This document shows, piece by piece, positions 1 through 64,000 of a DNA stretch of 64,000 bases (position 1 is the stretch's first letter; the number at the start of each line of letters is the position of its first letter). This DNA is from Algoriphagus sp. TR-M9 (GTDB taxonomy: Bacteria > Bacteroidota > Bacteroidia > Cytophagales > Cyclobacteriaceae): contig NZ_CP115160.1 of NCBI RefSeq assembly GCF_027594545.1, positions 3,419,001-3,483,000 of the forward strand, given 5' to 3'. The translations under genes and the position numbers were made by a program. The notes under the pieces are model-generated. The model was given only the letters and a program-made list of their open reading frames with translations, searched no databases and was not told where the DNA came from.

Positions 1-144
1 GATTTCCTGCTCTTTTTTACCCAAAGTAAGATTTACTTCAGCTAATTTTTGCTTCAATTGCTGGTTCTCCTCATTCAATTCCAGCAATCTCTGACTAGCA
101 CTCTGGGCCAGTTTCTCTAATTTTTGCAGTTCCTCTTGAATCAT
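1..144 (-). CDS. Coiled-coil protein downstream of pheT (partial)
   Basis: The reading frame starts at an ATG at 144-142, two bases after the pheT stop, and runs off the left edge of the window. The 48 visible codons (MIQEELQKLEKLAQSASQR and onward) are rich in Glu, Gln, Leu and Lys with heptad spacing, so the protein begins as a coiled coil. In many Bacteroidota a short coiled-coil protein and zapA follow pheT, and this could be the same protein. The function is not known from what is visible. Confidence 0.6.
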   Translation of the reverse strand, partial: MIQEELQKLEKLAQSASQRLLELNEENQQLKQKLAEVNLTLGKKEQEI

Positions 145-146
145 TT

Positions 147-2558
147 CTATGTTCTTATCAAAGCACCTACCTCTTTCTCAAAGGCTTGAATCAATTTACT
201 CATAGTTTTGTCAATTACCTTATCCGTCAAAGTTTTTTCCTGATCCTGCAGGTGAAAACTTAAGGCATAGGCTTTTTTGCCAGCTTCGATCTTATCCCCT
301 TGGTAGACATCAAATACCCCTACCCGCTTCAGTAACTTCCCTCCAGCCTTATTGGCTACAGTTTTCACCTGATCATAGGCTATTTTTTTATCTATTACCA
401 GCGAAAGATCCCTGCGTACCTCCGGAAATTTCGAAATTTCCTCATACTTTTTCAGACCGGAAGCTTTTTTGCAAAGCAAATCCCAGTTCAACTCGGCATA
501 GAAAACTTCCTGCCGAACTTCAGCTTGCTTCAGGGCTTTCTCATCTACCAGACCTATAGTCCCCAATTCTTTTTGCCCCAGCATAATTTTCAAGCCATAA
601 GCAAATGGCGCATGCTCTACCACTGAGATATCACCCGCCTGCACATTCAGTTTTTCCAGAATGCCCTCTACGGTAGCGTAAATATCCGCAAAGGCAAAGG
701 ATTTAGAGGGCTCCAACCAGCTTTCCGCAGACCTGTTTCCCGTTAGGAATAGTGCCAGCCTCTTCCCTTCAGCATATCCCTCCTCAGTCTTTTGATAAAC
801 GGTCCCAAACTCAAAGTATTTCAAATCTGTTTGCCGTCTATTGATATTTCTGGCCAAAACCTCCAGCCCCGTGTACAATAAGGTTTGACGCATCACATCC
901 AAATCCTCACTCAGCTTATTGTAGATCACCACACTATCCTTAGGGTCCAAGAAACCTGATTTCTCAGCATAGGTGGATTTGGTCAGACTATTGGTGATCA
1001 TCTCATAGTATCCCTGGCCCGTCAATAATTCTGTGAGTTTGTACTGAAGTTTATTGAGGTCTTTGACCGGATGCTCGGCGAGGTAACTAGTCTGTAGGTT
1101 TTCGGCAAGTTCTACATTGTGAAAGCCGTAGATCCGCAATATCTCCTCTATGATATCTGCCTCCCGGATCACGTCTACACGGTAAGGCTTAGCTATAGCT
1201 GTGAACCCTTCTTCGGTTTCATTTTCTACTTTAATATCCAAACTCTCCAGAATTGACTTCACCTGAGAAGGCTCAATTTTCTTACCGATCAGCCTGTTGA
1301 CATGTCCGTATTTGACATCTATCACAAAGTCCTGAACCGGCTCAGGATAAATATCAATCAGTTCAGAGCTTACTTTTCCTCCTGCGATTTCCTGAAGAAG
1401 CTTAACCGCCATTTTCAGCGCGTAAACAGGCATATTGGGATCTGTACCTCTTTCGAAGCGGAAAGAAGCATCCGTCTTCAATCCATGAAACTGGCTGCCC
1501 TTTCTCACAATATCAGGAGAGAAATAAGCCGATTCCAGAAATATCGAAGTAGTGCTATCCGTCACGCCTGAGCCCTCGCCTCCAAAAACCCCAGCGATAC
1601 ACAAGCCTCCTTTTGGATCTTTGATCATCAATTCTTCCCCGGATAGCTTTCGCTCTTTTTCGTCCAAGGTGGTGAACTTGCTGTCCTTTGGCAGTTTGCC
1701 TACAATGATTTTTCCTTCGGAAATCTTATCTGCATCAAAAGCATGCAGCGGCTGTCCCAGGTCATGTAAAATGAAATTGGTAATATCTACCACATTATTG
1801 ATGGGCTCCAGATCCAAAGCCTTCAAAAAGTTCTGTAGCCATGCGGGGGAAGGTGCTATTTTCAGGTCTGTAATCACCACTCCTGCATAGCGTGGGCAGT
1901 CTGCGCTATTTTCTACCTCCACCTGTATAGCTGGACCGGCAGCCTCCACCTTCAACTCAGGAGCGGTTTCAATCTCTATATCCTTGCCCAGTAGAGCCTT
2001 CAAATCACGGGCAACTCCCAGATGGGAAGCTGCGTCCGCACGGTTTGGTGTCAAACCTATTTCCAGCACCTCATCCTGTCCGATCTCAATGAATTCTGAA
2101 GCAGGAGTACCATTTGGCAGGTCCGTATCCAATACCATAATCCCAGCATGGCTGGATCCAAGTCCAAGTTCATCCTCCGCGCATATCATTCCTTCCGAAA
2201 CCTCTCCTCTGATCTTGGCTTTTTTGATCTGAAAGGAATCACCCTCTGAAGGATATAGGGTAGCGCCCACCGTGGCGACCAACACCTTTTGACCTTTGGC
2301 TACATTTGGCGCTCCACATACAATAGGCGAAACTCCTGTACCAATATCAACAGTGGTAATGCTCAGCTTATCAGCATTGGGATGCTTTTCACAGGTCAAA
2401 ACCTCACCGATCACAATTCCTTCCAAGCCTCCTTTTACGGAGACAAACTCCTCTATCCCCTCTACTTCCAAACCAGATTGGGTCAGCAATGCGCCGATTT
2501 CTTCTGCAGATTCAGTATGAGGAATGTATTTTTTTAATCTATTGATTGAGATTTTCAT
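147..2558 (-). CDS. pheT: Phenylalanine--tRNA ligase beta subunit
   Basis: This is the 803-residue beta chain of the cytosolic alpha2beta2 phenylalanyl-tRNA synthetase, which charges tRNA-Phe. The order of domains is the full bacterial one: an N-terminal MKISINRLKKYI start, an EMAP-type tRNA-binding domain (about residues 40-150, with HPNADKLSI), B3/B4 editing domain (about 215-385), B5 domain (about 400-475) and a C-terminal ferredoxin-like anticodon-binding domain (about 710-803, with KFPEVRRDLSLV). The length is typical for the family. pheS is not adjacent, which is usual in Bacteroidota. A TAAATTTG element at 2652-2645 on the minus strand fits a -7 box for this gene, but the terminator of the gene upstream lies between it and the start. 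Confidence 0.97.
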   Translation of the reverse strand: MKISINRLKKYIPHTESAEEIGALLTQSGLEVEGIEEFVSVKGGLEGIVIGEVLTCEKHPNADKLSITTVDIGTGVSPIVCGAPNVAKGQKVLVATVGATLYPSEGDSFQIKKAKIRGEVSEGMICAEDELGLGSSHAGIMVLDTDLPNGTPASEFIEIGQDEVLEIGLTPNRADAASHLGVARDLKALLGKDIEIETAPELKVEAAGPAIQVEVENSADCPRYAGVVITDLKIAPSPAWLQNFLKALDLEPINNVVDITNFILHDLGQPLHAFDADKISEGKIIVGKLPKDSKFTTLDEKERKLSGEELMIKDPKGGLCIAGVFGGEGSGVTDSTTSIFLESAYFSPDIVRKGSQFHGLKTDASFRFERGTDPNMPVYALKMAVKLLQEIAGGKVSSELIDIYPEPVQDFVIDVKYGHVNRLIGKKIEPSQVKSILESLDIKVENETEEGFTAIAKPYRVDVIREADIIEEILRIYGFHNVELAENLQTSYLAEHPVKDLNKLQYKLTELLTGQGYYEMITNSLTKSTYAEKSGFLDPKDSVVIYNKLSEDLDVMRQTLLYTGLEVLARNINRRQTDLKYFEFGTVYQKTEEGYAEGKRLALFLTGNRSAESWLEPSKSFAFADIYATVEGILEKLNVQAGDISVVEHAPFAYGLKIMLGQKELGTIGLVDEKALKQAEVRQEVFYAELNWDLLCKKASGLKKYEEISKFPEVRRDLSLVIDKKIAYDQVKTVANKAGGKLLKRVGVFDVYQGDKIEAGKKAYALSFHLQDQEKTLTDKVIDKTMSKLIQAFEKEVGALIRT

Positions 2559-2603
2559 CAGTATTCTATAATAAAGCAGACCAAACTAGAGCTGCGTGAT
2601 AAA

Positions 2604-2630
2604 CAAAAGGGGTTCGAAAACCCCATTTTA
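2604..2630 (-). terminator. Rho-independent terminator after the DUF1684 gene
   Basis: Read on the minus strand, GGGGTTTTCGAACCCC folds into a perfect hairpin and is followed by TTTTGTTTAT. It lies between the DUF1684 gene and pheT. Confidence 0.7.
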
Positions 2631-2676
2631 TCGAATAGTACGCACAAATTTAAGAGATTTGAGCTAGGCAAAAAGG

Positions 2677-3294
2677 CTATTTCCCGTAATTTTTCTCCCC
2701 CACCGGAATAGGGATATCCAGCAAATTCTCCTTGGGCGGAAGCGGACAGCCATAATCTGGATTGTAAGCACAATAGGGATTGTAAGCCAGATTAAAATCT
2801 ATAGTTATACTGTTTTTGCCATCCTGCCGGGCATTGATATATCTCCCCCCGCCATAAGTCTCCACTGCGCTGGTCTCATCAGCAAAGGCCAGGAAAAAAT
2901 TACGTTTATCAGGTTCGTCCAGCGCTTGAAGCAGCAGCAGCCGCTGCGTTTTCCCATTTAATTCGAATTCAGCCCAGCTATGCTCTAAGTACTTTTCCTT
3001 GGTTCCGTCAGTGAGCGGTACTTCCCTCATTTTCTTCTCCTCTATGGGAAGCAGCCTGGCCTTGACTTTATATTCAGGATCTATGGGATAAAAGTTCAGC
3101 TTAGTAAAAGACTGCTTCTGCTCCTCAGTCAGGGGTGATTCATAATTGAACCGTATAAATTTAAACTGCCTTTCCCGCTCAGCTTCAATCTTTTCTATAT
3201 AGTCTTCGGGGCTCTCTCCTCCGGTCATGGTGTACACTACCGCAGCCAGGACTACCACGGAAATCATCAAGAGTATAATCGTATTGTTTTTCAT
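2677..3294 (-). CDS. DUF1684 family exported protein
   Basis: A 205-residue protein if started at MKNNTIILLM (3294), four bases after the radC stop. That start gives an N-terminal hydrophobic helix that can act as signal anchor or signal peptide; the longer frame upstream would overlap radC and lacks support. The C-terminal half carries the DUF1684 hallmark, a GGGRYINAR stretch followed by DFNLAYNPYCAYNP and CPLPPKENLLDIPIPVGEK. The family is widespread in Bacteroidota and Actinobacteria and its role is unknown. Close spacing suggests co-transcription with radC, and a strong hairpin follows. Confidence 0.85.
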   Translation of the reverse strand: MKNNTIILLMISVVVLAAVVYTMTGGESPEDYIEKIEAERERQFKFIRFNYESPLTEEQKQSFTKLNFYPIDPEYKVKARLLPIEEKKMREVPLTDGTKEKYLEHSWAEFELNGKTQRLLLLQALDEPDKRNFFLAFADETSAVETYGGGRYINARQDGKNSITIDFNLAYNPYCAYNPDYGCPLPPKENLLDIPIPVGEKNYGK

Positions 3295-3298
3295 AGAC

Positions 3299-3994
3299 TC
3301 ACAGTATGCCCTCATCGGCGAAGCTAAAGTAGCCAACATCTGTAAAAATCAAATGATCCAACACAGGTAAATCTAGCTCTCGTCCTACTTTCACCAGACG
3401 ATCAGTGAGTTTTATGTCCTGGTCCGAAGGATGAAGACTTCCACTGGGATGGTTGTGAATCAAAATGACAGATTGCGCCAAGTACTCCAAGGCAATTTTA
3501 AAAACTATCTTCGCGTCTACTATGGTGCCCGCAGTACCTCCCTGAGACACCAGATGTTTTCTCATCACTTGATTCCTTCTCGTGAGTAATATCAGGTAGA
3601 AATGCTCAATTTGCTCATCCTGAAGTTCAGGCTTCATCAACTCATAGATATCCTGAGAACAAGTGATCACTGGCTTGCTAACCGGCTCTGAATCCTTCCT
3701 TCGTCTGGCAAGCTCCATGGCCGCTATTATGGAAATGGCTTTAGCCTCTCCTATGCCTTTAAATTTTTTCAGATCCTGTATAGATAGCCGGGCAAGCGCT
3801 CGCAGGTCATAATTAACTGCAGCAAGGATATGCTTCGATAGATCAACCGCGCTCACGGATGGAGTTCCTGAGCCTATTAATATTGCGATCAATTCGGCAT
3901 CTGTGAGTGAGGACTTGCCTTTGAGCAGAAGTTTTTCCCTAGGCCGGTCTTCCTCTGCGAGCTGGGAAATCTTGATAGATGAGTAAGAATCCAT
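3299..3994 (-). CDS. radC: RadC family JAB-domain protein
   Basis: A 231-residue RadC (DUF2466) protein. The N-terminal half has a helix-hairpin-helix segment (LKKFKGIGEAKAISIIAAMELA). The C-terminal half is a JAB/MPN metalloprotease-like domain with the JAMM motif HNHPSG (first His about residue 180) followed by SDQD. The family was once tied to DNA repair, but a repair function is not established. The length is normal and the likely metal ligands are intact. Confidence 0.93.
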   Translation of the reverse strand: MDSYSSIKISQLAEEDRPREKLLLKGKSSLTDAELIAILIGSGTPSVSAVDLSKHILAAVNYDLRALARLSIQDLKKFKGIGEAKAISIIAAMELARRRKDSEPVSKPVITCSQDIYELMKPELQDEQIEHFYLILLTRRNQVMRKHLVSQGGTAGTIVDAKIVFKIALEYLAQSVILIHNHPSGSLHPSDQDIKLTDRLVKVGRELDLPVLDHLIFTDVGYFSFADEGIL

Positions 3995-4037
3995 AGTCTT
4001 TGACTAAAAAATGAATCCTTAATCTACTCACATTCAG

Positions 4038-4073
4038 GCATAAAAAAAACCCCGACAAGCGAGGTTTTAGAGA
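4038..4073 (-). terminator. Terminator downstream of rpsT
   Basis: On the minus strand AAAACCTCGCTTGTCGGGGTTTTTTTT forms a hairpin with a short mismatch and a U-rich tail, between the rpsT stop and the radC start. Confidence 0.7.
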
Positions 4074-4090
4074 ATTAAAATCGGTAAGGA

Positions 4091-4345
4091 TTAACCTAAA
4101 GTTGCTACAAACTTGGCCAATCTTGATTTTTTGTTGTTTGCGTTGTTTTTGTGAATCACATTCTTCTTAGCCAACTTGTCCAACATAGAAGACACTTTCT
4201 TGTAAAGCTCAGATGCCTCTACCTTGTCTGTAGATGCTTTCAATCTTTTGATGAAAGTTCTTGTTGTTTTAGCCTGATATCTGTTTCTCAAACGCTTAGC
4301 TTCGTTAGCACGAATTCTCTTCAGAGCTGATTTGTGATTTGCCAT
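4091..4345 (-). CDS. rpsT: Small ribosomal subunit protein S20
   Basis: An 84-residue, strongly basic protein beginning MANHKSALKRIRANEAKRLR, the signature of bacterial S20, which binds 16S rRNA in the body of the 30S subunit. Its length matches the family. The gene stands alone, with a consensus promoter upstream and a terminator downstream, as is usual for rpsT. Confidence 0.98.
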   Translation of the reverse strand: MANHKSALKRIRANEAKRLRNRYQAKTTRTFIKRLKASTDKVEASELYKKVSSMLDKLAKKNVIHKNNANNKKSRLAKFVATLG

Positions 4346-4396
4346 ATCTTATTTATAATTGAATTTCTATACTTATCCCTATTCCAAATCGGAGTG

Positions 4397-4427
4397 CAAA
4401 GTTATTGTAATTTATTAATACCGCCAA
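4397..4427 (-). promoter_or_regulatory. Bacteroidota-type promoter of rpsT
   Basis: On the minus strand a TTG (4427-4425) is followed, 20 bp on, by TAACTTTG (4404-4397), an exact match to TAnnTTTG. Transcription would start around 4391, giving a leader of about 45 nt. Confidence 0.75.
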
Positions 4428-4557
4428 AGGATTTTTAAACATTCCTTTTGCCTAGCAGCTTTTTTAAATTCAATACTATGGAATTTCATGCCTTCAAGGG
4501 GCAAATATACCGATTTTCACTACTATCACGCATTGGATATTTTGATTATTTTTAGAA

Positions 4558-5493
4558 ATGAAAACTTTTCTAATCTGTCTTTTTCCTATCATTTTTCTAG
4601 GAAACCAACCGACTCACTGGGGTTTTTACGCCCATTCCCTCATCAATCGCTTAGCTGTATTTTCTCTTCCTGTAGAAATGATCACATTTTACAAACCTCA
4701 GATCCAGTACATTACTGAGAATGCTGTCAATCCAGATCGTAGAAGATATGCTGTCGAAGGCGAGGCCGAAAAACATTACATAGATCTGGATTTTTATGGG
4801 GATTCGGCACTAAGCATCCTTCCCAAATATTGGAATGAAGCCGTAGAAAAATTTTCAGAAGACAGCTTAAGAAAAAATGGAATTGGACCTTGGTCCGCCT
4901 ATTTTACTTTCCTCAATCTGACTAAAGCATTTGAGGACAAAAACTCCCCTGCCATCCTGCGGCTTTCCGCAGACTTGGGGCACTACATTGGCGATCTGAA
5001 TGTCCCGCTTCACACCACGGTGAATTATAACGGGCAGCTGACAGATCAAGTCGGGATACACGGCTTCTGGGAAAGCAGGGTTCCTGAGCTTCAGGCAAAA
5101 GATTATCCACTTTGGGCAGGGCAGGCCGAATATGTGGACGATCCGCAGCAGGCACTTTGGGATGCTGTCGCAGCCGCTCATACTCAAGTGGATAGTGTAC
5201 TGAGTATAGAAAAAGAGCTAACGGAGAACTTCTCTGCAGATCAAAAATACAGCTATGAAGAGCGGAATAATCTAACGGTCCGCGTTTACTCTAGAGCATT
5301 CACAGAAGCCTATGCACTTGCATTGGACAGCCAAGTAGAGCGGCAAATGAGGAAGTCCATCAAGATGATCGCTGATTTTTGGTTCACCGCCTGGGTGAAT
5401 GCCGGACAGCCGGATTTGTCAACCTTTGATCAAGAACCGATGGAAGAAGAGCTTATTGTTCCAGATTCAAAGCTTAAAGTGAGAGATCATTGA
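4558..5493 (+). CDS. Zinc-dependent phospholipase C / S1-P1 nuclease-like protein
   Basis: A 311-residue exported hydrolase. The N-terminus (MKTFLICLFPIIFLGN) is a signal sequence, followed by THWGFYAH, whose Trp and His fit the first ligands of the trinuclear zinc site in the phospholipase C/S1-P1 fold. Further candidate ligands are in HYIDLDFYGD, in LGHYIGDLNVPLHTT and in GIHGFWES. The substrate (phospholipid or nucleic acid) cannot be told from the sequence. A longer frame begins upstream, but the 4558 ATG gives the clean signal peptide. It converges on the aminotransferase gene across a palindromic repeat. Confidence 0.82.
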   Translation: MKTFLICLFPIIFLGNQPTHWGFYAHSLINRLAVFSLPVEMITFYKPQIQYITENAVNPDRRRYAVEGEAEKHYIDLDFYGDSALSILPKYWNEAVEKFSEDSLRKNGIGPWSAYFTFLNLTKAFEDKNSPAILRLSADLGHYIGDLNVPLHTTVNYNGQLTDQVGIHGFWESRVPELQAKDYPLWAGQAEYVDDPQQALWDAVAAAHTQVDSVLSIEKELTENFSADQKYSYEERNNLTVRVYSRAFTEAYALALDSQVERQMRKSIKMIADFWFTAWVNAGQPDLSTFDQEPMEEELIVPDSKLKVRDH

Positions 5494-5501
5494 AAATGTG
5501 A

Positions 5502-5538
5502 AGGTACCCTCCGAGGGTTTTAGAACCCTCAGAGAGTT
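5502..5538. repeat. Palindromic intergenic repeat (GAGGGTTTTAGAACCCTC type)
   Basis: Arms CCCTCCGAGGGTTTT and AGAACCCTCAGAGAG pair into a long hairpin between two convergent genes. The core resembles the GAGGTTTT/AAAACCTC palindromes at 26021 and 43689, so it may belong to one REP-like family. It could also terminate transcription from both sides. Confidence 0.6.
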
Positions 5539-5545
5539 CATTTCA

Positions 5546-6847
5546 CTACTTCAAATAACTCTGAATCGCTTTTCCAAGTCTCCTAAACGTATCCTTAAAA
5601 ACCTCCTCATTTTCCTCCAAAAGGGTCACTCGAAAACCTCTCAAATCTGAGCAAAAGGAAGAAATCGGCACTACGCAGATCTGCTCAGCTGCCAACAGGT
5701 TATACACAAATCGCTTGTCCATAGGCATATCCTTTTCCTTCAACCAAGAATCCAGCAAGGCTTTTAGATTCTCATCTTCAATCGGCAGAAACTGATCTTC
5801 CTTCAAAACCCCTTCATCAAAAACTATGGTGTTATAAAAAGCACCTTGGGTCGGGTTAAATTTGATTCCTGGAATATCTCCTAAGATCTCCCGCATCCAA
5901 TCACTACGCTTTCCGATTTGGGCATTTGCTTCTTCCCGGTACTTTAAATAGGCAGGATGCTTCATGATTTTCGGGATGGCCAGCTGGGGCAAAATGGTAG
6001 AACAAACCTCGATCATCTTGGCATTTTCCAGCGTCTGACAAAGTTTTGAGAATTCTTTGGAAGACTCTCTATTATAGAATTCCATCCAGCCACACCTAGA
6101 TCCAGGCCAAGGGAATTCCTTGGAGATTCCTTTGAGCGAAATCGCAGGTCTATCGCCAATCACCTCAGCTAAGGGAACAGCCGTAATTCCATTGTACGTT
6201 ATATTCTGATAGATCTCATCGGTAATCAAGAGCAGGTTGAATTCTTCCGCAATTTTCACAAAAGCCTCCAAAACCTCCCGAGGATACACCATCCCGGTAG
6301 GATTATCCGGATTGATAATCAAGATTCCGACTATAGATGGATTATAGCGAACCTTCAAATACAAGTCCTCCATATCCGGAAGCCATTGATTGTCTGGATC
6401 TAGTTTGTAAGTAATCGGAGCAGCATTGGCATGGGCAGCCTCCGCAGAACTGTGCGTGCTATAAGCAGGAGAAGGCCCAATGATTCGCGCCGTAGGAATC
6501 AGAAACTGATACAGTTTTGCGATAGCATCACCCAAGCCATTGAAGAACAAAATATCCTCGGCCGTGATCTGCGTCCCTCCTCTTTCGTTGTTTAGGTCAG
6601 CGAGAAACTGACGGGTTTCCAGCATTCCTTTGGAGTCTGCATACCCATAAGTCTTATCGTCTTTCATCAGATCAGCGATGATCTCCTTCATCCACTCCGG
6701 TACATGATTGCTCTTCTGGATAGGATCCCCGATATTCTCCCAGGTCATGGCATAGCCTAAGGCCTCCACTTGCCGTGCTTTCTTCACGATTCCACGAATT
6801 TCATAGGATAATTCTTCCGCTCCGGGTCTGAGGAGTAACTGTCTCAT
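5546..6847 (-). CDS. Class I/II PLP-dependent aminotransferase
   Basis: Read from the ATG at 6847 (MRQLLLRPGAEELSYEIRG) the protein has about 433 residues, a usual length. The open frame extends 71 codons further upstream, but that part is hydrophobic filler and overlaps a repeat, so the internal ATG is preferred. It is a fold-type I aminotransferase: the cofactor-binding region contains NPDNPTGMVYPREV and DEIYQNITYN, and the Schiff-base lysine is in SLKGISKEFPWPGSRCGW. A C-terminal RVTLLEE segment completes the family pattern. The substrate is not evident; Bacteroidota relatives are usually called alanine or aspartate aminotransferase-like. Confidence 0.9.
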   Translation of the reverse strand: MRQLLLRPGAEELSYEIRGIVKKARQVEALGYAMTWENIGDPIQKSNHVPEWMKEIIADLMKDDKTYGYADSKGMLETRQFLADLNNERGGTQITAEDILFFNGLGDAIAKLYQFLIPTARIIGPSPAYSTHSSAEAAHANAAPITYKLDPDNQWLPDMEDLYLKVRYNPSIVGILIINPDNPTGMVYPREVLEAFVKIAEEFNLLLITDEIYQNITYNGITAVPLAEVIGDRPAISLKGISKEFPWPGSRCGWMEFYNRESSKEFSKLCQTLENAKMIEVCSTILPQLAIPKIMKHPAYLKYREEANAQIGKRSDWMREILGDIPGIKFNPTQGAFYNTIVFDEGVLKEDQFLPIEDENLKALLDSWLKEKDMPMDKRFVYNLLAAEQICVVPISSFCSDLRGFRVTLLEENEEVFKDTFRRLGKAIQSYLK

Positions 6848-6951
6848 AGGTTTGATAGGCTGACTACAAAATAATTTGAGCGTAAAGAAACAAAAAAGAG
6901 GAATGAAAGTAACTCCCAGCACCGAAATACTGAATTTTTCTATTGAGGTTC

Positions 6952-7048
6952 GGCTGTTCAGGATTTGAAATCCGAGTTTAGGAAAACCAGATCTAATAAT
7001 GAAGGGCTCAAATGTTTTAAGCGTCGAGATTACAAATCTCGAAGAGCC
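6952..7048. repeat. REPIN-like element, copy 1
   Basis: The left end GGCTGTTCAGGATTTGAAAT and the reverse complement of the right end, GGCTCTTCGAGATTTGTAAT, are near copies facing each other. Each is itself partly palindromic (GGATTT/AAATCC, GAGATT/AATCTC). A second element with the same two ends lies at 9058-9198. Two inverted REP units around a short spacer is the REPIN architecture. Confidence 0.6.
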
Positions 7049-7115
7049 GAATAAAGCCAAAAATACTGACCAATTCTCCTTGGATGAAAAGCAACCAAAT
7101 AATATTTGCCTTTAC

Positions 7116-7159
7116 TTTGTTACAAAATTTGATGAAAAATGCCCTGACTTTGTGACAAA
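7116..7159. promoter_or_regulatory. Two TTTGTnACAAA palindromes (putative operators)
   Basis: TTTGTTACAAA at 7116-7126 and TTTGTGACAAA at 7149-7159 are 11-bp palindromes with centres 33 bp apart, about three helical turns. They lie upstream of the sulfatase in the divergent region. Two dimer sites on one DNA face would fit a transcription factor; which one is unknown. Confidence 0.4.
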
Positions 7160-7280
7160 GAAAACTAAAATTGCACCATTAGGGCAAAAATCCTAAATTC
7201 AGCTTTGCAAGCAAAATCAACCCCTAAAACCCAATGCTGAATGCACATTGGGTTTGTTCATAGTACCTGAAACTCTTATA

Positions 7281-8702
7281 ATGAAACTCTTTCTAACCCT
7301 ACTCTGCACCTTCACCCTTACTCTGAGCCCATTTTTCGCTCAAGCTGAAATCGACTCACTTCCTCATCCGGCAAAACCGACCCATTACAACTTAGTCTTG
7401 ATTGTAGCAGATGATTTAGGCTATGGTGATTTGGGGTTCACGGGAAGCACTCAGATCAAAACACCACATCTAGACCAATTGGCGGCTAGCGGTGTCACTT
7501 TCAACCAGGGCTACGTTTCATCGGCTGTTTGCAGTCCATCTAGAGCCGGATTTATCACCGGAATCAATCAGGTAGAGTTTGGTCATGACAATAATCTAGC
7601 TGGGGTGGAACCTGGTTTTGATGTGGAATACAATGGGATGCCGCTTAGCCAAAAAACCATTGCAGATCACTTAAATAAATTGGGCTACGTCAATGGTCTG
7701 ATCGGAAAATGGCATCTGGGAAAAGAACCACAATTCCACCCCTTGAAAAGAGGTTTCGACGAATTCTGGGGATACACAGGTGGTGGTCATGATTATTTTG
7801 AGTCCCTGCCAAACGGAAAAGGCTATAAGGAACCGTTGGAAAGCAATTTCAAAACGCCGGATCCTATCACTTATATCACCGACGATGTGGGAAACGAAAG
7901 TGTGGATTTCATCGAAAGACACAAAGACGAGCCTTTTTTCCTTTTTGCAGCATTCAACGCACCTCATACCCCAATGCAGGCATTAGAGGAAGATTTGGCA
8001 TTATACCAACATATAGAAGATAAAAAGCGCCGCACCTATGCTGCGATGGTTCACCGGCTGGATCTGAACGTAGGGAAAATCATGCAAAGCCTGGAGGATC
8101 AAGGATTAGCAGAAAATACCTTGGTGGTATTCTTTAGCGATAACGGAGGTCCAACTGACAGCAATGCCTCTATCAATGCTCCTTACCGGGGACAAAAAGG
8201 GATCTTGCTGGAAGGAGGAATCCACGTTCCTTTTGTGATGAATTTACCGGGTTTACTTCCAAAAGGTCTAATCTACGAGGAGCAAATCACTTCGCTAGAT
8301 GTCGTTCCTACATTTCTGGCTTTAGCAGGCGACACAGAAACAGACATGGGTATTTTCACAGGAGTTGATTTAATTCCTCACTTAACAGGGGAAAGCGCTC
8401 CCCTTGCCGACAGAGAGATGACCTGGAAATTCACCATCAGCAGAGCTATCCGAGAAGGGGATTGGAAACTGGTAAGTATTCCTGACAGAATGCCCATGCT
8501 CTACAACCTCGCTGAAGACCCTGCCGAGCAAAATGACTTGGCGCTGCAGCATATTGACAAGGCCACCTATTTATTGAAAAAGCTAGGGAAATGGGATGTG
8601 AACCTACCCCACCCGGTGTTTTTGGAAGGAGCCGTTTGGAAAAAGCGTCAGTTGGGATTGTATGATCATGAGTATCAATTGAAGCAGCCGGAAGTGAAGT
8701 AA
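7281..8702 (+). CDS. Type I sulfatase (arylsulfatase-like)
   Basis: A 473-residue exported sulfatase started at MKLFLTLLCTFTLTL, a clear signal peptide ending near AQA. Family S1 features are all present: VADDLGYGD metal-binding segment near the N-terminus, the CSPSR formylglycine motif with the modifiable Cys at about residue 84, GKWHLG with its active-site Lys and His, and FFSDNGG further on. Such enzymes remove sulfate esters from aromatic compounds, choline or sulfated polysaccharides; the substrate cannot be told. No formylglycine-generating or anSME enzyme is seen nearby, so maturation must be supplied elsewhere. The frame could start 11 codons earlier but the signal peptide fixes the start. 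Confidence 0.93.
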   Translation: MKLFLTLLCTFTLTLSPFFAQAEIDSLPHPAKPTHYNLVLIVADDLGYGDLGFTGSTQIKTPHLDQLAASGVTFNQGYVSSAVCSPSRAGFITGINQVEFGHDNNLAGVEPGFDVEYNGMPLSQKTIADHLNKLGYVNGLIGKWHLGKEPQFHPLKRGFDEFWGYTGGGHDYFESLPNGKGYKEPLESNFKTPDPITYITDDVGNESVDFIERHKDEPFFLFAAFNAPHTPMQALEEDLALYQHIEDKKRRTYAAMVHRLDLNVGKIMQSLEDQGLAENTLVVFFSDNGGPTDSNASINAPYRGQKGILLEGGIHVPFVMNLPGLLPKGLIYEEQITSLDVVPTFLALAGDTETDMGIFTGVDLIPHLTGESAPLADREMTWKFTISRAIREGDWKLVSIPDRMPMLYNLAEDPAEQNDLALQHIDKATYLLKKLGKWDVNLPHPVFLEGAVWKKRQLGLYDHEYQLKQPEVK

Positions 8703-8731
8703 GCTGGAAAGTAATACCTGATAGGTGAAAC

Positions 8732-8947
8732 TCAATCTTGAGATTTCAGTTGCTTAGTATAAAAAATCATAGCCCAAACTACGTAAGTTAACAATACAGC
8801 CATCACCAATAAACTATAATATCCTTCATACTCAAACTCCAGTACATCAAGCCACATAAGCATTAGAATCATGAAAAGAATTGAGCCAGTCATCCTCAAC
8901 GGCTTGGCTATTTTGACGGTTTGTTCAAATTGATTGGATCTTTTCAT
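8732..8947 (-). CDS. Small two-helix membrane protein
   Basis: A 71-residue protein from the ATG at 8947 (MKRSNQFEQTVKIAKPLRMT). It has two hydrophobic segments (GSILFMILMLMWLDVLEF and LLVMAVLLTYVVWAMIFY) and a basic C-terminus, so it is probably an inner-membrane hairpin. The frame continues to 9019 upstream, so the start is uncertain. No family is recognised. It converges on the sulfatase gene. Confidence 0.5.
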   Translation of the reverse strand: MKRSNQFEQTVKIAKPLRMTGSILFMILMLMWLDVLEFEYEGYYSLLVMAVLLTYVVWAMIFYTKQLKSQD

Positions 8948-9323
8948 ACTTCCTTTAATACTTTCTATTGGTATAGTACTGATATATTTTATTAATACAA
9001 AGTTAACACCTGCTCCCATAAAATAAATCAGCTACCATCGGCAAAAAATTGATATCTCAGCTGTTCAGGATTTGTAATCCTGAACCTCATGACCCAATCC
9101 CATAGGACTTCAAACCCGACATAGTAAGAGATCAGAGCTAATTATGAAGATTTCAACCCTTCGGGAACACCCTTCGAGATTACAAATCTCGAAGAGCCAA
9201 AAAACTTAACTTGAATACACCCAAAGAGGCATCTAATTCGTACAAGCTTCAATCCAGAATCTTTTGTATTAAAAGATACCGATCTAACTTTCCGGGATCG
9301 TCCACTAGATAAAACCTTCTCAA
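8948..9323. other. Intergenic region with REPIN copy 2
   Basis: About 375 bp upstream of the metallophosphoesterase. Apart from the repeat at 9058-9198 nothing coding is seen. Confidence 0.5.
9058..9198. repeat. REPIN-like element, copy 2
   Basis: The left end (CTGTTCAGGATTTGTAATCC) and right end (CGAGATTACAAATCTCGAAG) match those of the element at 6952-7048, but the spacer is longer (total about 141 bp). The two copies bracket the sulfatase gene. Confidence 0.6.
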
Positions 9324-10541
9324 GTGATCCGTATTCTACTCTTCCTAGTTTTTGTATTCCTTATCGATTGGTATTCCTATCAGGCTTTCAAAACAGCTTT
9401 CCCTGAGCAAAACTGGATTAGGATCGTGTTTTGGGTCTTTTCGGTTTTCGTCTATCTCTTTGTAGCCTATGGTTTCCTGACTTTCACCCGGGGAAATCTC
9501 AGCCTGAGCTTTGGAAAAATGATTTCCATACTGGTGTTGTCTCTTATTCCAAAGCTCATCGTCTTGGGTTTTATGTTCGGAGAGGATATCCTGCGTGTAT
9601 TTACCGGGATTTTTTATTCCGTCGCTGGCCACCGAGAAGGTGATTTCCTACCTGACCGGAGAAAATTTATCAGCCAAACAGCCTTAATTCTATCTTCCAT
9701 CCCATTTTTGGGAATTCTACATGGAGTTTTAATCGGCAAATACCGTTATCGTGTCATCAATCACACACTGGAGTTTGATGACCTACCCGAGGAGTTTGAT
9801 GGATTTACGATCACCCAAATCTCAGATATCCATTCCGGGAGTTTTGACAATAAGAAGAAGCTGGAATACGGCATTGAGCTAATCAATCAGCAAAAATCTG
9901 ATGTTATTCTATTTACTGGCGACTTGGTCAATAACCAGGCGGAGGAGATGGAGCCTTGGATAGAGACCTTCAAAAAGCTAGAGGCTCCCATGGGAAAGTA
10001 TTCTATTTTGGGCAATCATGATTATGGAGATTATGTATCATGGCCCAGCAAGGAGGCCAAAGAAGCAAATATGCAGCGGCTTTATGAAATTCAGCGGGAA
10101 TTGGGATTCAAGCTTTTGCGAAATGAAAATATCAAAATCGAAAGACCTGGAGCAAGCATTGACCTGATCGGGGTGGAGAATTGGGGAAAGGGATTTGGAC
10201 AATATGGAGACCTAAAGAAAGCTACAGCAAACCTGAGCGATAAAAGCTTTAAAATCCTGATGAGCCATGATCCCTCACACTTTGATGAAGAAGTAAAGAA
10301 GTTCTCTCAATTTATTCATCTAACCTTGAGTGGCCACACCCATGGAATGCAGTTTGGGATCGAGATCCCTGGTGTTATCAAGTGGAGTCCGGCATCTCTT
10401 CGCTACCCTAAATGGGCGGGATTGTATGAGGAATTGGGACGTTACCTCCACGTCAATCGGGGTTTTGGATTTTTGGCATTTCCGGGAAGAGTTGGAATCT
10501 GGCCGGAGATTACTGTGATTAGGTTGAAGAGTAAGAGGTAG
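9324..10541 (+). CDS. Membrane-anchored calcineurin-like metallophosphoesterase
   Basis: A 405-residue protein with a GTG start. The first 140 residues contain about four hydrophobic segments, and the phosphoesterase domain (from about residue 145) follows. The metal ligands are present in order: QISDIHSGSF, TGDLVNN, LGNHDYGD, SHDPSHF and SGHTHGMQFG. The arrangement is that of the YkuE/YaeI group of membrane phosphoesterases, some of which act on UDP-diacylglucosamine-like lipids; that role is inference. The 3' quarter of this gene is duplicated as a decayed fragment at 11612-11873 beside the CRISPR array. Confidence 0.9.
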   Translation: MIRILLFLVFVFLIDWYSYQAFKTAFPEQNWIRIVFWVFSVFVYLFVAYGFLTFTRGNLSLSFGKMISILVLSLIPKLIVLGFMFGEDILRVFTGIFYSVAGHREGDFLPDRRKFISQTALILSSIPFLGILHGVLIGKYRYRVINHTLEFDDLPEEFDGFTITQISDIHSGSFDNKKKLEYGIELINQQKSDVILFTGDLVNNQAEEMEPWIETFKKLEAPMGKYSILGNHDYGDYVSWPSKEAKEANMQRLYEIQRELGFKLLRNENIKIERPGASIDLIGVENWGKGFGQYGDLKKATANLSDKSFKILMSHDPSHFDEEVKKFSQFIHLTLSGHTHGMQFGIEIPGVIKWSPASLRYPKWAGLYEELGRYLHVNRGFGFLAFPGRVGIWPEITVIRLKSKR

Positions 10542-10796
10542 TTTTATAAGTCAGAAAGCTGAAGTGACAAAGTCTGAGAAAACATTCATGAATCAGGACT
10601 TCACAAACTAAAATAAAAGTTCAACTTCTGTACTATGCAATCTGCGAAGGTCTGCATCCATTTCAGCGATCATCTGCGGGAACCATAGAGACTTTCACAG
10701 AAAAGAATTGGATAAGGTGAAAGCCTGTTTTTGACATTCCACGGTATTCATCTGGACTTGAAGAGCAGAAGAGCCGATGGATCTTTGCTCAGATTC

Positions 10797-11156
10797 TCAA
10801 ACTCCCAGTACGATAGATGCTTCAATATCAAGCTTACGACTAATTTCTCTGGCAATTTTTAAAGTTGGCTCACTCTTCCCATTTAAATATTCGCTGATAC
10901 GCGAAGTACTCACTCCCAAAAATTCTGATAAAGCTTTTTGAGTTAAACCACGTTCATTCATTCTCAATTTGATCGCTTCAGGTAGAGAAGGTGGCAAAAC
11001 TGTAAAATGAGATTCTTCATAATCAGCAACCATATCCGAAAGTAGATTCAACTCCACAAATCCTTTCGCCTCTGGATTTTCAATATTATCAGCATCAGCA
11101 AGAAGTTCCTCGATCCTTCCCTGAATGGCTTTGTATTCTTTTTCTGATTTAATCAT
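10797..11156 (-). CDS. higA: HigA-type antitoxin, XRE helix-turn-helix
   Basis: A 119-residue protein. Residues about 62-118 form an XRE/Cro helix-turn-helix (MNERGLTQKALSEFLGVSTSRISEYLNG). The N-terminal half is acidic and probably binds the toxin. It starts three bases after the stop of the toxin gene, the toxin-first order typical of higBA. It should neutralise HigB and repress the shared promoter. Confidence 0.9.
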   Translation of the reverse strand: MIKSEKEYKAIQGRIEELLADADNIENPEAKGFVELNLLSDMVADYEESHFTVLPPSLPEAIKLRMNERGLTQKALSEFLGVSTSRISEYLNGKSEPTLKIAREISRKLDIEASIVLGV

Positions 11157-11159
11157 ACC

Positions 11160-11456
11160 TCAAATGTTTTGGATGTCCTTGATTTTATCGTATTCGGCAT
11201 GAGTTCCGATGAACCGGATATAAACTTTCTTTGCATTGAAGGAAATGATTGCAATCAGCCTATAGGAGTTTCCTTTAATATTGAAGACAAATCGATGGTT
11301 CCCAACGTAATCTACCGAGTTGAAATCCTTTTTGATGTCATTTAGAGATTCCCATTCTTTTTTGCTAGTCACGGTGTACCAAAAGCGAAGCGGAGTATCT
11401 GCATCGGCATGTTTCTCTGAAAACTCCTGAATCCGCTTAAAAGTAACAATCCTCAT
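11160..11456 (-). CDS. higB: HigB-type mRNA interferase toxin
   Basis: Started at the ATG at 11456 (MRIVTFKRIQEFSEKHADAD) the product has 98 residues, the normal size for the HigB/RelE-like ribosome-dependent endoribonuclease. Typical features are FWYTVTSKKEWESLNDIKKDF, the central GNHRFVFNIKGNSYRLIAIISF strand region and the terminal FIGTHAEYDKI. The frame could begin 10 codons earlier. It forms a two-gene operon with the antitoxin gene. Confidence 0.9.
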   Translation of the reverse strand: MRIVTFKRIQEFSEKHADADTPLRFWYTVTSKKEWESLNDIKKDFNSVDYVGNHRFVFNIKGNSYRLIAIISFNAKKVYIRFIGTHAEYDKIKDIQNI

Positions 11457-11483
11457 TTCCTTGAGAAATTCTATTTTATAGAA

Positions 11484-11520
11484 CAAAGTTACGGATATTG
11501 TAATTCATTAGCTAATACAA
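11484..11520 (-). promoter_or_regulatory. higBA promoter and likely operator
   Basis: On the minus strand TAACTTTG (11491-11484) matches the TAnnTTTG -7 box. Next to it, TTGTA and TACAA (11498-11520) flank a TTAGCTAA palindrome, a good candidate for the HigA operator. Transcription would begin about 20 nt before the higB start. Confidence 0.5.
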
Positions 11521-11611
11521 AACTGGTCTTCAAGAGATTTTTAAATGTGGTACAATTTGTCAATTAGGTACTCACTTAAATTTTAAGCTTAAACCAAGTC
11601 CCACACTACCG

Positions 11612-11873
11612 CAGCTTTAAAATACTCATGAGTCATGATCCTTCCCATTTTGACGAACAGGCGAAAAACTTCTCCCAGTTCATCCATCTTATGCTAAGTG
11701 GGTTTACCCATGGAATGCAGTTTGGGATCGAGATTCCAGGGGTTATCAAATGGAGTCCGGCCTCCCTTCTCTACCCGAAATGGGCTGGACTGTATGAGGA
11801 ACTTGGCCGCTACCTGCATATCAACCGTGGGGTTGGATTCTTGGTCTTTCCAGAGAAGGTGGGGATCTGGCCA
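11612..11873 (+). pseudogene. Decayed 3' fragment of the metallophosphoesterase gene
   Basis: The sequence matches the 3' part of the intact gene at 9324-10541 (about 10250-10505) at nucleotide level and translates as MSHDPSHFDEQAKNFSQFIH and onward. The catalytic SGHTHG motif has become SGFTHG, losing a metal-binding His, and both ends are missing. It stops 12 bp before the first CRISPR repeat. Confidence 0.85.
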
Positions 11874-11885
11874 CCTTAAGAACGT

Positions 11886-15193
<3,308 letters not shown>

Positions 15194-15301
15194 ATACCCC
15201 ACGATAAGTGGCTGGTATGCTGTTTTTTACATCCAAATTTTGAATATAAAAAAATGGACCAGGTTTTGAATTAGAGTCAGTTGCCCTTCGGTTTTAATGA
15301 T

Positions 15302-16531
<1,230 letters not shown>

Positions 16532-16535
<4 letters not shown>

Positions 16536-17008
16536 TTCTTTTTTCGGATATCAGAGATTTTTTTCAAATACTCTACATCGGCTTGATCCTTCAAGCGATT
16601 CGCAAATAATTTGCTGACAATTAAGTCATTGAGTCGTAAAAAGGGAATTTTATAGGCATCCAATTCCAAAAACACGCGATTCTCAAAAGCAGAGTCAAAG
16701 TCAAGCCCTTGTACTTTGCTTAGAAAATCAATTCGTTCCGGTTCCATGCCGATATGAAATACCACTACTTCCCTAAAATCCAATTTTTCCAAAGCCTGAA
16801 TACTTTCCTCATCAAATTCCATTTTTCTGAAAGTATCCAGAAGTTTGCCCTTGTTATGTTCATTAGGCCGAATCCAGATATCCAAATCTCCTGTAGTACG
16901 GACATATCCATGGAATATAACCGCGTAACCTCCAATCAACAAAAATTCAACTTGGTTATCAATCAGGGCAAAAACCATTTCCTGATGGGCTGGATGGGTG
17001 AAGTTCAT
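16532..17008 (-). CDS. Small nucleotidyltransferase embedded in the cas operon
   Basis: A 158-residue protein with the polymerase-beta-type nucleotidyltransferase signature: GGYAV (GG at 26-27), then TGDLDIWI with Asp 41 and Asp 43, and a third acidic residue in ERIDFL (Asp about 94). Such proteins belong to the minimal nucleotidyltransferase/DUF6036/AbiEii-like group, several of which modify tRNA or partner toxins. Its ATG overlaps the cas9 stop, and its TGA overlaps the cas1 ATG, both as ATGA. It is therefore a structural part of the cas9-cas1-cas2 operon rather than a chance neighbour. No HEPN partner is next to it. A role in CRISPR function or as a guard of the locus is inference. Confidence 0.85.
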
Positions 17009-20000
17009 CGATCTAGAATAATTTTCTTACCCTTCCAGTTGGGATCCACAAATTCGTAAAAGCGATTCATCAATTCTGCAAAATCCCTGAACCGCTGATT
17101 GGGATTCTGCATCGCCCAATAGCTCAATTGGGAGTTGCCAGAATCCTCCAAGGATTTTGAGATTTGGATCTTTTTTTCTGTTTTATATGCTGCCATAGGT
17201 TCATTTAATACTGGATTTCCATTTCCTGGGTTTCCATCGGGATCAGTTGGCTTATTGGGAAAAATGATATTTCCCAGTCGATCAACAAGCAATTTGATGC
17301 AAATCGCCTTTTCACCGATAAACTCAATTTTATTTAGTTGAGTATATTCGACCTTATTCGCGATTGATTTAGCAGTGGACATTGGAACCGCATAAAGCCT
17401 AGCTCCAGTAAAACTCACGATTTTATAAATCCTTGCTATTTGATCTTTATCCGAAGAATTAATAGTTCTAACTCCTCCATTTTCAAGTTCCTCATCAGAA
17501 GGAACATAAACCAAATCATTTGGTGAAAGGGTAAATAGCAAAGCCCCTAATTCCGGTTTAGGTTGGATTGGAGTCCGTTGTGCTTTAGGCATATGAGCAA
17601 CTTGCTTTTGATGAGCAATTACTTCATTAAGAGGCACAGTTTCGAAATTCCTTTTCTGTTTACCTTTATCCCAATAGACTGCAAAAAACAAATTCGTCCC
17701 TTTTGCAGCCTCGACGTATTTAGATGTCTTGTTCCCCCTTTCTCCGACTAGAAACTTGGAGCCAACCTCAAACATTTTCACCTTGAAGATTGGCTGGTGG
17801 CACTTACCGTTATTCAACTCTCGGATATTCTTGTTCAAATCTTCTATGCCTTCAGAACTGAATGCACGCTCATAATCTGGTTTATCCTCCCCAGTCCGAT
17901 ATTTTGCCAGATGATTTGGCAGAATAACTTCTCTTATTCTTTCATCAGTGACCTTTGCCAAATGTTTATCTGTTTTGATTTCAGACAATGAAGTCCTTAC
18001 AGCAGTAGCAATCTTGCCTTTAGGCGTATCTATTCTATAAATACCCGAAACAGTCTCTTTGTGTAGTGGCTTTCTTATTGCCCAATTATCACCTTTAGTT
18101 TGCTTTCTCAATTTTTTCTTCGGCTTGCCATTTGAATCCAAATTCAACTCCCCTTCCTCATTTCGGTAGGACCAGAATTTATTATTTGCCTTATTGATCA
18201 CACGAAGGTTTTGCTTAAAACTAATGATGGTTTTCTCCAAGGCATCTTTGGTTTCTATCGTAAAATCTGGCCAAGGCATCAAGAATGTCTTGGTATAGTG
18301 CCCGTATTCATTTTTTATTAAAAGTTTATCTTTCAAGCCGAAATTCTCTTTTTCAGCATTCAAGGCACTTAGATAGTGGGTATGATTTCTTGTTGTACAT
18401 GCAACTACCAATGCATCCAAAGCATGATGTCTATGATCAATACGTTTCACATTAAACCCTTTATTAAACTCCTCCGGAACCTGAATCCTGAAAGCATTGA
18501 TCCTGGAGTCCCAGTTGCCAAAGTCTTCGCTTTGGGTCAATTCATTTAGCCTTTTAAATCGCGGTGCCACTATTTCATTCCATTTGTCATGCAAGCCCCA
18601 ATCTTGCTTTAACTTAGAAGTGATAGTTCCTATTACAGGCACTAAGTTTTTCGAAGTGGCTTCACGTTCTCCATCCTCTCTCACAAGGTTACTTAATAAG
18701 CCCTTGACCAGACTGCTGATATATCTACTGTCATTCATCTGGCGATTGATAAAGCCTTCTGGAATTTCAAGACTCAATAGATTTTTCAGCTTAGCTCTGT
18801 TGGTTCTGAAATACCTATTGACATGATTTTCATATTGGTCTAAACTTAACAATTGGTGGCCACCGACTATACTGCCACCTTTGTTATTGAAATACTCAAA
18901 AGCTGTTTGATTGTCCTTGTCTGAATTTACAGCACTTTCACAAATGATTTTGTTGGTCAAGGAATTGTCAAAATAGCGCGACCTGGGAATTATATGCTCT
19001 ACCTCATATTCGTGTGTAAACAACTTGGTAAGTGGGATAGTCTTTCCAGTATAGGGAGAGATATAACCTTGATCTAGCCAAAGTCTGTACCTTTGTATTT
19101 CCCTTTGGCTAGGAGTGATGTTTCTCCGAATTTTTGAGATTTCGTCTTCGCTTACTTTATCGTACTTTACATCCGGACTTGAGTAAACACCCTCTTCATA
19201 TAACTTCAATAGTTCTTGATGACTAGGAGAAAAAAACCTTATGTCTCCCCTTACTTCCGGATCATCCATCATTTCTTTCAATAGTTCTTTGATCCGATGG
19301 TTGGTGTTTTCATTCTCTGCATTCCTTTTGGCGATTTCTTCTCGCTTTTTAGCTGGGTTCTTCATTTCCCTACCCAATTCCACATGAATTTCATCGAAGA
19401 AATGACCCGCTCCATTGCCATAATATTTCCATATATCCCGAACTACCCGTAGCGTTTCGGTCACTATTTGTTCCACGATAGGGTTCCTCAATGAATGCTG
19501 TTTGAACTCTTTAAGGTATCTATCTATATCATCAGGACTTTTCCATTGTTGTACTTCACCTATTTCTGAATGTCTTTCATAAACCAAGTAAGCAGCTTGA
19601 AAAGTGTTCAGCCCTTTAAGAGGATTTTTGCCTTTGAGTGGAACAAAACTTTTGACCAATTGCTTTGTGATATCATCATCACTCACCTTAGCCAAAGCTT
19701 CTTTATTATCTCTATCGGATGATTCTTTGTTTATCGGCAATGCGTTCACTCTTTCCATGATAGAATCGGCTCGTTCTCTGACAGCTTGAGGAATTATGTC
19801 TTGGCTCCAATACCTCCCCATTCGCATCAGAGGCACGAGTTTTAGCAATGCCTTTTTGGAATAACTTCCATATTCGCTATCGAATGGAGGAAACTTAATG
19901 AAGTTTTCCAGAAACGATTCTTGATCAATCTCATGCTTGCAGGCAAATTTTGTCAAGGCCTTTTTATATTCTTCTATATCGGAAACCGAATAGATAATAT

Positions 20001-21717
20001 GCCATAGCTGCTCTTCTCGACTCAGTAAGGCATTGCCATTTGATGTCTTTTCTGCAAGAAATCTGGCAGGCTCCTCCAATCCTACTACTTTTTCTAGACG
20101 GTTGACAAACTGAACTCTCGTCTCAGCCATTGGATACTTTTTGGACTCCTTCTTCTGATCGTCATAGACGTAATTCCATCTATACTTATCTTTCTGGCTT
20201 TTTTCGATCAATTTCTTTTTGACGAAAAAGTCGATTAACTGTTTAGATTCAATCGTTTGCTTTGTATTCAAAAACTCGAAAAGATCCACGAAAGCATCCT
20301 CATTAGGCAATAGATGTGTGGTTACATCTTCCAGTTTTCCGTTTTCAATTTTTTCAGAATTGAAAATCCTCAAATTCTGGATCCATTGCCACAACCTGAA
20401 TTCTTGATAAAGAGGATGAGACTTTGAAATAACGGGAATAGGCTCAATCTTTCTCTCTATCCTACCTGTCTCGGAGTTTTTCTTTTGAAAAGCTCTCGAC
20501 TCAAACTGACAACCCGAAATATTAGATTTTTGGCTTTTGAGAGGTCTTTGATAAAAAATAATATCCTCTAAAAACAAATGCTCAAAACCTTCCCCTCTCA
20601 ACCTATTTTGATGACCTTCATTTCTAGGATATAGCTCTTCGATACATTCCTGATACAGTTTAACCGAAAATAGCGCAGGTTGCAATTCAATCTGCTTGGA
20701 TAATATCTTTCCGAGCTCAGACTTATAAAATTTTCTCTCGACTGTTTTGACCAGTTTTCCCCTTATCTTTTGCTTAGGATCCCGCAAAAGTGTATCATAA
20801 ATATATTCACCAACTGTCTTTCCAGACTGTTCAATATCCTGCTCTGTCTTAGCTTTGATGGCTATCCAGTCCTTTTCTGAATCTACCGATTTATAGGAAT
20901 ACTTAGTTTCGCCACTTTTCAATGTCGAAATAGTCACAATAAACTCTTTGGACCTCCCTACCCAATCTTCTATCTTGGTGATCTGTCGATCATATGGCCA
21001 CCCATTTTCAAAAACAACATCGTAAAGAATCTTTCCTTTGACTTTTTCACCCGAATCCAAAACCGATTTGACTTTCAGAACGACAAACCTCCTGTCTCTC
21101 TTCTCTTCTACTTCTTCCCCCCTCAATTGATAATAACCCCTCTTCTGATTAAAATTAAGAATCAGCCATGCGAACTCCTCTTTGCTGATTTTCTCTCGAA
21201 GAGCTTTCTTTCTTAAATAATATATAGTCCAATCATAGGGAATTTTGGTTTCCTCTCCGTTGGACTTTGTATAGAATAACTCTGGTCGCGCATTTTGAAA
21301 CTCCTCGACCATTTCATGAAAGGAATTCATAAAAAGAAAATCATTTTTCCCTAATTCATTCCTCCTGTAATTCAGTTTAACCTCAGTCTCGTTCTTAAAC
21401 TGACCCAACTTCTTTTGAAAATCGATGCCATCAGCATAGTGTTCTGGTAAAAATCCCAAAACATTCAATACTCGGTGTAGCCTATCTCTCCTTAAATTGT
21501 CTCGCTCATATAACCTTCGAATCCCCCTATATCCTGTTCTTTCAGCAGTTTGCGAAAAAGATTGGCCGGCATCAAATTTACCCAACACATCCTGCCCCAT
21601 GGGTATTATCCTTACACCCATCCCATCTATCTTACCTTCCTTCTTTTCAAAATCCTGCGAAATCAAGCTCCATCCAATCGAATTAGTCCCCAAATCCAGT
21701 CCTAAAATCTTTTTCAT
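17005..21717 (-). CDS. cas9: CRISPR-associated endonuclease Cas9, type II-C
   Basis: A 1570-residue effector nuclease, large for II-C but in the range of Bacteroidota enzymes. RuvC-I is at the N-terminus (KKILGLDLGTNSIGWSL, Asp 8). The arginine-rich bridge helix follows around RGIRRLYERDNLRRDRLHR. RuvC-II is FFDEIHVELGREM (Glu about 780). The HNH domain has EHIIPRSRYFDNSLTNK (His about 908). RuvC-III is HHALDALVVA (His about 1098, Asp about 1101). The PAM-interacting C-terminal region follows. All catalytic residues are present. The gene leads the cas operon and diverges from the tracrRNA gene. Confidence 0.97.
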   Translation of the reverse strand: MKKILGLDLGTNSIGWSLISQDFEKKEGKIDGMGVRIIPMGQDVLGKFDAGQSFSQTAERTGYRGIRRLYERDNLRRDRLHRVLNVLGFLPEHYADGIDFQKKLGQFKNETEVKLNYRRNELGKNDFLFMNSFHEMVEEFQNARPELFYTKSNGEETKIPYDWTIYYLRKKALREKISKEEFAWLILNFNQKRGYYQLRGEEVEEKRDRRFVVLKVKSVLDSGEKVKGKILYDVVFENGWPYDRQITKIEDWVGRSKEFIVTISTLKSGETKYSYKSVDSEKDWIAIKAKTEQDIEQSGKTVGEYIYDTLLRDPKQKIRGKLVKTVERKFYKSELGKILSKQIELQPALFSVKLYQECIEELYPRNEGHQNRLRGEGFEHLFLEDIIFYQRPLKSQKSNISGCQFESRAFQKKNSETGRIERKIEPIPVISKSHPLYQEFRLWQWIQNLRIFNSEKIENGKLEDVTTHLLPNEDAFVDLFEFLNTKQTIESKQLIDFFVKKKLIEKSQKDKYRWNYVYDDQKKESKKYPMAETRVQFVNRLEKVVGLEEPARFLAEKTSNGNALLSREEQLWHIIYSVSDIEEYKKALTKFACKHEIDQESFLENFIKFPPFDSEYGSYSKKALLKLVPLMRMGRYWSQDIIPQAVRERADSIMERVNALPINKESSDRDNKEALAKVSDDDITKQLVKSFVPLKGKNPLKGLNTFQAAYLVYERHSEIGEVQQWKSPDDIDRYLKEFKQHSLRNPIVEQIVTETLRVVRDIWKYYGNGAGHFFDEIHVELGREMKNPAKKREEIAKRNAENENTNHRIKELLKEMMDDPEVRGDIRFFSPSHQELLKLYEEGVYSSPDVKYDKVSEDEISKIRRNITPSQREIQRYRLWLDQGYISPYTGKTIPLTKLFTHEYEVEHIIPRSRYFDNSLTNKIICESAVNSDKDNQTAFEYFNNKGGSIVGGHQLLSLDQYENHVNRYFRTNRAKLKNLLSLEIPEGFINRQMNDSRYISSLVKGLLSNLVREDGEREATSKNLVPVIGTITSKLKQDWGLHDKWNEIVAPRFKRLNELTQSEDFGNWDSRINAFRIQVPEEFNKGFNVKRIDHRHHALDALVVACTTRNHTHYLSALNAEKENFGLKDKLLIKNEYGHYTKTFLMPWPDFTIETKDALEKTIISFKQNLRVINKANNKFWSYRNEEGELNLDSNGKPKKKLRKQTKGDNWAIRKPLHKETVSGIYRIDTPKGKIATAVRTSLSEIKTDKHLAKVTDERIREVILPNHLAKYRTGEDKPDYERAFSSEGIEDLNKNIRELNNGKCHQPIFKVKMFEVGSKFLVGERGNKTSKYVEAAKGTNLFFAVYWDKGKQKRNFETVPLNEVIAHQKQVAHMPKAQRTPIQPKPELGALLFTLSPNDLVYVPSDEELENGGVRTINSSDKDQIARIYKIVSFTGARLYAVPMSTAKSIANKVEYTQLNKIEFIGEKAICIKLLVDRLGNIIFPNKPTDPDGNPGNGNPVLNEPMAAYKTEKKIQISKSLEDSGNSQLSYWAMQNPNQRFRDFAELMNRFYEFVDPNWKGKKIILDR

Positions 21718-21723
21718 ATTATT

Positions 21724-21752
21724 TTGAAAGTCTATTGTTTCTACTTACTTTG
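21724..21752 (+). promoter_or_regulatory. Putative tracrRNA promoter
   Basis: A TTG at 21724-21726 and TACTTTG at 21746-21752, 19 bp apart, approximate the Bacteroidota promoter; the -7 element is one base short of TAnnTTTG. The right half touches the extended anti-repeat, so transcription may start within it. Confidence 0.4.
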
Positions 21753-21840
21753 AGTAACTGATTTAAAAGCAATTCACAATAAGGATTATTCCGTTGTGAA
21801 AACATGTAGTGCCTCGGCTATCTCCGGGGCTTTTCTTTTT
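21752..21840 (+). ncRNA. tracrRNA of the type II-C system
   Basis: The anti-repeat core (21760-21779, GATTTAAAAGCAATTCACAA) is complementary to the first 20 nt of the CRISPR repeat with one mismatch, and complementarity extends to 21752 with a one-base bulge. The tail has a nexus-like GGATTATTCC stem and then a GCCTCGG/CCGGGGC hairpin followed by TTTTCTTTTT, a Rho-independent terminator. It directs crRNA maturation and binds Cas9. Confidence 0.9.
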
Positions 21841-22352
21841 AATCCCATTATTTTCTCTCCAAATCAAGAATTTCTGACAGCTTTTCGCCTTGGATTTCAA
21901 ACATAAATTATCCGGACAAGTCACTGAAGCAGCTCCTACCACTAAAGTTTCTAGTAACCTGAAGAAAGTTGATTATTTCCAAAACCTTAGTGGCTGAATG
22001 CAAGAAAAGGAATAAAAAGACATGAAAACATACCCTGTACAGGGTATTTTGTTGGAAAATAATAGGTATTTCAAAGAAATTACGATGCTTTTCAGACTAT
22101 TGGCAGAATTTTCTGAACCCCATTTTGTCAAGTTGAAATCAAAAAGTTCCTTATCGCCATTACTGATTTTAGGCAAAATTTCATTTCGACTGGCTGGCTG
22201 AGATTTGAAATACCAGCCCCGGATGAATGATAAATCCAGGTGTCTATTTGAACATTGCTATGAATTGATTTTCGAATGTATAAAACACCCTACATCGGGC
22301 ACTTTTTTTTCTAAAAGTCTTTGCTCACTGACATCTCAATAAGACCAATTAC
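21841..22352. other. Gene-free region with a palindromic repeat
   Basis: About 510 bp between the tracrRNA and an XRE gene. It contains the perfect 16-bp palindrome TACCCTGTACAGGGTA at 22031-22046. I see no convincing gene; the short frame at 21973-22176 on the minus strand has no recognisable features. Confidence 0.5.
22005..22053. repeat. Dispersed repeat with TACCCTGTACAGGGTA palindrome
   Basis: The palindrome at 22031-22046 is preceded by GCAAGAAAAGGAATA. Both features recur together at 59216-59254 and 60682-60700, where the palindrome is split by an IS3-family insertion. Confidence 0.55.
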
Positions 22353-22757
22353 TTACTTCTCCAACATCCTCTTCATAATCTCAACCTTCTCCCGCTCCGA
22401 TTCCAACAGCCGCTCGTAGAGCTTTTTGTTTTCTTCAAGTGCTTCTACCCATTTGTCGATTGGATTAAAATTTAAAGAACATTGATTATTTATAGATCCT
22501 GCATTATCATGAAGAGTACTCGAAATAATGTTTATGGCATGCTCTTCTGAAAAACTCTTAATCGCCTCCGCAGGTACTTTTAAGATCTCGGCCACCTGCC
22601 TCAGCAGGTCCTCCTCCACTTCTTCCTTTTGCTCCAGTAAACTGACCTTCTTCTGAGACCAGTCCTCCCCCAGTTCAAAAGCCAAGGCCTCTTGCTTGAT
22701 GCCCATCATTTCCCTGAATCTCTTGATATTTCTGCCGTGGTGGATCTTCTCGTTCAT
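22353..22757 (-). CDS. XRE-family transcriptional regulator
   Basis: A 134-residue protein. The N-terminal 65 residues are a Cro/C1-type helix-turn-helix (HGRNIKRFREMMGIKQEALAFEL and the recognition region around WSQKKVSLLEQ). The C-terminal 40 residues (EALEENKKLYERLLESEREK) form a likely coiled coil for dimerisation. It diverges from the gene cluster at 23191 and may control it, but no operator is evident. Confidence 0.82.
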   Translation of the reverse strand: MNEKIHHGRNIKRFREMMGIKQEALAFELGEDWSQKKVSLLEQKEEVEEDLLRQVAEILKVPAEAIKSFSEEHAINIISSTLHDNAGSINNQCSLNFNPIDKWVEALEENKKLYERLLESEREKVEIMKRMLEK

Positions 22758-23190
22758 AGTCTGCTAAGTGTATTGGAAAATAGAAAATTCTATTCTAAGT
22801 CCTCTAACTAAATTATTCCATTTCTGGGAATGGAACAAGGATATCGCCGGAATGATTAAAAAATCCTGACAAAATATGTCGTATGGGTACCAATTCTAAA
22901 TGATATCGGCCTTGCCTACGCCATTTTTGAAATCCTATCAAAACCCATATTCCAGCTATTGAAATGACCGGCTAGCGCATCGCTCATGCCTACGGCATTA
23001 TTCCCACCATATCATTTATCAGTCCCAAAGGGACGGAAGATATAATTTGTCGAATTCTATCGGTTACCTGCGTCCTTTTTGCCTGGGCATGAATATTTTA
23101 TCCCAACCCCCTTTCTAAACTATCCCTTTTCGGAATACCCTATCCCAAGGCTATTCATCAATTTGAAACCATCACAAAATAAAAAACCAA
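22758..23190. other. Intergenic region with small palindromes
   Basis: Contains a GTCCCAAAGGGAC hairpin near 23023, a form common in Bacteroidota interspersed repeats, and an ATGCCTACGGCAT palindrome near 22988. No gene is seen before 23191. Confidence 0.4.
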
Positions 23191-23451
23191 ATGGAACTCA
23201 ACTTGCACCTTCATCTCTCCGACATCTACTACTCCCCTATTTCATTGGGAGAATCTATTTCCTCTATTCTTCAATCAAACCCATCCCTAACCTTGGAATA
23301 TTTGCTACAGGCACTCGAAATCAACCGGGCACTGATTGCAGCGATGAATAAAGACTGGGCCTCAGAATCTGAAATGTACAGCACTGTTCAGGCTTTGGTC
23401 AACAAACAGAAAGAACTGGAATATCAAGTCAGTCAATTACTCAATCCCTAA
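23191..23451 (+). CDS. Hypothetical protein, first gene of the HEPN cluster
   Basis: An 86-residue, mostly helical soluble protein beginning MELNLHLHLSDIYYSPISLG. No family is recognised. It lies three bases before the next gene, so it is probably the first gene of a four-gene unit ending at 25038. The frame is compact and codon use fits its neighbours. Confidence 0.55.
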   Translation: MELNLHLHLSDIYYSPISLGESISSILQSNPSLTLEYLLQALEINRALIAAMNKDWASESEMYSTVQALVNKQKELEYQVSQLLNP

Positions 23452-23454
23452 ACT

Positions 23455-23733
23455 ATGGAAAACACTTTTAGCACCTGCCGGAAAGCCTTCTGCTGCAGCA
23501 ATCAGCACCAGGCATTTGTCACCTTAAAAGAACTCTTTCAGAATATTGGAGACATTACACACTGGATCAGAAAAATAGAGGAGATACAATGGGCCGTATT
23601 CAACCATGAAATTGACTTTGAAAAGTCACCCCCTGACTCCATGATCTATTCTGGCCAACTCATCCTAAAAATCATTTATTCTGGAATTCATTTACAGGAA
23701 TTCCCAGAGATAAAAAAGCATGACCTATCCTGA
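23455..23733 (+). CDS. Hypothetical protein, second gene of the HEPN cluster
   Basis: A 92-residue protein beginning MENTFSTCRKAFCCSNQHQA, with four Cys or His residues near the N-terminus and a helical remainder. No family is recognised. It follows the previous gene by three bases and precedes the next by about 30. It could be an intact small protein or a fragment of a longer decayed gene. Confidence 0.5.
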   Translation: MENTFSTCRKAFCCSNQHQAFVTLKELFQNIGDITHWIRKIEEIQWAVFNHEIDFEKSPPDSMIYSGQLILKIIYSGIHLQEFPEIKKHDLS

Positions 23734-23763
23734 GAGCACATAGCTGATGGCTGGACAGAAAGT

Positions 23764-24051
23764 TTGTTTAGAAAGCAATCTGGAATATTAACGATACCTC
23801 AATTACTGAAGCATTTGCCCAGGACGCTTTCTGTAGAAGAGGTTTTAAACCCATCTGATTTTCTTCGAAAGTTTTACCTCAAACACTCACTTAAAAAATG
23901 GATCAGACGCTGGAATCAGTTCCGGGAGATGGCCTTTTATAGCTATTCCATCTTTGATGGAGACGAAGGTGAATACCTAGAAGACTTCAACTACTTTCTC
24001 AAACTGACAGAGGCTTGTTATTTGATCCATTCAAGGTATTCTCCCATTTAA
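23764..24051 (+). CDS. Hypothetical protein, third gene of the HEPN cluster
   Basis: A 95-residue protein with a basic middle (LKHSLKKWIRRWNQFREM) and an acidic C-terminal part (FDGDEGEYLEDFNYFLKLTE). I do not recognise a family, though the last 40 residues recall helical segments found in Bacteroidota mobile-element regulators. It ends 12 bases before the HEPN-like gene. Confidence 0.5.
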   Translation: MFRKQSGILTIPQLLKHLPRTLSVEEVLNPSDFLRKFYLKHSLKKWIRRWNQFREMAFYSYSIFDGDEGEYLEDFNYFLKLTEACYLIHSRYSPI

Positions 24052-24063
24052 AACCACTGACAT

Positions 24064-25038
24064 ATGTTCCAACTTAATTTCAAACACAGCCCCGAAGAAA
24101 TTTTTGATTCCTATTATGAGGAAGATATCAATGCCTACCTCTGGGAAATGCATCAAAGCTGGTTGCTGGAGATAGCAAAGAAGGATCTTACAGATCTGGA
24201 AATCAGCAGTAGGCTTTTCTTTTTTGAATTGCTCATCACACAAGTAAACAAGCAAATGGAGCTGTTTCACGCCAGATTCAATCGCTCCATGAATGAAAAA
24301 AACCAAGAGCTCTGCAAGGCATTGGAATTACTCATCCAACCCAAAGCCATTTATTGGAAAAAAGGGAATGATTTTGCGGACTTCTATTTACTCCTGCCTA
24401 ATCTATCACCGGATCAGCACGACGAGGTAGAAAAGACCATGGGCTTTCTTTGTAGTTCCTCCTCTGAATTTCACATCCATAGCATTGCCTACAGCTATCT
24501 GTCCAAACAACTCGAAGAAGGGACTCCATACTTTTGGAAAGAGTTTTCCCAAACCCAGCCAGTCTATCAATCGGCGGATTTTAAAGGCCTTCCCGAACTT
24601 TCAAAAAGGACCTGGACAGAGATCCAAAAAAAAGCTCTGATACGCTATGATTCAGGGATGAAGAAAGCAGAGGAATTGATGAAGCAAGCTCAGTCCTGTA
24701 AGACAGAAATGAAAGTATTTTTATTGCACCAGGCAGCCGAGCTCTCCCTACGAACTATCCTACAGGCTTGGGAAATGCAGGAAAAGAAAACACATGAAAT
24801 CCGGGTCTTACTCCGCTATGCCGGTAAATATATCCCAGAGCTTACAGAATTGTTTCAGTCTGAGGAAGAGTTAACCTTCTTAAGTCTTCTTGATAAGTCC
24901 TATTCTCAATCCAGATACAAACCCCAATTCAATTGCTGCACATCTGCCACAGAAAAGATAAATGCAATGGTGGGGCAGATCCTAAACCTATGCTTATTGG
25001 AAAGAGAGAAGTTGAGCAATGAGCTTCTTGCAAATTGA
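24064..25038 (+). CDS. HEPN-like domain protein
   Basis: A 324-residue, helix-rich cytosolic protein. The C-terminal third (about residues 190-318) reads as a HEPN domain: FLLHQAAELSLRTILQAW, then THEIRVLLRYAGKYIPEL, then LLDKSYSQSRYKP. The catalytic R-x4-6-H motif of RNase HEPN proteins is not evident, so this may be a binding rather than a cutting version. The N-terminal two thirds match nothing I know. It ends a run of four closely spaced genes. HEPN proteins are common in defence and mobile elements, and this one lies 2.3 kb from a CRISPR locus. Confidence 0.65.
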   Translation: MFQLNFKHSPEEIFDSYYEEDINAYLWEMHQSWLLEIAKKDLTDLEISSRLFFFELLITQVNKQMELFHARFNRSMNEKNQELCKALELLIQPKAIYWKKGNDFADFYLLLPNLSPDQHDEVEKTMGFLCSSSSEFHIHSIAYSYLSKQLEEGTPYFWKEFSQTQPVYQSADFKGLPELSKRTWTEIQKKALIRYDSGMKKAEELMKQAQSCKTEMKVFLLHQAAELSLRTILQAWEMQEKKTHEIRVLLRYAGKYIPELTELFQSEEELTFLSLLDKSYSQSRYKPQFNCCTSATEKINAMVGQILNLCLLEREKLSNELLAN

Positions 25039-25335
25039 ATTCTCGTATTCAAAACCCCAATTCAAGCTTCAAAAGCTGGAGTATAGAATGCTTTTCCACG
25101 GGCTGTAGCGTTAGTTCACAATTAGCTAAAGGCTTATAAAAAAGTTGACAGAAGTAAAAGTTTATACAGGGTTTATCCAAGGTTAATACAAGTATTAAAC
25201 AGATTTTATACAAAAAATTTATGAATAAACACTGAACAATACCAGCTAAAACATTGACCATTAGATGCTTTACCATTTGCTTTTTTAAATGATTTAGCTA
25301 AATTGGATGTAGTTTTACTTCATATTCTAACAACT

Positions 25336-25980
25336 ATGGCTACTCTTTCAGATACAAGCGTAATCCAGCCTCAAGGAAAAGTGGGCGGTTTTACTTTCTA
25401 CAAGCTCAATGGGAAGATCATTATGAGAAGTTTGCCTAGGGCTCCACATAAGAACGGAACTAACCCTACACCATTGCAGAAAGTGTATCAAAACCGACTG
25501 GCAGAAGTCAATGACTATCTCCGTCCGCTTTCAAGGGTTCTGGATTTTGGATACCAGAACTATCTTGATCAAAAGACAGGGATGAATTGGGCTCACACCA
25601 ATGTATCCACCAAAGGATATAATCATAAAGCTAATCCTAGAATCAATCCTGCCTTTTTACAAATAAGCAGGGGAAGTTTATTGGGAGCAGAATCTCCATT
25701 GGCTTTCCGAACCGAGGAGGGTATTTCAATATCCTGGAAGGACAATTCACTAGAGGGCAATGCCAGTGAAGGAGACAGTGTCATGATCCTTTTAAACCAA
25801 CCGGAGTTGCAAAAGCATATATGGATTAAAGAGGCAGGAAGAAGAAATGAGCTACAAGCCTTGGTACAACTTGATGCTGTAGATTCGGAAAATGAATGGG
25901 AAGTATACTTGGCTTTTCATAGACCTCTGAATACCAAAAAAATTATAATCTCTGATTCTATTTACCTGGGAAGAGTATAG
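25336..25980 (+). CDS. DUF6266 family protein
   Basis: A 214-residue protein started at MATLSDTSVIQPQGKVGG; the frame extends 11 codons upstream but that N-terminal start is the family pattern. DUF6266 proteins in Bacteroidota begin with a short strand, then a conserved GK(V)GG..FYK.NGK..MRS.PR segment, followed by a beta-rich domain. The function is unknown. No signal peptide is seen. Confidence 0.78.
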   Translation: MATLSDTSVIQPQGKVGGFTFYKLNGKIIMRSLPRAPHKNGTNPTPLQKVYQNRLAEVNDYLRPLSRVLDFGYQNYLDQKTGMNWAHTNVSTKGYNHKANPRINPAFLQISRGSLLGAESPLAFRTEEGISISWKDNSLEGNASEGDSVMILLNQPELQKHIWIKEAGRRNELQALVQLDAVDSENEWEVYLAFHRPLNTKKIIISDSIYLGRV

Positions 25981-26020
25981 GAGTGTTGTGCATCCCGCTA
26001 TTCAGGAATCGACATCTGAT

Positions 26021-26054
26021 AACCTTTGAGGTTTTTAAAACCTCGAAGGTTTTA
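26021..26054. repeat. REP-like palindrome (GAGGTTTT/AAAACCTC)
   Basis: AACCTTTGAGGTTTT and AAAACCTCGAAGGTT form a nearly perfect hairpin between convergent genes. Related palindromes lie at 5502-5538 and, interrupted, at 43689-43748. Confidence 0.6.
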
Positions 26055-26134
26055 AATCTTTAGAATGAGCTTCAAGATTGCATCCGCGATATTCATTGGG
26101 ATTCGAAGAGCTTAGGAACAGGGAAAGAATTCTG

Positions 26135-27301
26135 CTACTCCATTTCCCTCAGCTCATAAATATAATAGCACTGATAATCCTTCTCAAACTCATGAAGTTC
26201 GGCTTGATCTCCGTATTGTAAATACCTATTTGGCCCCACATTTAACTTAAGACTTCCCGGCAATGTCCACTCGATCTCTTTCCCTAGTAATTTTCCATTC
26301 CTAATTAAAAAGTAAAATCTCTTTTTGGTATGAATTAATTTCTCGCCATCCTTTTTGCCTGCATTTAAAGCTGCCAAATCCAAATCGTCCCCGGTTTGGT
26401 ATCCAACTAAGACCTCATCCCCATTTCCCATCATTTCATCAAAAGCCCCTCCCAGCCTGACATTTTCAGACCTATACTCTTTTACGCTAGTAAAGGAAGC
26501 CTCTTCCATGGGAATATCTTTGATAACATCAGGCTGTATTCTTTTCAGCTGGATTTGATTTACCACTTTGAAATTTTGATTTGGGTCTAGTTGATACAAG
26601 GTGGTATCACCGCGTAAAATGGTGGAAATGTACTTCGATTGAAGGTCAGAAAAATAGACCGGTTTATCCATAAAAGGATAAAACCTACCCGAACGAAATT
26701 TCCCATTTTCATTCAACTTTCCTCCTTTTGAAACAGACCCAGTACGAACATCCAGCAAATGAACCATGTTAAGGGTATCATAATAATCCAAAGGATAAGG
26801 CTGGTAATAGCCATCATTTAGATTTGCGATAGCACTTAACTCACCATTTGAAGATTTAAAAGTGCTGAGATTATCCAAGGAGAAATGAACCAATTTCACT
26901 CTCGGGTTTTGCTCAAATGGAAATTTCCTCAATTGCTTGAAGTCAAGATCATAGACAAAAGCCTTTCCATCTGAGACAAACATAATCTCATCCCCAACAA
27001 ACCCTGCTCTGAGTAGAACCATCCCAAATGCGTCTGGCCCTTCGGACAGCTTATTTTCTGCTACTATTTCCCCATTTTTATCCAGGAGCATGTAATGTCC
27101 TTCCATGCTCATCTGCTTCACGATCAGGTACAATTCTTTTTCATGATGATAGTCAAGAATCCGAACTGTCTCCAGAATATCCGTGACGAGTGAATCTACC
27201 TTCACGAATTCAAATTCCCGGTTTTCATCGGATTTCAATGTCTTTACTCCACATGAAAAAATTATGAATAAAAGACCTATAGAAAAGAATTTAAACTTCA
27301 T
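26135..27301 (-). CDS. Lipoprotein, DUF4221-like
   Basis: A 388-residue protein with a lipobox-type signal (FIIFSCGV, Cys about 17), so probably anchored in the outer or inner membrane after lipidation. The rest is beta-rich with repeated strand patterns (YMLLDKNGEIV, FVYDLDFKQLRKFPF, LLDVRTG) that suggest a propeller. The segment LSEGPDAFGM is typical of Bacteroidota DUF4221/BF3164-type lipoproteins, which I infer as the family. The function is unknown. Confidence 0.7.
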   Translation of the reverse strand: MKFKFFSIGLLFIIFSCGVKTLKSDENREFEFVKVDSLVTDILETVRILDYHHEKELYLIVKQMSMEGHYMLLDKNGEIVAENKLSEGPDAFGMVLLRAGFVGDEIMFVSDGKAFVYDLDFKQLRKFPFEQNPRVKLVHFSLDNLSTFKSSNGELSAIANLNDGYYQPYPLDYYDTLNMVHLLDVRTGSVSKGGKLNENGKFRSGRFYPFMDKPVYFSDLQSKYISTILRGDTTLYQLDPNQNFKVVNQIQLKRIQPDVIKDIPMEEASFTSVKEYRSENVRLGGAFDEMMGNGDEVLVGYQTGDDLDLAALNAGKKDGEKLIHTKKRFYFLIRNGKLLGKEIEWTLPGSLKLNVGPNRYLQYGDQAELHEFEKDYQCYYIYELREME

Positions 27302-27355
27302 ACAATTGTATTTTTAGCTAATCTATTAAATTTTCGTAACAAAGCAAGTCAACAT

Positions 27356-27405
27356 AAAAAAACCTCCCCCAATCCTGATTAGCAAGATTGAAAGAGGTTT
27401 TGTTT
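27356..27405 (-). terminator. Terminator downstream of ettA
   Basis: Complementary arms around a short loop (AACCTC and GAGGTT with an inner CAATCTTGCT/AGGATTG stem) are flanked by A and T runs on both sides, so it can work in the ettA direction. Confidence 0.65.
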
Positions 27406-27469
27406 TAGACTGCTTCGTACCTCGCTGTGACGAAACAATTTTCAGCTTTTTGAATTCAGCTTTCAGACT

Positions 27470-29149
27470 TTATTTCAAATTCTTATACCGAATCCTCCTC
27501 GGTTCCACATCGCCCAGACGCTTCTTCTTGTTCTCTTCATAGTCGGAGAAGTTACCCTCAAACCAAACCACCTGAGAATCCCCTTCAAAGGCCAGAATAT
27601 GCGTACAGATTCTATCCAGGAACCATCTATCGTGGGAAATGACTACTGCGCATCCACCGAAGTTTTCCAAGGCTTCTTCCAGAGCACGCAGGGTGTTCAC
27701 ATCCAAATCATTGGTAGGCTCATCGAGAAGCAAGAGATTCCCGCCTTCTTTCAGCGTCAAGGCCAAGTGAACCCGGTTTCGCTCTCCACCGGAAAGTACG
27801 CCTACTTTCTTTTCTTGGTCAGCACCTCCAAAATTAAACTTGGATACATAGGCTCTGGCATTCACTTCCTTATTTCCCAGTTTCATCAGCTCATTTCCTT
27901 CAGATATGGTCTCGTAAACCGACTTATTGGGATCTAGTATATCATGTCCTTGATCCACGTAGGCTAGCTGCACCGTTTCACCCACTTCGAAATTCCCAGA
28001 GTCCGGTTTCTCTTGACCTGTTATCAGTTTGAAAAGAGTGGATTTACCTGCTCCGTTTGGTCCGATCACACCTACTATTCCGCCCTGTGGCAAAGCAAAT
28101 GAAAGATCTTCGAACAGCAACTTGTCCCCGTAAGCTTTGGACACCCCATTCACTTCTATGACTTTGGCTCCCAACCTAGGTCCTGGTGGGATGAACAACT
28201 CCAGCTTGGCCTCCTTCTCCTTGGCTTCCTCTCCTACCAGCTTATCATAGGCACTCAGACGGGCTTTACCTTTCGCCTGTCTTGCCTTAGGTGTCATTCT
28301 GATCCATTCCAGTTCCCGCTCCAAGGTCTTCTGACGCTTGGACTCTGTCTTCTCTTCCTGCTTCAATCTATTCTGCTTCTGATCCAGCCAGGAAGAATAA
28401 TTTCCTTTCCAGGGAATACCTTCGCCACGATCCAGCTCAAGAATCCAACCGGCTACATTATCCAAGAAATATCTATCGTGGGTCACCGCAATGACAGTTC
28501 CCTTATAATTCTGCAAGTGCTGCTCCAGCCAATGCACAGATTCCGCATCCAGGTGGTTGGTAGGTTCATCGAGAAGCAACACATCTGGCTCCTGCAGCAG
28601 GAGTCTACAAAGCGCTACCCTTCTTTTTTCACCACCGGACAGATTCTCGACTATGGCATCGCTAGGCGGCAGGCGCAGCGCGTCCATGGCCTTATCCAGC
28701 ATCACATCCAGTTCCCATGCGTTGGCAGCATCCAGCTTCTCCTGTACTTCACCCTGGCGCTCTATGAGTTTGTTCATGGCATCAGGATCTTCCATAAGGG
28801 CAGGATCCATGAATTTCTCGTTGATTTCTTCAAACTCCTTGAGCAATCCTACTGTCTCTGACACAGCTTCTTCTACCACTTCCTTGACGGTTTTGCCGGG
28901 ATCCAGCTTGGGCTCTTGCTCCAGCATACCCACGGAGTAGCCTGGCGACCAGACCACTTGGCCCTGGAATTCCTTATCCATACCGGCGATGATTTTCAAA
29001 AGAGAAGACTTTCCTGAACCGTTCAGACCTAGGACTCCGATTTTGGCACCATAAAAAAATGAGAGATAGATATCTTTGAGGACTTTTTTCTGCGGCGGAT
29101 AAATTTTTGAAACTCCCGCCATGGAAAAGATGATTTTTTCTGAACTCAT
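27470..29149 (-). CDS. ettA: Energy-dependent translational throttle protein EttA (ABC-F)
   Basis: A 559-residue ABC-F ATPase with two nucleotide-binding domains and no membrane part. Walker A motifs are [12 protein letters not shown] and [12 protein letters not shown]; signature motifs are [14 protein letters not shown] and [14 protein letters not shown]; Walker B segments are [11 protein letters not shown] and [11 protein letters not shown]. The linker and the arm insertion are as in EttA, which gates entry of ribosomes into elongation according to the ATP/ADP ratio. Length is normal for the family. Confidence 0.95.
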
Positions 29150-29281
29150 GCGTTATATTTTTACTTTAAAATTGCACTTAAGAATCAAAGATGGCAAAAA
29201 AACCGCTTTCTTAGGATAAGTGCTTTTGAATTAATTAATTTGCGGAAAATCACAAACCGCCAACTAACCTACTGTATAAGA

Positions 29282-30529
29282 ATGGAACATCCGTATGGAT
29301 ACATCAAGGAAAACAAAGTCTATATAAAGGGTTTTTTGGGTCAGGAAGACAGAATAATCGGTGAAGTAAAAGAAGATGAGGCCTCTACCATTGCCTACTT
29401 TGAGGGCAGATTTGACCAGCTCAAGGAGAAAGTAGAGAAACTCAAGCAAGACATCGCTGAGAACCAAAACAAGGGTTCTTTCTTAATGAAACTCATTCAC
29501 CTACGTGAATCCCTTATGCAAGCTGATGCACTGGGAGACTTCGTTAAATTGATTGAAGACCTTTCCGCTCAGGAAGAGTACCTCAATGAGATTATCCAGT
29601 CCAACCGAACCAAGAACCTTGAGATCAAGAGGGCTTTGATTCAGGAAGCTGAAACCAAGAAAGACGACACCGACTGGAAAGAAACCACAGAATTTTACAA
29701 AGAGCTCAAGCTCCGATGGATCAAAACCGGGCCGGTGGACAAAGAGCATCAGGAGGAAATCGAAACCACCTTCAACGACATAGTCCAGCACTTCTTCGAA
29801 AACAGAAGACATTTCTTCGAGGGACTGGCGCTACAGGCCGAAGAAAACATCAAGGTGTATGAGGCTCTGGTGGTGCAGGCGAGGGAAGCGCATGACTTCC
29901 CAGATGCCAAAACCGCTTTTGAAATCAGCAAGAAAATCCAAAAAGAATGGAAATCCGCCGGGAAAGTGCCAGCTGAAAAGCGTCAACCGCTTTGGGATGA
30001 ATTTTCCAGGCTGAACAATAGGATCTTCTCCAGGTACAAAAGAACCCTGCAGTCTGCCCCGCAGATGAACCCCCGTGAACTCATGCGTAGAGTGGAGGCA
30101 TTGACAGAGGAAATCAAAGGACTGGCCGGTAAGCCAAGCAGCTATGAACTGATCGGCCGGGCCAAAGAAATACAAGGTGAGTGGAGAAAACTACCCGCTA
30201 GAAAGCCTCGCGAGGCAAATCTGCTGGCCAGATCATTTCAGTTTTTCTCCGACATCGTATTTGAGAAAGCATTTCTGGAAAAACTGGTTCATGGAAAATA
30301 TCCTGATTTTGATGAAAAACCCGAATCGGAACAAATTCAGATCAAAACTGCTTTACTCAAAGACTTATTGAAAAGAGATCAAGCGGAACTGGAATCTGCT
30401 CAGGAAAATGCTGAGAATTTCCGTGTGAAATCCAATGACTTTGACATGATGATGAAGAAAAAATTATTCGGCATCAAAAGAAAAGTTGATGTAAAAAATT
30501 ACATTTTAAAACAACTTTCTTTTAAATAA
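29282..30529 (+). CDS. DUF349 domain protein
   Basis: A 415-residue, highly charged helical protein from the ATG at 29282 (MEHPYGYIKENKVYIKGFLG); the open frame begins earlier with a TTG. It contains several DUF349 repeats of about 70 residues, each with a W-x5-G pattern (RWIKTGPVDKEHQEEI, EWKSAGKVPAEKRQPLW, EWRKLPARKPREAN). Bacteroidota proteins of this kind are common and uncharacterised. It diverges from ettA. Confidence 0.85.
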   Translation: MEHPYGYIKENKVYIKGFLGQEDRIIGEVKEDEASTIAYFEGRFDQLKEKVEKLKQDIAENQNKGSFLMKLIHLRESLMQADALGDFVKLIEDLSAQEEYLNEIIQSNRTKNLEIKRALIQEAETKKDDTDWKETTEFYKELKLRWIKTGPVDKEHQEEIETTFNDIVQHFFENRRHFFEGLALQAEENIKVYEALVVQAREAHDFPDAKTAFEISKKIQKEWKSAGKVPAEKRQPLWDEFSRLNNRIFSRYKRTLQSAPQMNPRELMRRVEALTEEIKGLAGKPSSYELIGRAKEIQGEWRKLPARKPREANLLARSFQFFSDIVFEKAFLEKLVHGKYPDFDEKPESEQIQIKTALLKDLLKRDQAELESAQENAENFRVKSNDFDMMMKKKLFGIKRKVDVKNYILKQLSFK

Positions 30530-30561
30530 TCAGTAGATCAGTTATTATTTAAAAAAAAGAA

Positions 30562-30569
30562 TAATTTTG
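30562..30569 (+). promoter_or_regulatory. -7 box upstream of the DUF2795 gene
   Basis: TAATTTTG matches TAnnTTTG exactly, 37 bp before the start codon. A good -33 TTG is not seen. Confidence 0.45.
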
Positions 30570-30606
30570 CAACCCTTAATCTCCGGAACTACTTAAAATA
30601 AACACT

Positions 30607-30828
30607 ATGTACTGGACACTTGAATTAGCTTCCTATTTAGAGGATGCCCCATGGCCAGCCACCAAGGATGAATTAATCGATTATGCCATCCGATCAGGCG
30701 CCCCCATGGAAGTAGTAGAAAACTTACAAGAATTAGAAGACGATGGAGAACCTTATGAGACCATCGAAGAGATTTGGCCGGATTATCCTACCAAAGACGA
30801 CTTCTTCTTCAACGAAGACGAATATTAA
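30607..30828 (+). CDS. DUF2795 family small acidic protein
   Basis: A 73-residue acidic protein: MYWTLELASYLEDAPWPATK, then DELIDYAIRSGAPMEVVENL, and an Asp/Glu-rich tail ending FFFNEDEY. This is the short Bacteroidota version of DUF2795, a small fold of unknown role. It has its own promoter element and a strong terminator, so it is a monocistronic unit. Confidence 0.85.
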   Translation: MYWTLELASYLEDAPWPATKDELIDYAIRSGAPMEVVENLQELEDDGEPYETIEEIWPDYPTKDDFFFNEDEY

Positions 30829-30833
30829 TTACC

Positions 30834-30859
30834 AAAAGCCCTGAGTGATCGGGGCTTTT
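30834..30859 (+). terminator. Terminator after the DUF2795 gene
   Basis: AAAAGCCCTGAGTGATCGGGGCTTTT is a compact stem-loop with a T-rich 3' side directly after the stop codon. Confidence 0.75.
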
Positions 30860-31017
30860 ATCTTTAAATGCCGTTTGGTTCAAGTCACCCCAAGTACTGC
30901 ATTCTTCAGACTGCCTTTCATTTTGGCAGCTTTAATTAAAGATGCAGTCAGAAGACTACAGCTATAAAGGCACAAGCCTGAAGAATTGCGCCATTCATTG
31001 GGACTGAGAACTGAAAA

Positions 31018-31743
31018 CTACAAGCCCAGCACCTGTCTCAACCTCCCATAGCCAGTCTTGCTCACAGGCACTTTCTCTCCTCCACGAAGCAAAACCAGGT
31101 GATTATCCCGCTCATAAGGCTCAATTTTGCTTACTTCATTCAGATTCACCAAAAAGGATCTATGAACCCTCACAAACTTACTTGGGTCCAGCGCCTCCTC
31201 CAGAGACTTCATGGTCATTTTCTTCAGGTATTTTCCTGATGGGCAATGGATCGCTATGTAATCGTCTTCCGCTTCAAAGAATGAGACCTCCCGGGTAGGA
31301 ATTATCTTGATTTCATTTTTCACTCTTACCACCAATCTATTGCTCTTTTCTGCCATATTCCCAAGTTCCCCAGCAGGCAGTCTCTCCTCAGATCTGGTCT
31401 GAAGGTATTTTTCTATGGCCTTGGCAAAACGAGCTGTAGAAAAGGGCTTCAACAAGTAATCTACAGCCATGGCATCAAAAGCCTTCAGGGCATACTGGTC
31501 AAAAGCCGTGGTAAAAATCACTGCCGGTGGCTCTTCTAGCAGCTCCAGCATCTCAAACCCGGTGATTTTGGGCATTTGCACATCCAGAAAAATTAAATCA
31601 GGCTGATGAGCCTGAATTGCTTTTAAGCCCTGAAAACCATCCTGGCATACTGCGAGGATTTCAAACTGCGGGTAAGGTTCGAGATACTCCCGCAAAACAC
31701 TGGAAGCCAAGGGCTCATCATCTATGAGTATGGTTTTAATCAT
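31018..31743 (-). CDS. LytTR-type response regulator
   Basis: A 241-residue two-component response regulator. The receiver domain has the acidic pocket LIDDE and the phosphorylatable Asp 54 in LIFLDVQMP, with Lys in LLKPF. The C-terminal LytTR DNA-binding domain (about 140-241) contains FFEAEDDYIAIH and the VRVHRSFLVNLN motif. It overlaps the kinase gene by four bases, so the pair is coupled. Confidence 0.93.
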   Translation of the reverse strand: MIKTILIDDEPLASSVLREYLEPYPQFEILAVCQDGFQGLKAIQAHQPDLIFLDVQMPKITGFEMLELLEEPPAVIFTTAFDQYALKAFDAMAVDYLLKPFSTARFAKAIEKYLQTRSEERLPAGELGNMAEKSNRLVVRVKNEIKIIPTREVSFFEAEDDYIAIHCPSGKYLKKMTMKSLEEALDPSKFVRVHRSFLVNLNEVSKIEPYERDNHLVLLRGGEKVPVSKTGYGRLRQVLGL

Positions 31744-32780
31744 TTTGGTTGGGGAATTTTTAAAACTACAGTAAAAAGGGAGCCTTCACGTTCGCTTAGG
31801 AGCAGATCCTTCCTCCCAAAAAGTAAAAACAGTCTTCGCTCCACTGAACTCAAGCCAAAACCTGCACCCTGAGGAGTATTTGCATCCGGATCAAAAGGGT
31901 TCTCGATTTTCACGAGCAGATAATTCTGATTCTTCACCGCTTCCAATCTGATTTTTACATCTTCGGTGATTCCATAAAGGCCATGCTTGATCGCATTTTC
32001 AAGTAAGGGCTGAATCAGCAACTGGGGGACCTTAAGCATTTTAGCATCCTCTTCTATAGAGAAATCCACTTGCAGCCGGTGCCCAAACCTTACTCTTTCT
32101 ATGTCCAGATACATTCTCAAGTAAGTCAGCTCTTCTTCCAAAGCTATCCACTTTTGATGGTCTTTTCGAATAGTTCCGCGCAGAAAATCAGAGAGTTGCA
32201 AAACCATCTCTCTGGCTTTTTGGGGCTGGGACACCACCAATGCATTAATGGAATTCAAACTATTAAATAGAAAATGCGGCTGGAGCTGCTGCCTCAGATG
32301 GGAAAGCTCTGCCTCCTTTGCCAGTTCGTTCATCATTACTTCCCTGTTTTTCGCTTCCTTTTGCTCTTCCAGTTTGGAGACTGCCAAAGCCAACAAAGCC
32401 ACCAGGACCTCTGCCATGCCCAGGATAGCCCAGCGAAGCAGGAAGACATCTCTGAGAAAAACAGCATACATTTCATCCTGATCAAAGATCCACTTCAACA
32501 GCTGAAAATGTAGGTAAAGTGCCAGAAAACTATACAGCAAGGGAAAGATCAGTAGCATGCTGTTATTCCTGCCTGTGGGCACATAAAAATCAAAGGTTCT
32601 TTCTATGATACTCACCCCAAAGACAAATAGGAGAGCAAAAACCAGCGCATCTACCAGAGCAGTAGCTTGGTTTATCCCATAGTAGCTGAGCAAACCAAAG
32701 GTAGCAAGGAACCAGATTACTCCGGCTCCTTGAATGATCCAGTTACCTTTGGCGGGATTTGAAAATGCTTTTGAAAACAA
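31740..32780 (-). CDS. LytS-like sensor histidine kinase
   Basis: A 346-residue kinase of the PF06580 type. The N-terminal 150 residues contain about four or five membrane helices. The cytosolic part has the H-box LSHLRQQLQPHFLFNSLNS with the phospho-His, and the N-box PQLLIQPLLENAIKHGLYG, followed by the G-box GAGFGLSSVERRL. It would phosphorylate the LytTR regulator encoded next. The ligand is unknown; the neighbouring LiaF-like gene suggests envelope stress. Confidence 0.92.
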   Translation of the reverse strand: MFSKAFSNPAKGNWIIQGAGVIWFLATFGLLSYYGINQATALVDALVFALLFVFGVSIIERTFDFYVPTGRNNSMLLIFPLLYSFLALYLHFQLLKWIFDQDEMYAVFLRDVFLLRWAILGMAEVLVALLALAVSKLEEQKEAKNREVMMNELAKEAELSHLRQQLQPHFLFNSLNSINALVVSQPQKAREMVLQLSDFLRGTIRKDHQKWIALEEELTYLRMYLDIERVRFGHRLQVDFSIEEDAKMLKVPQLLIQPLLENAIKHGLYGITEDVKIRLEAVKNQNYLLVKIENPFDPDANTPQGAGFGLSSVERRLFLLFGRKDLLLSEREGSLFTVVLKIPQPK

Positions 32781-32810
32781 ACCTATGCGTATTTAGATGG
32801 AGGAAGTTCG

Positions 32811-33659
32811 TCAATATGACTTAATTTCCAAGCCTCCAAAGAAGACCGTTCCTTTGATCACCATCACCTTATCAGAATCCACTTCAGTCTGTCGGTAAAC
32901 TCTTTTGTCCTCTACCCCTGCCGCTATGTTGGTGACCTCTACTCGCACATCCCAATGAGGAGGCACCACTAATTTTATCCCTCCGAAAATCACATCCACC
33001 TGTAAGGTAACCATACCCGTGAAATCCGTCTGCGTCAGGTCAAGGTCTATTCCTCCAAAAGCTGCGGTCAGTTTCCCTCCTTGGAAGTTTTTCGTCAGCA
33101 TTCTCTTATTGATACCACTCATGATGGAGTCAATAGATACACTGTCAGAAAAACTGGTTCCTGACACTCCGGACATTCCTGAATAGGATTTATTCTGACC
33201 CGATTGATTATAAGTGGCTCCGACACTTTCATTGTCCTCTGAAGAAGAACTGGAGGCATAAGAGGAACCGGAGGAGGCCCCTACTTTAGACTTGGACCTG
33301 ATTTGATCTTGGATATCGTTCATAACTTGTTGCTCCTTTCGCTTCTGGGTAATCAGGTAAATACCCAGACCAATCAGAGCTATAGGAAAAATAAATCGTT
33401 GAATTCCGAAGTCCAGTCCAAATTCCCGCTCTAGCAGAAAATACGCACCCAGAGAAAGCATCACCACACCGAAAAAGCTCTTGAACTCATGCTTTACTAA
33501 AGTGATCACTCCTATCGCGATCAAAATCATAGGCCAGGAAAGCAACCAGTCAGGATAAAAAACATCTAGCTTTTTAAGCAAGATCAGCACTCCTACGGCT
33601 AGTATAATAAACCCGAAGATTATTCCTCCATCGTTGTTAGGTCTTACGTTTCGTTTCAT
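32811..33659 (-). CDS. LiaF-like membrane protein
   Basis: A 282-residue protein. The first 110 residues form about four membrane helices (the LiaI/LiaF-like transmembrane region). A Ser/Gly-rich linker (about 120-165) follows, then a beta-strand domain ending in GGIDLDLTQTDFTG, GGIKLVVPPHWDVRVEV and GTVFFGGLEIKSY, as in LiaF-type cell-wall stress proteins. It lies 30 bp before the kinase gene and reads the same way, so the three genes form a likely envelope-sensing operon. Confidence 0.85.
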   Translation of the reverse strand: MKRNVRPNNDGGIIFGFIILAVGVLILLKKLDVFYPDWLLSWPMILIAIGVITLVKHEFKSFFGVVMLSLGAYFLLEREFGLDFGIQRFIFPIALIGLGIYLITQKRKEQQVMNDIQDQIRSKSKVGASSGSSYASSSSSEDNESVGATYNQSGQNKSYSGMSGVSGTSFSDSVSIDSIMSGINKRMLTKNFQGGKLTAAFGGIDLDLTQTDFTGMVTLQVDVIFGGIKLVVPPHWDVRVEVTNIAAGVEDKRVYRQTEVDSDKVMVIKGTVFFGGLEIKSY

Positions 33660-33781
33660 TTCTTTGTGAGTTTAAGTAATGACCGAAAGTAAGAAGAGGA
33701 GCACTGTCACAAAACATTCAAAAGGTGAGCCTACCCCAAAAGTCGGTAAACGCCCCGAAAAAGTCGGTGAAAATGTAAGCT

Positions 33782-34468
33782 TTACGCTTTTTGCTTTCTG
33801 GAAATCAGAAACTCCGCATACTCCAAGTCTTCCGGAGTGGTGATTTTGATGTTTTCTGGATTTCCTGAAATTAAGGTAACCTGCCAGCCCTGATTTTCAA
33901 ATACAGTGGCATCGTCGGTAAACTGCTGGAGTTCGGTGACTTCAAAGGCTTTTTGGATCTTGCCCACCTGAAAAGTCTGCGGGGTCTGCACCAGTCTAAA
34001 GTACTGACGCTCCTCAAAAAAGGATTTTCCGGTATCTGTAAGCTTACGTATAGAATCTTTCAAGGCTACTACCGCCACTGCACTACCGTGCCTCTCCGCT
34101 ACCTCATAGCTCTCTTGTATCACATCCTGAGCCACAAAAGGCCTGACTCCATCGTGAATTGCGACTAATTCAGTACCACTATGCAAAGCTTTAAGACCAT
34201 TTCTCACAGATTGAAACCTGGAGTTTCCTCCAGCCACTAGCCTATGCGGCACTGTAAACTTATAGTCCTCACAGAGTTCATTCCAATAAGTGAAATCACT
34301 TTCCGGTAAAACCAAAATCAGATCTATGCCGGGATCCAAAGTATAAAAAACAGTAAGGGTACGCATCAATACAGGTTGTCCGGCAATGGGTAAATACTGC
34401 TTCGAGATGGGGCTACCCATACGGGCACCTCGACCTCCCGCAACAAGGATAGCGGCTTTTGTAGTCAT
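33782..34468 (-). CDS. ispD: 2-C-methyl-D-erythritol 4-phosphate cytidylyltransferase
   Basis: A 228-residue enzyme of the non-mevalonate isoprenoid pathway that couples MEP with CTP. The CTP-binding N-terminus AAILVAGGRGARMGSPISKQ and the segments VAIHDGVRPF and RLVQTPQTFQV are the family signature. An upstream Met (34474) is possible, but a TACTTTTG -7 box at 34489-34482 leaves almost no leader for it, so the MTTKAAILVAGG start is preferred. Confidence 0.95.
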   Translation of the reverse strand: MTTKAAILVAGGRGARMGSPISKQYLPIAGQPVLMRTLTVFYTLDPGIDLILVLPESDFTYWNELCEDYKFTVPHRLVAGGNSRFQSVRNGLKALHSGTELVAIHDGVRPFVAQDVIQESYEVAERHGSAVAVVALKDSIRKLTDTGKSFFEERQYFRLVQTPQTFQVGKIQKAFEVTELQQFTDDATVFENQGWQVTLISGNPENIKITTPEDLEYAEFLISRKQKA

Positions 34469-34536
34469 TTGCATTTCGGGGCAAAAGTAGAAATTCTAAC
34501 TTCTATTGGTTTTATGCCAAAGTTATATCTGTATGA

Positions 34537-34565
34537 ATAAAAAAAGCTCCCTGAGGAGCTTTTTT
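34537..34565 (-). terminator. Terminator downstream of queA
   Basis: AAAAAAGCTCC and GGAGCTTTTTT form a stem with a CTGA-type loop and A/T runs at both sides, between the queA stop and ispD. Confidence 0.8.
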
Positions 34566-34579
34566 GATCGTCTTTGCTT

Positions 34580-35629
34580 TTAAAGAATCAACATCGCGTC
34601 TCCGTAGGAGAAGAATCTATATTTTTCTTTTATCGCTTCTTTATAGGCTTTCATTACCAGGTCATACCCCCCAAATGCAGCTGCAGTCATCAGCAAAGTA
34701 GACTCTGGAAGGTGGAAATTGGTAATCAATGCATTGGCAATTTTAAATTCATAAGGAGGAATAATAAACTTATCAGTCCATCCACTGGATTCTTTCAACC
34801 TTCCATTGGCAGTCACTGAGGACTCTACCGTCTTCAAAGTGGTAGTCCCTACGGAGACCACTCTTTTCTTTTCGTCCAAAGACTTATTAACCAATTTCAC
34901 AGTCTCGGAAGGAATGCTGTAATTTTCAGAGTCCATTTTATGCTTGGTCAGATCTTCCACGTCTACCTGACGGAAAGTCCCTAGCCCAACATGCAGGGTG
35001 ATAGGAGTCACCTCTACGCCTTGAAGCTCCAGCCTTTTCAGCAGGTGCGGGGTAAAGTGCAGCCCTGCCGTAGGTGCTGCTACAGCTCCTACATTTTTGG
35101 CAAAAACGGTCTGGTATCTCTCTCTATCTTCAGCTTCTACTTTTCGCTCGATGAATTCCTTCAGCAGGGGAGTTTCACCCAAAGTATCTATAGTCTTATG
35201 GAACTCCTCCTCTGTGCCATCAAACAAGAATCTGATCGTTCTACCCCTGGAGGTAGTATTATCGATGACCTCAGCCACCAGATCCGAATCCCCAAAGTAG
35301 AGCTTGTTGCCTACTCGGATTTTACGGGCCGGATCCACCAAGACATCCCATAGCTTCAGCTCAGGGTTCAGCTCTCTAAGCAAGAACACTTCGATTTCTG
35401 CACCGGTTTTTTCCTTGTTACCATACAGTCTAGCTGGAAACACCTTGGTGTCATTGGTTACAAATACATCACCCTCTCCGAAGTATTCGGTGATATCTTT
35501 GAAAACCCGATGTTCGATTTTCCCTGTATCCCGATGGACGACCATCAGTCTGGATTCATCCCTATTATGAGAGGGATAAAGTGAAATGAGTTTTTTAGGA
35601 ACGTCAAATTTGAAATCTGATAATTTCAT
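34580..35629 (-). CDS. queA: S-adenosylmethionine:tRNA ribosyltransferase-isomerase
   Basis: A 349-residue QueA, which transfers and rearranges the ribose of AdoMet onto preQ1 tRNA in queuosine synthesis. Typical segments are [19 protein letters not shown] at the N-terminus, [34 protein letters not shown] and the C-terminal [19 protein letters not shown]. Length is normal. A TATCTTTG -7 box (35685-35678) lies upstream. Confidence 0.96.
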
Positions 35630-35677
35630 AGAGAAGCTTTAGATGTATTGAGTGATTTAGAATAACTCTAAAAAATG

Positions 35678-35685
35678 CAAAGATA
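35678..35685 (-). promoter_or_regulatory. -7 box of queA
   Basis: On the minus strand TATCTTTG is an exact match to TAnnTTTG, about 50 bp before the queA start. No clear -33 TTG is seen at the expected distance. Confidence 0.45.
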
Positions 35686-35745
35686 ATAACAATAACTGCT
35701 AAAATCAGCTAACTTGACAAATTGTTTTAACCAACTATTCAAAGT

Positions 35746-36993
35746 ATGCTTTTTTTCAAGCTATCCTGGGAAAGTTTTCGCTTCGCAATTTCCGCGCTGA
35801 AGACCAATCTGACACGGACGATTTTGTCCCTGCTGGGCGTCACAGTGGGGATTTTTGCTATTATCGCAGTGTTTACCCTCGTGGATTCGCTGGAAAATAA
35901 TATCAAATCTTCCTTTTCTTTCCTCGGAACCAATGTGATGCGGGTTGATCGCTTTCCTTTTGCCAGTGGGCCGCAGGATTACCCTTGGTGGAAATACTTC
36001 CGCAGACCGCCCGGCACAATAGCTGAATACGAGTTTTTGAAAGAAAGGCTGACATCTGCAGAGGCTATCACCATCTCCGCTTCCTCAAACACCACCGTAA
36101 AAGCAGGCAGCAATGCCTACCAGGGCATGGCACTCACCGGAGTGGCCTACACTTATCCTGATGTGTATGACATTCCCCTGGAAGAGGGCCGGTTTTTTAC
36201 CGAGTCCGAAATCAACGCCTCCAGAAACCTGGCCATCATAGGGAGAATAATCGCAAACACCCTTTATCCGAATCAGGAAATCATCGGAAAACAGATCAAA
36301 ATCCGCGGGATGAAGTTTACCGTAATCGGCGTATTTGAAGAGGAGGGGGAAGGACTATTTGATGCTCCATCTAAGGACGAAGCATGCATTATCCCTTATG
36401 GAGCATTTACCAAAATGTACTACACAGGTAGAAACGGACTGGAGCCGACCATCGCAGCCAAGGGAATGGAAGAAGATATTGGGCTAGTCTCCTTAGAAAA
36501 TGAAATGACCGGGCTGCTACGAGCTAAGCGTGGTTTGCGCCCCACTGAAGAAGACAATTTTGCACTGAACAAGACGGAGTTTATCCAAAATGCCATAGGA
36601 TCTATCTTTGATGTGATCTCCATAGCGGGATGGGTAATCGGTGGATTCTCCATTCTTGTCGGCGGCTTTGGCATAGCCAATATCATGTTTGTATCTGTCA
36701 GAGAACGGACTAATATCATCGGGATTCAAAAATCTCTTGGAGCCAAGAATTTCTTCATCTTATTCCAATTTCTTTTTGAATCGGTTTGCCTCAGTCTCAT
36801 TGGAGGAATCACGGGGATTTTCATTGTATTCTTGCTCAGCTTTATACAGCTCGGCAGTTTGGAAATCGTGCTTTCTTTCAAAAACATCATGCTGGGCCTA
36901 GGCGTATCCACCATTATTGGAGTGGTATCAGGGATAGTTCCTGCTACACTCGCTGCCCGAATGGACCCTGTGGAAGCCATCCGTACAAACTAA
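35746..36993 (+). CDS. MacB/FtsX-type ABC transporter permease
   Basis: A 415-residue permease with the MacB layout: one N-terminal helix (TRTILSLLGVTVGIFAIIAV), a periplasmic core domain of about 220 residues, and three C-terminal helices (about residues 285-400) with the FtsX pattern GGFGIANIMFVSVRERTNIIGI and the closing PATLAARMDPVEAIR. No ATPase gene is adjacent, so the partner must be elsewhere. Substrate unknown. Confidence 0.93.
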   Translation: MLFFKLSWESFRFAISALKTNLTRTILSLLGVTVGIFAIIAVFTLVDSLENNIKSSFSFLGTNVMRVDRFPFASGPQDYPWWKYFRRPPGTIAEYEFLKERLTSAEAITISASSNTTVKAGSNAYQGMALTGVAYTYPDVYDIPLEEGRFFTESEINASRNLAIIGRIIANTLYPNQEIIGKQIKIRGMKFTVIGVFEEEGEGLFDAPSKDEACIIPYGAFTKMYYTGRNGLEPTIAAKGMEEDIGLVSLENEMTGLLRAKRGLRPTEEDNFALNKTEFIQNAIGSIFDVISIAGWVIGGFSILVGGFGIANIMFVSVRERTNIIGIQKSLGAKNFFILFQFLFESVCLSLIGGITGIFIVFLLSFIQLGSLEIVLSFKNIMLGLGVSTIIGVVSGIVPATLAARMDPVEAIRTN

Positions 36994-37005
36994 TCACCTG
37001 AACAC

Positions 37006-37048
37006 AAAAAAGAGGCTGTCACTTACTAGCAACAGCCTCTTTTTTTTG
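37006..37048. terminator. Bidirectional terminator between the permease gene and recA
   Basis: AAAAAAGAGGCTGT and ACAGCCTCTTTTTT pair perfectly around a short loop; A and T runs on both sides allow function for both convergent genes. Confidence 0.85.
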
Positions 37049-37065
37049 ATCAATGGCAGCAGAAA

Positions 37066-38097
37066 TTATTCTTCTCCGGCCTCTGCCTCCTTGCTAGGAG
37101 CAGTCAAGCCAGATGCCGCTTTTATTTTTTGCTCTAATTCCTCCATCAATTCCGGATTATCCAAAAGGATAGTTTTTACAGACTCCCTTCCCTGTCCTAG
37201 TTTCTCGCCATTATAAGAGAACCAAGAACCTGCTTTTTTCACTATATCCAATTCCACACCGAGATCGATCACTTCCCCTACTTTGGAAATCCCTTGCCCG
37301 TACATGATGTCAAACTCCACTACTTTAAATGGAGGAGCCACTTTGTTTTTGACCACCTTCACTTTGGTTCTATTGCCCAAAATACTATCAGCGCTTTCTT
37401 TGATCTGCCCGATTCTACGGATATCCAGCCTTACTGAGGCGTAAAATTTCAAGGCATTACCTCCGGTGGTGGTTTCTGGATTACCGAACATTACGCCGAT
37501 TTTTTCTCTCAACTGATTGATAAAAATACAGGCACAACCGGTTTTGTTGATCGCTCCGGTCAGCTTACGCAAAGCCTGAGACATCAATCTAGCCTGAAGT
37601 CCCATCTTGCTGTCACCCATATCCCCCTCCAGTTCTCCTTTGGGTACCAATGCAGCCACGGAGTCAATCACGATGATGTCTATGGCGCCTGATCTGATCA
37701 GGTGCTCGGCGATCTCCAGGGCTTGCTCCCCATTGTCTGGCTGTGAAATCAGCAGGTTTTCAGTATCAATCCCCAGTTTCTCCGCATAAGTTTTGTCAAA
37801 CGCATGCTCAGCATCAATAAATGCTGCCAGACCACCGGCCTTTTGAGCCTCAGCGATGCAGTGCATGGTCAGGGTGGTTTTACCCGATGATTCAGGCCCA
37901 TACACCTCCACTACTCTTCCTCTTGGGATTCCCCCCACACCTAGTGCAATATCCAACCCCAGCGAACCGGTAGAAATTGCCGGCACATCCTGTACCTTAT
38001 TATCGCTCAACTTCATCACGGTTCCTTTACCGTATGATTTCTCCAACTTGTCAATGGTCAGTTGAAGCGCTTTTAATTTTTCAGCGTTATTGCTCAT
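37066..38097 (-). CDS. recA: Recombinase A
   Basis: A 343-residue RecA, the strand-exchange protein and SOS co-protease. Walker A is GPESSGKTT, and the family segments [44 protein letters not shown] and [31 protein letters not shown] are intact. The acidic C-terminal tail ends EAEAGEE. Single gene with a terminator. No LexA-type box was looked for in detail. Confidence 0.98.
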
Positions 38098-38280
38098 GCT
38101 CTTCTTATATTAGGATCTATGATATATATGAATGTAAAATAAACAGGCCAGTATAACCAACATGACCAGATGTTCTTGTTTTGGATAGGCAAATTCGTAA
38201 TTTTAATCGCCTTTCGGCACGTTTTTTCGTAATACCTTATACAAACAAGTAAAAATCGTCAGGTATTGTCGTATAAATTT

Positions 38281-39072
38281 ATGAAACGAATCCTCGGATC
38301 ACTACTTCCTTTGATTTTTTTAGGTCTTTCCCGGCTTTCTGCTCAGCAACCTGAAATCCCAGCACCCTACACCTTTGGTGAGGAGCTCAACTTTGAGGTG
38401 TCCTATGGCTGGCTCAATCTGGCTGACGCCAAAATGCTGGTGTCCCGTGAGACTTTGGAAAACAATGACAAACCCCATTACAAGATTGATGTATTTGGAA
38501 AAACCAAAGGCGCTGCCACCATATTTGGAAAGGTAAATGACAACTGGGGAACCTACGTGGACATGGACACTAAGCTCCCTACCCTTGCCTACAGGCACAT
38601 TGAGGAAGGAAAGTACCGCAAGCATGAGTTGGTTTACTTTGACCAGAACCAGCAGACCGCCACCATGGAGCTCTACGATAGGGATAACAAAAGACTGAAG
38701 GAGACCAAGGAGTTTGACCTACCCGGTCAAGTACAGGATCTGGTCAGTGGATTTTACTTTTTACGTACACAAGACCTGAGAAACCTGAACGAAGGAGAAA
38801 GTGTAGCTATCAGAGGATTTTTTGACAAAGAGATATATAACATAAAGTTAATCTACGAGGGCACGGAGAAAATAGAAACCAATCTCGGAGTCAAAGAAAC
38901 TTACATTTTCTCCCCACAGTTACCAAAGAATAAACTCTTCCGGGGCGAATACCCGGTCAAAGTCTGGGTTACCAAAGATGAAAACAAAATTCCGGTGAAA
39001 ATCCAGGCCAAACTATTCATAGGCTCACTGGATCTGGACATAGTCTCTGCCAAGGGTCTGAAAAACTACTAA
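38281..39072 (+). CDS. DUF3108 family periplasmic protein
   Basis: A 263-residue exported protein from the ATG at 38281 (MKRILGSLLPLIFLGLSRLSA, a signal peptide); the frame opens five codons earlier with a TTG. The mature part is the beta-rich DUF3108 domain, starting with the GEELNFEVSYGWLNLADA strand pair and containing FGKVNDNWGTYVD and LPKNKLFRGEYPVKVWVTKDE. The family is of unknown function. Confidence 0.85.
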   Translation: MKRILGSLLPLIFLGLSRLSAQQPEIPAPYTFGEELNFEVSYGWLNLADAKMLVSRETLENNDKPHYKIDVFGKTKGAATIFGKVNDNWGTYVDMDTKLPTLAYRHIEEGKYRKHELVYFDQNQQTATMELYDRDNKRLKETKEFDLPGQVQDLVSGFYFLRTQDLRNLNEGESVAIRGFFDKEIYNIKLIYEGTEKIETNLGVKETYIFSPQLPKNKLFRGEYPVKVWVTKDENKIPVKIQAKLFIGSLDLDIVSAKGLKNY

Positions 39073-39167
39073 TTAACATTCCCGTAACCTGAAATTAACA
39101 TTGTATTGACATTCAGCACGACATTGCCTACTTTTTAAGGAAGATGGCCTGCAAGGCAAATTATTAT

Positions 39168-39200
39168 TTGGTTTCAGTCTTTAAATATTCCTTAATTTTG
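39168..39200 (+). promoter_or_regulatory. Promoter of the PhoB/PhoR-type operon
   Basis: TTG at 39168-39170 and TAATTTTG at 39193-39200, 22 bp apart, match the Bacteroidota consensus apart from slightly long spacing. The start codon follows 23 bp later. Confidence 0.5.
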
Positions 39201-39223
39201 ATCCAACCATTAAGAAAAGCCTG

Positions 39224-39916
39224 ATGAGCGAAAAGCAAAAAATCAAAGTTCTAGTAGTAGACGACGAACCGGATATTGTTGAAATTCTAAAGTACAACCT
39301 AGAAAAGGAAGGATATGAGGTAGCCACTGCAGAAGATGGCATGAAAGGCGTCAAGACCGCCGGAAAGTTTCTTCCAGATGTCATACTGTTGGACATCATG
39401 ATGCCTCATCAAGATGGCGTGGAAACCTGCCTTCAGCTCCGTCAAATCCCAGAGCTCAAAAACACCTTCATTATCTTCCTTACTGCAAGGATGGAAGAAT
39501 ACTCCGAAGTGGCTGCTTTTGATGTGGGAGCGGATGACTACATCACCAAGCCGATCAAGCCCCGGGCACTGATGAGCCGCATCGCTGCACTTTTCCGCAG
39601 GGAATCAAAAAAGGAGCAAGAGCAGTCTAAGATCAGTATCCGTGATCTGGTCATAGACCGCAGTAGCTACACCATAGACAAAGCCGGCAAGACCATCACC
39701 CTTCCAAAGAAGGAGTTTGAACTGTTGTATTTCCTGGCCAAAAACCCTAATATCGTTTTCAGTAGAGATGAACTTCTCCAAAACATCTGGGGAGCAGATG
39801 TTTTTGTATTGGCTCGTACAGTGGATGTTCACATCCGTAAGGTGCGGGAAAAAATAGGGGAAGATTACATTACTACCGTGAAAGGTGTAGGTTATAAGTT
39901 CGAATTGGGCCAGTAA
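39224..39916 (+). CDS. OmpR/PhoB-family response regulator
   Basis: A 230-residue two-component regulator. The receiver has VVDDEPD, Asp 57 in VILLDIMMP and Lys in YITKPI. The C-terminal winged helix (about 135-228) has KEFELLYFLAKNPNIVFSR and RTVDVHIRKVREKIG. The next gene, a kinase, starts directly after its stop. Bacteroidota pairs of this type often respond to phosphate, but no Pho boxes or transporters are seen here. Confidence 0.94.
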   Translation: MSEKQKIKVLVVDDEPDIVEILKYNLEKEGYEVATAEDGMKGVKTAGKFLPDVILLDIMMPHQDGVETCLQLRQIPELKNTFIIFLTARMEEYSEVAAFDVGADDYITKPIKPRALMSRIAALFRRESKKEQEQSKISIRDLVIDRSSYTIDKAGKTITLPKKEFELLYFLAKNPNIVFSRDELLQNIWGADVFVLARTVDVHIRKVREKIGEDYITTVKGVGYKFELGQ

Positions 39917-40993
39917 ATGTTTACCACTTCCAGAGGGATTTCTTTGATTTTGTCCGTTGCCATATCAGCATTGGTATTGGCATTTTTGTCCCTGATGGAG
40001 CAGGCAAATCTACTGATACTTCTGGTAGCCTGGGGCGTTTCCTTCTCAGCAGCATACCTATTGATTTCTTTTACGCTGGAGTATCTTGTCTTTAAGGAAA
40101 TAGGAGAAATCTATACCTTGCTGGAAAAAATCCAGCGCAAAGATCTCTCGGAAATCAAGGACAAAGGGAGAAAGGGCTCGCTTTCACCGCTTCGCAAAAT
40201 CAACAAGGTCATCAACTCCTATGCAATAGCGAGGCAAAAGGAAATCGACACCCTCCAGAAGAACGCGGAGTTTCGTCGCGAATTCATCGCAGACATATCC
40301 CACGAATTGAAAACGCCCATCTTTGCTACCCAAGGGTACATTCACACCTTATTGGACGGAGCCATTGACGACAAGCAGGTAAGGATGAGGTTTCTGAAGC
40401 GGGCCGCAAAAAGTCTGGATTCCCTGGATATTTTGGTACAGGATCTCCTCACCTTAAACCAGATGGAAAGTGGGGTGATCCGGTTTTCATTTTCTGAATT
40501 CAACCTGAAGGAGCTTATAGACGAGGTCATAGAGGAGCTGGAGCATAAAGCTTCCAAGCGTGACATGCACATCAAGTTTGATTTTGAAGCAGACAAAAGC
40601 TACTGGACCAATGGGGACAGGCAAAAAATCTACCGGGTATGTCAAAACCTGATCTTCAATGCCATGAAATACAACCACAATGGCGGAGAAGTGACCATCA
40701 CCATGTCCACGCATAAAAACAGCATCCAGGTGGATGTCAAAGACAATGGGCACGGAATCCCACCAGAGGATCTGAAGCGCATATTTGAGCGTTTTTACAG
40801 AGTGGAGAAAAGCCGAAACAAAAAAGAAGGCGGCACAGGACTGGGACTAGCCATTGTGAAACATATCCTGGAAGGACATAAAAGCAAGATTTCTGTAAGT
40901 TCTACCGTGGGCAAAGGCTCAATTTTCAGTTTTTCATTGCCAATGGTAAAAAGAGACCCCTCTGAAGAGAAGCTTAAAGTGGTGAGTTCCTGA
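39917..40993 (+). CDS. PhoR-like sensor histidine kinase
   Basis: A 358-residue kinase with two N-terminal membrane helices (about residues 8-60) and no sizeable periplasmic domain. The dimerisation domain carries the phospho-His in FIADISHELKTPIFATQGY. The ATPase domain has QNLIFNAMKYNHNGG, DNGHGIPPEDLKRIFERF and GGTGLGLAIVKHI. It would phosphorylate the regulator encoded just upstream. With little outside the membrane it may sense through the membrane itself or a partner. Confidence 0.94.
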   Translation: MFTTSRGISLILSVAISALVLAFLSLMEQANLLILLVAWGVSFSAAYLLISFTLEYLVFKEIGEIYTLLEKIQRKDLSEIKDKGRKGSLSPLRKINKVINSYAIARQKEIDTLQKNAEFRREFIADISHELKTPIFATQGYIHTLLDGAIDDKQVRMRFLKRAAKSLDSLDILVQDLLTLNQMESGVIRFSFSEFNLKELIDEVIEELEHKASKRDMHIKFDFEADKSYWTNGDRQKIYRVCQNLIFNAMKYNHNGGEVTITMSTHKNSIQVDVKDNGHGIPPEDLKRIFERFYRVEKSRNKKEGGTGLGLAIVKHILEGHKSKISVSSTVGKGSIFSFSLPMVKRDPSEEKLKVVSS

Positions 40994-41034
40994 GAATATA
41001 CCAGCCAACAATTTTTTATCAACGCTTTTTCCCC

Positions 41035-41042
41035 TACTTTTG
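41035..41042 (+). promoter_or_regulatory. -7 box of the RluA-family gene
   Basis: TACTTTTG matches TAnnTTTG exactly, 30 bp before the start codon. Confidence 0.45.
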
Positions 41043-41071
41043 CAGCCTCAATTGAAGAGGCAGGAGAATCC

Positions 41072-41782
41072 ATGAAGAAAGTAGATTTTGAAGATCTTAT
41101 TCTGTTTGAAAACGAGGATTACCTGGTAATCAATAAACCGCCGTATCTATCAAGCTTAGACGATAGGCACGAAGCGCAGAACATCCTGGACCTGGCCAAG
41201 GCACACACCCCCGATGCCCAACTGTGCCATAGATTGGACAAGGAAACCTCAGGATGTCTAGTGATTGCCAAGAATCCAGTGGCCTACAGGCATTTGGCCA
41301 TGCAGTTTGAAAACAGAAAAGTAACCAAGGTCTACCATGCAGTGGTAGAAGGGATCAGGGAATACAGCCAAGAGCTGGTAGACCGTAATCTCGCTTCCAC
41401 CAACAAAGGAATCGCCAAGGTCAGCAAGGACGGAAAGCCCGCCCAAACGGTATTCAATACCGTGAAGACGTACCGTGCACATACCCTGGTCGAGTGCAAG
41501 CCCATTACGGGCAGACTGCACCAGATCAGAGTGCATTTAGCATGGCTCAAGGCTCCCATTTGCGGTGACACCTTATATGGAGGCAAGCCTTTGTACCTTT
41601 CTTCTATCAAGCGCCGCTTCAATTTAAAAAAAGAGACAGAAGAATTACCCATCATGCAGCGGGTTTCCCTGCATGCGTTTTCTATTGGATTTGAAGGTGT
41701 GGACGGCAAGCAGCTCATGGTAAATGCGCCCTATCCCAAGGATTTCAAGGTTTTGGTGAATCAACTCGAAAAAACCGCCTAG
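41072..41782 (+). CDS. RluA-family pseudouridine synthase
   Basis: A 236-residue RNA pseudouridine synthase. The active-site motif HRLDKETSGCLVIAKN holds the catalytic Asp, and GRLHQIRVHLAW with GDTLYGG completes the RluA core. No S4 domain precedes the catalytic part, unlike RluC and RluD, so this is a short form whose rRNA or tRNA target is unknown. Confidence 0.93.
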   Translation: MKKVDFEDLILFENEDYLVINKPPYLSSLDDRHEAQNILDLAKAHTPDAQLCHRLDKETSGCLVIAKNPVAYRHLAMQFENRKVTKVYHAVVEGIREYSQELVDRNLASTNKGIAKVSKDGKPAQTVFNTVKTYRAHTLVECKPITGRLHQIRVHLAWLKAPICGDTLYGGKPLYLSSIKRRFNLKKETEELPIMQRVSLHAFSIGFEGVDGKQLMVNAPYPKDFKVLVNQLEKTA

Positions 41783-41875
41783 GAATCCAGCTGAAAATCA
41801 GGTAGAAAAACACCTTGAAAAAGGGGAGGTAAAAAGCTAAGCCAGTGAAAATTAGGACTTAGTATTGGATTTATT

Positions 41876-41906
41876 TTGCATGAAAAAAATAATACTCCTA
41901 TCTTTG
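41876..41906 (+). promoter_or_regulatory. Promoter of the rplM-rpsI-rpsB operon
   Basis: A TTG at 41876-41878 and TATCTTTG at 41899-41906, 20 bp apart, are an ideal match to the Bacteroidota consensus. The leader to the rplM start is about 50 nt. Confidence 0.8.
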
Positions 41907-41962
41907 TGTCCCTTTTTGAGGGTGAAATAAATTTAACAAGCTAAAAATTAAACAGTTACACA

Positions 41963-42406
41963 GTGGATACTTTGAGCTATAAGACCGTATCGGCCAATTC
42001 CGCGACTGCAGACAAGCAATGGGTGGTAGTGGATGCCCAAGCAGCAGTTTTAGGTAGATTGGCTAGTGAGGTAGCGAAAATCTTGAGAGGTAAGACGAAG
42101 CCAAGCTTCACACCTCATGCTGATTGTGGTGACAACGTCATCGTGATCAATGCAGACAAAATCAGACTGACTGGTGACAAGTGGGACTCCAAAGTTTATG
42201 TGAGACACACTGGCTATCCGGGAGGACAGCGTATTTCTACTCCGAGACTATTGAAGGACAAATCTTCAGCGATCTTGGTAGAAAAAGCCGTAAGAGGCAT
42301 GCTGCCAAAAAACAGACTGGGAAGAAAATTATATGGCAACCTGTATGTATATGAAGGAGCAGAGCATCCTCATGCAGCACAGCAGCCTAAAACCATCAAT
42401 CTTTAA
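41963..42406 (+). CDS. rplM: Large ribosomal subunit protein L13
   Basis: A 147-residue L13 starting at a GTG (MDTLSYKTVSANSATADKQW). The core WVVVDAQAAVLGRLASEVAK and the RHTGYPGG segment are typical, with MLPKNRLGRKL near the C-terminus. First gene of a ribosomal protein unit behind a strong promoter. Confidence 0.98.
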   Translation: MDTLSYKTVSANSATADKQWVVVDAQAAVLGRLASEVAKILRGKTKPSFTPHADCGDNVIVINADKIRLTGDKWDSKVYVRHTGYPGGQRISTPRLLKDKSSAILVEKAVRGMLPKNRLGRKLYGNLYVYEGAEHPHAAQQPKTINL

Positions 42407-42417
42407 TCGTCTATTGT

Positions 42418-42804
42418 ATGGAAATGATCAACAAAATCGGTAGAAGAAAAACCTCTGTAGCCAGAATTTACATGGCTCCGGGAAAAGGTGAAATCACCGT
42501 AAACAACAGATCCTTGGAAGTTTACTTCCCTTTCGATCTACACCAGATCGTCGTAAAGCAGCCATTGAACCTAGTAGGTGTGGATGGTAGCTACGATATC
42601 CAGATCAATGTAGACGGTGGAGGAATCAAAGGACAGGCAGAAGCTGCCCGTATGGCTATCTCCAGAGCTTTGTGCGAATTTGACGAAGAGCACAGAGGTC
42701 CATTGAAAAAAGAAGGCTTCCTTACCCGTGACCCTAGAATGGTAGAACGTAAGAAGCCAGGACGTAGAAAAGCAAGAAGAAGATTCCAGTTCTCTAAACG
42801 TTAA
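42418..42804 (+). CDS. rpsI: Small ribosomal subunit protein S9
   Basis: A 128-residue S9 with the N-terminal GRRKTSVARIYM and the C-terminal basic tail KKPGRRKARRRFQFSKR that reaches the ribosomal P site. It follows rplM by 11 bases, the standard order. Confidence 0.98.
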   Translation: MEMINKIGRRKTSVARIYMAPGKGEITVNNRSLEVYFPFDLHQIVVKQPLNLVGVDGSYDIQINVDGGGIKGQAEAARMAISRALCEFDEEHRGPLKKEGFLTRDPRMVERKKPGRRKARRRFQFSKR

Positions 42805-42842
42805 TCTGGAGACTCTTCCTTATATAGAAAAACACATTTATA

Positions 42843-43604
42843 ATGGCCAAATTAGAATATAAAGACTTACTAGATGCTGGTGTTCACTTCGGACACTTGA
42901 CGAGAAAGTGGGATCCGAGAATGGCTCCATACATTTTCATGGAGAAAAACGGTATCCACATTATCGATCTAAACAAAACGCTTGCTAGCCTCGACGAAGC
43001 ATCTAATGCTATCAAGCAAATCGTACGCTCCGGCAAGAAGGTGATGTTCGTCGCCACTAAAAAGCAAGCCAAAGACCTTGTAGCTACGGAAGCGAAAAGA
43101 CTGAACATGCCTTACGTAACCGAAAGATGGTTAGGTGGGATGTTGACTAACTTCGCTACTATCCGTAAGTCCCTGAAGAAAATGTCCGGTCTGGACAAGT
43201 TGATGAAGGAAGACGCTTACAAGAACCTTGCGAAAAAAGAGAGATTGATGGTTTCCCGTCAGAAAGACAAAATGGAATCTGTACTGGGCGGTATCGCTGA
43301 CCTGAGCAGACTTCCTGCAGCGCTTTTCATCGTGGACATCAAAAGAGAACACATCGCAATTGCTGAAGCACAAAAGCTTGGTATCCCTGTTTTCGCATTG
43401 GTAGATACAAACTCCAACCCTAACGAGGTGGAATTCCCTATCCCAGCCAATGACGATGCTTTCAAGTCCGTTTCTTTACTAGTTAAAGCGTTCGGCGCAG
43501 CAATCGAAGAAGGTCTTTCAGAGCGCAAGAAAGACAAAGAAGAAGCTAAACTTTCTGAAGAGGAAGAAGCTAAGAAAGCTGTGGACGCTGAAACAAAAGA
43601 ATAA
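42843..43604 (+). CDS. rpsB: Small ribosomal subunit protein S2
   Basis: A 253-residue S2 (MAKLEYKDLLDAGVHFGHLT, WNPKM-type WDPRMAPYIF, TERWLGGMLTNFATIRKSL). The C-terminus carries a Bacteroidota-type charged extension (KKDKEEAKLSEEEEAKKAV). It lies in the rplM-rpsI-rpsB-tsf order and is followed by a hairpin terminator, so tsf may be partly separate. Confidence 0.98.
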   Translation: MAKLEYKDLLDAGVHFGHLTRKWDPRMAPYIFMEKNGIHIIDLNKTLASLDEASNAIKQIVRSGKKVMFVATKKQAKDLVATEAKRLNMPYVTERWLGGMLTNFATIRKSLKKMSGLDKLMKEDAYKNLAKKERLMVSRQKDKMESVLGGIADLSRLPAALFIVDIKREHIAIAEAQKLGIPVFALVDTNSNPNEVEFPIPANDDAFKSVSLLVKAFGAAIEEGLSERKKDKEEAKLSEEEEAKKAVDAETKE

Positions 43605-43628
43605 TCCACAACTTGATTTGAAATAAAT

Positions 43629-43670
43629 TAAAAATTGAACATCAGGTTTCGGCCTATGTTCAATTTTTTT
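43629..43670 (+). terminator. Hairpin after rpsB
   Basis: AAAATTGAACAT and ATGTTCAATTTTTT pair around a short loop, followed by a T run. Confidence 0.75.
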
Positions 43671-43688
43671 GTTTTAACTGCATTTGTC

Positions 43689-43750
43689 CTTTGAGGTTTC
43701 TCAATGGAATCAAATGCTCCCCATTACCTAAAAGAAAACCTCGAAGGTCT
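43689..43750. repeat. Interrupted REP-like palindrome between rpsB and tsf
   Basis: The arms CCTTTGAGGTTT and AAAACCTCGAAGGT resemble those of the palindrome at 26021, but are separated by about 40 bp. It is probably a relic of the same repeat family. Confidence 0.4.
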
Positions 43751-43815
43751 AGCCCAAGACCCAGAAGTTTTTTCAAAACAAAACATAATCCGTTTAATTT
43801 TAAACTGACAATACA

Positions 43816-44646
43816 ATGGCAATCACTGCACAAGAAGTAAACAAACTGAGACAAATGACCGGTGCCGGTATGATGGACTGTAAAAAAGCCCTTACCGAAG
43901 CTGAAGGCGATTTCGAAAAAGCTGTAGACATCCTCAGAAAAAAAGGTCAAAAAGTATCTGCTTCCAGAGCTGACCGTGAGACCAAAGAAGGTGTAGCTGT
44001 GACTAAAGTAACTGAAAATGGAGCTAAAGGCACATTGCTTACTTTGACTTGTGAAACTGACTTCGTAGCTAAAAACGAAGAGTTTGGAACTTTTGCAAAC
44101 ACCCTGCTTGACCTTGCAGTAGAAAATAACGCTTCATCTATCGAAGAAATCCTTGCTCTTCCTTTTGATGATATCACCGTAGCAGAAAAAATCACTGAAA
44201 TGACCGGTAAAATCGGTGAGAAAATCGACATCTCTCATTACGAAGTGATCACTGCAGACACTGTAGTCCCTTACATCCACTCCAACGGAAAACTGGGTGT
44301 ATTGGTAGGTTTGACTAACACCAACGGAACAGACGTAGACGAAGCCGGAAAAGACGTAGCTATGCAGATCGCAGCTATGAACCCAGTAGCACTGGACAAA
44401 GACGGTGTAGACGCTTCTGTAGTAGAAAGAGAAATCCAAGTAGGTAAAGAGCAAGCAAGAGCTGAAGGTAAGCCGGAAGAAATGCTTGAAAAAATCGCTA
44501 CCGGTAAACTGAACAAATTCTACAAAGAGAATACTTTGCTTAGCCAGACTTTCGTAAAAGACAGCAGCAAATCTATCTCTCAGTACCTGGATAGCGTAAG
44601 CAAAGGCTTGACAGTTTCTGCTTTCAAAAGAGTTTCTATAGGTTAA
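43816..44646 (+). CDS. tsf: Elongation factor Ts
   Basis: A 276-residue EF-Ts, the guanine-nucleotide exchange factor of EF-Tu. The N-terminal UBA-like part (EVNKLRQMTGAGMMDCKKAL) and TLTCETDFVAKNEEF are hallmark segments. The C-terminus NKFYKENTLLSQTFVKDSSKS is normal. Confidence 0.98.
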   Translation: MAITAQEVNKLRQMTGAGMMDCKKALTEAEGDFEKAVDILRKKGQKVSASRADRETKEGVAVTKVTENGAKGTLLTLTCETDFVAKNEEFGTFANTLLDLAVENNASSIEEILALPFDDITVAEKITEMTGKIGEKIDISHYEVITADTVVPYIHSNGKLGVLVGLTNTNGTDVDEAGKDVAMQIAAMNPVALDKDGVDASVVEREIQVGKEQARAEGKPEEMLEKIATGKLNKFYKENTLLSQTFVKDSSKSISQYLDSVSKGLTVSAFKRVSIG

Positions 44647-44670
44647 TCCTTAAGGAATCCAAATACTATT

Positions 44671-44706
44671 AAAAACCCCTTCAAATTCATTTTGAAGGGG
44701 TTTTTA
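44671..44706. terminator. Bidirectional terminator between tsf and the aminopeptidase gene
   Basis: AAAAACCCCTTCAAA and TTTGAAGGGGTTTTT form a perfect stem with a short loop, serving both convergent genes. Confidence 0.88.
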
Positions 44707-44719
44707 TTTGGCCTGAAAA

Positions 44720-46012
44720 TCAAGCGTTCATCAATTCCTCAATCTCCTCTGCCTCAATCGGAATATTACGCATCAGGTCAAAGTATCCTTTTTCCGGCTT
44801 GATCACGATATTGTTTTCCAGCCTGATCCCAAAACCCTCCTCAGGAATATAAATACCTGGCTCCACGGTAAACACCATTCCTGCCTTGATCGGCCCGTGC
44901 ATGGTCCCTACATCATGCACATCCAGCCCTAGATGATGGGAAGTGCCATGCATGAAGTACTTTTTATAGGCTGGCCAGTTTGGATCCTGGTTTTTGATAG
45001 CTGTCTTGTCTATCAGCCCCAACCCTAGCAATTCACTTTGCATGATCAGACCGACTTCCTTATGATAATCCTGAATATTCGTACCGATTCGCAAAATATG
45101 CGCGGCCTCTTTTTGTACCCTCAGTACAGCGTCATACACCTTCCTTTGACGATCGCTATAGCGCCCACTTACCGGTATAGTCCGCGTCATATCAGCATTG
45201 TAATTGCCGTACTCAGCCCCTACGTCCATGAGCAATAATTCACCTTCCTTGCACGCCTTATTGTTCTCCAGATAGTGGAGCACACATGCTGAAGGCCCAG
45301 AGGCAATGATAGGCTCATAAGCAAAGCCTTTGCTCCTATTTCGCACAAACTCATGTAAGTACTCTGCTTCAATCTCATACTCGGTCACACCAGGCTTTAC
45401 AAAGGACAAGATGCGGCGAAAACCCTTTTCGGTAATATCACAGGCAATCTGCAACTGATCAATCTCCTCCTGCTCCTTTGCCGCCCGGAGCTTATGCATG
45501 ATGGGGGCAGCCCTATGGTACACATGCAGTGGAAAACGCTCCTTACACTGTTTGATAAACCGGGCGTCCTGGGTCTCTACCAGCACTCCGGCACGCAAAT
45601 GCTCATTGGTGTTCAGGTAGATATTGCAGCTCAAAGCCATGACCGTATTGAAGATTTGATCAAAGCTGGAAAGCCATTGGATGTTTTTGATCCCTGAAGC
45701 TGCCTCTGCTTCTTCCTTCGTGTATTTATGACCTTCCCAAACCGCGATATGCTCGTTGGTTTCCCGAAGGAACAGCACTTCTCTCATGTTTGGATTAGGG
45801 CAATCTGGCGCTAGAAGCAAAATGGTCTCCTCTTGGTCTATTCCGGTGAGATAAAACAGGTCATTGTTTTGTCTAAACTTCATGGTCCCGTCTGCATTGG
45901 TAGGCATGATGTCATTGGAGTTGAAAACCGCCACGCTACTTTCAGCCATTTTATAGCCAAATTTCTCACGGTTTTTAATGTATAGACTGCTTGGTAGAGG
46001 ATTGTATTTCAT
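44720..46012 (-). CDS. Xaa-Pro aminopeptidase (M24B)
   Basis: A 430-residue metallo-aminopeptidase that removes an N-terminal residue before proline. The N-terminal AMP_N domain is followed by the pita-bread catalytic domain. The five metal ligands are present: Asp in LLMDVGAEYG and Asp in NADMTRTIP, His in HGTSHHLGLDVHD, Glu in FTVEPGIYIP and Glu in GIRLENNIV. Confidence 0.94.
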   Translation of the reverse strand: MKYNPLPSSLYIKNREKFGYKMAESSVAVFNSNDIMPTNADGTMKFRQNNDLFYLTGIDQEETILLLAPDCPNPNMREVLFLRETNEHIAVWEGHKYTKEEAEAASGIKNIQWLSSFDQIFNTVMALSCNIYLNTNEHLRAGVLVETQDARFIKQCKERFPLHVYHRAAPIMHKLRAAKEQEEIDQLQIACDITEKGFRRILSFVKPGVTEYEIEAEYLHEFVRNRSKGFAYEPIIASGPSACVLHYLENNKACKEGELLLMDVGAEYGNYNADMTRTIPVSGRYSDRQRKVYDAVLRVQKEAAHILRIGTNIQDYHKEVGLIMQSELLGLGLIDKTAIKNQDPNWPAYKKYFMHGTSHHLGLDVHDVGTMHGPIKAGMVFTVEPGIYIPEEGFGIRLENNIVIKPEKGYFDLMRNIPIEAEEIEELMNA

Positions 46013-46131
46013 AGTTTAAATTTTGTACTGAATAGGAAAGTTACTAATTCTAACCTGAAAAATTGGGAAAACACCCCGTGGAAACAATTTCCTCATTTAC
46101 TTTGTATATTTCCGAAAGGGTAAAACATCGC

Positions 46132-47361
46132 ATGGAATTAAACATTAAAGAATTAAGTAACGGCATCCGTATTGTCCATCAGGAAGTTACCCACACCAGA
46201 CTAGTTCACTGCGGATTTATCCTAGATATTGGCAGCAGAGATGAGACTAAGGAGCAGGAGGGCTTGGCTCATTTTTGGGAGCACATGGCTTTCAAAGGCA
46301 CCAAAAAGCGCAAAACATTCCATATTCTCAACCGCCTGGAATCGCTGGGCGGAGAGCTCAATGCCTACACGACCAAAGAAAAAATCTGCTTCTATGCCTC
46401 CACCCTTAAAGAGCATTACGCTAAATCTGCCGAACTCCTGTATGACATCACGTTCAACAGTGTGTTTCCCGAAAAGCAAATCGAAAAAGAGCGGCAGGTC
46501 ATCCTGGAGGAAATGGCCATGTACCGGGATTCACCTGATGATGCCATTCAGGATGAACTCGATGAAATGGTGTTTGAAAACCATGCCATGGGCAGGAACA
46601 TCCTAGGCACGGAGGCTACCGTGGGCAGCTTTTCCCAGCAGGATTTCTTTGATTTTATCTCCAGCAGACTAGACACTTCCAAGTTGATATTTTCTGTAGT
46701 CGGAAATATCCCTTTCAAAAAAGCCCTGCGTGCCATCGAAGGTCAGCTGACTCAGATACAGCCCAAAAGAAGCTTATATGTACGAAGCAATTTCACCAGC
46801 TACAGCCCTAAAACCAAAATCCAGGAGCGAGAGGTCACCCAGTCCCTTTGCGCGATAGGACGACCCGCTTTCTCCCTGTATCATCCCAGTAGATTTAAGT
46901 TTTACCTGCTCAATAACATCCTGGGTGGACCGAGCATGAACAGCAGATTGAATCTAATGCTACGTGAAAAGCATGGCTATGTCTACAGCATAGAATCCAG
47001 TTATCAGCCCTTTTCGGACGTGGGATTTTTCGGGGTGTACTTTGGCACCGAAGAAAAAACCCTCAAAAAAGCCCAGGCCCTTGTACTCAAGGAAATGAAC
47101 AGGCTGGTGGTCAAAAAGCTCGGAACCGTGCAGCTGCACATGGCCAAGGAACAAGCCATAGGACAAATGGCCATGGCTGAAGAAAACTATGCGGCACTGA
47201 TGCTGGTGTATGGCAAAAGCCTGCTAGATCACAATAAAATCGACCCCCTGGAAAGTATTTTCGAGCAAATCAGGTGCACCACCGCAGAAGAACTGCAGGA
47301 AATCGCTGTGGAAATTTTCAACCCGGAGGAATTGACTTTCCTCACTTACAAGCCTAATTGA
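46132..47361 (+). CDS. M16-family zinc protease
   Basis: A 409-residue M16 peptidase from the ATG at 46132 (MELNIKELSNGIRIVHQEV). The inverted zinc motif HxxEH is HFWEHMAFKGT, with a second ligand Glu expected in the KQIEKERQVILEEM stretch. The C-terminal M16 domain keeps GRPAFSLY and NILGGPSMNSRLN. No signal peptide, so it is probably cytosolic. The frame extends 23 codons upstream, without support. The methyltransferase gene starts two bases after its stop. Confidence 0.92.
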   Translation: MELNIKELSNGIRIVHQEVTHTRLVHCGFILDIGSRDETKEQEGLAHFWEHMAFKGTKKRKTFHILNRLESLGGELNAYTTKEKICFYASTLKEHYAKSAELLYDITFNSVFPEKQIEKERQVILEEMAMYRDSPDDAIQDELDEMVFENHAMGRNILGTEATVGSFSQQDFFDFISSRLDTSKLIFSVVGNIPFKKALRAIEGQLTQIQPKRSLYVRSNFTSYSPKTKIQEREVTQSLCAIGRPAFSLYHPSRFKFYLLNNILGGPSMNSRLNLMLREKHGYVYSIESSYQPFSDVGFFGVYFGTEEKTLKKAQALVLKEMNRLVVKKLGTVQLHMAKEQAIGQMAMAEENYAALMLVYGKSLLDHNKIDPLESIFEQIRCTTAEELQEIAVEIFNPEELTFLTYKPN

Positions 47362-47363
47362 TC

Positions 47364-48008
47364 ATGGAATTTATAGATCCCTCCCTCCTTGCCTATTGCG
47401 AAGCGCACAGCAGTGAAGAAGATGCCTTACTGAAGAAAATCACGCGGGAAACACAGGCAAAAGTCCTCATGCCAAGGATGATCTCGGGTCACCTTCAGGG
47501 AAAAATGCTGGAGCTTTTTGTCAAAATGCTCAATCCTAAAACAGTCTTGGAAATCGGCACCTATACGGGTTACTCAGGTATCTGTATGGCAAGAGGACTG
47601 TCAAAAGACGGCAAACTCATCACCCTGGACATCAATGACGAGCTGGAGACCATGGTCCGTGGGTTTTTTGAGGAAAGCGGCCTTTCCGGGCAGATCGACT
47701 ATAGGCTGGGCAATGCCCTGGAACTCATCCCGGAACTAACAGGTCCATTCGACTTGGTATTTATAGATGCAGACAAAAAAAACTACGCCAACTATTACGA
47801 TCTGGTCATAGACAAGGTGAGCACTGGAGGCATTATACTCGCTGACAATGTGCTCTGGTCCGGAAAAATACTGGTAGATGAAGGTCAAAAAATTGACAAG
47901 GATACTCAGGCGATTTTGGATTTCAATACCATGATTCAACAAGACCCCAGAGTGGAAAATGCCCTGCTGCCCATACGGGATGGAGTCATGATGGCAAGAA
48001 AAATATAA
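47364..48008 (+). CDS. Class I SAM-dependent O-methyltransferase
   Basis: A 214-residue enzyme of the catechol O-methyltransferase-like (methyltransf_3) family. The AdoMet-binding motif is VLEIGTYTGYSGICMARGL, and the metal and catechol-side motifs are DLVFIDADKKNYANYYD and ADNVLWSGKI. The acceptor is unknown. Start chosen at ATG 47364; the frame opens two codons earlier with TTG. Confidence 0.92.
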   Translation: MEFIDPSLLAYCEAHSSEEDALLKKITRETQAKVLMPRMISGHLQGKMLELFVKMLNPKTVLEIGTYTGYSGICMARGLSKDGKLITLDINDELETMVRGFFEESGLSGQIDYRLGNALELIPELTGPFDLVFIDADKKNYANYYDLVIDKVSTGGIILADNVLWSGKILVDEGQKIDKDTQAILDFNTMIQQDPRVENALLPIRDGVMMARKI

Positions 48009-48074
48009 GAGAATCCAAAAGGGGAATCATTTTTGCTAAAATGTGCCTGAACCTATGATGAAAGCCATTTTCGA

Positions 48075-49667
48075 ATGAATACAAATAAATTCCCCTACCT
48101 TTTTTTCATCTTGGCCTTATTCTCCGGCAGTACTGCCTTGGCACAAATCCCCCAGGTACCCGCAGAATTACAATTCGCAGATCTCATCGTGCGCATCAAC
48201 CCCCAAGCAAGGCGTGAAATCCAACTGGATGTAGATGCCCAGTACAGAAACCCTACCTATTTCAAGGTGAAAAGAGACCGGGTCAATCTCTACATGCCGA
48301 TCATAGAAAGAGAGCTTCAAAATGCAGGAGTCCCCCTGGACTTGAAATATTTAGTGATTCAGGAAAGTGGCTTGATCGCAGATGCAGTCTCCACCTCCAA
48401 TGCAGTGGGATTTTGGCAATTCAAACAGGGAACTGCCGAGGAGGTATTCTTGAGAGTGGATGGACAGGTAGATGAGCGAAAAAACATAGTTTCCTCCACC
48501 AGAGGGGCTGCCCTTTACCTCAAAAAACACAACAATTCATTTGACAACTGGATGTGTGCACTAGTCTCCTATCAGATGGGATTAGGCGGAGCCAAAGCTT
48601 ATTTTGGCACCCAATATAATGGCAAGCAGGTGGTGGATGTGGACAGAAACTCACACTGGTATTTCAAAAAATACCTGGCCCATAAAATCGCCTTCGAAAA
48701 TCAGATAGGAGTGCTAGCCAGCAATGAGCAATACCTGGCCGAAGAACGGGTGCAAGGTCCCACTTCCCTGAGTAGCCTGGCTAAGAAATTAGGGGTTACA
48801 GAAAATCACCTGAAGGAATATAACATGTGGACCAGGAATGGAAAGATCCCTGGCGACCGGGTGTATAGTGTGGTCTATGTGAAAGAAGGAAACATTCCGG
48901 TACAGCCGGCCATCATCACTTCCACGCAACCCAGCAAAACCCCGGCAAAGACAAACCCAGGCAATACCCAGGACTATGCGGCTTACAAGCAAGCGGATTC
49001 ATACCCGAGAATCGCCGGAAACACGACTCAGGCCAGTCAGCCCGAACAAATCACGGTGAACAACCTGGAAGGGGTGCAAGCCAGCAACACCACCACCCAA
49101 GAGGCATTCACAGACAGAATTGGCATTCGGAAAAATAAATTCAGAAGGCTAAATGACCTGGATAAAGGTGAGCGCATCGAGGCAGGTAAGTATTACTATA
49201 CTGAGAAGAAAAACGGCAGCGCCGCCGTAGAAACACATATTGTGAGAGCAGGTGAGACACTATGGAGTATTGCCCAAAAATACGGAATCAAACTTTCTTC
49301 CCTAAAAGCTAAAAACAGGATCAGAAAGGACAGAGATCTTAAAGTGGGCATGGTGCTAAACCTTCAGGAACACCGCAAGCGAGGCGAAGACATTCCTATA
49401 GTCAAAGTACAGTCCGCCCCCGCCCCTAGCCGACAAGTGGCTTCCACCTCCGCTACTCGACCCGCTACTCCTGCAGCCAGCCCTACACCTCCGCAGAGTA
49501 CCTCGAGCAATGTGGGAAGCACCACGCATACCGTGAGCAAAGGGGACACGCTATTTGCACTCAGCAAAAGGTATGGAGTCTCCGTAAACCAGATCAAGGA
49601 ATGGAATAACATAGGTAGCCAAAACATCATATCCATTGGTCAGAAATTGGTTATCTTTCAGCCCTAA
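48075..49667 (+). CDS. MltD-like lytic transglycosylase with LysM domains
   Basis: A 530-residue exported muramidase-like enzyme. The signal peptide (MNTNKFPYLFFILALFSG) is followed by an SLT domain with catalytic Glu in LKYLVIQESGL and the NAVGFWQF segment. Three LysM modules follow: a diverged one near SLSSLAKKLGVTENHLKEYN, then THIVRAGETLWSIAQKYGI and THTVSKGDTLFALSKRYGV. Low-complexity Ser/Thr/Pro linkers separate the modules. It probably cleaves peptidoglycan in the periplasm. Confidence 0.93.
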   Translation: MNTNKFPYLFFILALFSGSTALAQIPQVPAELQFADLIVRINPQARREIQLDVDAQYRNPTYFKVKRDRVNLYMPIIERELQNAGVPLDLKYLVIQESGLIADAVSTSNAVGFWQFKQGTAEEVFLRVDGQVDERKNIVSSTRGAALYLKKHNNSFDNWMCALVSYQMGLGGAKAYFGTQYNGKQVVDVDRNSHWYFKKYLAHKIAFENQIGVLASNEQYLAEERVQGPTSLSSLAKKLGVTENHLKEYNMWTRNGKIPGDRVYSVVYVKEGNIPVQPAIITSTQPSKTPAKTNPGNTQDYAAYKQADSYPRIAGNTTQASQPEQITVNNLEGVQASNTTTQEAFTDRIGIRKNKFRRLNDLDKGERIEAGKYYYTEKKNGSAAVETHIVRAGETLWSIAQKYGIKLSSLKAKNRIRKDRDLKVGMVLNLQEHRKRGEDIPIVKVQSAPAPSRQVASTSATRPATPAASPTPPQSTSSNVGSTTHTVSKGDTLFALSKRYGVSVNQIKEWNNIGSQNIISIGQKLVIFQP

Positions 49668-49692
49668 TTTGCAATCCCCAAGTCTTTTTTAA

Positions 49693-50682
49693 ATGTCAAA
49701 GTATCTCCTGTTTTTAGGATTATTTCTAGGCCTAAGCCTCAGCACGCTGGCTCAAGACAGACAGTACATTCCCGATACTGTACTGATCAATGGAGACACC
49801 TTGCTCATGCTCGGTGATTCCTTATTGATAGAAGAACCTAAAAAGGAGATCTTTTGGAAAACCGGGGGAAATTACAACCTGAACATCCAGCAAGTCACCC
49901 TATCCAACTGGGCAGCGGGGGGATCCAGCACCTTTGCCATGAATTCTGGACTTTCGCTCTATGCTAATTATAAAAAGGAAAACAAGGTTTGGGACACCCA
50001 GCTGAACGTCAACCTGGGTTTTAACAGACAAGCCGACAGGGATTTCCGTACGCGTAAAACCAACGACAATTTCCAGTTTGTCAGCAACTATGGGCGGGAA
50101 CTGTCAGAATTCTTCTACCTGTCCACTCAGCTGGATGCCAGAACCCAGCTTCTCCCTGGGTATAAATACTCGAAACCTTCCGGAAGTGAACAGGAAATCA
50201 GGACGAAAATTTCAGATTTGTTATCTCCCGGCTATGTACAATCCTCCACGGGTTTGAACTACAGGAAAACCTACAAAGACAAGAGTAAGGTCTCCGTGAT
50301 TCTCTCTCCTTTTACCGGAAGGTTCACCATAGTATTAGACGATTCCCTGAGCAGAGCCGGGGCTTTTGGGGTGGTACCCGGTGAAAATGTACGGGCCGAG
50401 GCAGGAATGTCCCTGGCTGCTTCTGTAGCAGAGGTTCAGCTGATGAAAAATGTCACTTGGAAATCCGACCTAAACCTCTTTTCGAATTATGAGGTGTTTG
50501 GCAATATGGTGGTAAACTTCAATTCCATCATCCGTATGCGGGTCAATAAATTCATTTCTACTAGAATAGAAACCGTGATTATTTACGATGAAAGTGTATT
50601 TATCCAGCAGGATGACGGCACCTCCAAACAGGCCATCCAACTCCAAAACCTGATAAATTTTGGGATTTCTCTGGACTTCTAA
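49693..50682 (+). CDS. DUF3078 family outer-membrane protein
   Basis: A 329-residue protein with an N-terminal signal peptide (MSKYLLFLGLFLGLSLSTLA). The mature part is typical DUF3078: NLNIQQVTLSNWAAGGSSTF, then alternating beta-strands with aromatic girdles and a C-terminal FGISLDF, consistent with a small outer-membrane beta-barrel. The function is unknown. Confidence 0.86.
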   Translation: MSKYLLFLGLFLGLSLSTLAQDRQYIPDTVLINGDTLLMLGDSLLIEEPKKEIFWKTGGNYNLNIQQVTLSNWAAGGSSTFAMNSGLSLYANYKKENKVWDTQLNVNLGFNRQADRDFRTRKTNDNFQFVSNYGRELSEFFYLSTQLDARTQLLPGYKYSKPSGSEQEIRTKISDLLSPGYVQSSTGLNYRKTYKDKSKVSVILSPFTGRFTIVLDDSLSRAGAFGVVPGENVRAEAGMSLAASVAEVQLMKNVTWKSDLNLFSNYEVFGNMVVNFNSIIRMRVNKFISTRIETVIIYDESVFIQQDDGTSKQAIQLQNLINFGISLDF

Positions 50683-51265
50683 AAGTCTGTCTCCAAGCCA
50701 AACCTCCGCTGAAACTCAGTCAGGGCAGGATGAAGTTCTTTCAGGCGCATGAACTTATCCGTGTCGGTGTAATATACTTTTTGCTTTTGCTCGAGTTCTT
50801 CTTTGAGTTCTATAGAAATTTTAAAGCCCGAAGCCCCGGATATTTCCCGGATCAACTGCATCAGTTCCGGTTTCATTTTCTGAGCGATTTCCTCCTGCAC
50901 ATGCCCCATGACCTCTAAGACCAGCAGGCCTTCCTGAGCACACATTGCCTGACCTAGTATGGCCAGCTCCATTCCTTTGCCCAGCCCCTGGTAATGGGCT
51001 TTTACCTTGGGTAAAGTCTCATCAAACACCTTCGCACTCAAAGCAATCCCCTGGTCTACAAATTTTGGCTTCACCTCTTCTTGGGCATCCTGAGCGGCAT
51101 TCACCTCCTGCTTGGCCCTGTCGTCAACCAGTTTTTTGGTTTGGCCCAGGTTCTTGGGAATGGCAATAGTCTTCTGTAGCGGACTTGCTTTGGAAGTGCT
51201 GGAAGTAGGGATAGGAATGGGTGCTGCCTGATCTTTAGCCTCCGGTTCAGCTGCGTCCGTCAGAC
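50679..51265 (-). CDS. dnaX: tau-specific C-terminal region of DnaX (-1 frame)
   Basis: From the A10 run at 51266-51275 this -1 frame is open without a stop to 50679 and encodes about 195 residues, with a Pro/Ser/Ala-rich linker (PIPIPTSSTSKASP) and a C-terminal domain (RFGLETDF end) of the kind that binds the polymerase alpha subunit and DnaB. It has no convincing start of its own; a GTG at 51104 is unlikely to be used. Read through with a -1 slip, the gene 50679-52405 encodes about 575 residues, a normal tau length. Confidence 0.7.
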
Positions 51266-51276
51266 TTTTTTTTTTG
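51260..51276 (-). promoter_or_regulatory. Slippery A10 run followed by a stop codon in dnaX
   Basis: On the minus strand GC is followed by ten A and then GTCTGA. The zero frame reads GCA AAA AAA AAA GTC TGA. A slip of -1 continues AGT CTG ACG into the open tau frame. This is the arrangement expected for programmed ribosomal frameshifting or transcriptional slippage. Confidence 0.7.
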
Positions 51277-52405
51277 CTTCAGCCGCTGCCAGGCTTGCCA
51301 GTTTGAATGCCTGCGGGAGTTTGGCCATTTTCATCAGCGCAAGCTCTACATGCAGTCGCTGGTTTTTGGAAGTCTTATAATTGATATCGCATTGATTTGC
51401 AATATTCAGTGCGGAAAGCAAAAAAGAAGCGGATGCGGATTCAGTCTGCTGCAAATATCGCTCACGCGCCGCCTCAGACACTTCGATCAGCTCCACTGTA
51501 GCGGAGTCTTTGGCCACCAAAAGGTCTCTAAAGTGCTCACAGAGTCCCACTATGAAATTATGGCCATCAAAGCCCTTTTTCAAAATCTCATCGAAGATCA
51601 GGAGAACCTGTGACAAGTCTTCCCCCACCAGCGCATCTACCACTTTGAAGTAGTAATCGTAATCCAGAATATGGAGATTCCCTATGGTTTCCTGATAAGT
51701 CACCTTTTTTCCGGCGGAATAAGTGACGATCAGGTCAAACATGGAAAGTGCATCGCGCAGGGCTCCGTCGGCTTTTGTGGCAATCAGGCGAAGCGCTTCC
51801 TCTTCGTAATCCACCTTTTCCTTCTCAGCGATGTGCTGCAAGTGTCCCGCGATGTCCTTGATTTGAATTCTATTGAAATCAAAAATCTGACAGCGGGAAA
51901 GAATGGTGGGGATAATCTTATGTTTCTCGGTAGTCGCCAAAATGAAGATGGCATACTTAGGAGGCTCCTCCAGGGTTTTCAAAAAAGCATTGAAAGCCTG
52001 ATTGGAAAGCATGTGCACCTCATCTATGATATAGACTTTGTATTGTCCTTTTTGAGGGGCATAGCGGACCTGATCCACCAGGTTACGGATATCATCTACG
52101 GAGTTATTCGAGGCAGCATCTAGCTCGTAGATATTGAAGGAGCTGTTGTTCTGAAAAGAAACGCAGGATTCACATTTTCCGCAGGCTTCGTAGTCAGCAC
52201 CCAGGTTTTCACAGTTAATCGTCTTAGCGAGGATACGGGCACAGGTAGTCTTGCCCACACCACGTGGACCACAAAACAAAAAAGCCTGAGCTAAGTGATT
52301 GTTTTTGATCGCATTTTGAAGGGTGGTGGTGATATGTTGCTGCCCCACTACACTTCTGAAATCTGCCGGTCTGTATTTTCTTGCCGAAACGACGAAATTT
52401 TCCAT
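51260..52405 (-). CDS. dnaX: DNA polymerase III subunit gamma (zero-frame product of dnaX)
   Basis: A 381-residue product in the zero frame. It is the AAA+ clamp-loader core: Walker A GPRGVGKTTCARILAKT, the four-Cys zinc module (CENLGADYEACGKCESC), Walker B VYIIDEVHML and sensor segment ILATTEKHKIIPTILSRCQ, and domain III up to about residue 360. The frame closes with EAKKKV and a stop directly after ten A. The tau tail continues in the -1 frame, so this is best read as gamma and tau made from one gene by slippage at the A run. Confidence 0.93.
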   Translation of the reverse strand: MENFVVSARKYRPADFRSVVGQQHITTTLQNAIKNNHLAQAFLFCGPRGVGKTTCARILAKTINCENLGADYEACGKCESCVSFQNNSSFNIYELDAASNNSVDDIRNLVDQVRYAPQKGQYKVYIIDEVHMLSNQAFNAFLKTLEEPPKYAIFILATTEKHKIIPTILSRCQIFDFNRIQIKDIAGHLQHIAEKEKVDYEEEALRLIATKADGALRDALSMFDLIVTYSAGKKVTYQETIGNLHILDYDYYFKVVDALVGEDLSQVLLIFDEILKKGFDGHNFIVGLCEHFRDLLVAKDSATVELIEVSEAARERYLQQTESASASFLLSALNIANQCDINYKTSKNQRLHVELALMKMAKLPQAFKLASLAAAEAKKKV

Positions 52406-52666
52406 CGCTGCAAGATATAAAAAACTCCCTACTCAGAAAGCCTGAAATCCGAGCTATTCAAAAGATTTTCCGTAAAGAATTGAGTTTGAAGGCCATCTTT
52501 TGGAAGAAATGAAAAAAGAGTAATCAGGAATCAGTGGTCGGCATTCAGTATTTCAGTGCAGATGTCCACGGACCACTGAGGACAGCCACCTGCTTTTTTC
52601 AAACTTTAAACTTTTCAATTTAAATTTTAAACTACCTGATTTTCTTCCTAGGAACTAAAATTGGAT

Positions 52667-52674
52667 TACTTTTG
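52667..52674 (+). promoter_or_regulatory. -7 box of the tmRNA gene
   Basis: TACTTTTG matches TAnnTTTG exactly, 18 bp before the mature tmRNA 5' end. Confidence 0.5.
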
Positions 52675-52692
52675 TCATCCCACTACGAAAAT

Positions 52693-53090
52693 GGGGCTGA
52701 CCGGTTTTGACAGTAAGTGTGAATATCGGGCTCGCATGCAGGCTGGAGTATGTACGGCCTTGAAAGATTCATACACACTATAAATGGCGAAAATTCTTAC
52801 GCCATGGCTGCCTAATCTAACCTCATAGGATAGATTGCTTAAAGGGTTGAGTCACGATAGTGATTCCCCGGCCACATCTCACCGCCCGTTATCTGATCCG
52901 GGTGGATCTGAGGTGTCGACTTGATCGGGTTGCGGCTTGTGATGCTATTAAGCAGGTCTAAGGTCAATAGCTAAGCCGAGACAAGGTGTGTCATCCAGCA
53001 TATCTCGGTCGAAAACCGAACAGGTGACTAAGCATGTAGACGGTACGTTGTTTCCTTATCTGGACGCGAGTTCGAATCTCGCCAGCTCCA
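52693..53090 (+). ncRNA. ssrA: Transfer-messenger RNA (tag GENSYAMAA)
   Basis: The 5' end GGGGCTGA pairs with the 3' CAGCTCC to form the tRNA-like acceptor, and the 3' part has the T-arm GCGAGTTCGAATCTCGC. The tag reading frame at 52786-52815 (GGC GAA AAT TCT TAC GCC ATG GCT GCC TAA) gives GENSYAMAA, close to the Bacteroidota consensus GENNYALAA. It rescues stalled ribosomes with SmpB. The encoded 3' end lacks CCA. Confidence 0.96.
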
Positions 53091-53093
53091 CGG

Positions 53094-53139
53094 AAAAGGC
53101 ACAAATCTGATTTTAAAGGATTTGTGCCTTTGTTTTTTT
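53094..53139 (+). terminator. Terminator of ssrA
   Basis: AAAGGCACAAATC and GATTTGTGCCTTT form a long stem followed by GTTTTTTT. Confidence 0.85.
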
Positions 53140-53464
53140 GAAGGGCAATCCAGCAGATGCTTATAGCATTCACCTCAAAAACAGCCCAAACAAGAAAAAA
53201 TGCTAGAAAATGAACTTTTGATTATTCATGGAACGAAATTGTTACCTGCTGGCCTTCTGTCCCCCGTGTCGCTGTAAGCCTTGTCAATATTGAGTTTCGG
53301 TGTCATTCTCTGCTGTGTTTTTCGGGATGTGTATCGGTGTATTTTTATTTTTTTTGAAGCGTTGGGGGATTTTTCTAAAACAATTTTGTCTGCGGTGGCA
53401 AAGCAAGCTCTTTTGCAATTTGTGGTCTGTGCGTTGGCTTTCTCAAATTGCAAATGTGCTTGCT
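53140..53464. other. Island edge with a repeat, no clear gene
   Basis: About 325 bp that include the cassette-edge repeat at 53391-53459. The frames found here on both strands overlap each other and have no family features. Confidence 0.45.
53391..53459 (+). repeat. Cassette-edge repeat, copy 1
   Basis: The segment beginning GCGGTGGCAAAGCAAGCTCT and ending GCAAATGTGC is similar over about 68 bp to 58716-58786, in the same orientation. GCAATTTG and CAAATTGC inside it form an inverted repeat. The copies flank the DUF6804 pseudogene and the DUF4407 operon. Confidence 0.55.
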
Positions 53465-53756
53465 TTATCGTTGGCTTTCCTTTGGTTTCATAAATATTGA
53501 TATTAAAAGTCCTATTCCTACAACTACGTCAATTATGTTCCAAATCTCTCTGCCAAGTGCGATTTTGAAAAAAGGTTGAAATAGTAAAGCATGTCCACCG
53601 TAAATTCTCATTTATGTCTGTCTGCCTTGTTCTTTTTCTTGATAGGCTAAAATTGCAAAACCAACTAGACCTGACAAACTGGTAAAATCCATAAGGCATA
53701 TCAACCAGACAAAGGAAAAATAATGTGGCTAAACTAAGCTTAATAAATTTGCCCAT
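53465..53756 (-). pseudogene. DUF6804 family membrane protein gene, frameshifted and interrupted
   Basis: Reading minus from 53756 gives MGKFIKLSLATLFFLCLVDM and PYGFYQFVR, then a one-base shift is needed to continue LVGFAILAYQEKEQGRQT, then a TAA replaces one codon before MRIYGGHALLFQPFFKIALG and REIWNIIDVVVGIGLLISIF. The joined protein is the small, three-helix DUF6804 family common in Bacteroidota accessory regions. The frameshift and stop codon make it a pseudogene. Confidence 0.75.
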
Positions 53757-53763
53757 AACTTTC

Positions 53764-54264
53764 TTATCTGTAAACCGGCATCGTAGGATAAGGAATAAAT
53801 CCATCTAATATCGGGGTTATACCTGTTTTTAAAGCTAATGTCAAGGTTAATAAAATCGCTGAGAAAGTGATAAGAGAATGGAGATTGTTGTTTGCAACTT
53901 CTACAAAAATATTATCCCCCCTTTGGAACAAGCTAAACAATAATGTGGAAAACCATAATAGCCCACTAAACAAAATTAAAACAATCGCTAAAAAGATACA
54001 GTAAAACGATATTTCCCTGATAATCAAATCATTTCCCTCGAATTGCCCCGGGAGGATTTTGGTAAGGGTCTGAAAAGATGGAACAAGTTCGCTCAATAAT
54101 AATCCACCAGAAATGAACAACACTCCCTTAAAAAGTGGGACAGTTATCGGGTTTTCGTTTTCTGATAATTTGTTCTTCAATTTGAAACGAACAAGCCCAT
54201 TTAAAAGATATAGCGTAAGCGCTGAACTAACCAATACAGCAAGTGAGATTATAATATTTGTCAT
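53764..54264 (-). CDS. Small four-helix membrane protein, fifth gene of the DUF4407 operon
   Basis: A 166-residue protein from the ATG at 54264 (MTNIIISLAVLVSSALTLYL), two bases after the stop of the previous gene; the frame extends 13 codons into that gene. It has four hydrophobic helices (about residues 3-22, 48-66, 85-112 and 128-150), recalling DUF350-like proteins, though I cannot assign the family. Its tight position suggests a function with the transglutaminase-like membrane protein. Confidence 0.7.
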   Translation of the reverse strand: MTNIIISLAVLVSSALTLYLLNGLVRFKLKNKLSENENPITVPLFKGVLFISGGLLLSELVPSFQTLTKILPGQFEGNDLIIREISFYCIFLAIVLILFSGLLWFSTLLFSLFQRGDNIFVEVANNNLHSLITFSAILLTLTLALKTGITPILDGFIPYPTMPVYR

Positions 54265-54266
54265 AA

Positions 54267-55907
54267 TTAAAGGTTTTTGTTTGAAATTAATGATACGTTC
54301 CAAAACCGCATATCCGAGATTTCACGTGGGATAATTCCAGGCGGTACGCCCTGTGAAGTAGTCTCCCAAACTACGTATCGTTTACCGTTTATTGTCTTTG
54401 ACAAACCGTTGTAGGGTAGGTTTATTCCAATAATTGAGTGTTTATATAGTTCGCTGGACAGCATTGCGACTTCATAGCCATAATGGTTTAAAACCGTGAA
54501 GAGTAAAAGTGTCCGGGTGTCGCAATCCCCCACCAAACTTGCCATAAACTCAACGGGCGAAAGCAATCCATATTTGATATGACCTTGGCAATTGCCCCCT
54601 GTACTCAAATATTCCCTAATAAAATCATCATTATAAATGCGGGAATCACAAGCATCAGGCAATATTAGGGAATAAGGTATGTCCTGAATCAAAGTAACGA
54701 TAACCTCTGCCAATTCGATTTGGGTTAAATTGTTTTCTACTTGTAAACTATCTAACATTGAGTACATCAAGTCCAATTTATTCCTGTCGTAATCGTAAAT
54801 AGTGGACACAATTCTATTGTATTGGGATGTACTTTGCAAAGGAATCGGCAGATTATTCCTTAGTTGTGTAGCGTTGCGATAATCGGTAACTCTTACTTCA
54901 ATATTTGCTGCATATTCCTGTTTGGAATAGTCTTGCCAAATCCTGTGATGCGATATTATACTCTCTCCCGTTATAGGGTCGGGTTTTGCCTCCCTCCCTT
55001 CCTTTTCTGTATCTGTAACAACGTCTCGTTTTACTACTGGCGATTTAATGGTGGTTATGAAAAGCGAAATGACACCAAGGATTAAAAATAAAAAGAACGC
55101 AATTCCGGCAAGCCTAAATAACCATTTAAAGAGGTTGAAAATGACATCACCAAACGTGGACAATAGATAAACTAATCCAATCACAATGGCAATGGGCAAA
55201 ATAATCTCCCATCCGTAAGTTAACAGTGGAATGACAATAGCTGCCACAAAAAGGATTTGAATCAATATTCCTAAAATCTCCCACAACGAATAACCGGAAC
55301 CATAACTACTTTGCTTTTCCCAAGGTCCCCAATACATTGAGCCATCGGAAAAGTAATATTCCCAACGCTTATAATTTCCAGATGTCTCGGTATTACCCGT
55401 TTGTTTATACGTCTTGGCTTTAGTTGAAACAGGATTAGGAATAGGTACTTTAGTAACTTCTTCGGGAACTTCTACTTGGATGTACTCTACATTATAATGT
55501 TTTATATACCCTGAAATGTCTCCAATAATATCACCAAAAACCTTTTTGTCTTCATAAATCTGATTCGAGAGCTTAAAGTTGCTTAATTTTGTCTCGTTTA
55601 GGTTTACAGTGTAGGTTTTAACACTACCGTTTTCATCCCTTACCTCTATGGGCAAGTTTCCAGGAAGATTGGTAAGGAACTTTTCAATGGGTTGAAATTC
55701 CTCTGGTTCCCCAGTTTCCCAATGTCTAATGTGGTCTTTGTCCTTAGTTGTTTTGATCTCTCCACTTATTACCTCAAGGTCATAAAAGTTCTCGTGTTGA
55801 CCATCCGATTTTCTTGGGTCGAAATAACCAATAAATTTCCCTTTGAACTCACCTTTTATATAAGTTCTTCGTTCAATTTGCATTTCTATTGTTTCATACT
55901 TAGGCAT
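54267..55907 (-). CDS. Membrane protein with C-terminal transglutaminase-like domain
   Basis: A 546-residue protein. The first 170 residues are soluble and beta-rich, three or four membrane helices follow (about 205-305), and the C-terminal 240 residues resemble the transglutaminase/cysteine-protease fold: Cys in SLVGDCDTRTLLLF and His in YKHSIIGINLP, with a possible third residue in VVWETTSQG. An extra QGHIKYGLLSPVEF segment precedes the Cys. The domain should lie on the opposite side of the membrane from, or next to, the N-terminal part. It overlaps the upstream gene by eight bases. The function is unknown; the protease-like core is the only predictable activity in the operon. Confidence 0.7.
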   Translation of the reverse strand: MPKYETIEMQIERRTYIKGEFKGKFIGYFDPRKSDGQHENFYDLEVISGEIKTTKDKDHIRHWETGEPEEFQPIEKFLTNLPGNLPIEVRDENGSVKTYTVNLNETKLSNFKLSNQIYEDKKVFGDIIGDISGYIKHYNVEYIQVEVPEEVTKVPIPNPVSTKAKTYKQTGNTETSGNYKRWEYYFSDGSMYWGPWEKQSSYGSGYSLWEILGILIQILFVAAIVIPLLTYGWEIILPIAIVIGLVYLLSTFGDVIFNLFKWLFRLAGIAFFLFLILGVISLFITTIKSPVVKRDVVTDTEKEGREAKPDPITGESIISHHRIWQDYSKQEYAANIEVRVTDYRNATQLRNNLPIPLQSTSQYNRIVSTIYDYDRNKLDLMYSMLDSLQVENNLTQIELAEVIVTLIQDIPYSLILPDACDSRIYNDDFIREYLSTGGNCQGHIKYGLLSPVEFMASLVGDCDTRTLLLFTVLNHYGYEVAMLSSELYKHSIIGINLPYNGLSKTINGKRYVVWETTSQGVPPGIIPREISDMRFWNVSLISNKNL

Positions 55908-56856
55908 ATAGGCTGTCTAGCAGGTCGCTTTCTGTTAAGATTTTTTTATCGTCAGTTTTCCTTATAGTATTAAAAGGTGGGTCTGTATAAAGCTCGGTAT
56001 ATTGAACTTCTACCCCATGCCTATACCTGAAAATTCTTCTATATCGTTCTTTAAACAATTCATACTCGGACCTTACCAAGTGGGATTCTACATAGTGCTT
56101 GGTTCTATAAAAAACACTATCTTTATGAATATATATTTTAAGATAAGCTGGAATAATGAAAATTACAATAACTAAAAAGGTAAAAAACCAACAAAATGGG
56201 AATTTTCTGTTTAATATAACAATACCTTGAATATAGTAGTCAGATCCTTCGACCAGTTGCTCCATTGATTTAATCAGCCGATCTCTTTCAGCTTCTCTTG
56301 AATGAATCAACTTTTCAAAATTTGATTTTTCTGTTTCATCTATCTCACTATTCAAGGCCTCTTTTTGTGTACCTAATTTTTTAATTGCAATAATTTCTTT
56401 TTCAAAATATTCTTGTGTAGAATTCTTATATCGTTCAAGTTTATCCTTTTTAAACGCCTCTAATTCCAACTCCAATTGTTCTGAAACAACAAGTCTCTCA
56501 ATTGGTTTAGATACAATTATTGCAATAAAGCCAATGAAAATAACTCTAATTGTAGTTGAGATATATCGAGCTGTTTTGTTTGGAATGTATGGAAATCCCG
56601 TCTTCGATAGTGTATAAAGAAGGAAAAGGTAGATGTTTGTAATCATCCAAGCAAAGAATAATCCAACTGGAACACCTACATATATATTTCGAAATAACTG
56701 AGAAAAAGCCAAATAACAACTAAGAAAACAGAATGAGAAAATGAAAGCAACCAGTGAACCAATTATTGTAAAATGACGTTTTGTTCGTTGGCCACATTTT
56801 CCTATTACGTTAAAGTCATCTCCAGTTAATTTCCAAAAAAAATGATTAAAATTCAT
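55900..56856 (-). CDS. DUF4407-like membrane protein, second paralogue
   Basis: A 318-residue protein from the ATG at 56856 (MNFNHFFWKLTGDDFNVIGK), one base after the previous stop. It has two helices near the N-terminus, two more around residues 85-150, a charged coiled-coil domain (about 155-225, KLERYKNSTQEYFEKEIIA) and a last membrane helix (about 235-260). The order helix pair-coiled coil-helix is that of DUF4407, and it looks like a diverged paralogue of the gene upstream. Confidence 0.75.
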   Translation of the reverse strand: MNFNHFFWKLTGDDFNVIGKCGQRTKRHFTIIGSLVAFIFSFCFLSCYLAFSQLFRNIYVGVPVGLFFAWMITNIYLFLLYTLSKTGFPYIPNKTARYISTTIRVIFIGFIAIIVSKPIERLVVSEQLELELEAFKKDKLERYKNSTQEYFEKEIIAIKKLGTQKEALNSEIDETEKSNFEKLIHSREAERDRLIKSMEQLVEGSDYYIQGIVILNRKFPFCWFFTFLVIVIFIIPAYLKIYIHKDSVFYRTKHYVESHLVRSEYELFKERYRRIFRYRHGVEVQYTELYTDPPFNTIRKTDDKKILTESDLLDSLYA

Positions 56857-56857
56857 T

Positions 56858-58102
56858 TTATTCTTCTTTTTGAAAATCTTGGACTTTAATAAATTCTTGT
56901 GGATTTGCATCAATCTTTTTCATCATATTCTCTTTGTATTTGGATATAGCATATTGGGTTAATTCTTCTTGAGTTTTGAGTAATGATTTCTTTTCTACAA
57001 GTAATTTTTCTGATTTTAGATGAGTTATTAAATCCCTCTCCTGCCCATTTTTATCTTTGTGATAGTTGTACTGTATGTAAATTCCCTGCTCAGCTTTAAT
57101 CAGTTCCTCAACATTATGTTTAAGGAAATCATAGGGAGACTTTATTAACATTAATTTAAAGAAAATGGGAGTCAATTCAATCGCTAAGAAAAGGAGAGTG
57201 ATAAATAAGGATATCCAAACTCCAGCTATTTTGTGAGCAAGTTTAATCCGTTGTAATAAACCATCAAGGCCAGCTGCTACTTGTTGATTTTTAGCCAGTT
57301 CTTCATCCATTTCTAAGATTAGCTTTCTTTTGTTATTTGTTAATTCCGTAATACGCTCTTCATTGGTTTCATCAAACATATTCTGCTCTGCAATTAACCT
57401 GTCAACATTATCTTTTAAAGCCTTGGCAAGTGGACCATTACCTGGAATTGTTCCAGACACCTTCCCATTTAGTTGGTCAGTATAATCCTGTTCTGCTTTC
57501 TTTATTCTTTCAATTATATCCTTTCTATTTTCTGAAATTTCTTCAAGTTGAATATCAATTAGTGACAAGCGATCTTCGTAATTAGCTCTTGTTCGTCCTT
57601 CATATTCTTTTCTTGTTTTAAGCTGTTCTTCGTGTAGAGCCGCATCAATTTCTGATTTAAACATTCGAATTTCAACAGGTTTTGAGATTGTTAATGCAAT
57701 AATAGCCCCCATTAGTAGCCTAGGAATAGCGCCTTTAAGCTCACCCCAAGTAATAGCTTCGGTTCCGTCACCTACCCCTGTACTTGAAACAATAAAACGG
57801 TCTAGATTAAAAATCATCAGTCCCCAAAAAGCCCCAAACACCAGTGAAAGCATAGTTATTGTCCAGCTAACGCTTTCTCGTTCAATAGCTGACCCCCTTG
57901 GTTCAAAAATTGTATAAAAAGCATATCCACCAGCCAAAGCTGCCATTAATCCTGTAGCAACAATGATACCCCCAAGACACATATATTTTACTTGGTCTGA
58001 ATAAGTTGAACGTTCCAAGATGTATCGATCACCTCCTGCAGCCTTCCAAAAGAACCGCATGATACTTGATGATTTTGGGCTTTGATAAAAATCTCTTTCC
58101 AT
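56858..58102 (-). CDS. DUF4407 membrane protein with coiled coil
   Basis: A 414-residue protein: N-terminal FFWKAAGGDRYILERSTYSD, four membrane helices (about residues 40-165), a long charged coiled coil (about 175-290, EISENRKDIIERIKKAEQD) and a C-terminal helix (about 295-320) followed by a soluble tail. The family DUF4407 is recognised by the N-terminal GGDR-type segment, FNLDRFIV and SKPVEIRMFKSEID. Its function is unknown. The stop of the upstream gene lies four bases away. Confidence 0.82.
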   Translation of the reverse strand: MERDFYQSPKSSSIMRFFWKAAGGDRYILERSTYSDQVKYMCLGGIIVATGLMAALAGGYAFYTIFEPRGSAIERESVSWTITMLSLVFGAFWGLMIFNLDRFIVSSTGVGDGTEAITWGELKGAIPRLLMGAIIALTISKPVEIRMFKSEIDAALHEEQLKTRKEYEGRTRANYEDRLSLIDIQLEEISENRKDIIERIKKAEQDYTDQLNGKVSGTIPGNGPLAKALKDNVDRLIAEQNMFDETNEERITELTNNKRKLILEMDEELAKNQQVAAGLDGLLQRIKLAHKIAGVWISLFITLLFLAIELTPIFFKLMLIKSPYDFLKHNVEELIKAEQGIYIQYNYHKDKNGQERDLITHLKSEKLLVEKKSLLKTQEELTQYAISKYKENMMKKIDANPQEFIKVQDFQKEE

Positions 58103-58106
58103 ATTG

Positions 58107-58637
58107 TTATTTTTTTTTGGTTAGATAATTAAACTTTTCAAACGGTTCGTGCTGAATTTTCAAATTTTGCGGGGTTATTCTAGGAGTTTTCATATCGATA
58201 ATAATATTTGTCGATTCGGCTAATACGCATCTTAATTTTTGATGGGCAAGTGGGATTGATATTGGCTGTGAGATAATTGTTATATGAATAAATTTATTGG
58301 TTATTTCTAATGAAGAGGCTTCAAGTAGTACTTCTTTAGTTACCTTATGCCTTATTCCAAAAAAAGTAATCTTAAGGGAATTTTGCTGAGATTGATATTT
58401 AAAGTTGATACCTGAAGTATTTCCGGGAATTATCCCAAAGCCTTTAATATAAATTTTATGGCATCCCGAAACAATCCATAATAGTTCAGATTTATTTCCT
58501 GAAACAACCAAATTTTTAACGTATGAAATCTGCTTCAATGTGATTTTTTTGGCAAAAACCAAGTTTCTCATAAACAGCAAAGAACACTGTAAACGGATAA
58601 ATATGTTACTAATTTTCTGTTTGAGATTGAAAGTCAT
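58107..58637 (-). CDS. Uncharacterised beta-rich protein, first gene of the DUF4407 operon
   Basis: A 176-residue, basic protein with alternating strands (KSELLWIVSGCHKIYIKGFG, LKITFFGIRHKVTKEVLLEA, FIHITIISQPISIPL). The pattern resembles an Ig-like or sandwich fold, which is inference. No signal peptide or family is recognised. A possible second start at residue 23 (MRNLVFAKKITLKQISYVKN) would give about 154 residues. It is the first of five closely spaced genes. Confidence 0.6.
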   Translation of the reverse strand: MTFNLKQKISNIFIRLQCSLLFMRNLVFAKKITLKQISYVKNLVVSGNKSELLWIVSGCHKIYIKGFGIIPGNTSGINFKYQSQQNSLKITFFGIRHKVTKEVLLEASSLEITNKFIHITIISQPISIPLAHQKLRCVLAESTNIIIDMKTPRITPQNLKIQHEPFEKFNYLTKKK

Positions 58638-59254
58638 TTAGAATTATTAGTTATTAATGGAATTAACATATAGTTTTTAGTTGATTGTGTTTTACAGATT
58701 TTTATTATTCATTTGCGCATTGGCAAAAAATGGCTCTTTTGCAGAACTTGGACTGTTCGTTGGCTTGTGTGGTTTTGCAAATGTGTCATTTGAGCGGCTG
58801 GCTAAAATTGTTTTCAAAAATGTGTTTTGGGCAAAAAAATACAGGAGCGTTGGCTTTGGGGTTGGATGTCTGATGGTTCATTTGTCCCATTACTTTATGT
58901 GTATTTCTGTCGTTCATTCTTGCTGTGTCGTCTTTTAAACTTGCTACCAACGTACAATGGTTAACCACGGATATGGTCAGTGACCCATTGTCTGTGGTTA
59001 ACCTGGTGTTGAATAAAGTTGTTCTTTGTCCGAAATGCTCCCAATCTCCTTCTCTTGTTCCTATACAGGTATAGGGAATGGTGAAGGGCATTCGTCCAAA
59101 GAATTCAGACTGGTTTTTGTCTATTTGTTTTTTCCCTCCCAAAACCTGTCGGAAAAATGCAGCGACACAATAAATGTCAGCCCAGAATTACTCTCCTTCA
59201 CCTAAAAAGCATTTGCAAGAAAAGGAATATTTCAAATAAAAAAATACCCAGTAC
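58638..59254. other. Gene-poor stretch between the DUF4407 operon and the IS element
   Basis: Contains the cassette-edge repeat at 58716-58786 and the left half of the palindromic repeat. A 118-codon frame at 58786-59142 (minus) and frames on the other strand overlap the repeat and have no family features. Confidence 0.4.
58716..58786 (+). repeat. Cassette-edge repeat, copy 2
   Basis: Similar over about 70 bp to 53391-53459 in the same direction, with shared blocks CTCTTTTGCA, CGTTGGCTT and TTGCAAATGTG. CATTTGC and GCAAATG form an inverted repeat inside it. Confidence 0.55.
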
Positions 59255-59297
59255 TGAAATAGCCCCAAAAAGTTAGACACTATTTGAAGGCAATTTT

Positions 59298-59819
59298 ATG
59301 AAAGGTAAAAAGAAGTATTCTGTCCTCTTTAGGAAAGAGGCAGTTGATCAAGTGATCCACGATAAGCGATCAGTATTTAAAGTAGGTCAGGATTTAGGAG
59401 TTGATAAATCTCTTATTCGTAAATGGGTTCTCTTGTATCAAAAACACGGAATTATGGGCCTTATGCCTATTTCAAATAGAGAATATCCTCCTGCATTCAA
59501 GGTCAAGGCTATTGAGACCATGCGAAAGAAGTCGTTATCTTTATTGGAGACCTGTATTCAGTTTAATATTCGAAGTCCTGGTTCCTTGGTCAAATGGATA
59601 GCTCTTTATGATGAAAAAGGCTCTGAAGGTTTAGCAAGGAAACAAAGTGAACCAAAATTTCCCATGGCCAAAAGAATCAAAAAGCCCAAAACCAAGGAAG
59701 AAGAGCTCCTGAAGGAATTAGCTTCCCTGAGAGCTGAAAATGCATATTTAAAAAAGCTCCATGCCTTAATTCAAGCCGACAAAGAGAAAGAAGAAAAGCG
59801 GAAGTCATCCAGGAATTAA
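59298..59819 (+). CDS. IS3-family transposase OrfA
   Basis: A 173-residue DNA-binding protein with two helix-turn-helix units: KYSVLFRKEAVDQVIHDKRS with VDKSLIRKWVLLY, and PAFKVKAIETMRKKSLSLLE with RSPGSLVKWIALY. A leucine-zipper-like tail (ELASLRAENAYLKKLHALIQ) follows, as in IS150-type OrfA. A GAAAAGCGG sequence near its end allows a -1 frameshift into orfB to form OrfAB. Confidence 0.88.
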   Translation: MKGKKKYSVLFRKEAVDQVIHDKRSVFKVGQDLGVDKSLIRKWVLLYQKHGIMGLMPISNREYPPAFKVKAIETMRKKSLSLLETCIQFNIRSPGSLVKWIALYDEKGSEGLARKQSEPKFPMAKRIKKPKTKEEELLKELASLRAENAYLKKLHALIQADKEKEEKRKSSRN

Positions 59820-59848
59820 GGCAGTCTCATGCATTATCAGATCTGTTA

Positions 59849-60646
59849 GTGCATGCTGGGATGGCCAGAAGTACCTTTTATTATCACATAAAACAATCCA
59901 GAAAGCCGGATAAATATCTGGAAGCCAAAAAGGCTATTTCCAGGATCTATAAGGAACATAAAGGGCGAATGGGCTACAGGCGCATCAAATTTCAACTTAG
60001 AAACGAAGGCATGATTCTCAACCATAAAACAGTTTTGAGATTGATGCAGGAATTGGGAATCCAGAGTTTGATTCGGACAAAAAAATACAAATCCTATAAG
60101 GGGGAAATGGGTAAAGTCGCTCCAAATCTTTTAGAACGCAACTTTAAAGCTTCTATGCCAAATGAAAAATGGGCTACCGATATTACGGAGTTTAAAGTCA
60201 CTGACAAGAAACTCTACTTGTCTCCGATCATTGATATGTTCAATGGAGAGATCATCAGTTATACCATGTCAGAAAATGCCAAATTAAAGCCTGTAATTGA
60301 TATGTTAGAGCAAGTGGAACGCCCTATTGCGAAGGAAAAACCGGTAATTATGCAATCAGACCAAGGATGGCACTACCAAATGAAATTGTATCAGGATACA
60401 TTACACAAAAAGAACATTGTCCCAAGTATGTCCCGAAAAGGAAATTGCTTGGACAATGCGATAATAGAAAATTTCTTTGGAACCCTTAAATGTGAATTGT
60501 TCTATCTAAAAAAGTAAAATTCAATCAATGAGCTGAAAAAAGAAATCAAAGAATACATCCATTATTATAATCACAAAAGAATCCGATTAAACCTGAATGG
60601 AATGAGTCCAGTGAGTTATCGAATCCATTCACTAAATTCAACATAA
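59849..60646 (+). pseudogene. IS3-family transposase OrfB with a premature stop
   Basis: Two HTH_21-type and integrase-core segments are present: SRIYKEHKGRMGYRRIKFQL, WATDITEF, LSPIIDMFNGEI and NCLDNAIIENFFGTLKCE, with the DDE residues intact. A TAA at 60515-60517 interrupts the frame, which otherwise stays open for 42 more codons to 60646 and encodes the usual tail (SINELKKEIKEYIHYYNHKR). The truncated 222-residue product is probably inactive, so this copy is likely immobile unless the stop is suppressed. The start GTG is only a conventional choice, since OrfB is normally made by frameshift. Confidence 0.82.
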
Positions 60647-60898
60647 CAAGAAAAAAATGTCCAAAAATCTGGGGCTAGTCTAGTACAGGGTATTTTTTGA
60701 GGCGAAAATGAAAAAACTTGGCTCAAAAGGAGTTTTTCTGTAGCTATACTGTAGAGATCAGACCTGCTCATTCATTTCCTATCCTCCATTTCCAGGCATT
60801 TCTCAGCCCGTTTCCAAGTCATAAGAAATAGGGGTTTTTACTTTGGCTTTCCTATGCCAAGGCATGCGTTAAAGTGCTTAAAAAGCTTGAAAGATGGG

Positions 60899-60948
60899 TT
60901 CGTACGATTCGTACCCCTCGTACCTCTCGTACCGTACGAATGTACGAG
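60899..60948. repeat. TCGTAC/GTACGA motif cluster
   Basis: CGTAC occurs five times in about 40 bp, roughly every nine bases, first as TTCGTAC, TTCGTAC, CTCGTAC, CTCGTAC and then inverted as CGTACGAATGTACGAG. It is an iteron-like or operator-like arrangement of unknown role. Confidence 0.45.
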
Positions 60949-61018
60949 TTGATAAAAGGAACTTAATCAGGGAAAAGTTACGCTGTGGTTCTTTTTATCT
61001 CAAAAAACGTAGATCCTT

Positions 61019-61069
61019 TGCTCCTACCCACCCCCATGCCGCACCTCCCCTCGCGAATCTCCCTTCGGG
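61019..61069 (+). repeat. 51-bp repeat A, copy 1
   Basis: The segment from TGCTCCTACCCAC to CCCTTCGGG matches 63376-63426 with about two mismatches, in the same orientation. Confidence 0.75.
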
Positions 61070-61098
61070 TATATTTATCAGTTGGGCGAAAAAAAGAA

Positions 61099-61199
61099 GG
61101 TTCTATCCTGTATTAAGTGAGACTACAATCCAAAACTCAAATTTTCTATCAACGAATGGCTTTGCCAACACCAAAAAATCTCAACTAGGATCTCTGTGC
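61099..61199 (+). repeat. Repeat B, copy 1
   Basis: About 100 bp (GGTTCTATCCTGTATTAAGT to TCTCAACTAGG) align with 63097-63188 at roughly 75-80 percent identity by eye, with blocks GAGACTACAA, TTTGCCAACA and AAAAAATCTCAACTA conserved. Confidence 0.65.
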
Positions 61200-61830
61200 G
61201 GTAACTTGCTTCTTGACGCCTTGGTATGATAGGCTTCGATACTTTTGAAGACTCCTCCTTCGGCGGACAGGCAAAAGTATCCAAAAGTCCTGGCCTCGGC
61301 CCAGCGTACCGGACATTTTTAGTCCAATTCATTCCTATAAATACCGAACGATTTATTCCTAATTCTATTCAAGTCAATTCGAACACCTTCATTATACTCA
61401 TGATAGAATCATTTTTCTAGACCTTCGCTAAGAATTCAGAAATTCAAGGAACACTCCTTCTTAGAAGTAAAAATCTCATTGAAGACAATGAGACTAATGG
61501 TAAATAGCTTGAAAATCAAGGAGTTAAAAATAAACGGTTATTTGATGATTTGGGTAAAAACACCAAGCGATGAATTGGCTAAAAATAAATTCCATGAAAA
61601 GTCCTTCAGAATTCGATCAAGCCCCTTTTTTCTTTTTGCTGTGAAAACAAATAAAAAGATAAATCCGAATGCCAGAAAGGGTCAATGCGATGACCATGCG
61701 ACAATAGTCCGGTTAAAATTTTTAACCCTTTGATAATCAGTCATTTTTTTTAAACATCTACGTGATAAAAAAAACCTAGCGTAGTGCTGGAACAAGAGTT
61801 TAGCATCTTATGGATGACACACAAAACAAT

Positions 61831-61841
61831 TTGTGTATCAT
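61831..61841 (+). promoter_or_regulatory. TTGTGTATCAT motif upstream of fic
   Basis: TTGTGTATCAT occurs here and again at 62994-63004, just after the gene. Related TGTATC words occur at 61887 (inverted) and 63058. It may be a binding site, for example for autoregulation. Confidence 0.3.
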
Positions 61842-61895
61842 ATTTTTGAAATAATGAGACACAACACTATCTTGTATTGCATAGATGAGATACAA

Positions 61896-62987
61896 ATGAA
61901 GCCTTACAAACCACAAGAACTTCTTTCGACCAACTTAGACTGGGCAGCCATTGTTGATTTACTGAGTACTGCCAATCGCCAGCTTGCCCGGTATGACGGA
62001 CTACTTCAGTCTATCATCAATCCAGAGGTTTTGCTTTCACCTCTTCGCACTCAGGAAGCCGTACTGTCTTCAAAAATAGAAGGTACACAGGCTACGCTAA
62101 AAGAAGTGTTGGAATATGAGGCTGAAAAAGTCCAATCTTCAGAAAAACAAGGGGATATTAAGGAAATTATTAATTATAGGAAAGCCTTATTTTCAGCAAA
62201 ATCAAGACTTGACTCCCTACCCCTCTCTCTTCGATTGATTCATGAAATGCATGCGGTGCTAATGCAAGATGTCCGTGGAGAGAATAAAGCTCCAGGTGAA
62301 TTTCGGAAAATCCAAAATTGGATAGGAGCTCCGGGAAGCACCATGGATACCGCAAGATTTGTTCCTCCCACAGTTCAGGATATGATTCAGGGCTTGGGTG
62401 ATTGGGAGAAGTACATTCATTTTGAAGAAAAAGATCCGCTTGTTCAATTGGCAATTATCCATGCTCAGTTTGAAATATTACATCCATTTTTGGATGGAAA
62501 TGGACGGATAGGAAGAATTCTGATTCCTCTATTCCTGTTTGATAAAGATATTATCAGTGAACCTGTATTTTATCTTTCAGATTATTTGGAGAATCATCGC
62601 CGGGATTACTATGATGCGCTGAAGGACATTACTGATACAGGAAGCTGGACAAATTGGATTAGGTTTTTTCTGGGAGCGATTATTAGCCAGGCAAAGAAAA
62701 ACAATGATCAAACCCGCCAAATAGTGGCGCTTTACGCATCTATGAAAGAGCAAATAGTGACGGCAACGCACTCTCAGTTTGCTGTAAATTGCTTGGACTT
62801 TATTTTTAATCATCCAGTTTTCAATAGTGGAAGATTTTATAAAGAGTCAGGAGTGCCAAGAGCGTCTGCCTCTCGGCTACTTAACGCAATGGAAGCCAAT
62901 CAGATAATCAAATGTATTGAGAAGGGATCTGGCAGGAGAGCATCTCTGTACATTTTTGAACCATTGATTGATATCGTAAACCAATAG
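61896..62987 (+). CDS. Fic-family AMP-transferase-like protein
   Basis: A 363-residue protein from the ATG at 61896 (MKPYKPQELLSTNLDWAAIV); the frame opens 21 codons earlier but MKPY is the family start. The N-terminal inhibitory helix has SSKIEGT, the class II (S/T)xxxE(G/N) motif. The active-site HPFLDGNGRIGR starts at about residue 196. A C-terminal winged helix (about 270-350, RFYKESGVPRASASRLLNAM) may bind DNA. Fic enzymes transfer AMP or other groups from nucleotides to proteins; the target is unknown. No partner antitoxin is adjacent, which suits the built-in inhibitory helix. Confidence 0.93.
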   Translation: MKPYKPQELLSTNLDWAAIVDLLSTANRQLARYDGLLQSIINPEVLLSPLRTQEAVLSSKIEGTQATLKEVLEYEAEKVQSSEKQGDIKEIINYRKALFSAKSRLDSLPLSLRLIHEMHAVLMQDVRGENKAPGEFRKIQNWIGAPGSTMDTARFVPPTVQDMIQGLGDWEKYIHFEEKDPLVQLAIIHAQFEILHPFLDGNGRIGRILIPLFLFDKDIISEPVFYLSDYLENHRRDYYDALKDITDTGSWTNWIRFFLGAIISQAKKNNDQTRQIVALYASMKEQIVTATHSQFAVNCLDFIFNHPVFNSGRFYKESGVPRASASRLLNAMEANQIIKCIEKGSGRRASLYIFEPLIDIVNQ

Positions 62988-63096
62988 GGAAACTTGTGTA
63001 TCATGAAATATGCACAAACTCATTTGCATCTCATAAATCAATCTATATGAGACAAAAGTGTATCTTTTATCTCATCTGTAATCCATAAAAACAAAT

Positions 63097-63188
63097 GGTT
63101 CTACCATGTATTTAACGAGACTACAAGCCAAGAAATAAATTTCTAATGGCGAATGACTTTGCCAACAACAAAAAAATCTCAACTAAGG
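63097..63188 (+). repeat. Repeat B, copy 2
   Basis: About 92 bp related to 61099-61199 in the same direction. The two copies flank the Fic gene. Confidence 0.65.
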
Positions 63189-63315
63189 CCCTTAAGTCAA
63201 AGATTTCGGTTTCAAAGGAAATTGAATGGAGTTATGATTTCTGAGGAAGTTAAGATTCATCTTTAAGAGAAAAAGTGAATAAATAACACCCCTTTAAACA
63301 CCCCATTAAAAAATA

Positions 63316-63353
63316 AAAATCCTAACCACCATTATTTCGGACAGTTAGGATTT
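63316..63353 (-). terminator. Hairpin next to the duplicated tRNA-Ser end
   Basis: AAATCCTAAC and GTTAGGATTT form a stem around about 17 nt, flanked by A/T runs. Its position before the tRNA-Ser fragment mirrors that of the terminator at 63501-63530 before the real tRNA gene. Confidence 0.55.
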
Positions 63354-63358
63354 AAAAA

Positions 63359-63376
63359 TGCAGAGAGGAAGGGATT
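63359..63376 (-). repeat. Duplicated 3' end of tRNA-Ser (att-like)
   Basis: TGCAGAGAGGAAGGGATT is identical to 63533-63550, the 3' end of the tRNA-Ser gene, 174 bp away and in the same orientation. Such a duplication is what site-specific integration at a tRNA leaves. Confidence 0.7.
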
Positions 63377-63426
63377 GCTCCTACCCACCGCCATGCCGCA
63401 CCTCCCCTCGCGAATCTCCCTTCGGT
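63376..63426 (+). repeat. 51-bp repeat A, copy 2
   Basis: Nearly identical to 61019-61069. It begins exactly where homology to the tRNA-Ser gene ends. Confidence 0.75.
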
Positions 63427-63500
63427 CGATTTCGAACCCATTGTTTCTTATCGAGGGTTCTCATCCCTTCTGTCTAATTCACGATTTGGGACAAAAAACA

Positions 63501-63530
63501 AAAGCCAGTCCTTGTTAGAACTGGCTTTTA
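63501..63530 (-). terminator. Terminator of tRNA-Ser
   Basis: AAAAGCCAGT and ACTGGCTTTT form a perfect stem; on the minus strand the T-rich arm follows the tRNA. Confidence 0.8.
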
Positions 63531-63534
63531 ATTG

Positions 63535-63621
63535 CAGAGAGGAAGGGATTCGAACCCTCGATACCCTCACGGGTATACACGCTTTCCAGGCGTGCTCCTT
63601 CAACCACTCGGACACCTCTCT
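63535..63621 (-). tRNA. tRNA-Ser (anticodon GGA)
   Basis: The acceptor strands AGAGAGG and CCTCTCT pair perfectly. The D-arm TGTCCGAGTGG, anticodon loop with GGA inside CTGGAAAGC, a long variable arm (GTATACCCGTGAGGGTATC) and the T-arm GGGTTCGAATCCC give a class II tRNA. It reads UCC and UCU. The 3' CCA is not encoded. Confidence 0.95.
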
Positions 63622-63656
63622 GTGTTGCTTTTGGATCTGCCATTGCAAATCGGAGT

Positions 63657-63688
63657 GCAAAGAAAAACATTCCTTTCGCTCTTTCCAA
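63657..63688 (-). promoter_or_regulatory. Putative promoter of tRNA-Ser
   Basis: On the minus strand TTTCTTTG (63664-63657) is one base from TAnnTTTG, and a TTG lies about 21 bp upstream. Confidence 0.35.
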
Positions 63689-63715
63689 ACTTTCCCGGAA
63701 ATTAGGGGTATTTTC

Positions 63716-64000
63716 TTATGCGGTCATCTCCCCCGCCAATGGGACTTTTAGCTTGGCGATCACGTCCTCATGCCTGCGCTCCTGACCTAGCAGAAACATC
63801 ATCTTGGTCACCGCAGCCTCCGTGGTGATGTCTTTTCCGCTGATCACACCCACCGCCAGCAATTCCTTACTGGTCTCGTAGCGGCCTTGTATGACTCGCC
63901 CCCCGTTGCATTGGGAGACATTCAGGATAATCACGCCCTTATCTATTGCCCGCTGCAGGGAATCCATAAACCATTTCTCACTTGGGCTGTTGCCTGATCC
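63716..64000 (-). CDS. L-asparaginase, C-terminal part
   Basis: The gene continues beyond the right edge; 94 C-terminal residues plus the stop are visible. The segment GSGNSPSEKWF, then ILNVSQCNGGRVIQGRYETS and GVISGKDITTEAAVTKMMFL, matches the C-terminal domain of cytosolic type I asparaginases, which hydrolyse asparagine to aspartate and ammonia. The active-site threonines lie outside the window. Confidence 0.88.
   Translation of the reverse strand, partial: GSGNSPSEKWFMDSLQRAIDKGVIILNVSQCNGGRVIQGRYETSKELLAVGVISGKDITTEAAVTKMMFLLGQERRHEDVIAKLKVPLAGEMTA

What the first reader, a model, noticed from the sequence alone, without database searches (positions are those of the whole stretch)
16532..17008. 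Nucleotidyltransferase gene embedded between cas9 and cas1 by two ATGA overlaps
Seen: a 158-residue protein with GG, DLD and a third acidic residue lies between cas9 and cas1, sharing ATGA with both. Known: type II-C operons normally contain only cas9, cas1 and cas2; minimal nucleotidyltransferases modify tRNA or act in toxin-antitoxin pairs. Inference: the enzyme is co-translated with Cas9 and Cas1 and may be an accessory factor, for example modifying RNA, sensing infection, or making loss of the locus costly.
Basis: partly seen in the sequence, partly recalled or inferred. Interest (0 to 1): 0.78.

Follow-up and report, generated by a model that had tools for sequence, protein, structure and literature searches.

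The report
Cas9 wearing an antitoxin-like tail
In this bacterium the CRISPR enzyme Cas9 ends in a small extra protein that in many relatives is a separate gene right before a nucleotidyltransferase gene, and here that nucleotidyltransferase gene follows directly behind cas9; the tail is predicted to keep the enzyme, a likely toxin, switched off, so that losing Cas9 would likely poison the cell.

Summary
The 13 nearest Cas9s read end 0-11 residues after a DRLGNI-like motif; here 86 residues follow it. That tail matches, over its full length, a roughly 60-105 aa protein encoded directly upstream of this NTase family in loci without cas genes. So a two-gene module (small partner + NTase) sits between cas9 and cas1, its first gene fused in frame to cas9. 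Seven other genomes have the module before cas1; in six it is fused to Cas9, in one it is unfused with cas9 off the contig. A profile of 30 stand-alone partners separates 10 fused from 61 other Cas9 C-termini. Fused Cas9s are scattered on the Cas9 tree; tail and NTase vary together while Cas9 bodies are exchanged. By fold, the NTase is closest to the tRNA-modifying toxin MenT1, with matching active-site residues. Likely mechanism (inferred): the tail is an antitoxin, so Cas9 itself keeps the toxin off and losing Cas9 frees it. Toxicity, neutralisation and any effect on immunity are untested.

The parts
17266..21717 (-). cas9, body (residues 1-1484): RuvC, bridge helix, HNH, RuvC-III; ends at DRLGNI, near where related Cas9s stop
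   Evidence: (TIGR01865 E 8.2e-121)
17005..17265 (-). cas9 C-terminal tail (residues 1485-1570): linker plus partner module; the module proper starts near residue 1505 (NEP motif, about 17205)
   Evidence: stand-alone-partner profile E 4.6e-22
16532..17008 (-). DUF6036 nucleotidyltransferase, 158 aa; G26 G27, T39, D41, D43, D94, K133, D144; MenT1-like fold
17005..17008 (-). ATGA overlap cas9 / NTase
16532..16535 (-). ATGA overlap NTase / cas1
15642..16535 (-). cas1 (type II, TIGR03639)
15302..15694 (-). cas2 (ORF as listed from TTG; the real start may lie further in)
11886..15193 (.). CRISPR array: 44 repeats of 46 nt at spacings of 75-76 nt, hence 43 spacers of 29-30 nt
21757..21779 (.). candidate tracrRNA anti-repeat (22 of 23 positions match the repeat, opposite strand), just upstream of cas9

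Best explanation
This is a type II-C CRISPR-Cas9 operon whose Cas9 carries, fused to its C-terminus, the small first protein of a two-gene nucleotidyltransferase module, with the nucleotidyltransferase gene directly behind it; the tail is predicted to be an antitoxin that holds a MenT1-like, likely tRNA-modifying toxin inactive, so that cells that lose Cas9 would likely be poisoned. Shown by sequence: the fusion, the gene order, recurrence in other genomes, exchange of tails between Cas9 bodies, covariation of tail with NTase, conserved active site. Inferred: the NTase adds nucleotides to tRNA 3' ends and stops translation; the tail binds it, perhaps driving auto-phosphorylation at T39 as reported for MenA1/MenT1; coupled translation supplies antitoxin-bearing Cas9 together with toxin; deletion, truncation or degradation of Cas9 leaves toxin unopposed. 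This would make the CRISPR locus hard to lose and might turn an attack on Cas9 into abortive infection.
Confidence: 0.5

Rival explanations
1. Docking model: the tail is a landing pad that brings the NTase to Cas9, where the NTase works for immunity by adding nucleotides to crRNA, tracrRNA or cut target ends, or by nucleotidylating Cas9; no poisoning is involved.
For: A covalent tail and tight gene coupling suit recruitment; the active site is conserved; tail and NTase covary, which any obligate pair would do, and cas1 covaries too.
Against: The module is common without cas genes: 41 of 48 fetched NTase regions show neither cas9 nor cas1 (at least 27 of these have 4 kb or more upstream and 1.5 kb or more downstream), so its basic job does not need Cas9; the closest solved relative is a tRNA-targeting toxin.
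Confidence: 0.25
2. Hitch-hiking: a selfish toxin-antitoxin module has repeatedly settled between cas9 and cas1 and its first gene ran into cas9 by loss of the stop codon; the fusion keeps the module but does nothing for CRISPR.
For: Stand-alone modules are numerous, occur in tandem (L171) and decay (7 broken NTases of 126 loci); L170 shows the module before cas1 but unfused.
Against: Fusion in 7 of 8 cas-linked genomes with the NTase frame open in all 8, scattered over the Cas9 tree, and tails re-sorted near one point (DRLGNI), suggest that the fused state is favoured.
Confidence: 0.17
3. Reverse polarity: the NTase is the antitoxin and modifies the small protein, as MntA does to HepT; the Cas9 tail would then be the harmful part.
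For: Minimal NTases can be antitoxins (MntA, PMC7641770; title and abstract start in the listing only).
Against: The partner has no Pfam match over cut-off (6 partners scanned); of 7 broken NTases 5 keep an intact partner ORF, odd if the partner were the toxin; fusing a toxin to Cas9 is hard to explain.
Confidence: 0.04

Closest known systems
MenAT1 (MenT1 nucleotidyltransferase toxin with MenA1 antitoxin; PMC10435456 and PMC11375011, passages seen)
   Same: Small protein encoded upstream of a minimal NTase; NTase fold and T39/D41/D43/K/D active site; antitoxin of 68 aa made of two helices.
   Different: Antitoxin is free, not fused to a CRISPR effector; no detectable sequence similarity between partner and any PDB antitoxin; the window NTase matches DUF6036/DUF2204 and not the AbiEii model at E <= 1.
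CreTA and CrePA (CRISPR-guarding toxin-antitoxin systems; PMC12737573 passages, PMC9458426 abstract, PMC10097628 abstract start in a listing)
   Same: Same proposed logic: the CRISPR effector keeps a toxin off, so losing or disabling the effector frees it.
   Different: There the antitoxin is a crRNA-like RNA used by the effector of type I systems; here it would be a protein domain of Cas9 in a type II system.
Type II-C CRISPR-Cas9
   Same: cas9-cas1-cas2, array, candidate anti-repeat.
   Different: 86-residue partner tail on Cas9 and an NTase gene between cas9 and cas1.
AbiE (AbiEi/AbiEii; PMC3985639, listing only)
   Same: NTase as toxin of a two-gene phage-defence system.
   Different: Long AbiEi antitoxin (recalled); no CRISPR link.

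Membership tests
Type II-C CRISPR-Cas9 | Cas9 with RuvC, bridge helix and HNH | tested here: met
   motifs at residues 7, 778, 905, 1093 (motif roles recalled)
Type II-C CRISPR-Cas9 | type II cas1 and cas2 present | tested here: met
   TIGR03639 E 4.9e-88, TIGR01573 E 3.1e-19
Type II-C CRISPR-Cas9 | no csn2 or cas4 | tested here: inconclusive
   of the 80+ aa ORFs between array and 22757, those scanned are cas9, NTase, cas1, cas2 and an HTH protein; two ORFs antiparallel to cas9/NTase were not scanned; no separate csn2/cas4 search
Type II-C CRISPR-Cas9 | array and tracrRNA | tested here: inconclusive
   array met: 44 repeats; only an anti-repeat candidate at 21757-21779, tracrRNA not modelled
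DUF6036 nucleotidyltransferases (PF19502) | score over curated cut-off, GG and DxD | tested here: met
   35.2 against 23.6 bits
MenAT / AbiE toxin-antitoxin | toxin in the DUF1814/AbiEii family (PF08843; equation of the two names recalled) | tested here: inconclusive
   no PF08843 match at E <= 1 for the window NTase; L199 0.0027, under cut-off; three relatives in the listing carry a precomputed PF08843 (P0018, P0039, P0045); fold and profile match MenT1. So: works like, distantly related, not filed as a member
MenAT / AbiE toxin-antitoxin | antitoxin homologous to MenA1 | tested here: inconclusive
   profile of 38 partners and tails finds no antitoxin among PDB sequences; no Foldseek match
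MenAT / AbiE toxin-antitoxin | NTase toxic alone, relieved by partner; tRNA 3' extension | not testable with these tools
   needs experiment
CreTA | crRNA-like antitoxin from degenerate repeats acting through Cascade | tested here: inconclusive
   only the array end and the anti-repeat resemble the repeat well in 15151-23500; system is type II

The most novel reading that the evidence does not exclude
Cas9 itself is the antitoxin: a protein-based, covalently built guard of a type II CRISPR system in which a toxin-neutralising domain has been welded onto Cas9 repeatedly and is swapped between unrelated Cas9 bodies as a tail-plus-toxin cassette, so that any loss, truncation, degradation or inactivation of Cas9 sets free a tRNA-modifying toxin.
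Probability: 0.42. Interest if true: 0.93.

Novelty: new variant of a known kind. Interest (0 to 1): 0.86.

Why it matters
How CRISPR systems are kept despite their cost is an open question. RNA-based guards (CreTA) are known for type I; a 2025 review asks whether similar mechanisms exist in other CRISPR types (PMC12737573, passage). This locus offers a concrete, testable protein-based guard for Cas9 with natural controls: tail-less Cas9s, an apparently unfused intermediate (L170), nearly the same Cas9 with different tails (L190/L175), and nearly the same tail on different Cas9s (P0122/P0124). If true, it would also matter for anti-CRISPR biology (attack on Cas9 as a trigger) and as a genetic way to hold Cas9 in a cell. 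In 10 text searches I saw no Cas9-antitoxin fusion or Cas9-linked NTase of this kind; only open-licence PMC is held, and for I saw just the top 10-15 of 22-280 papers.

Tried and rejected
Rejected: 'lone NTase inserted between cas genes' (the partner is in the Cas9 tail); 'the cas9-NTase ATGA shows adaptation to the cas operon' (that overlap is common in stand-alone pairs); filing as MenAT/AbiE (family test inconclusive, partner unrelated as far as seen).

Led nowhere: PADLOC and NCBIfam gave no match for the NTase at E <= 1; IMG/VR scans with NTase and partner alignments found no relative; the one genome-contig scan gave a single distant relative (L061); the partner model has no PDB match. 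MntA/HepT did not appear among the 50 VIA-align rows, which proves nothing. Whether contig C56 of G1162 (L250, a Cas9 of 1795 codons) is the missing cas9 of L170 could not be settled. Contexts of the closest NTases P0002-P0017 are unknown; P0018 and Cas9 P0123 are linked only by equal contig length (7183) and source. Genus searches around four cas-linked genomes had matches in 3 of 4, 1 of 2, 1 of 1 and 1 of 1 genomes, all known loci except a 30% match in G1432 that I did not follow up.

Rows left out: NTase tree: frames under 140 aa, L009, and all but six of L004-L030; 11 of its 66 rows have unknown context. Cas9 tree: L043, L231 (same as L199) and ORFs under 1100 aa; FastTree only, so support is local. 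L043, L231, L235 left out; L242, L244, L253 run off the contig. Searches fetched 38 chosen high-scoring places plus G028 and G100, not all matches; 13 of the 40 no-cas regions measured have short flanks. NTase matches were listed only at strict E-values. The pair spacings come from a search limited to ORFs ending -12 to +25 nt from the NTase start: 65 of 77 entries had one. Against many origins: the AU test rejects one NTase clade only at p 0.026, and for six of the nine rows not at all (p 0.171).

Full report
WHAT IS THERE. On the minus strand: cas9 (21717-17005, 1570 aa), NTase (17008-16532, 158 aa), cas1 (16535-15642), cas2 (15694-15302); below them a 44-repeat array (11886-15193). The NTase shares ATGA with both neighbours. 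It is DUF6036/DUF2204 and the only match in its 4.8-Mb genome at E <= 0.001. No call names the genome; the five relatives that the listing names with an organism are all Bacteroidota, so I take the window to be Bacteroidota too (inference).

THE CAS9 TAIL. Thirteen nearest Cas9s (L032-L042, L044, L045) end 0-11 residues after a DRLGNI-like motif. The window Cas9 goes on for 86 residues: a linker, then NEP..YKTEKKIQISKSLEDSGNSQLSYWAMQNPNQRFRDFAELMNRFYEF..KKIILDR. A search with this region among whole proteins found three more Cas9s (P0122, P0123, P0124). A search with the four tails alone found nine proteins of 71-89 aa; P0125 may itself be the end of a Cas9. Upstream of NTase homologues lies just such a small ORF. 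A profile of 30 stand-alone partners, without any fused tail (8 of the 30 had been found by searching with tails, 22 by their place before an NTase), scores 10 of 10 fused C-termini at E 1.8e-28 to 1e-07, and the best of 61 other Cas9 C-termini at 0.029. A profile of 38 partners and tails finds an upstream ORF (E <= 0.01) in 38 of 48 loci that were not in it, one of them the fused Cas9 of L199, against 1 of 51 control ORFs, that one being the partner of a tandem module.

RECURRENCE. Of 48 regions fetched around NTase hits (8, 40), 7 are cas-linked: L120, L170, L175, L190, L192, L193, L199; the other 41 show neither cas9 nor cas1. With the window that makes eight genomes. In seven the partner is fused to Cas9 (in L193 only the last part of Cas9 is on the contig). 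In L170 a 90-aa partner ORF starts inside, and in another frame from, what looks like a Cas9 end at the contig edge, so it appears unfused. cas1 follows in all eight: overlapping by ATGA in window, L170, L190 and L193, 22 nt on in L199, and behind another ORF in L120 (HIRAN), L175 (weak Y1_Tnp match, under cut-off) and L192 (unknown). The linkage is rare: in family f1, 44 of 196 genomes have a Cas9 match and 88 an NTase match, but only in G000 do the two lie together (places compared by eye, many assemblies are fragmented). In the class sample 50 of 188 genomes have a Cas9 over cut-off. One Cas9 locus from each was checked, with flanks of varying length; for G000 this was its second, untailed Cas9. 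NTase was adjacent only in G1133; G1162 has its NTase next to cas1 on another contig.

MANY ORIGINS OR MUCH EXCHANGE. On a Cas9 tree of 62 rows (columns filled in under 30% of rows dropped) the 9 fused rows need 8 changes, at least 7 forced by starred branches (FastTree). On an NTase tree of 66 rows the 9 cas-linked rows need 5 changes, at least 3 forced; one clade is rejected at p 0.026. The seam is at DRLGNI: P0122/P0124 share 40% of the body and 83 of 88 tail residues; L190/L192 35% and 61%; L190/L175 87% and 49%. Within one genus L190 and L193 share 31% of the last part of the body but 79% of the tail and 87% of the NTase. Over 7 loci tail and NTase identities correlate (rho 0.72, exact Mantel p 0.022), tail and body do not (rho -0.41). 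cas1 also correlates with tail (rho 0.57, p 0.031) and NTase (rho 0.57, p 0.020) but not with the body (rho 0.03, p 0.40). So tail and NTase, and perhaps cas1 with them, travel together while Cas9 bodies are exchanged.

THE PARTNER AS ANTITOXIN (INFERRED). MenA1 is a 68-aa protein encoded upstream of MenT1, a long and a short helix that block the toxin. The partner is a roughly 60-105 aa protein upstream of the NTase, with two predicted helices (tail model residues 39-52 and 55-69, pLDDT 76). No sequence or fold match to MenA1 or any other solved antitoxin was found, so this is an analogy of layout. In a search limited to ORFs ending -12 to +25 nt from the NTase start, 65 of 77 entries had one, and 21 of the 57 not linked to cas overlap by exactly 4 nt. 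Of 126 NTase loci 101 have a detected partner ORF; 7 NTases are broken, 5 of them with the partner intact; 23 intact NTases have no detected partner.

MECHANISM. Most likely: cas9-tail and NTase are translated together; the tail of Cas9 binds NTase and keeps it off; when cas9 is lost or cut short, or Cas9 is degraded, NTase is unopposed, blocks tRNA 3' ends and stops growth. The result would be addiction to the CRISPR locus and possibly abortive infection upon attack on Cas9. The gene facts are shown; each functional step is inferred. CreTA and CrePA have the same logic with RNA antitoxins in type I systems (PMC12737573, passages; PMC9458426, abstract). Altae-Tran et al. mention toxin-antitoxin modules near cas genes in general (PMC10910872, passages).

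VERDICT. A real and recurrent architecture, new as far as these searches reach; strong on anatomy and evolution, open on function.

Noticed in passing
window 10797-11486: HigB-like toxin (PF09907, E 2.5e-33) and HTH protein pair, 400 nt from the low-coordinate end of the array.
   Followed up: no
window 11628-11879 and 9324-10541: By eye, the 83-aa ORF next to the array repeats the C-terminus of the metallophosphoesterase at 9324-10541: a partial duplication flanking the HigB pair (not aligned).
   Followed up: no
window 22353-22757: HTH protein upstream of cas9 on the same strand, like PADLOC HTH_VI (E 1.6e-08); possible regulator.
   Followed up: no
G000:C1:4711196-4714966 (L224): The same genome carries a second, distant cas9 without a tail.
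   Followed up: partly
L120:5888-6628 and L193:2701-3564: HIRAN-domain proteins sit beside the fused cas loci in two genomes, between NTase and cas1 or behind cas2.
   Followed up: partly
L171:966-2620: Two diverged partner-NTase modules in tandem, without cas genes in the fetched region.
   Followed up: no
P0133: One stand-alone partner cluster (88 aa, named Cyclobacteriaceae) is on 54 contigs, against 1-4 for the other eight listed.
   Followed up: no
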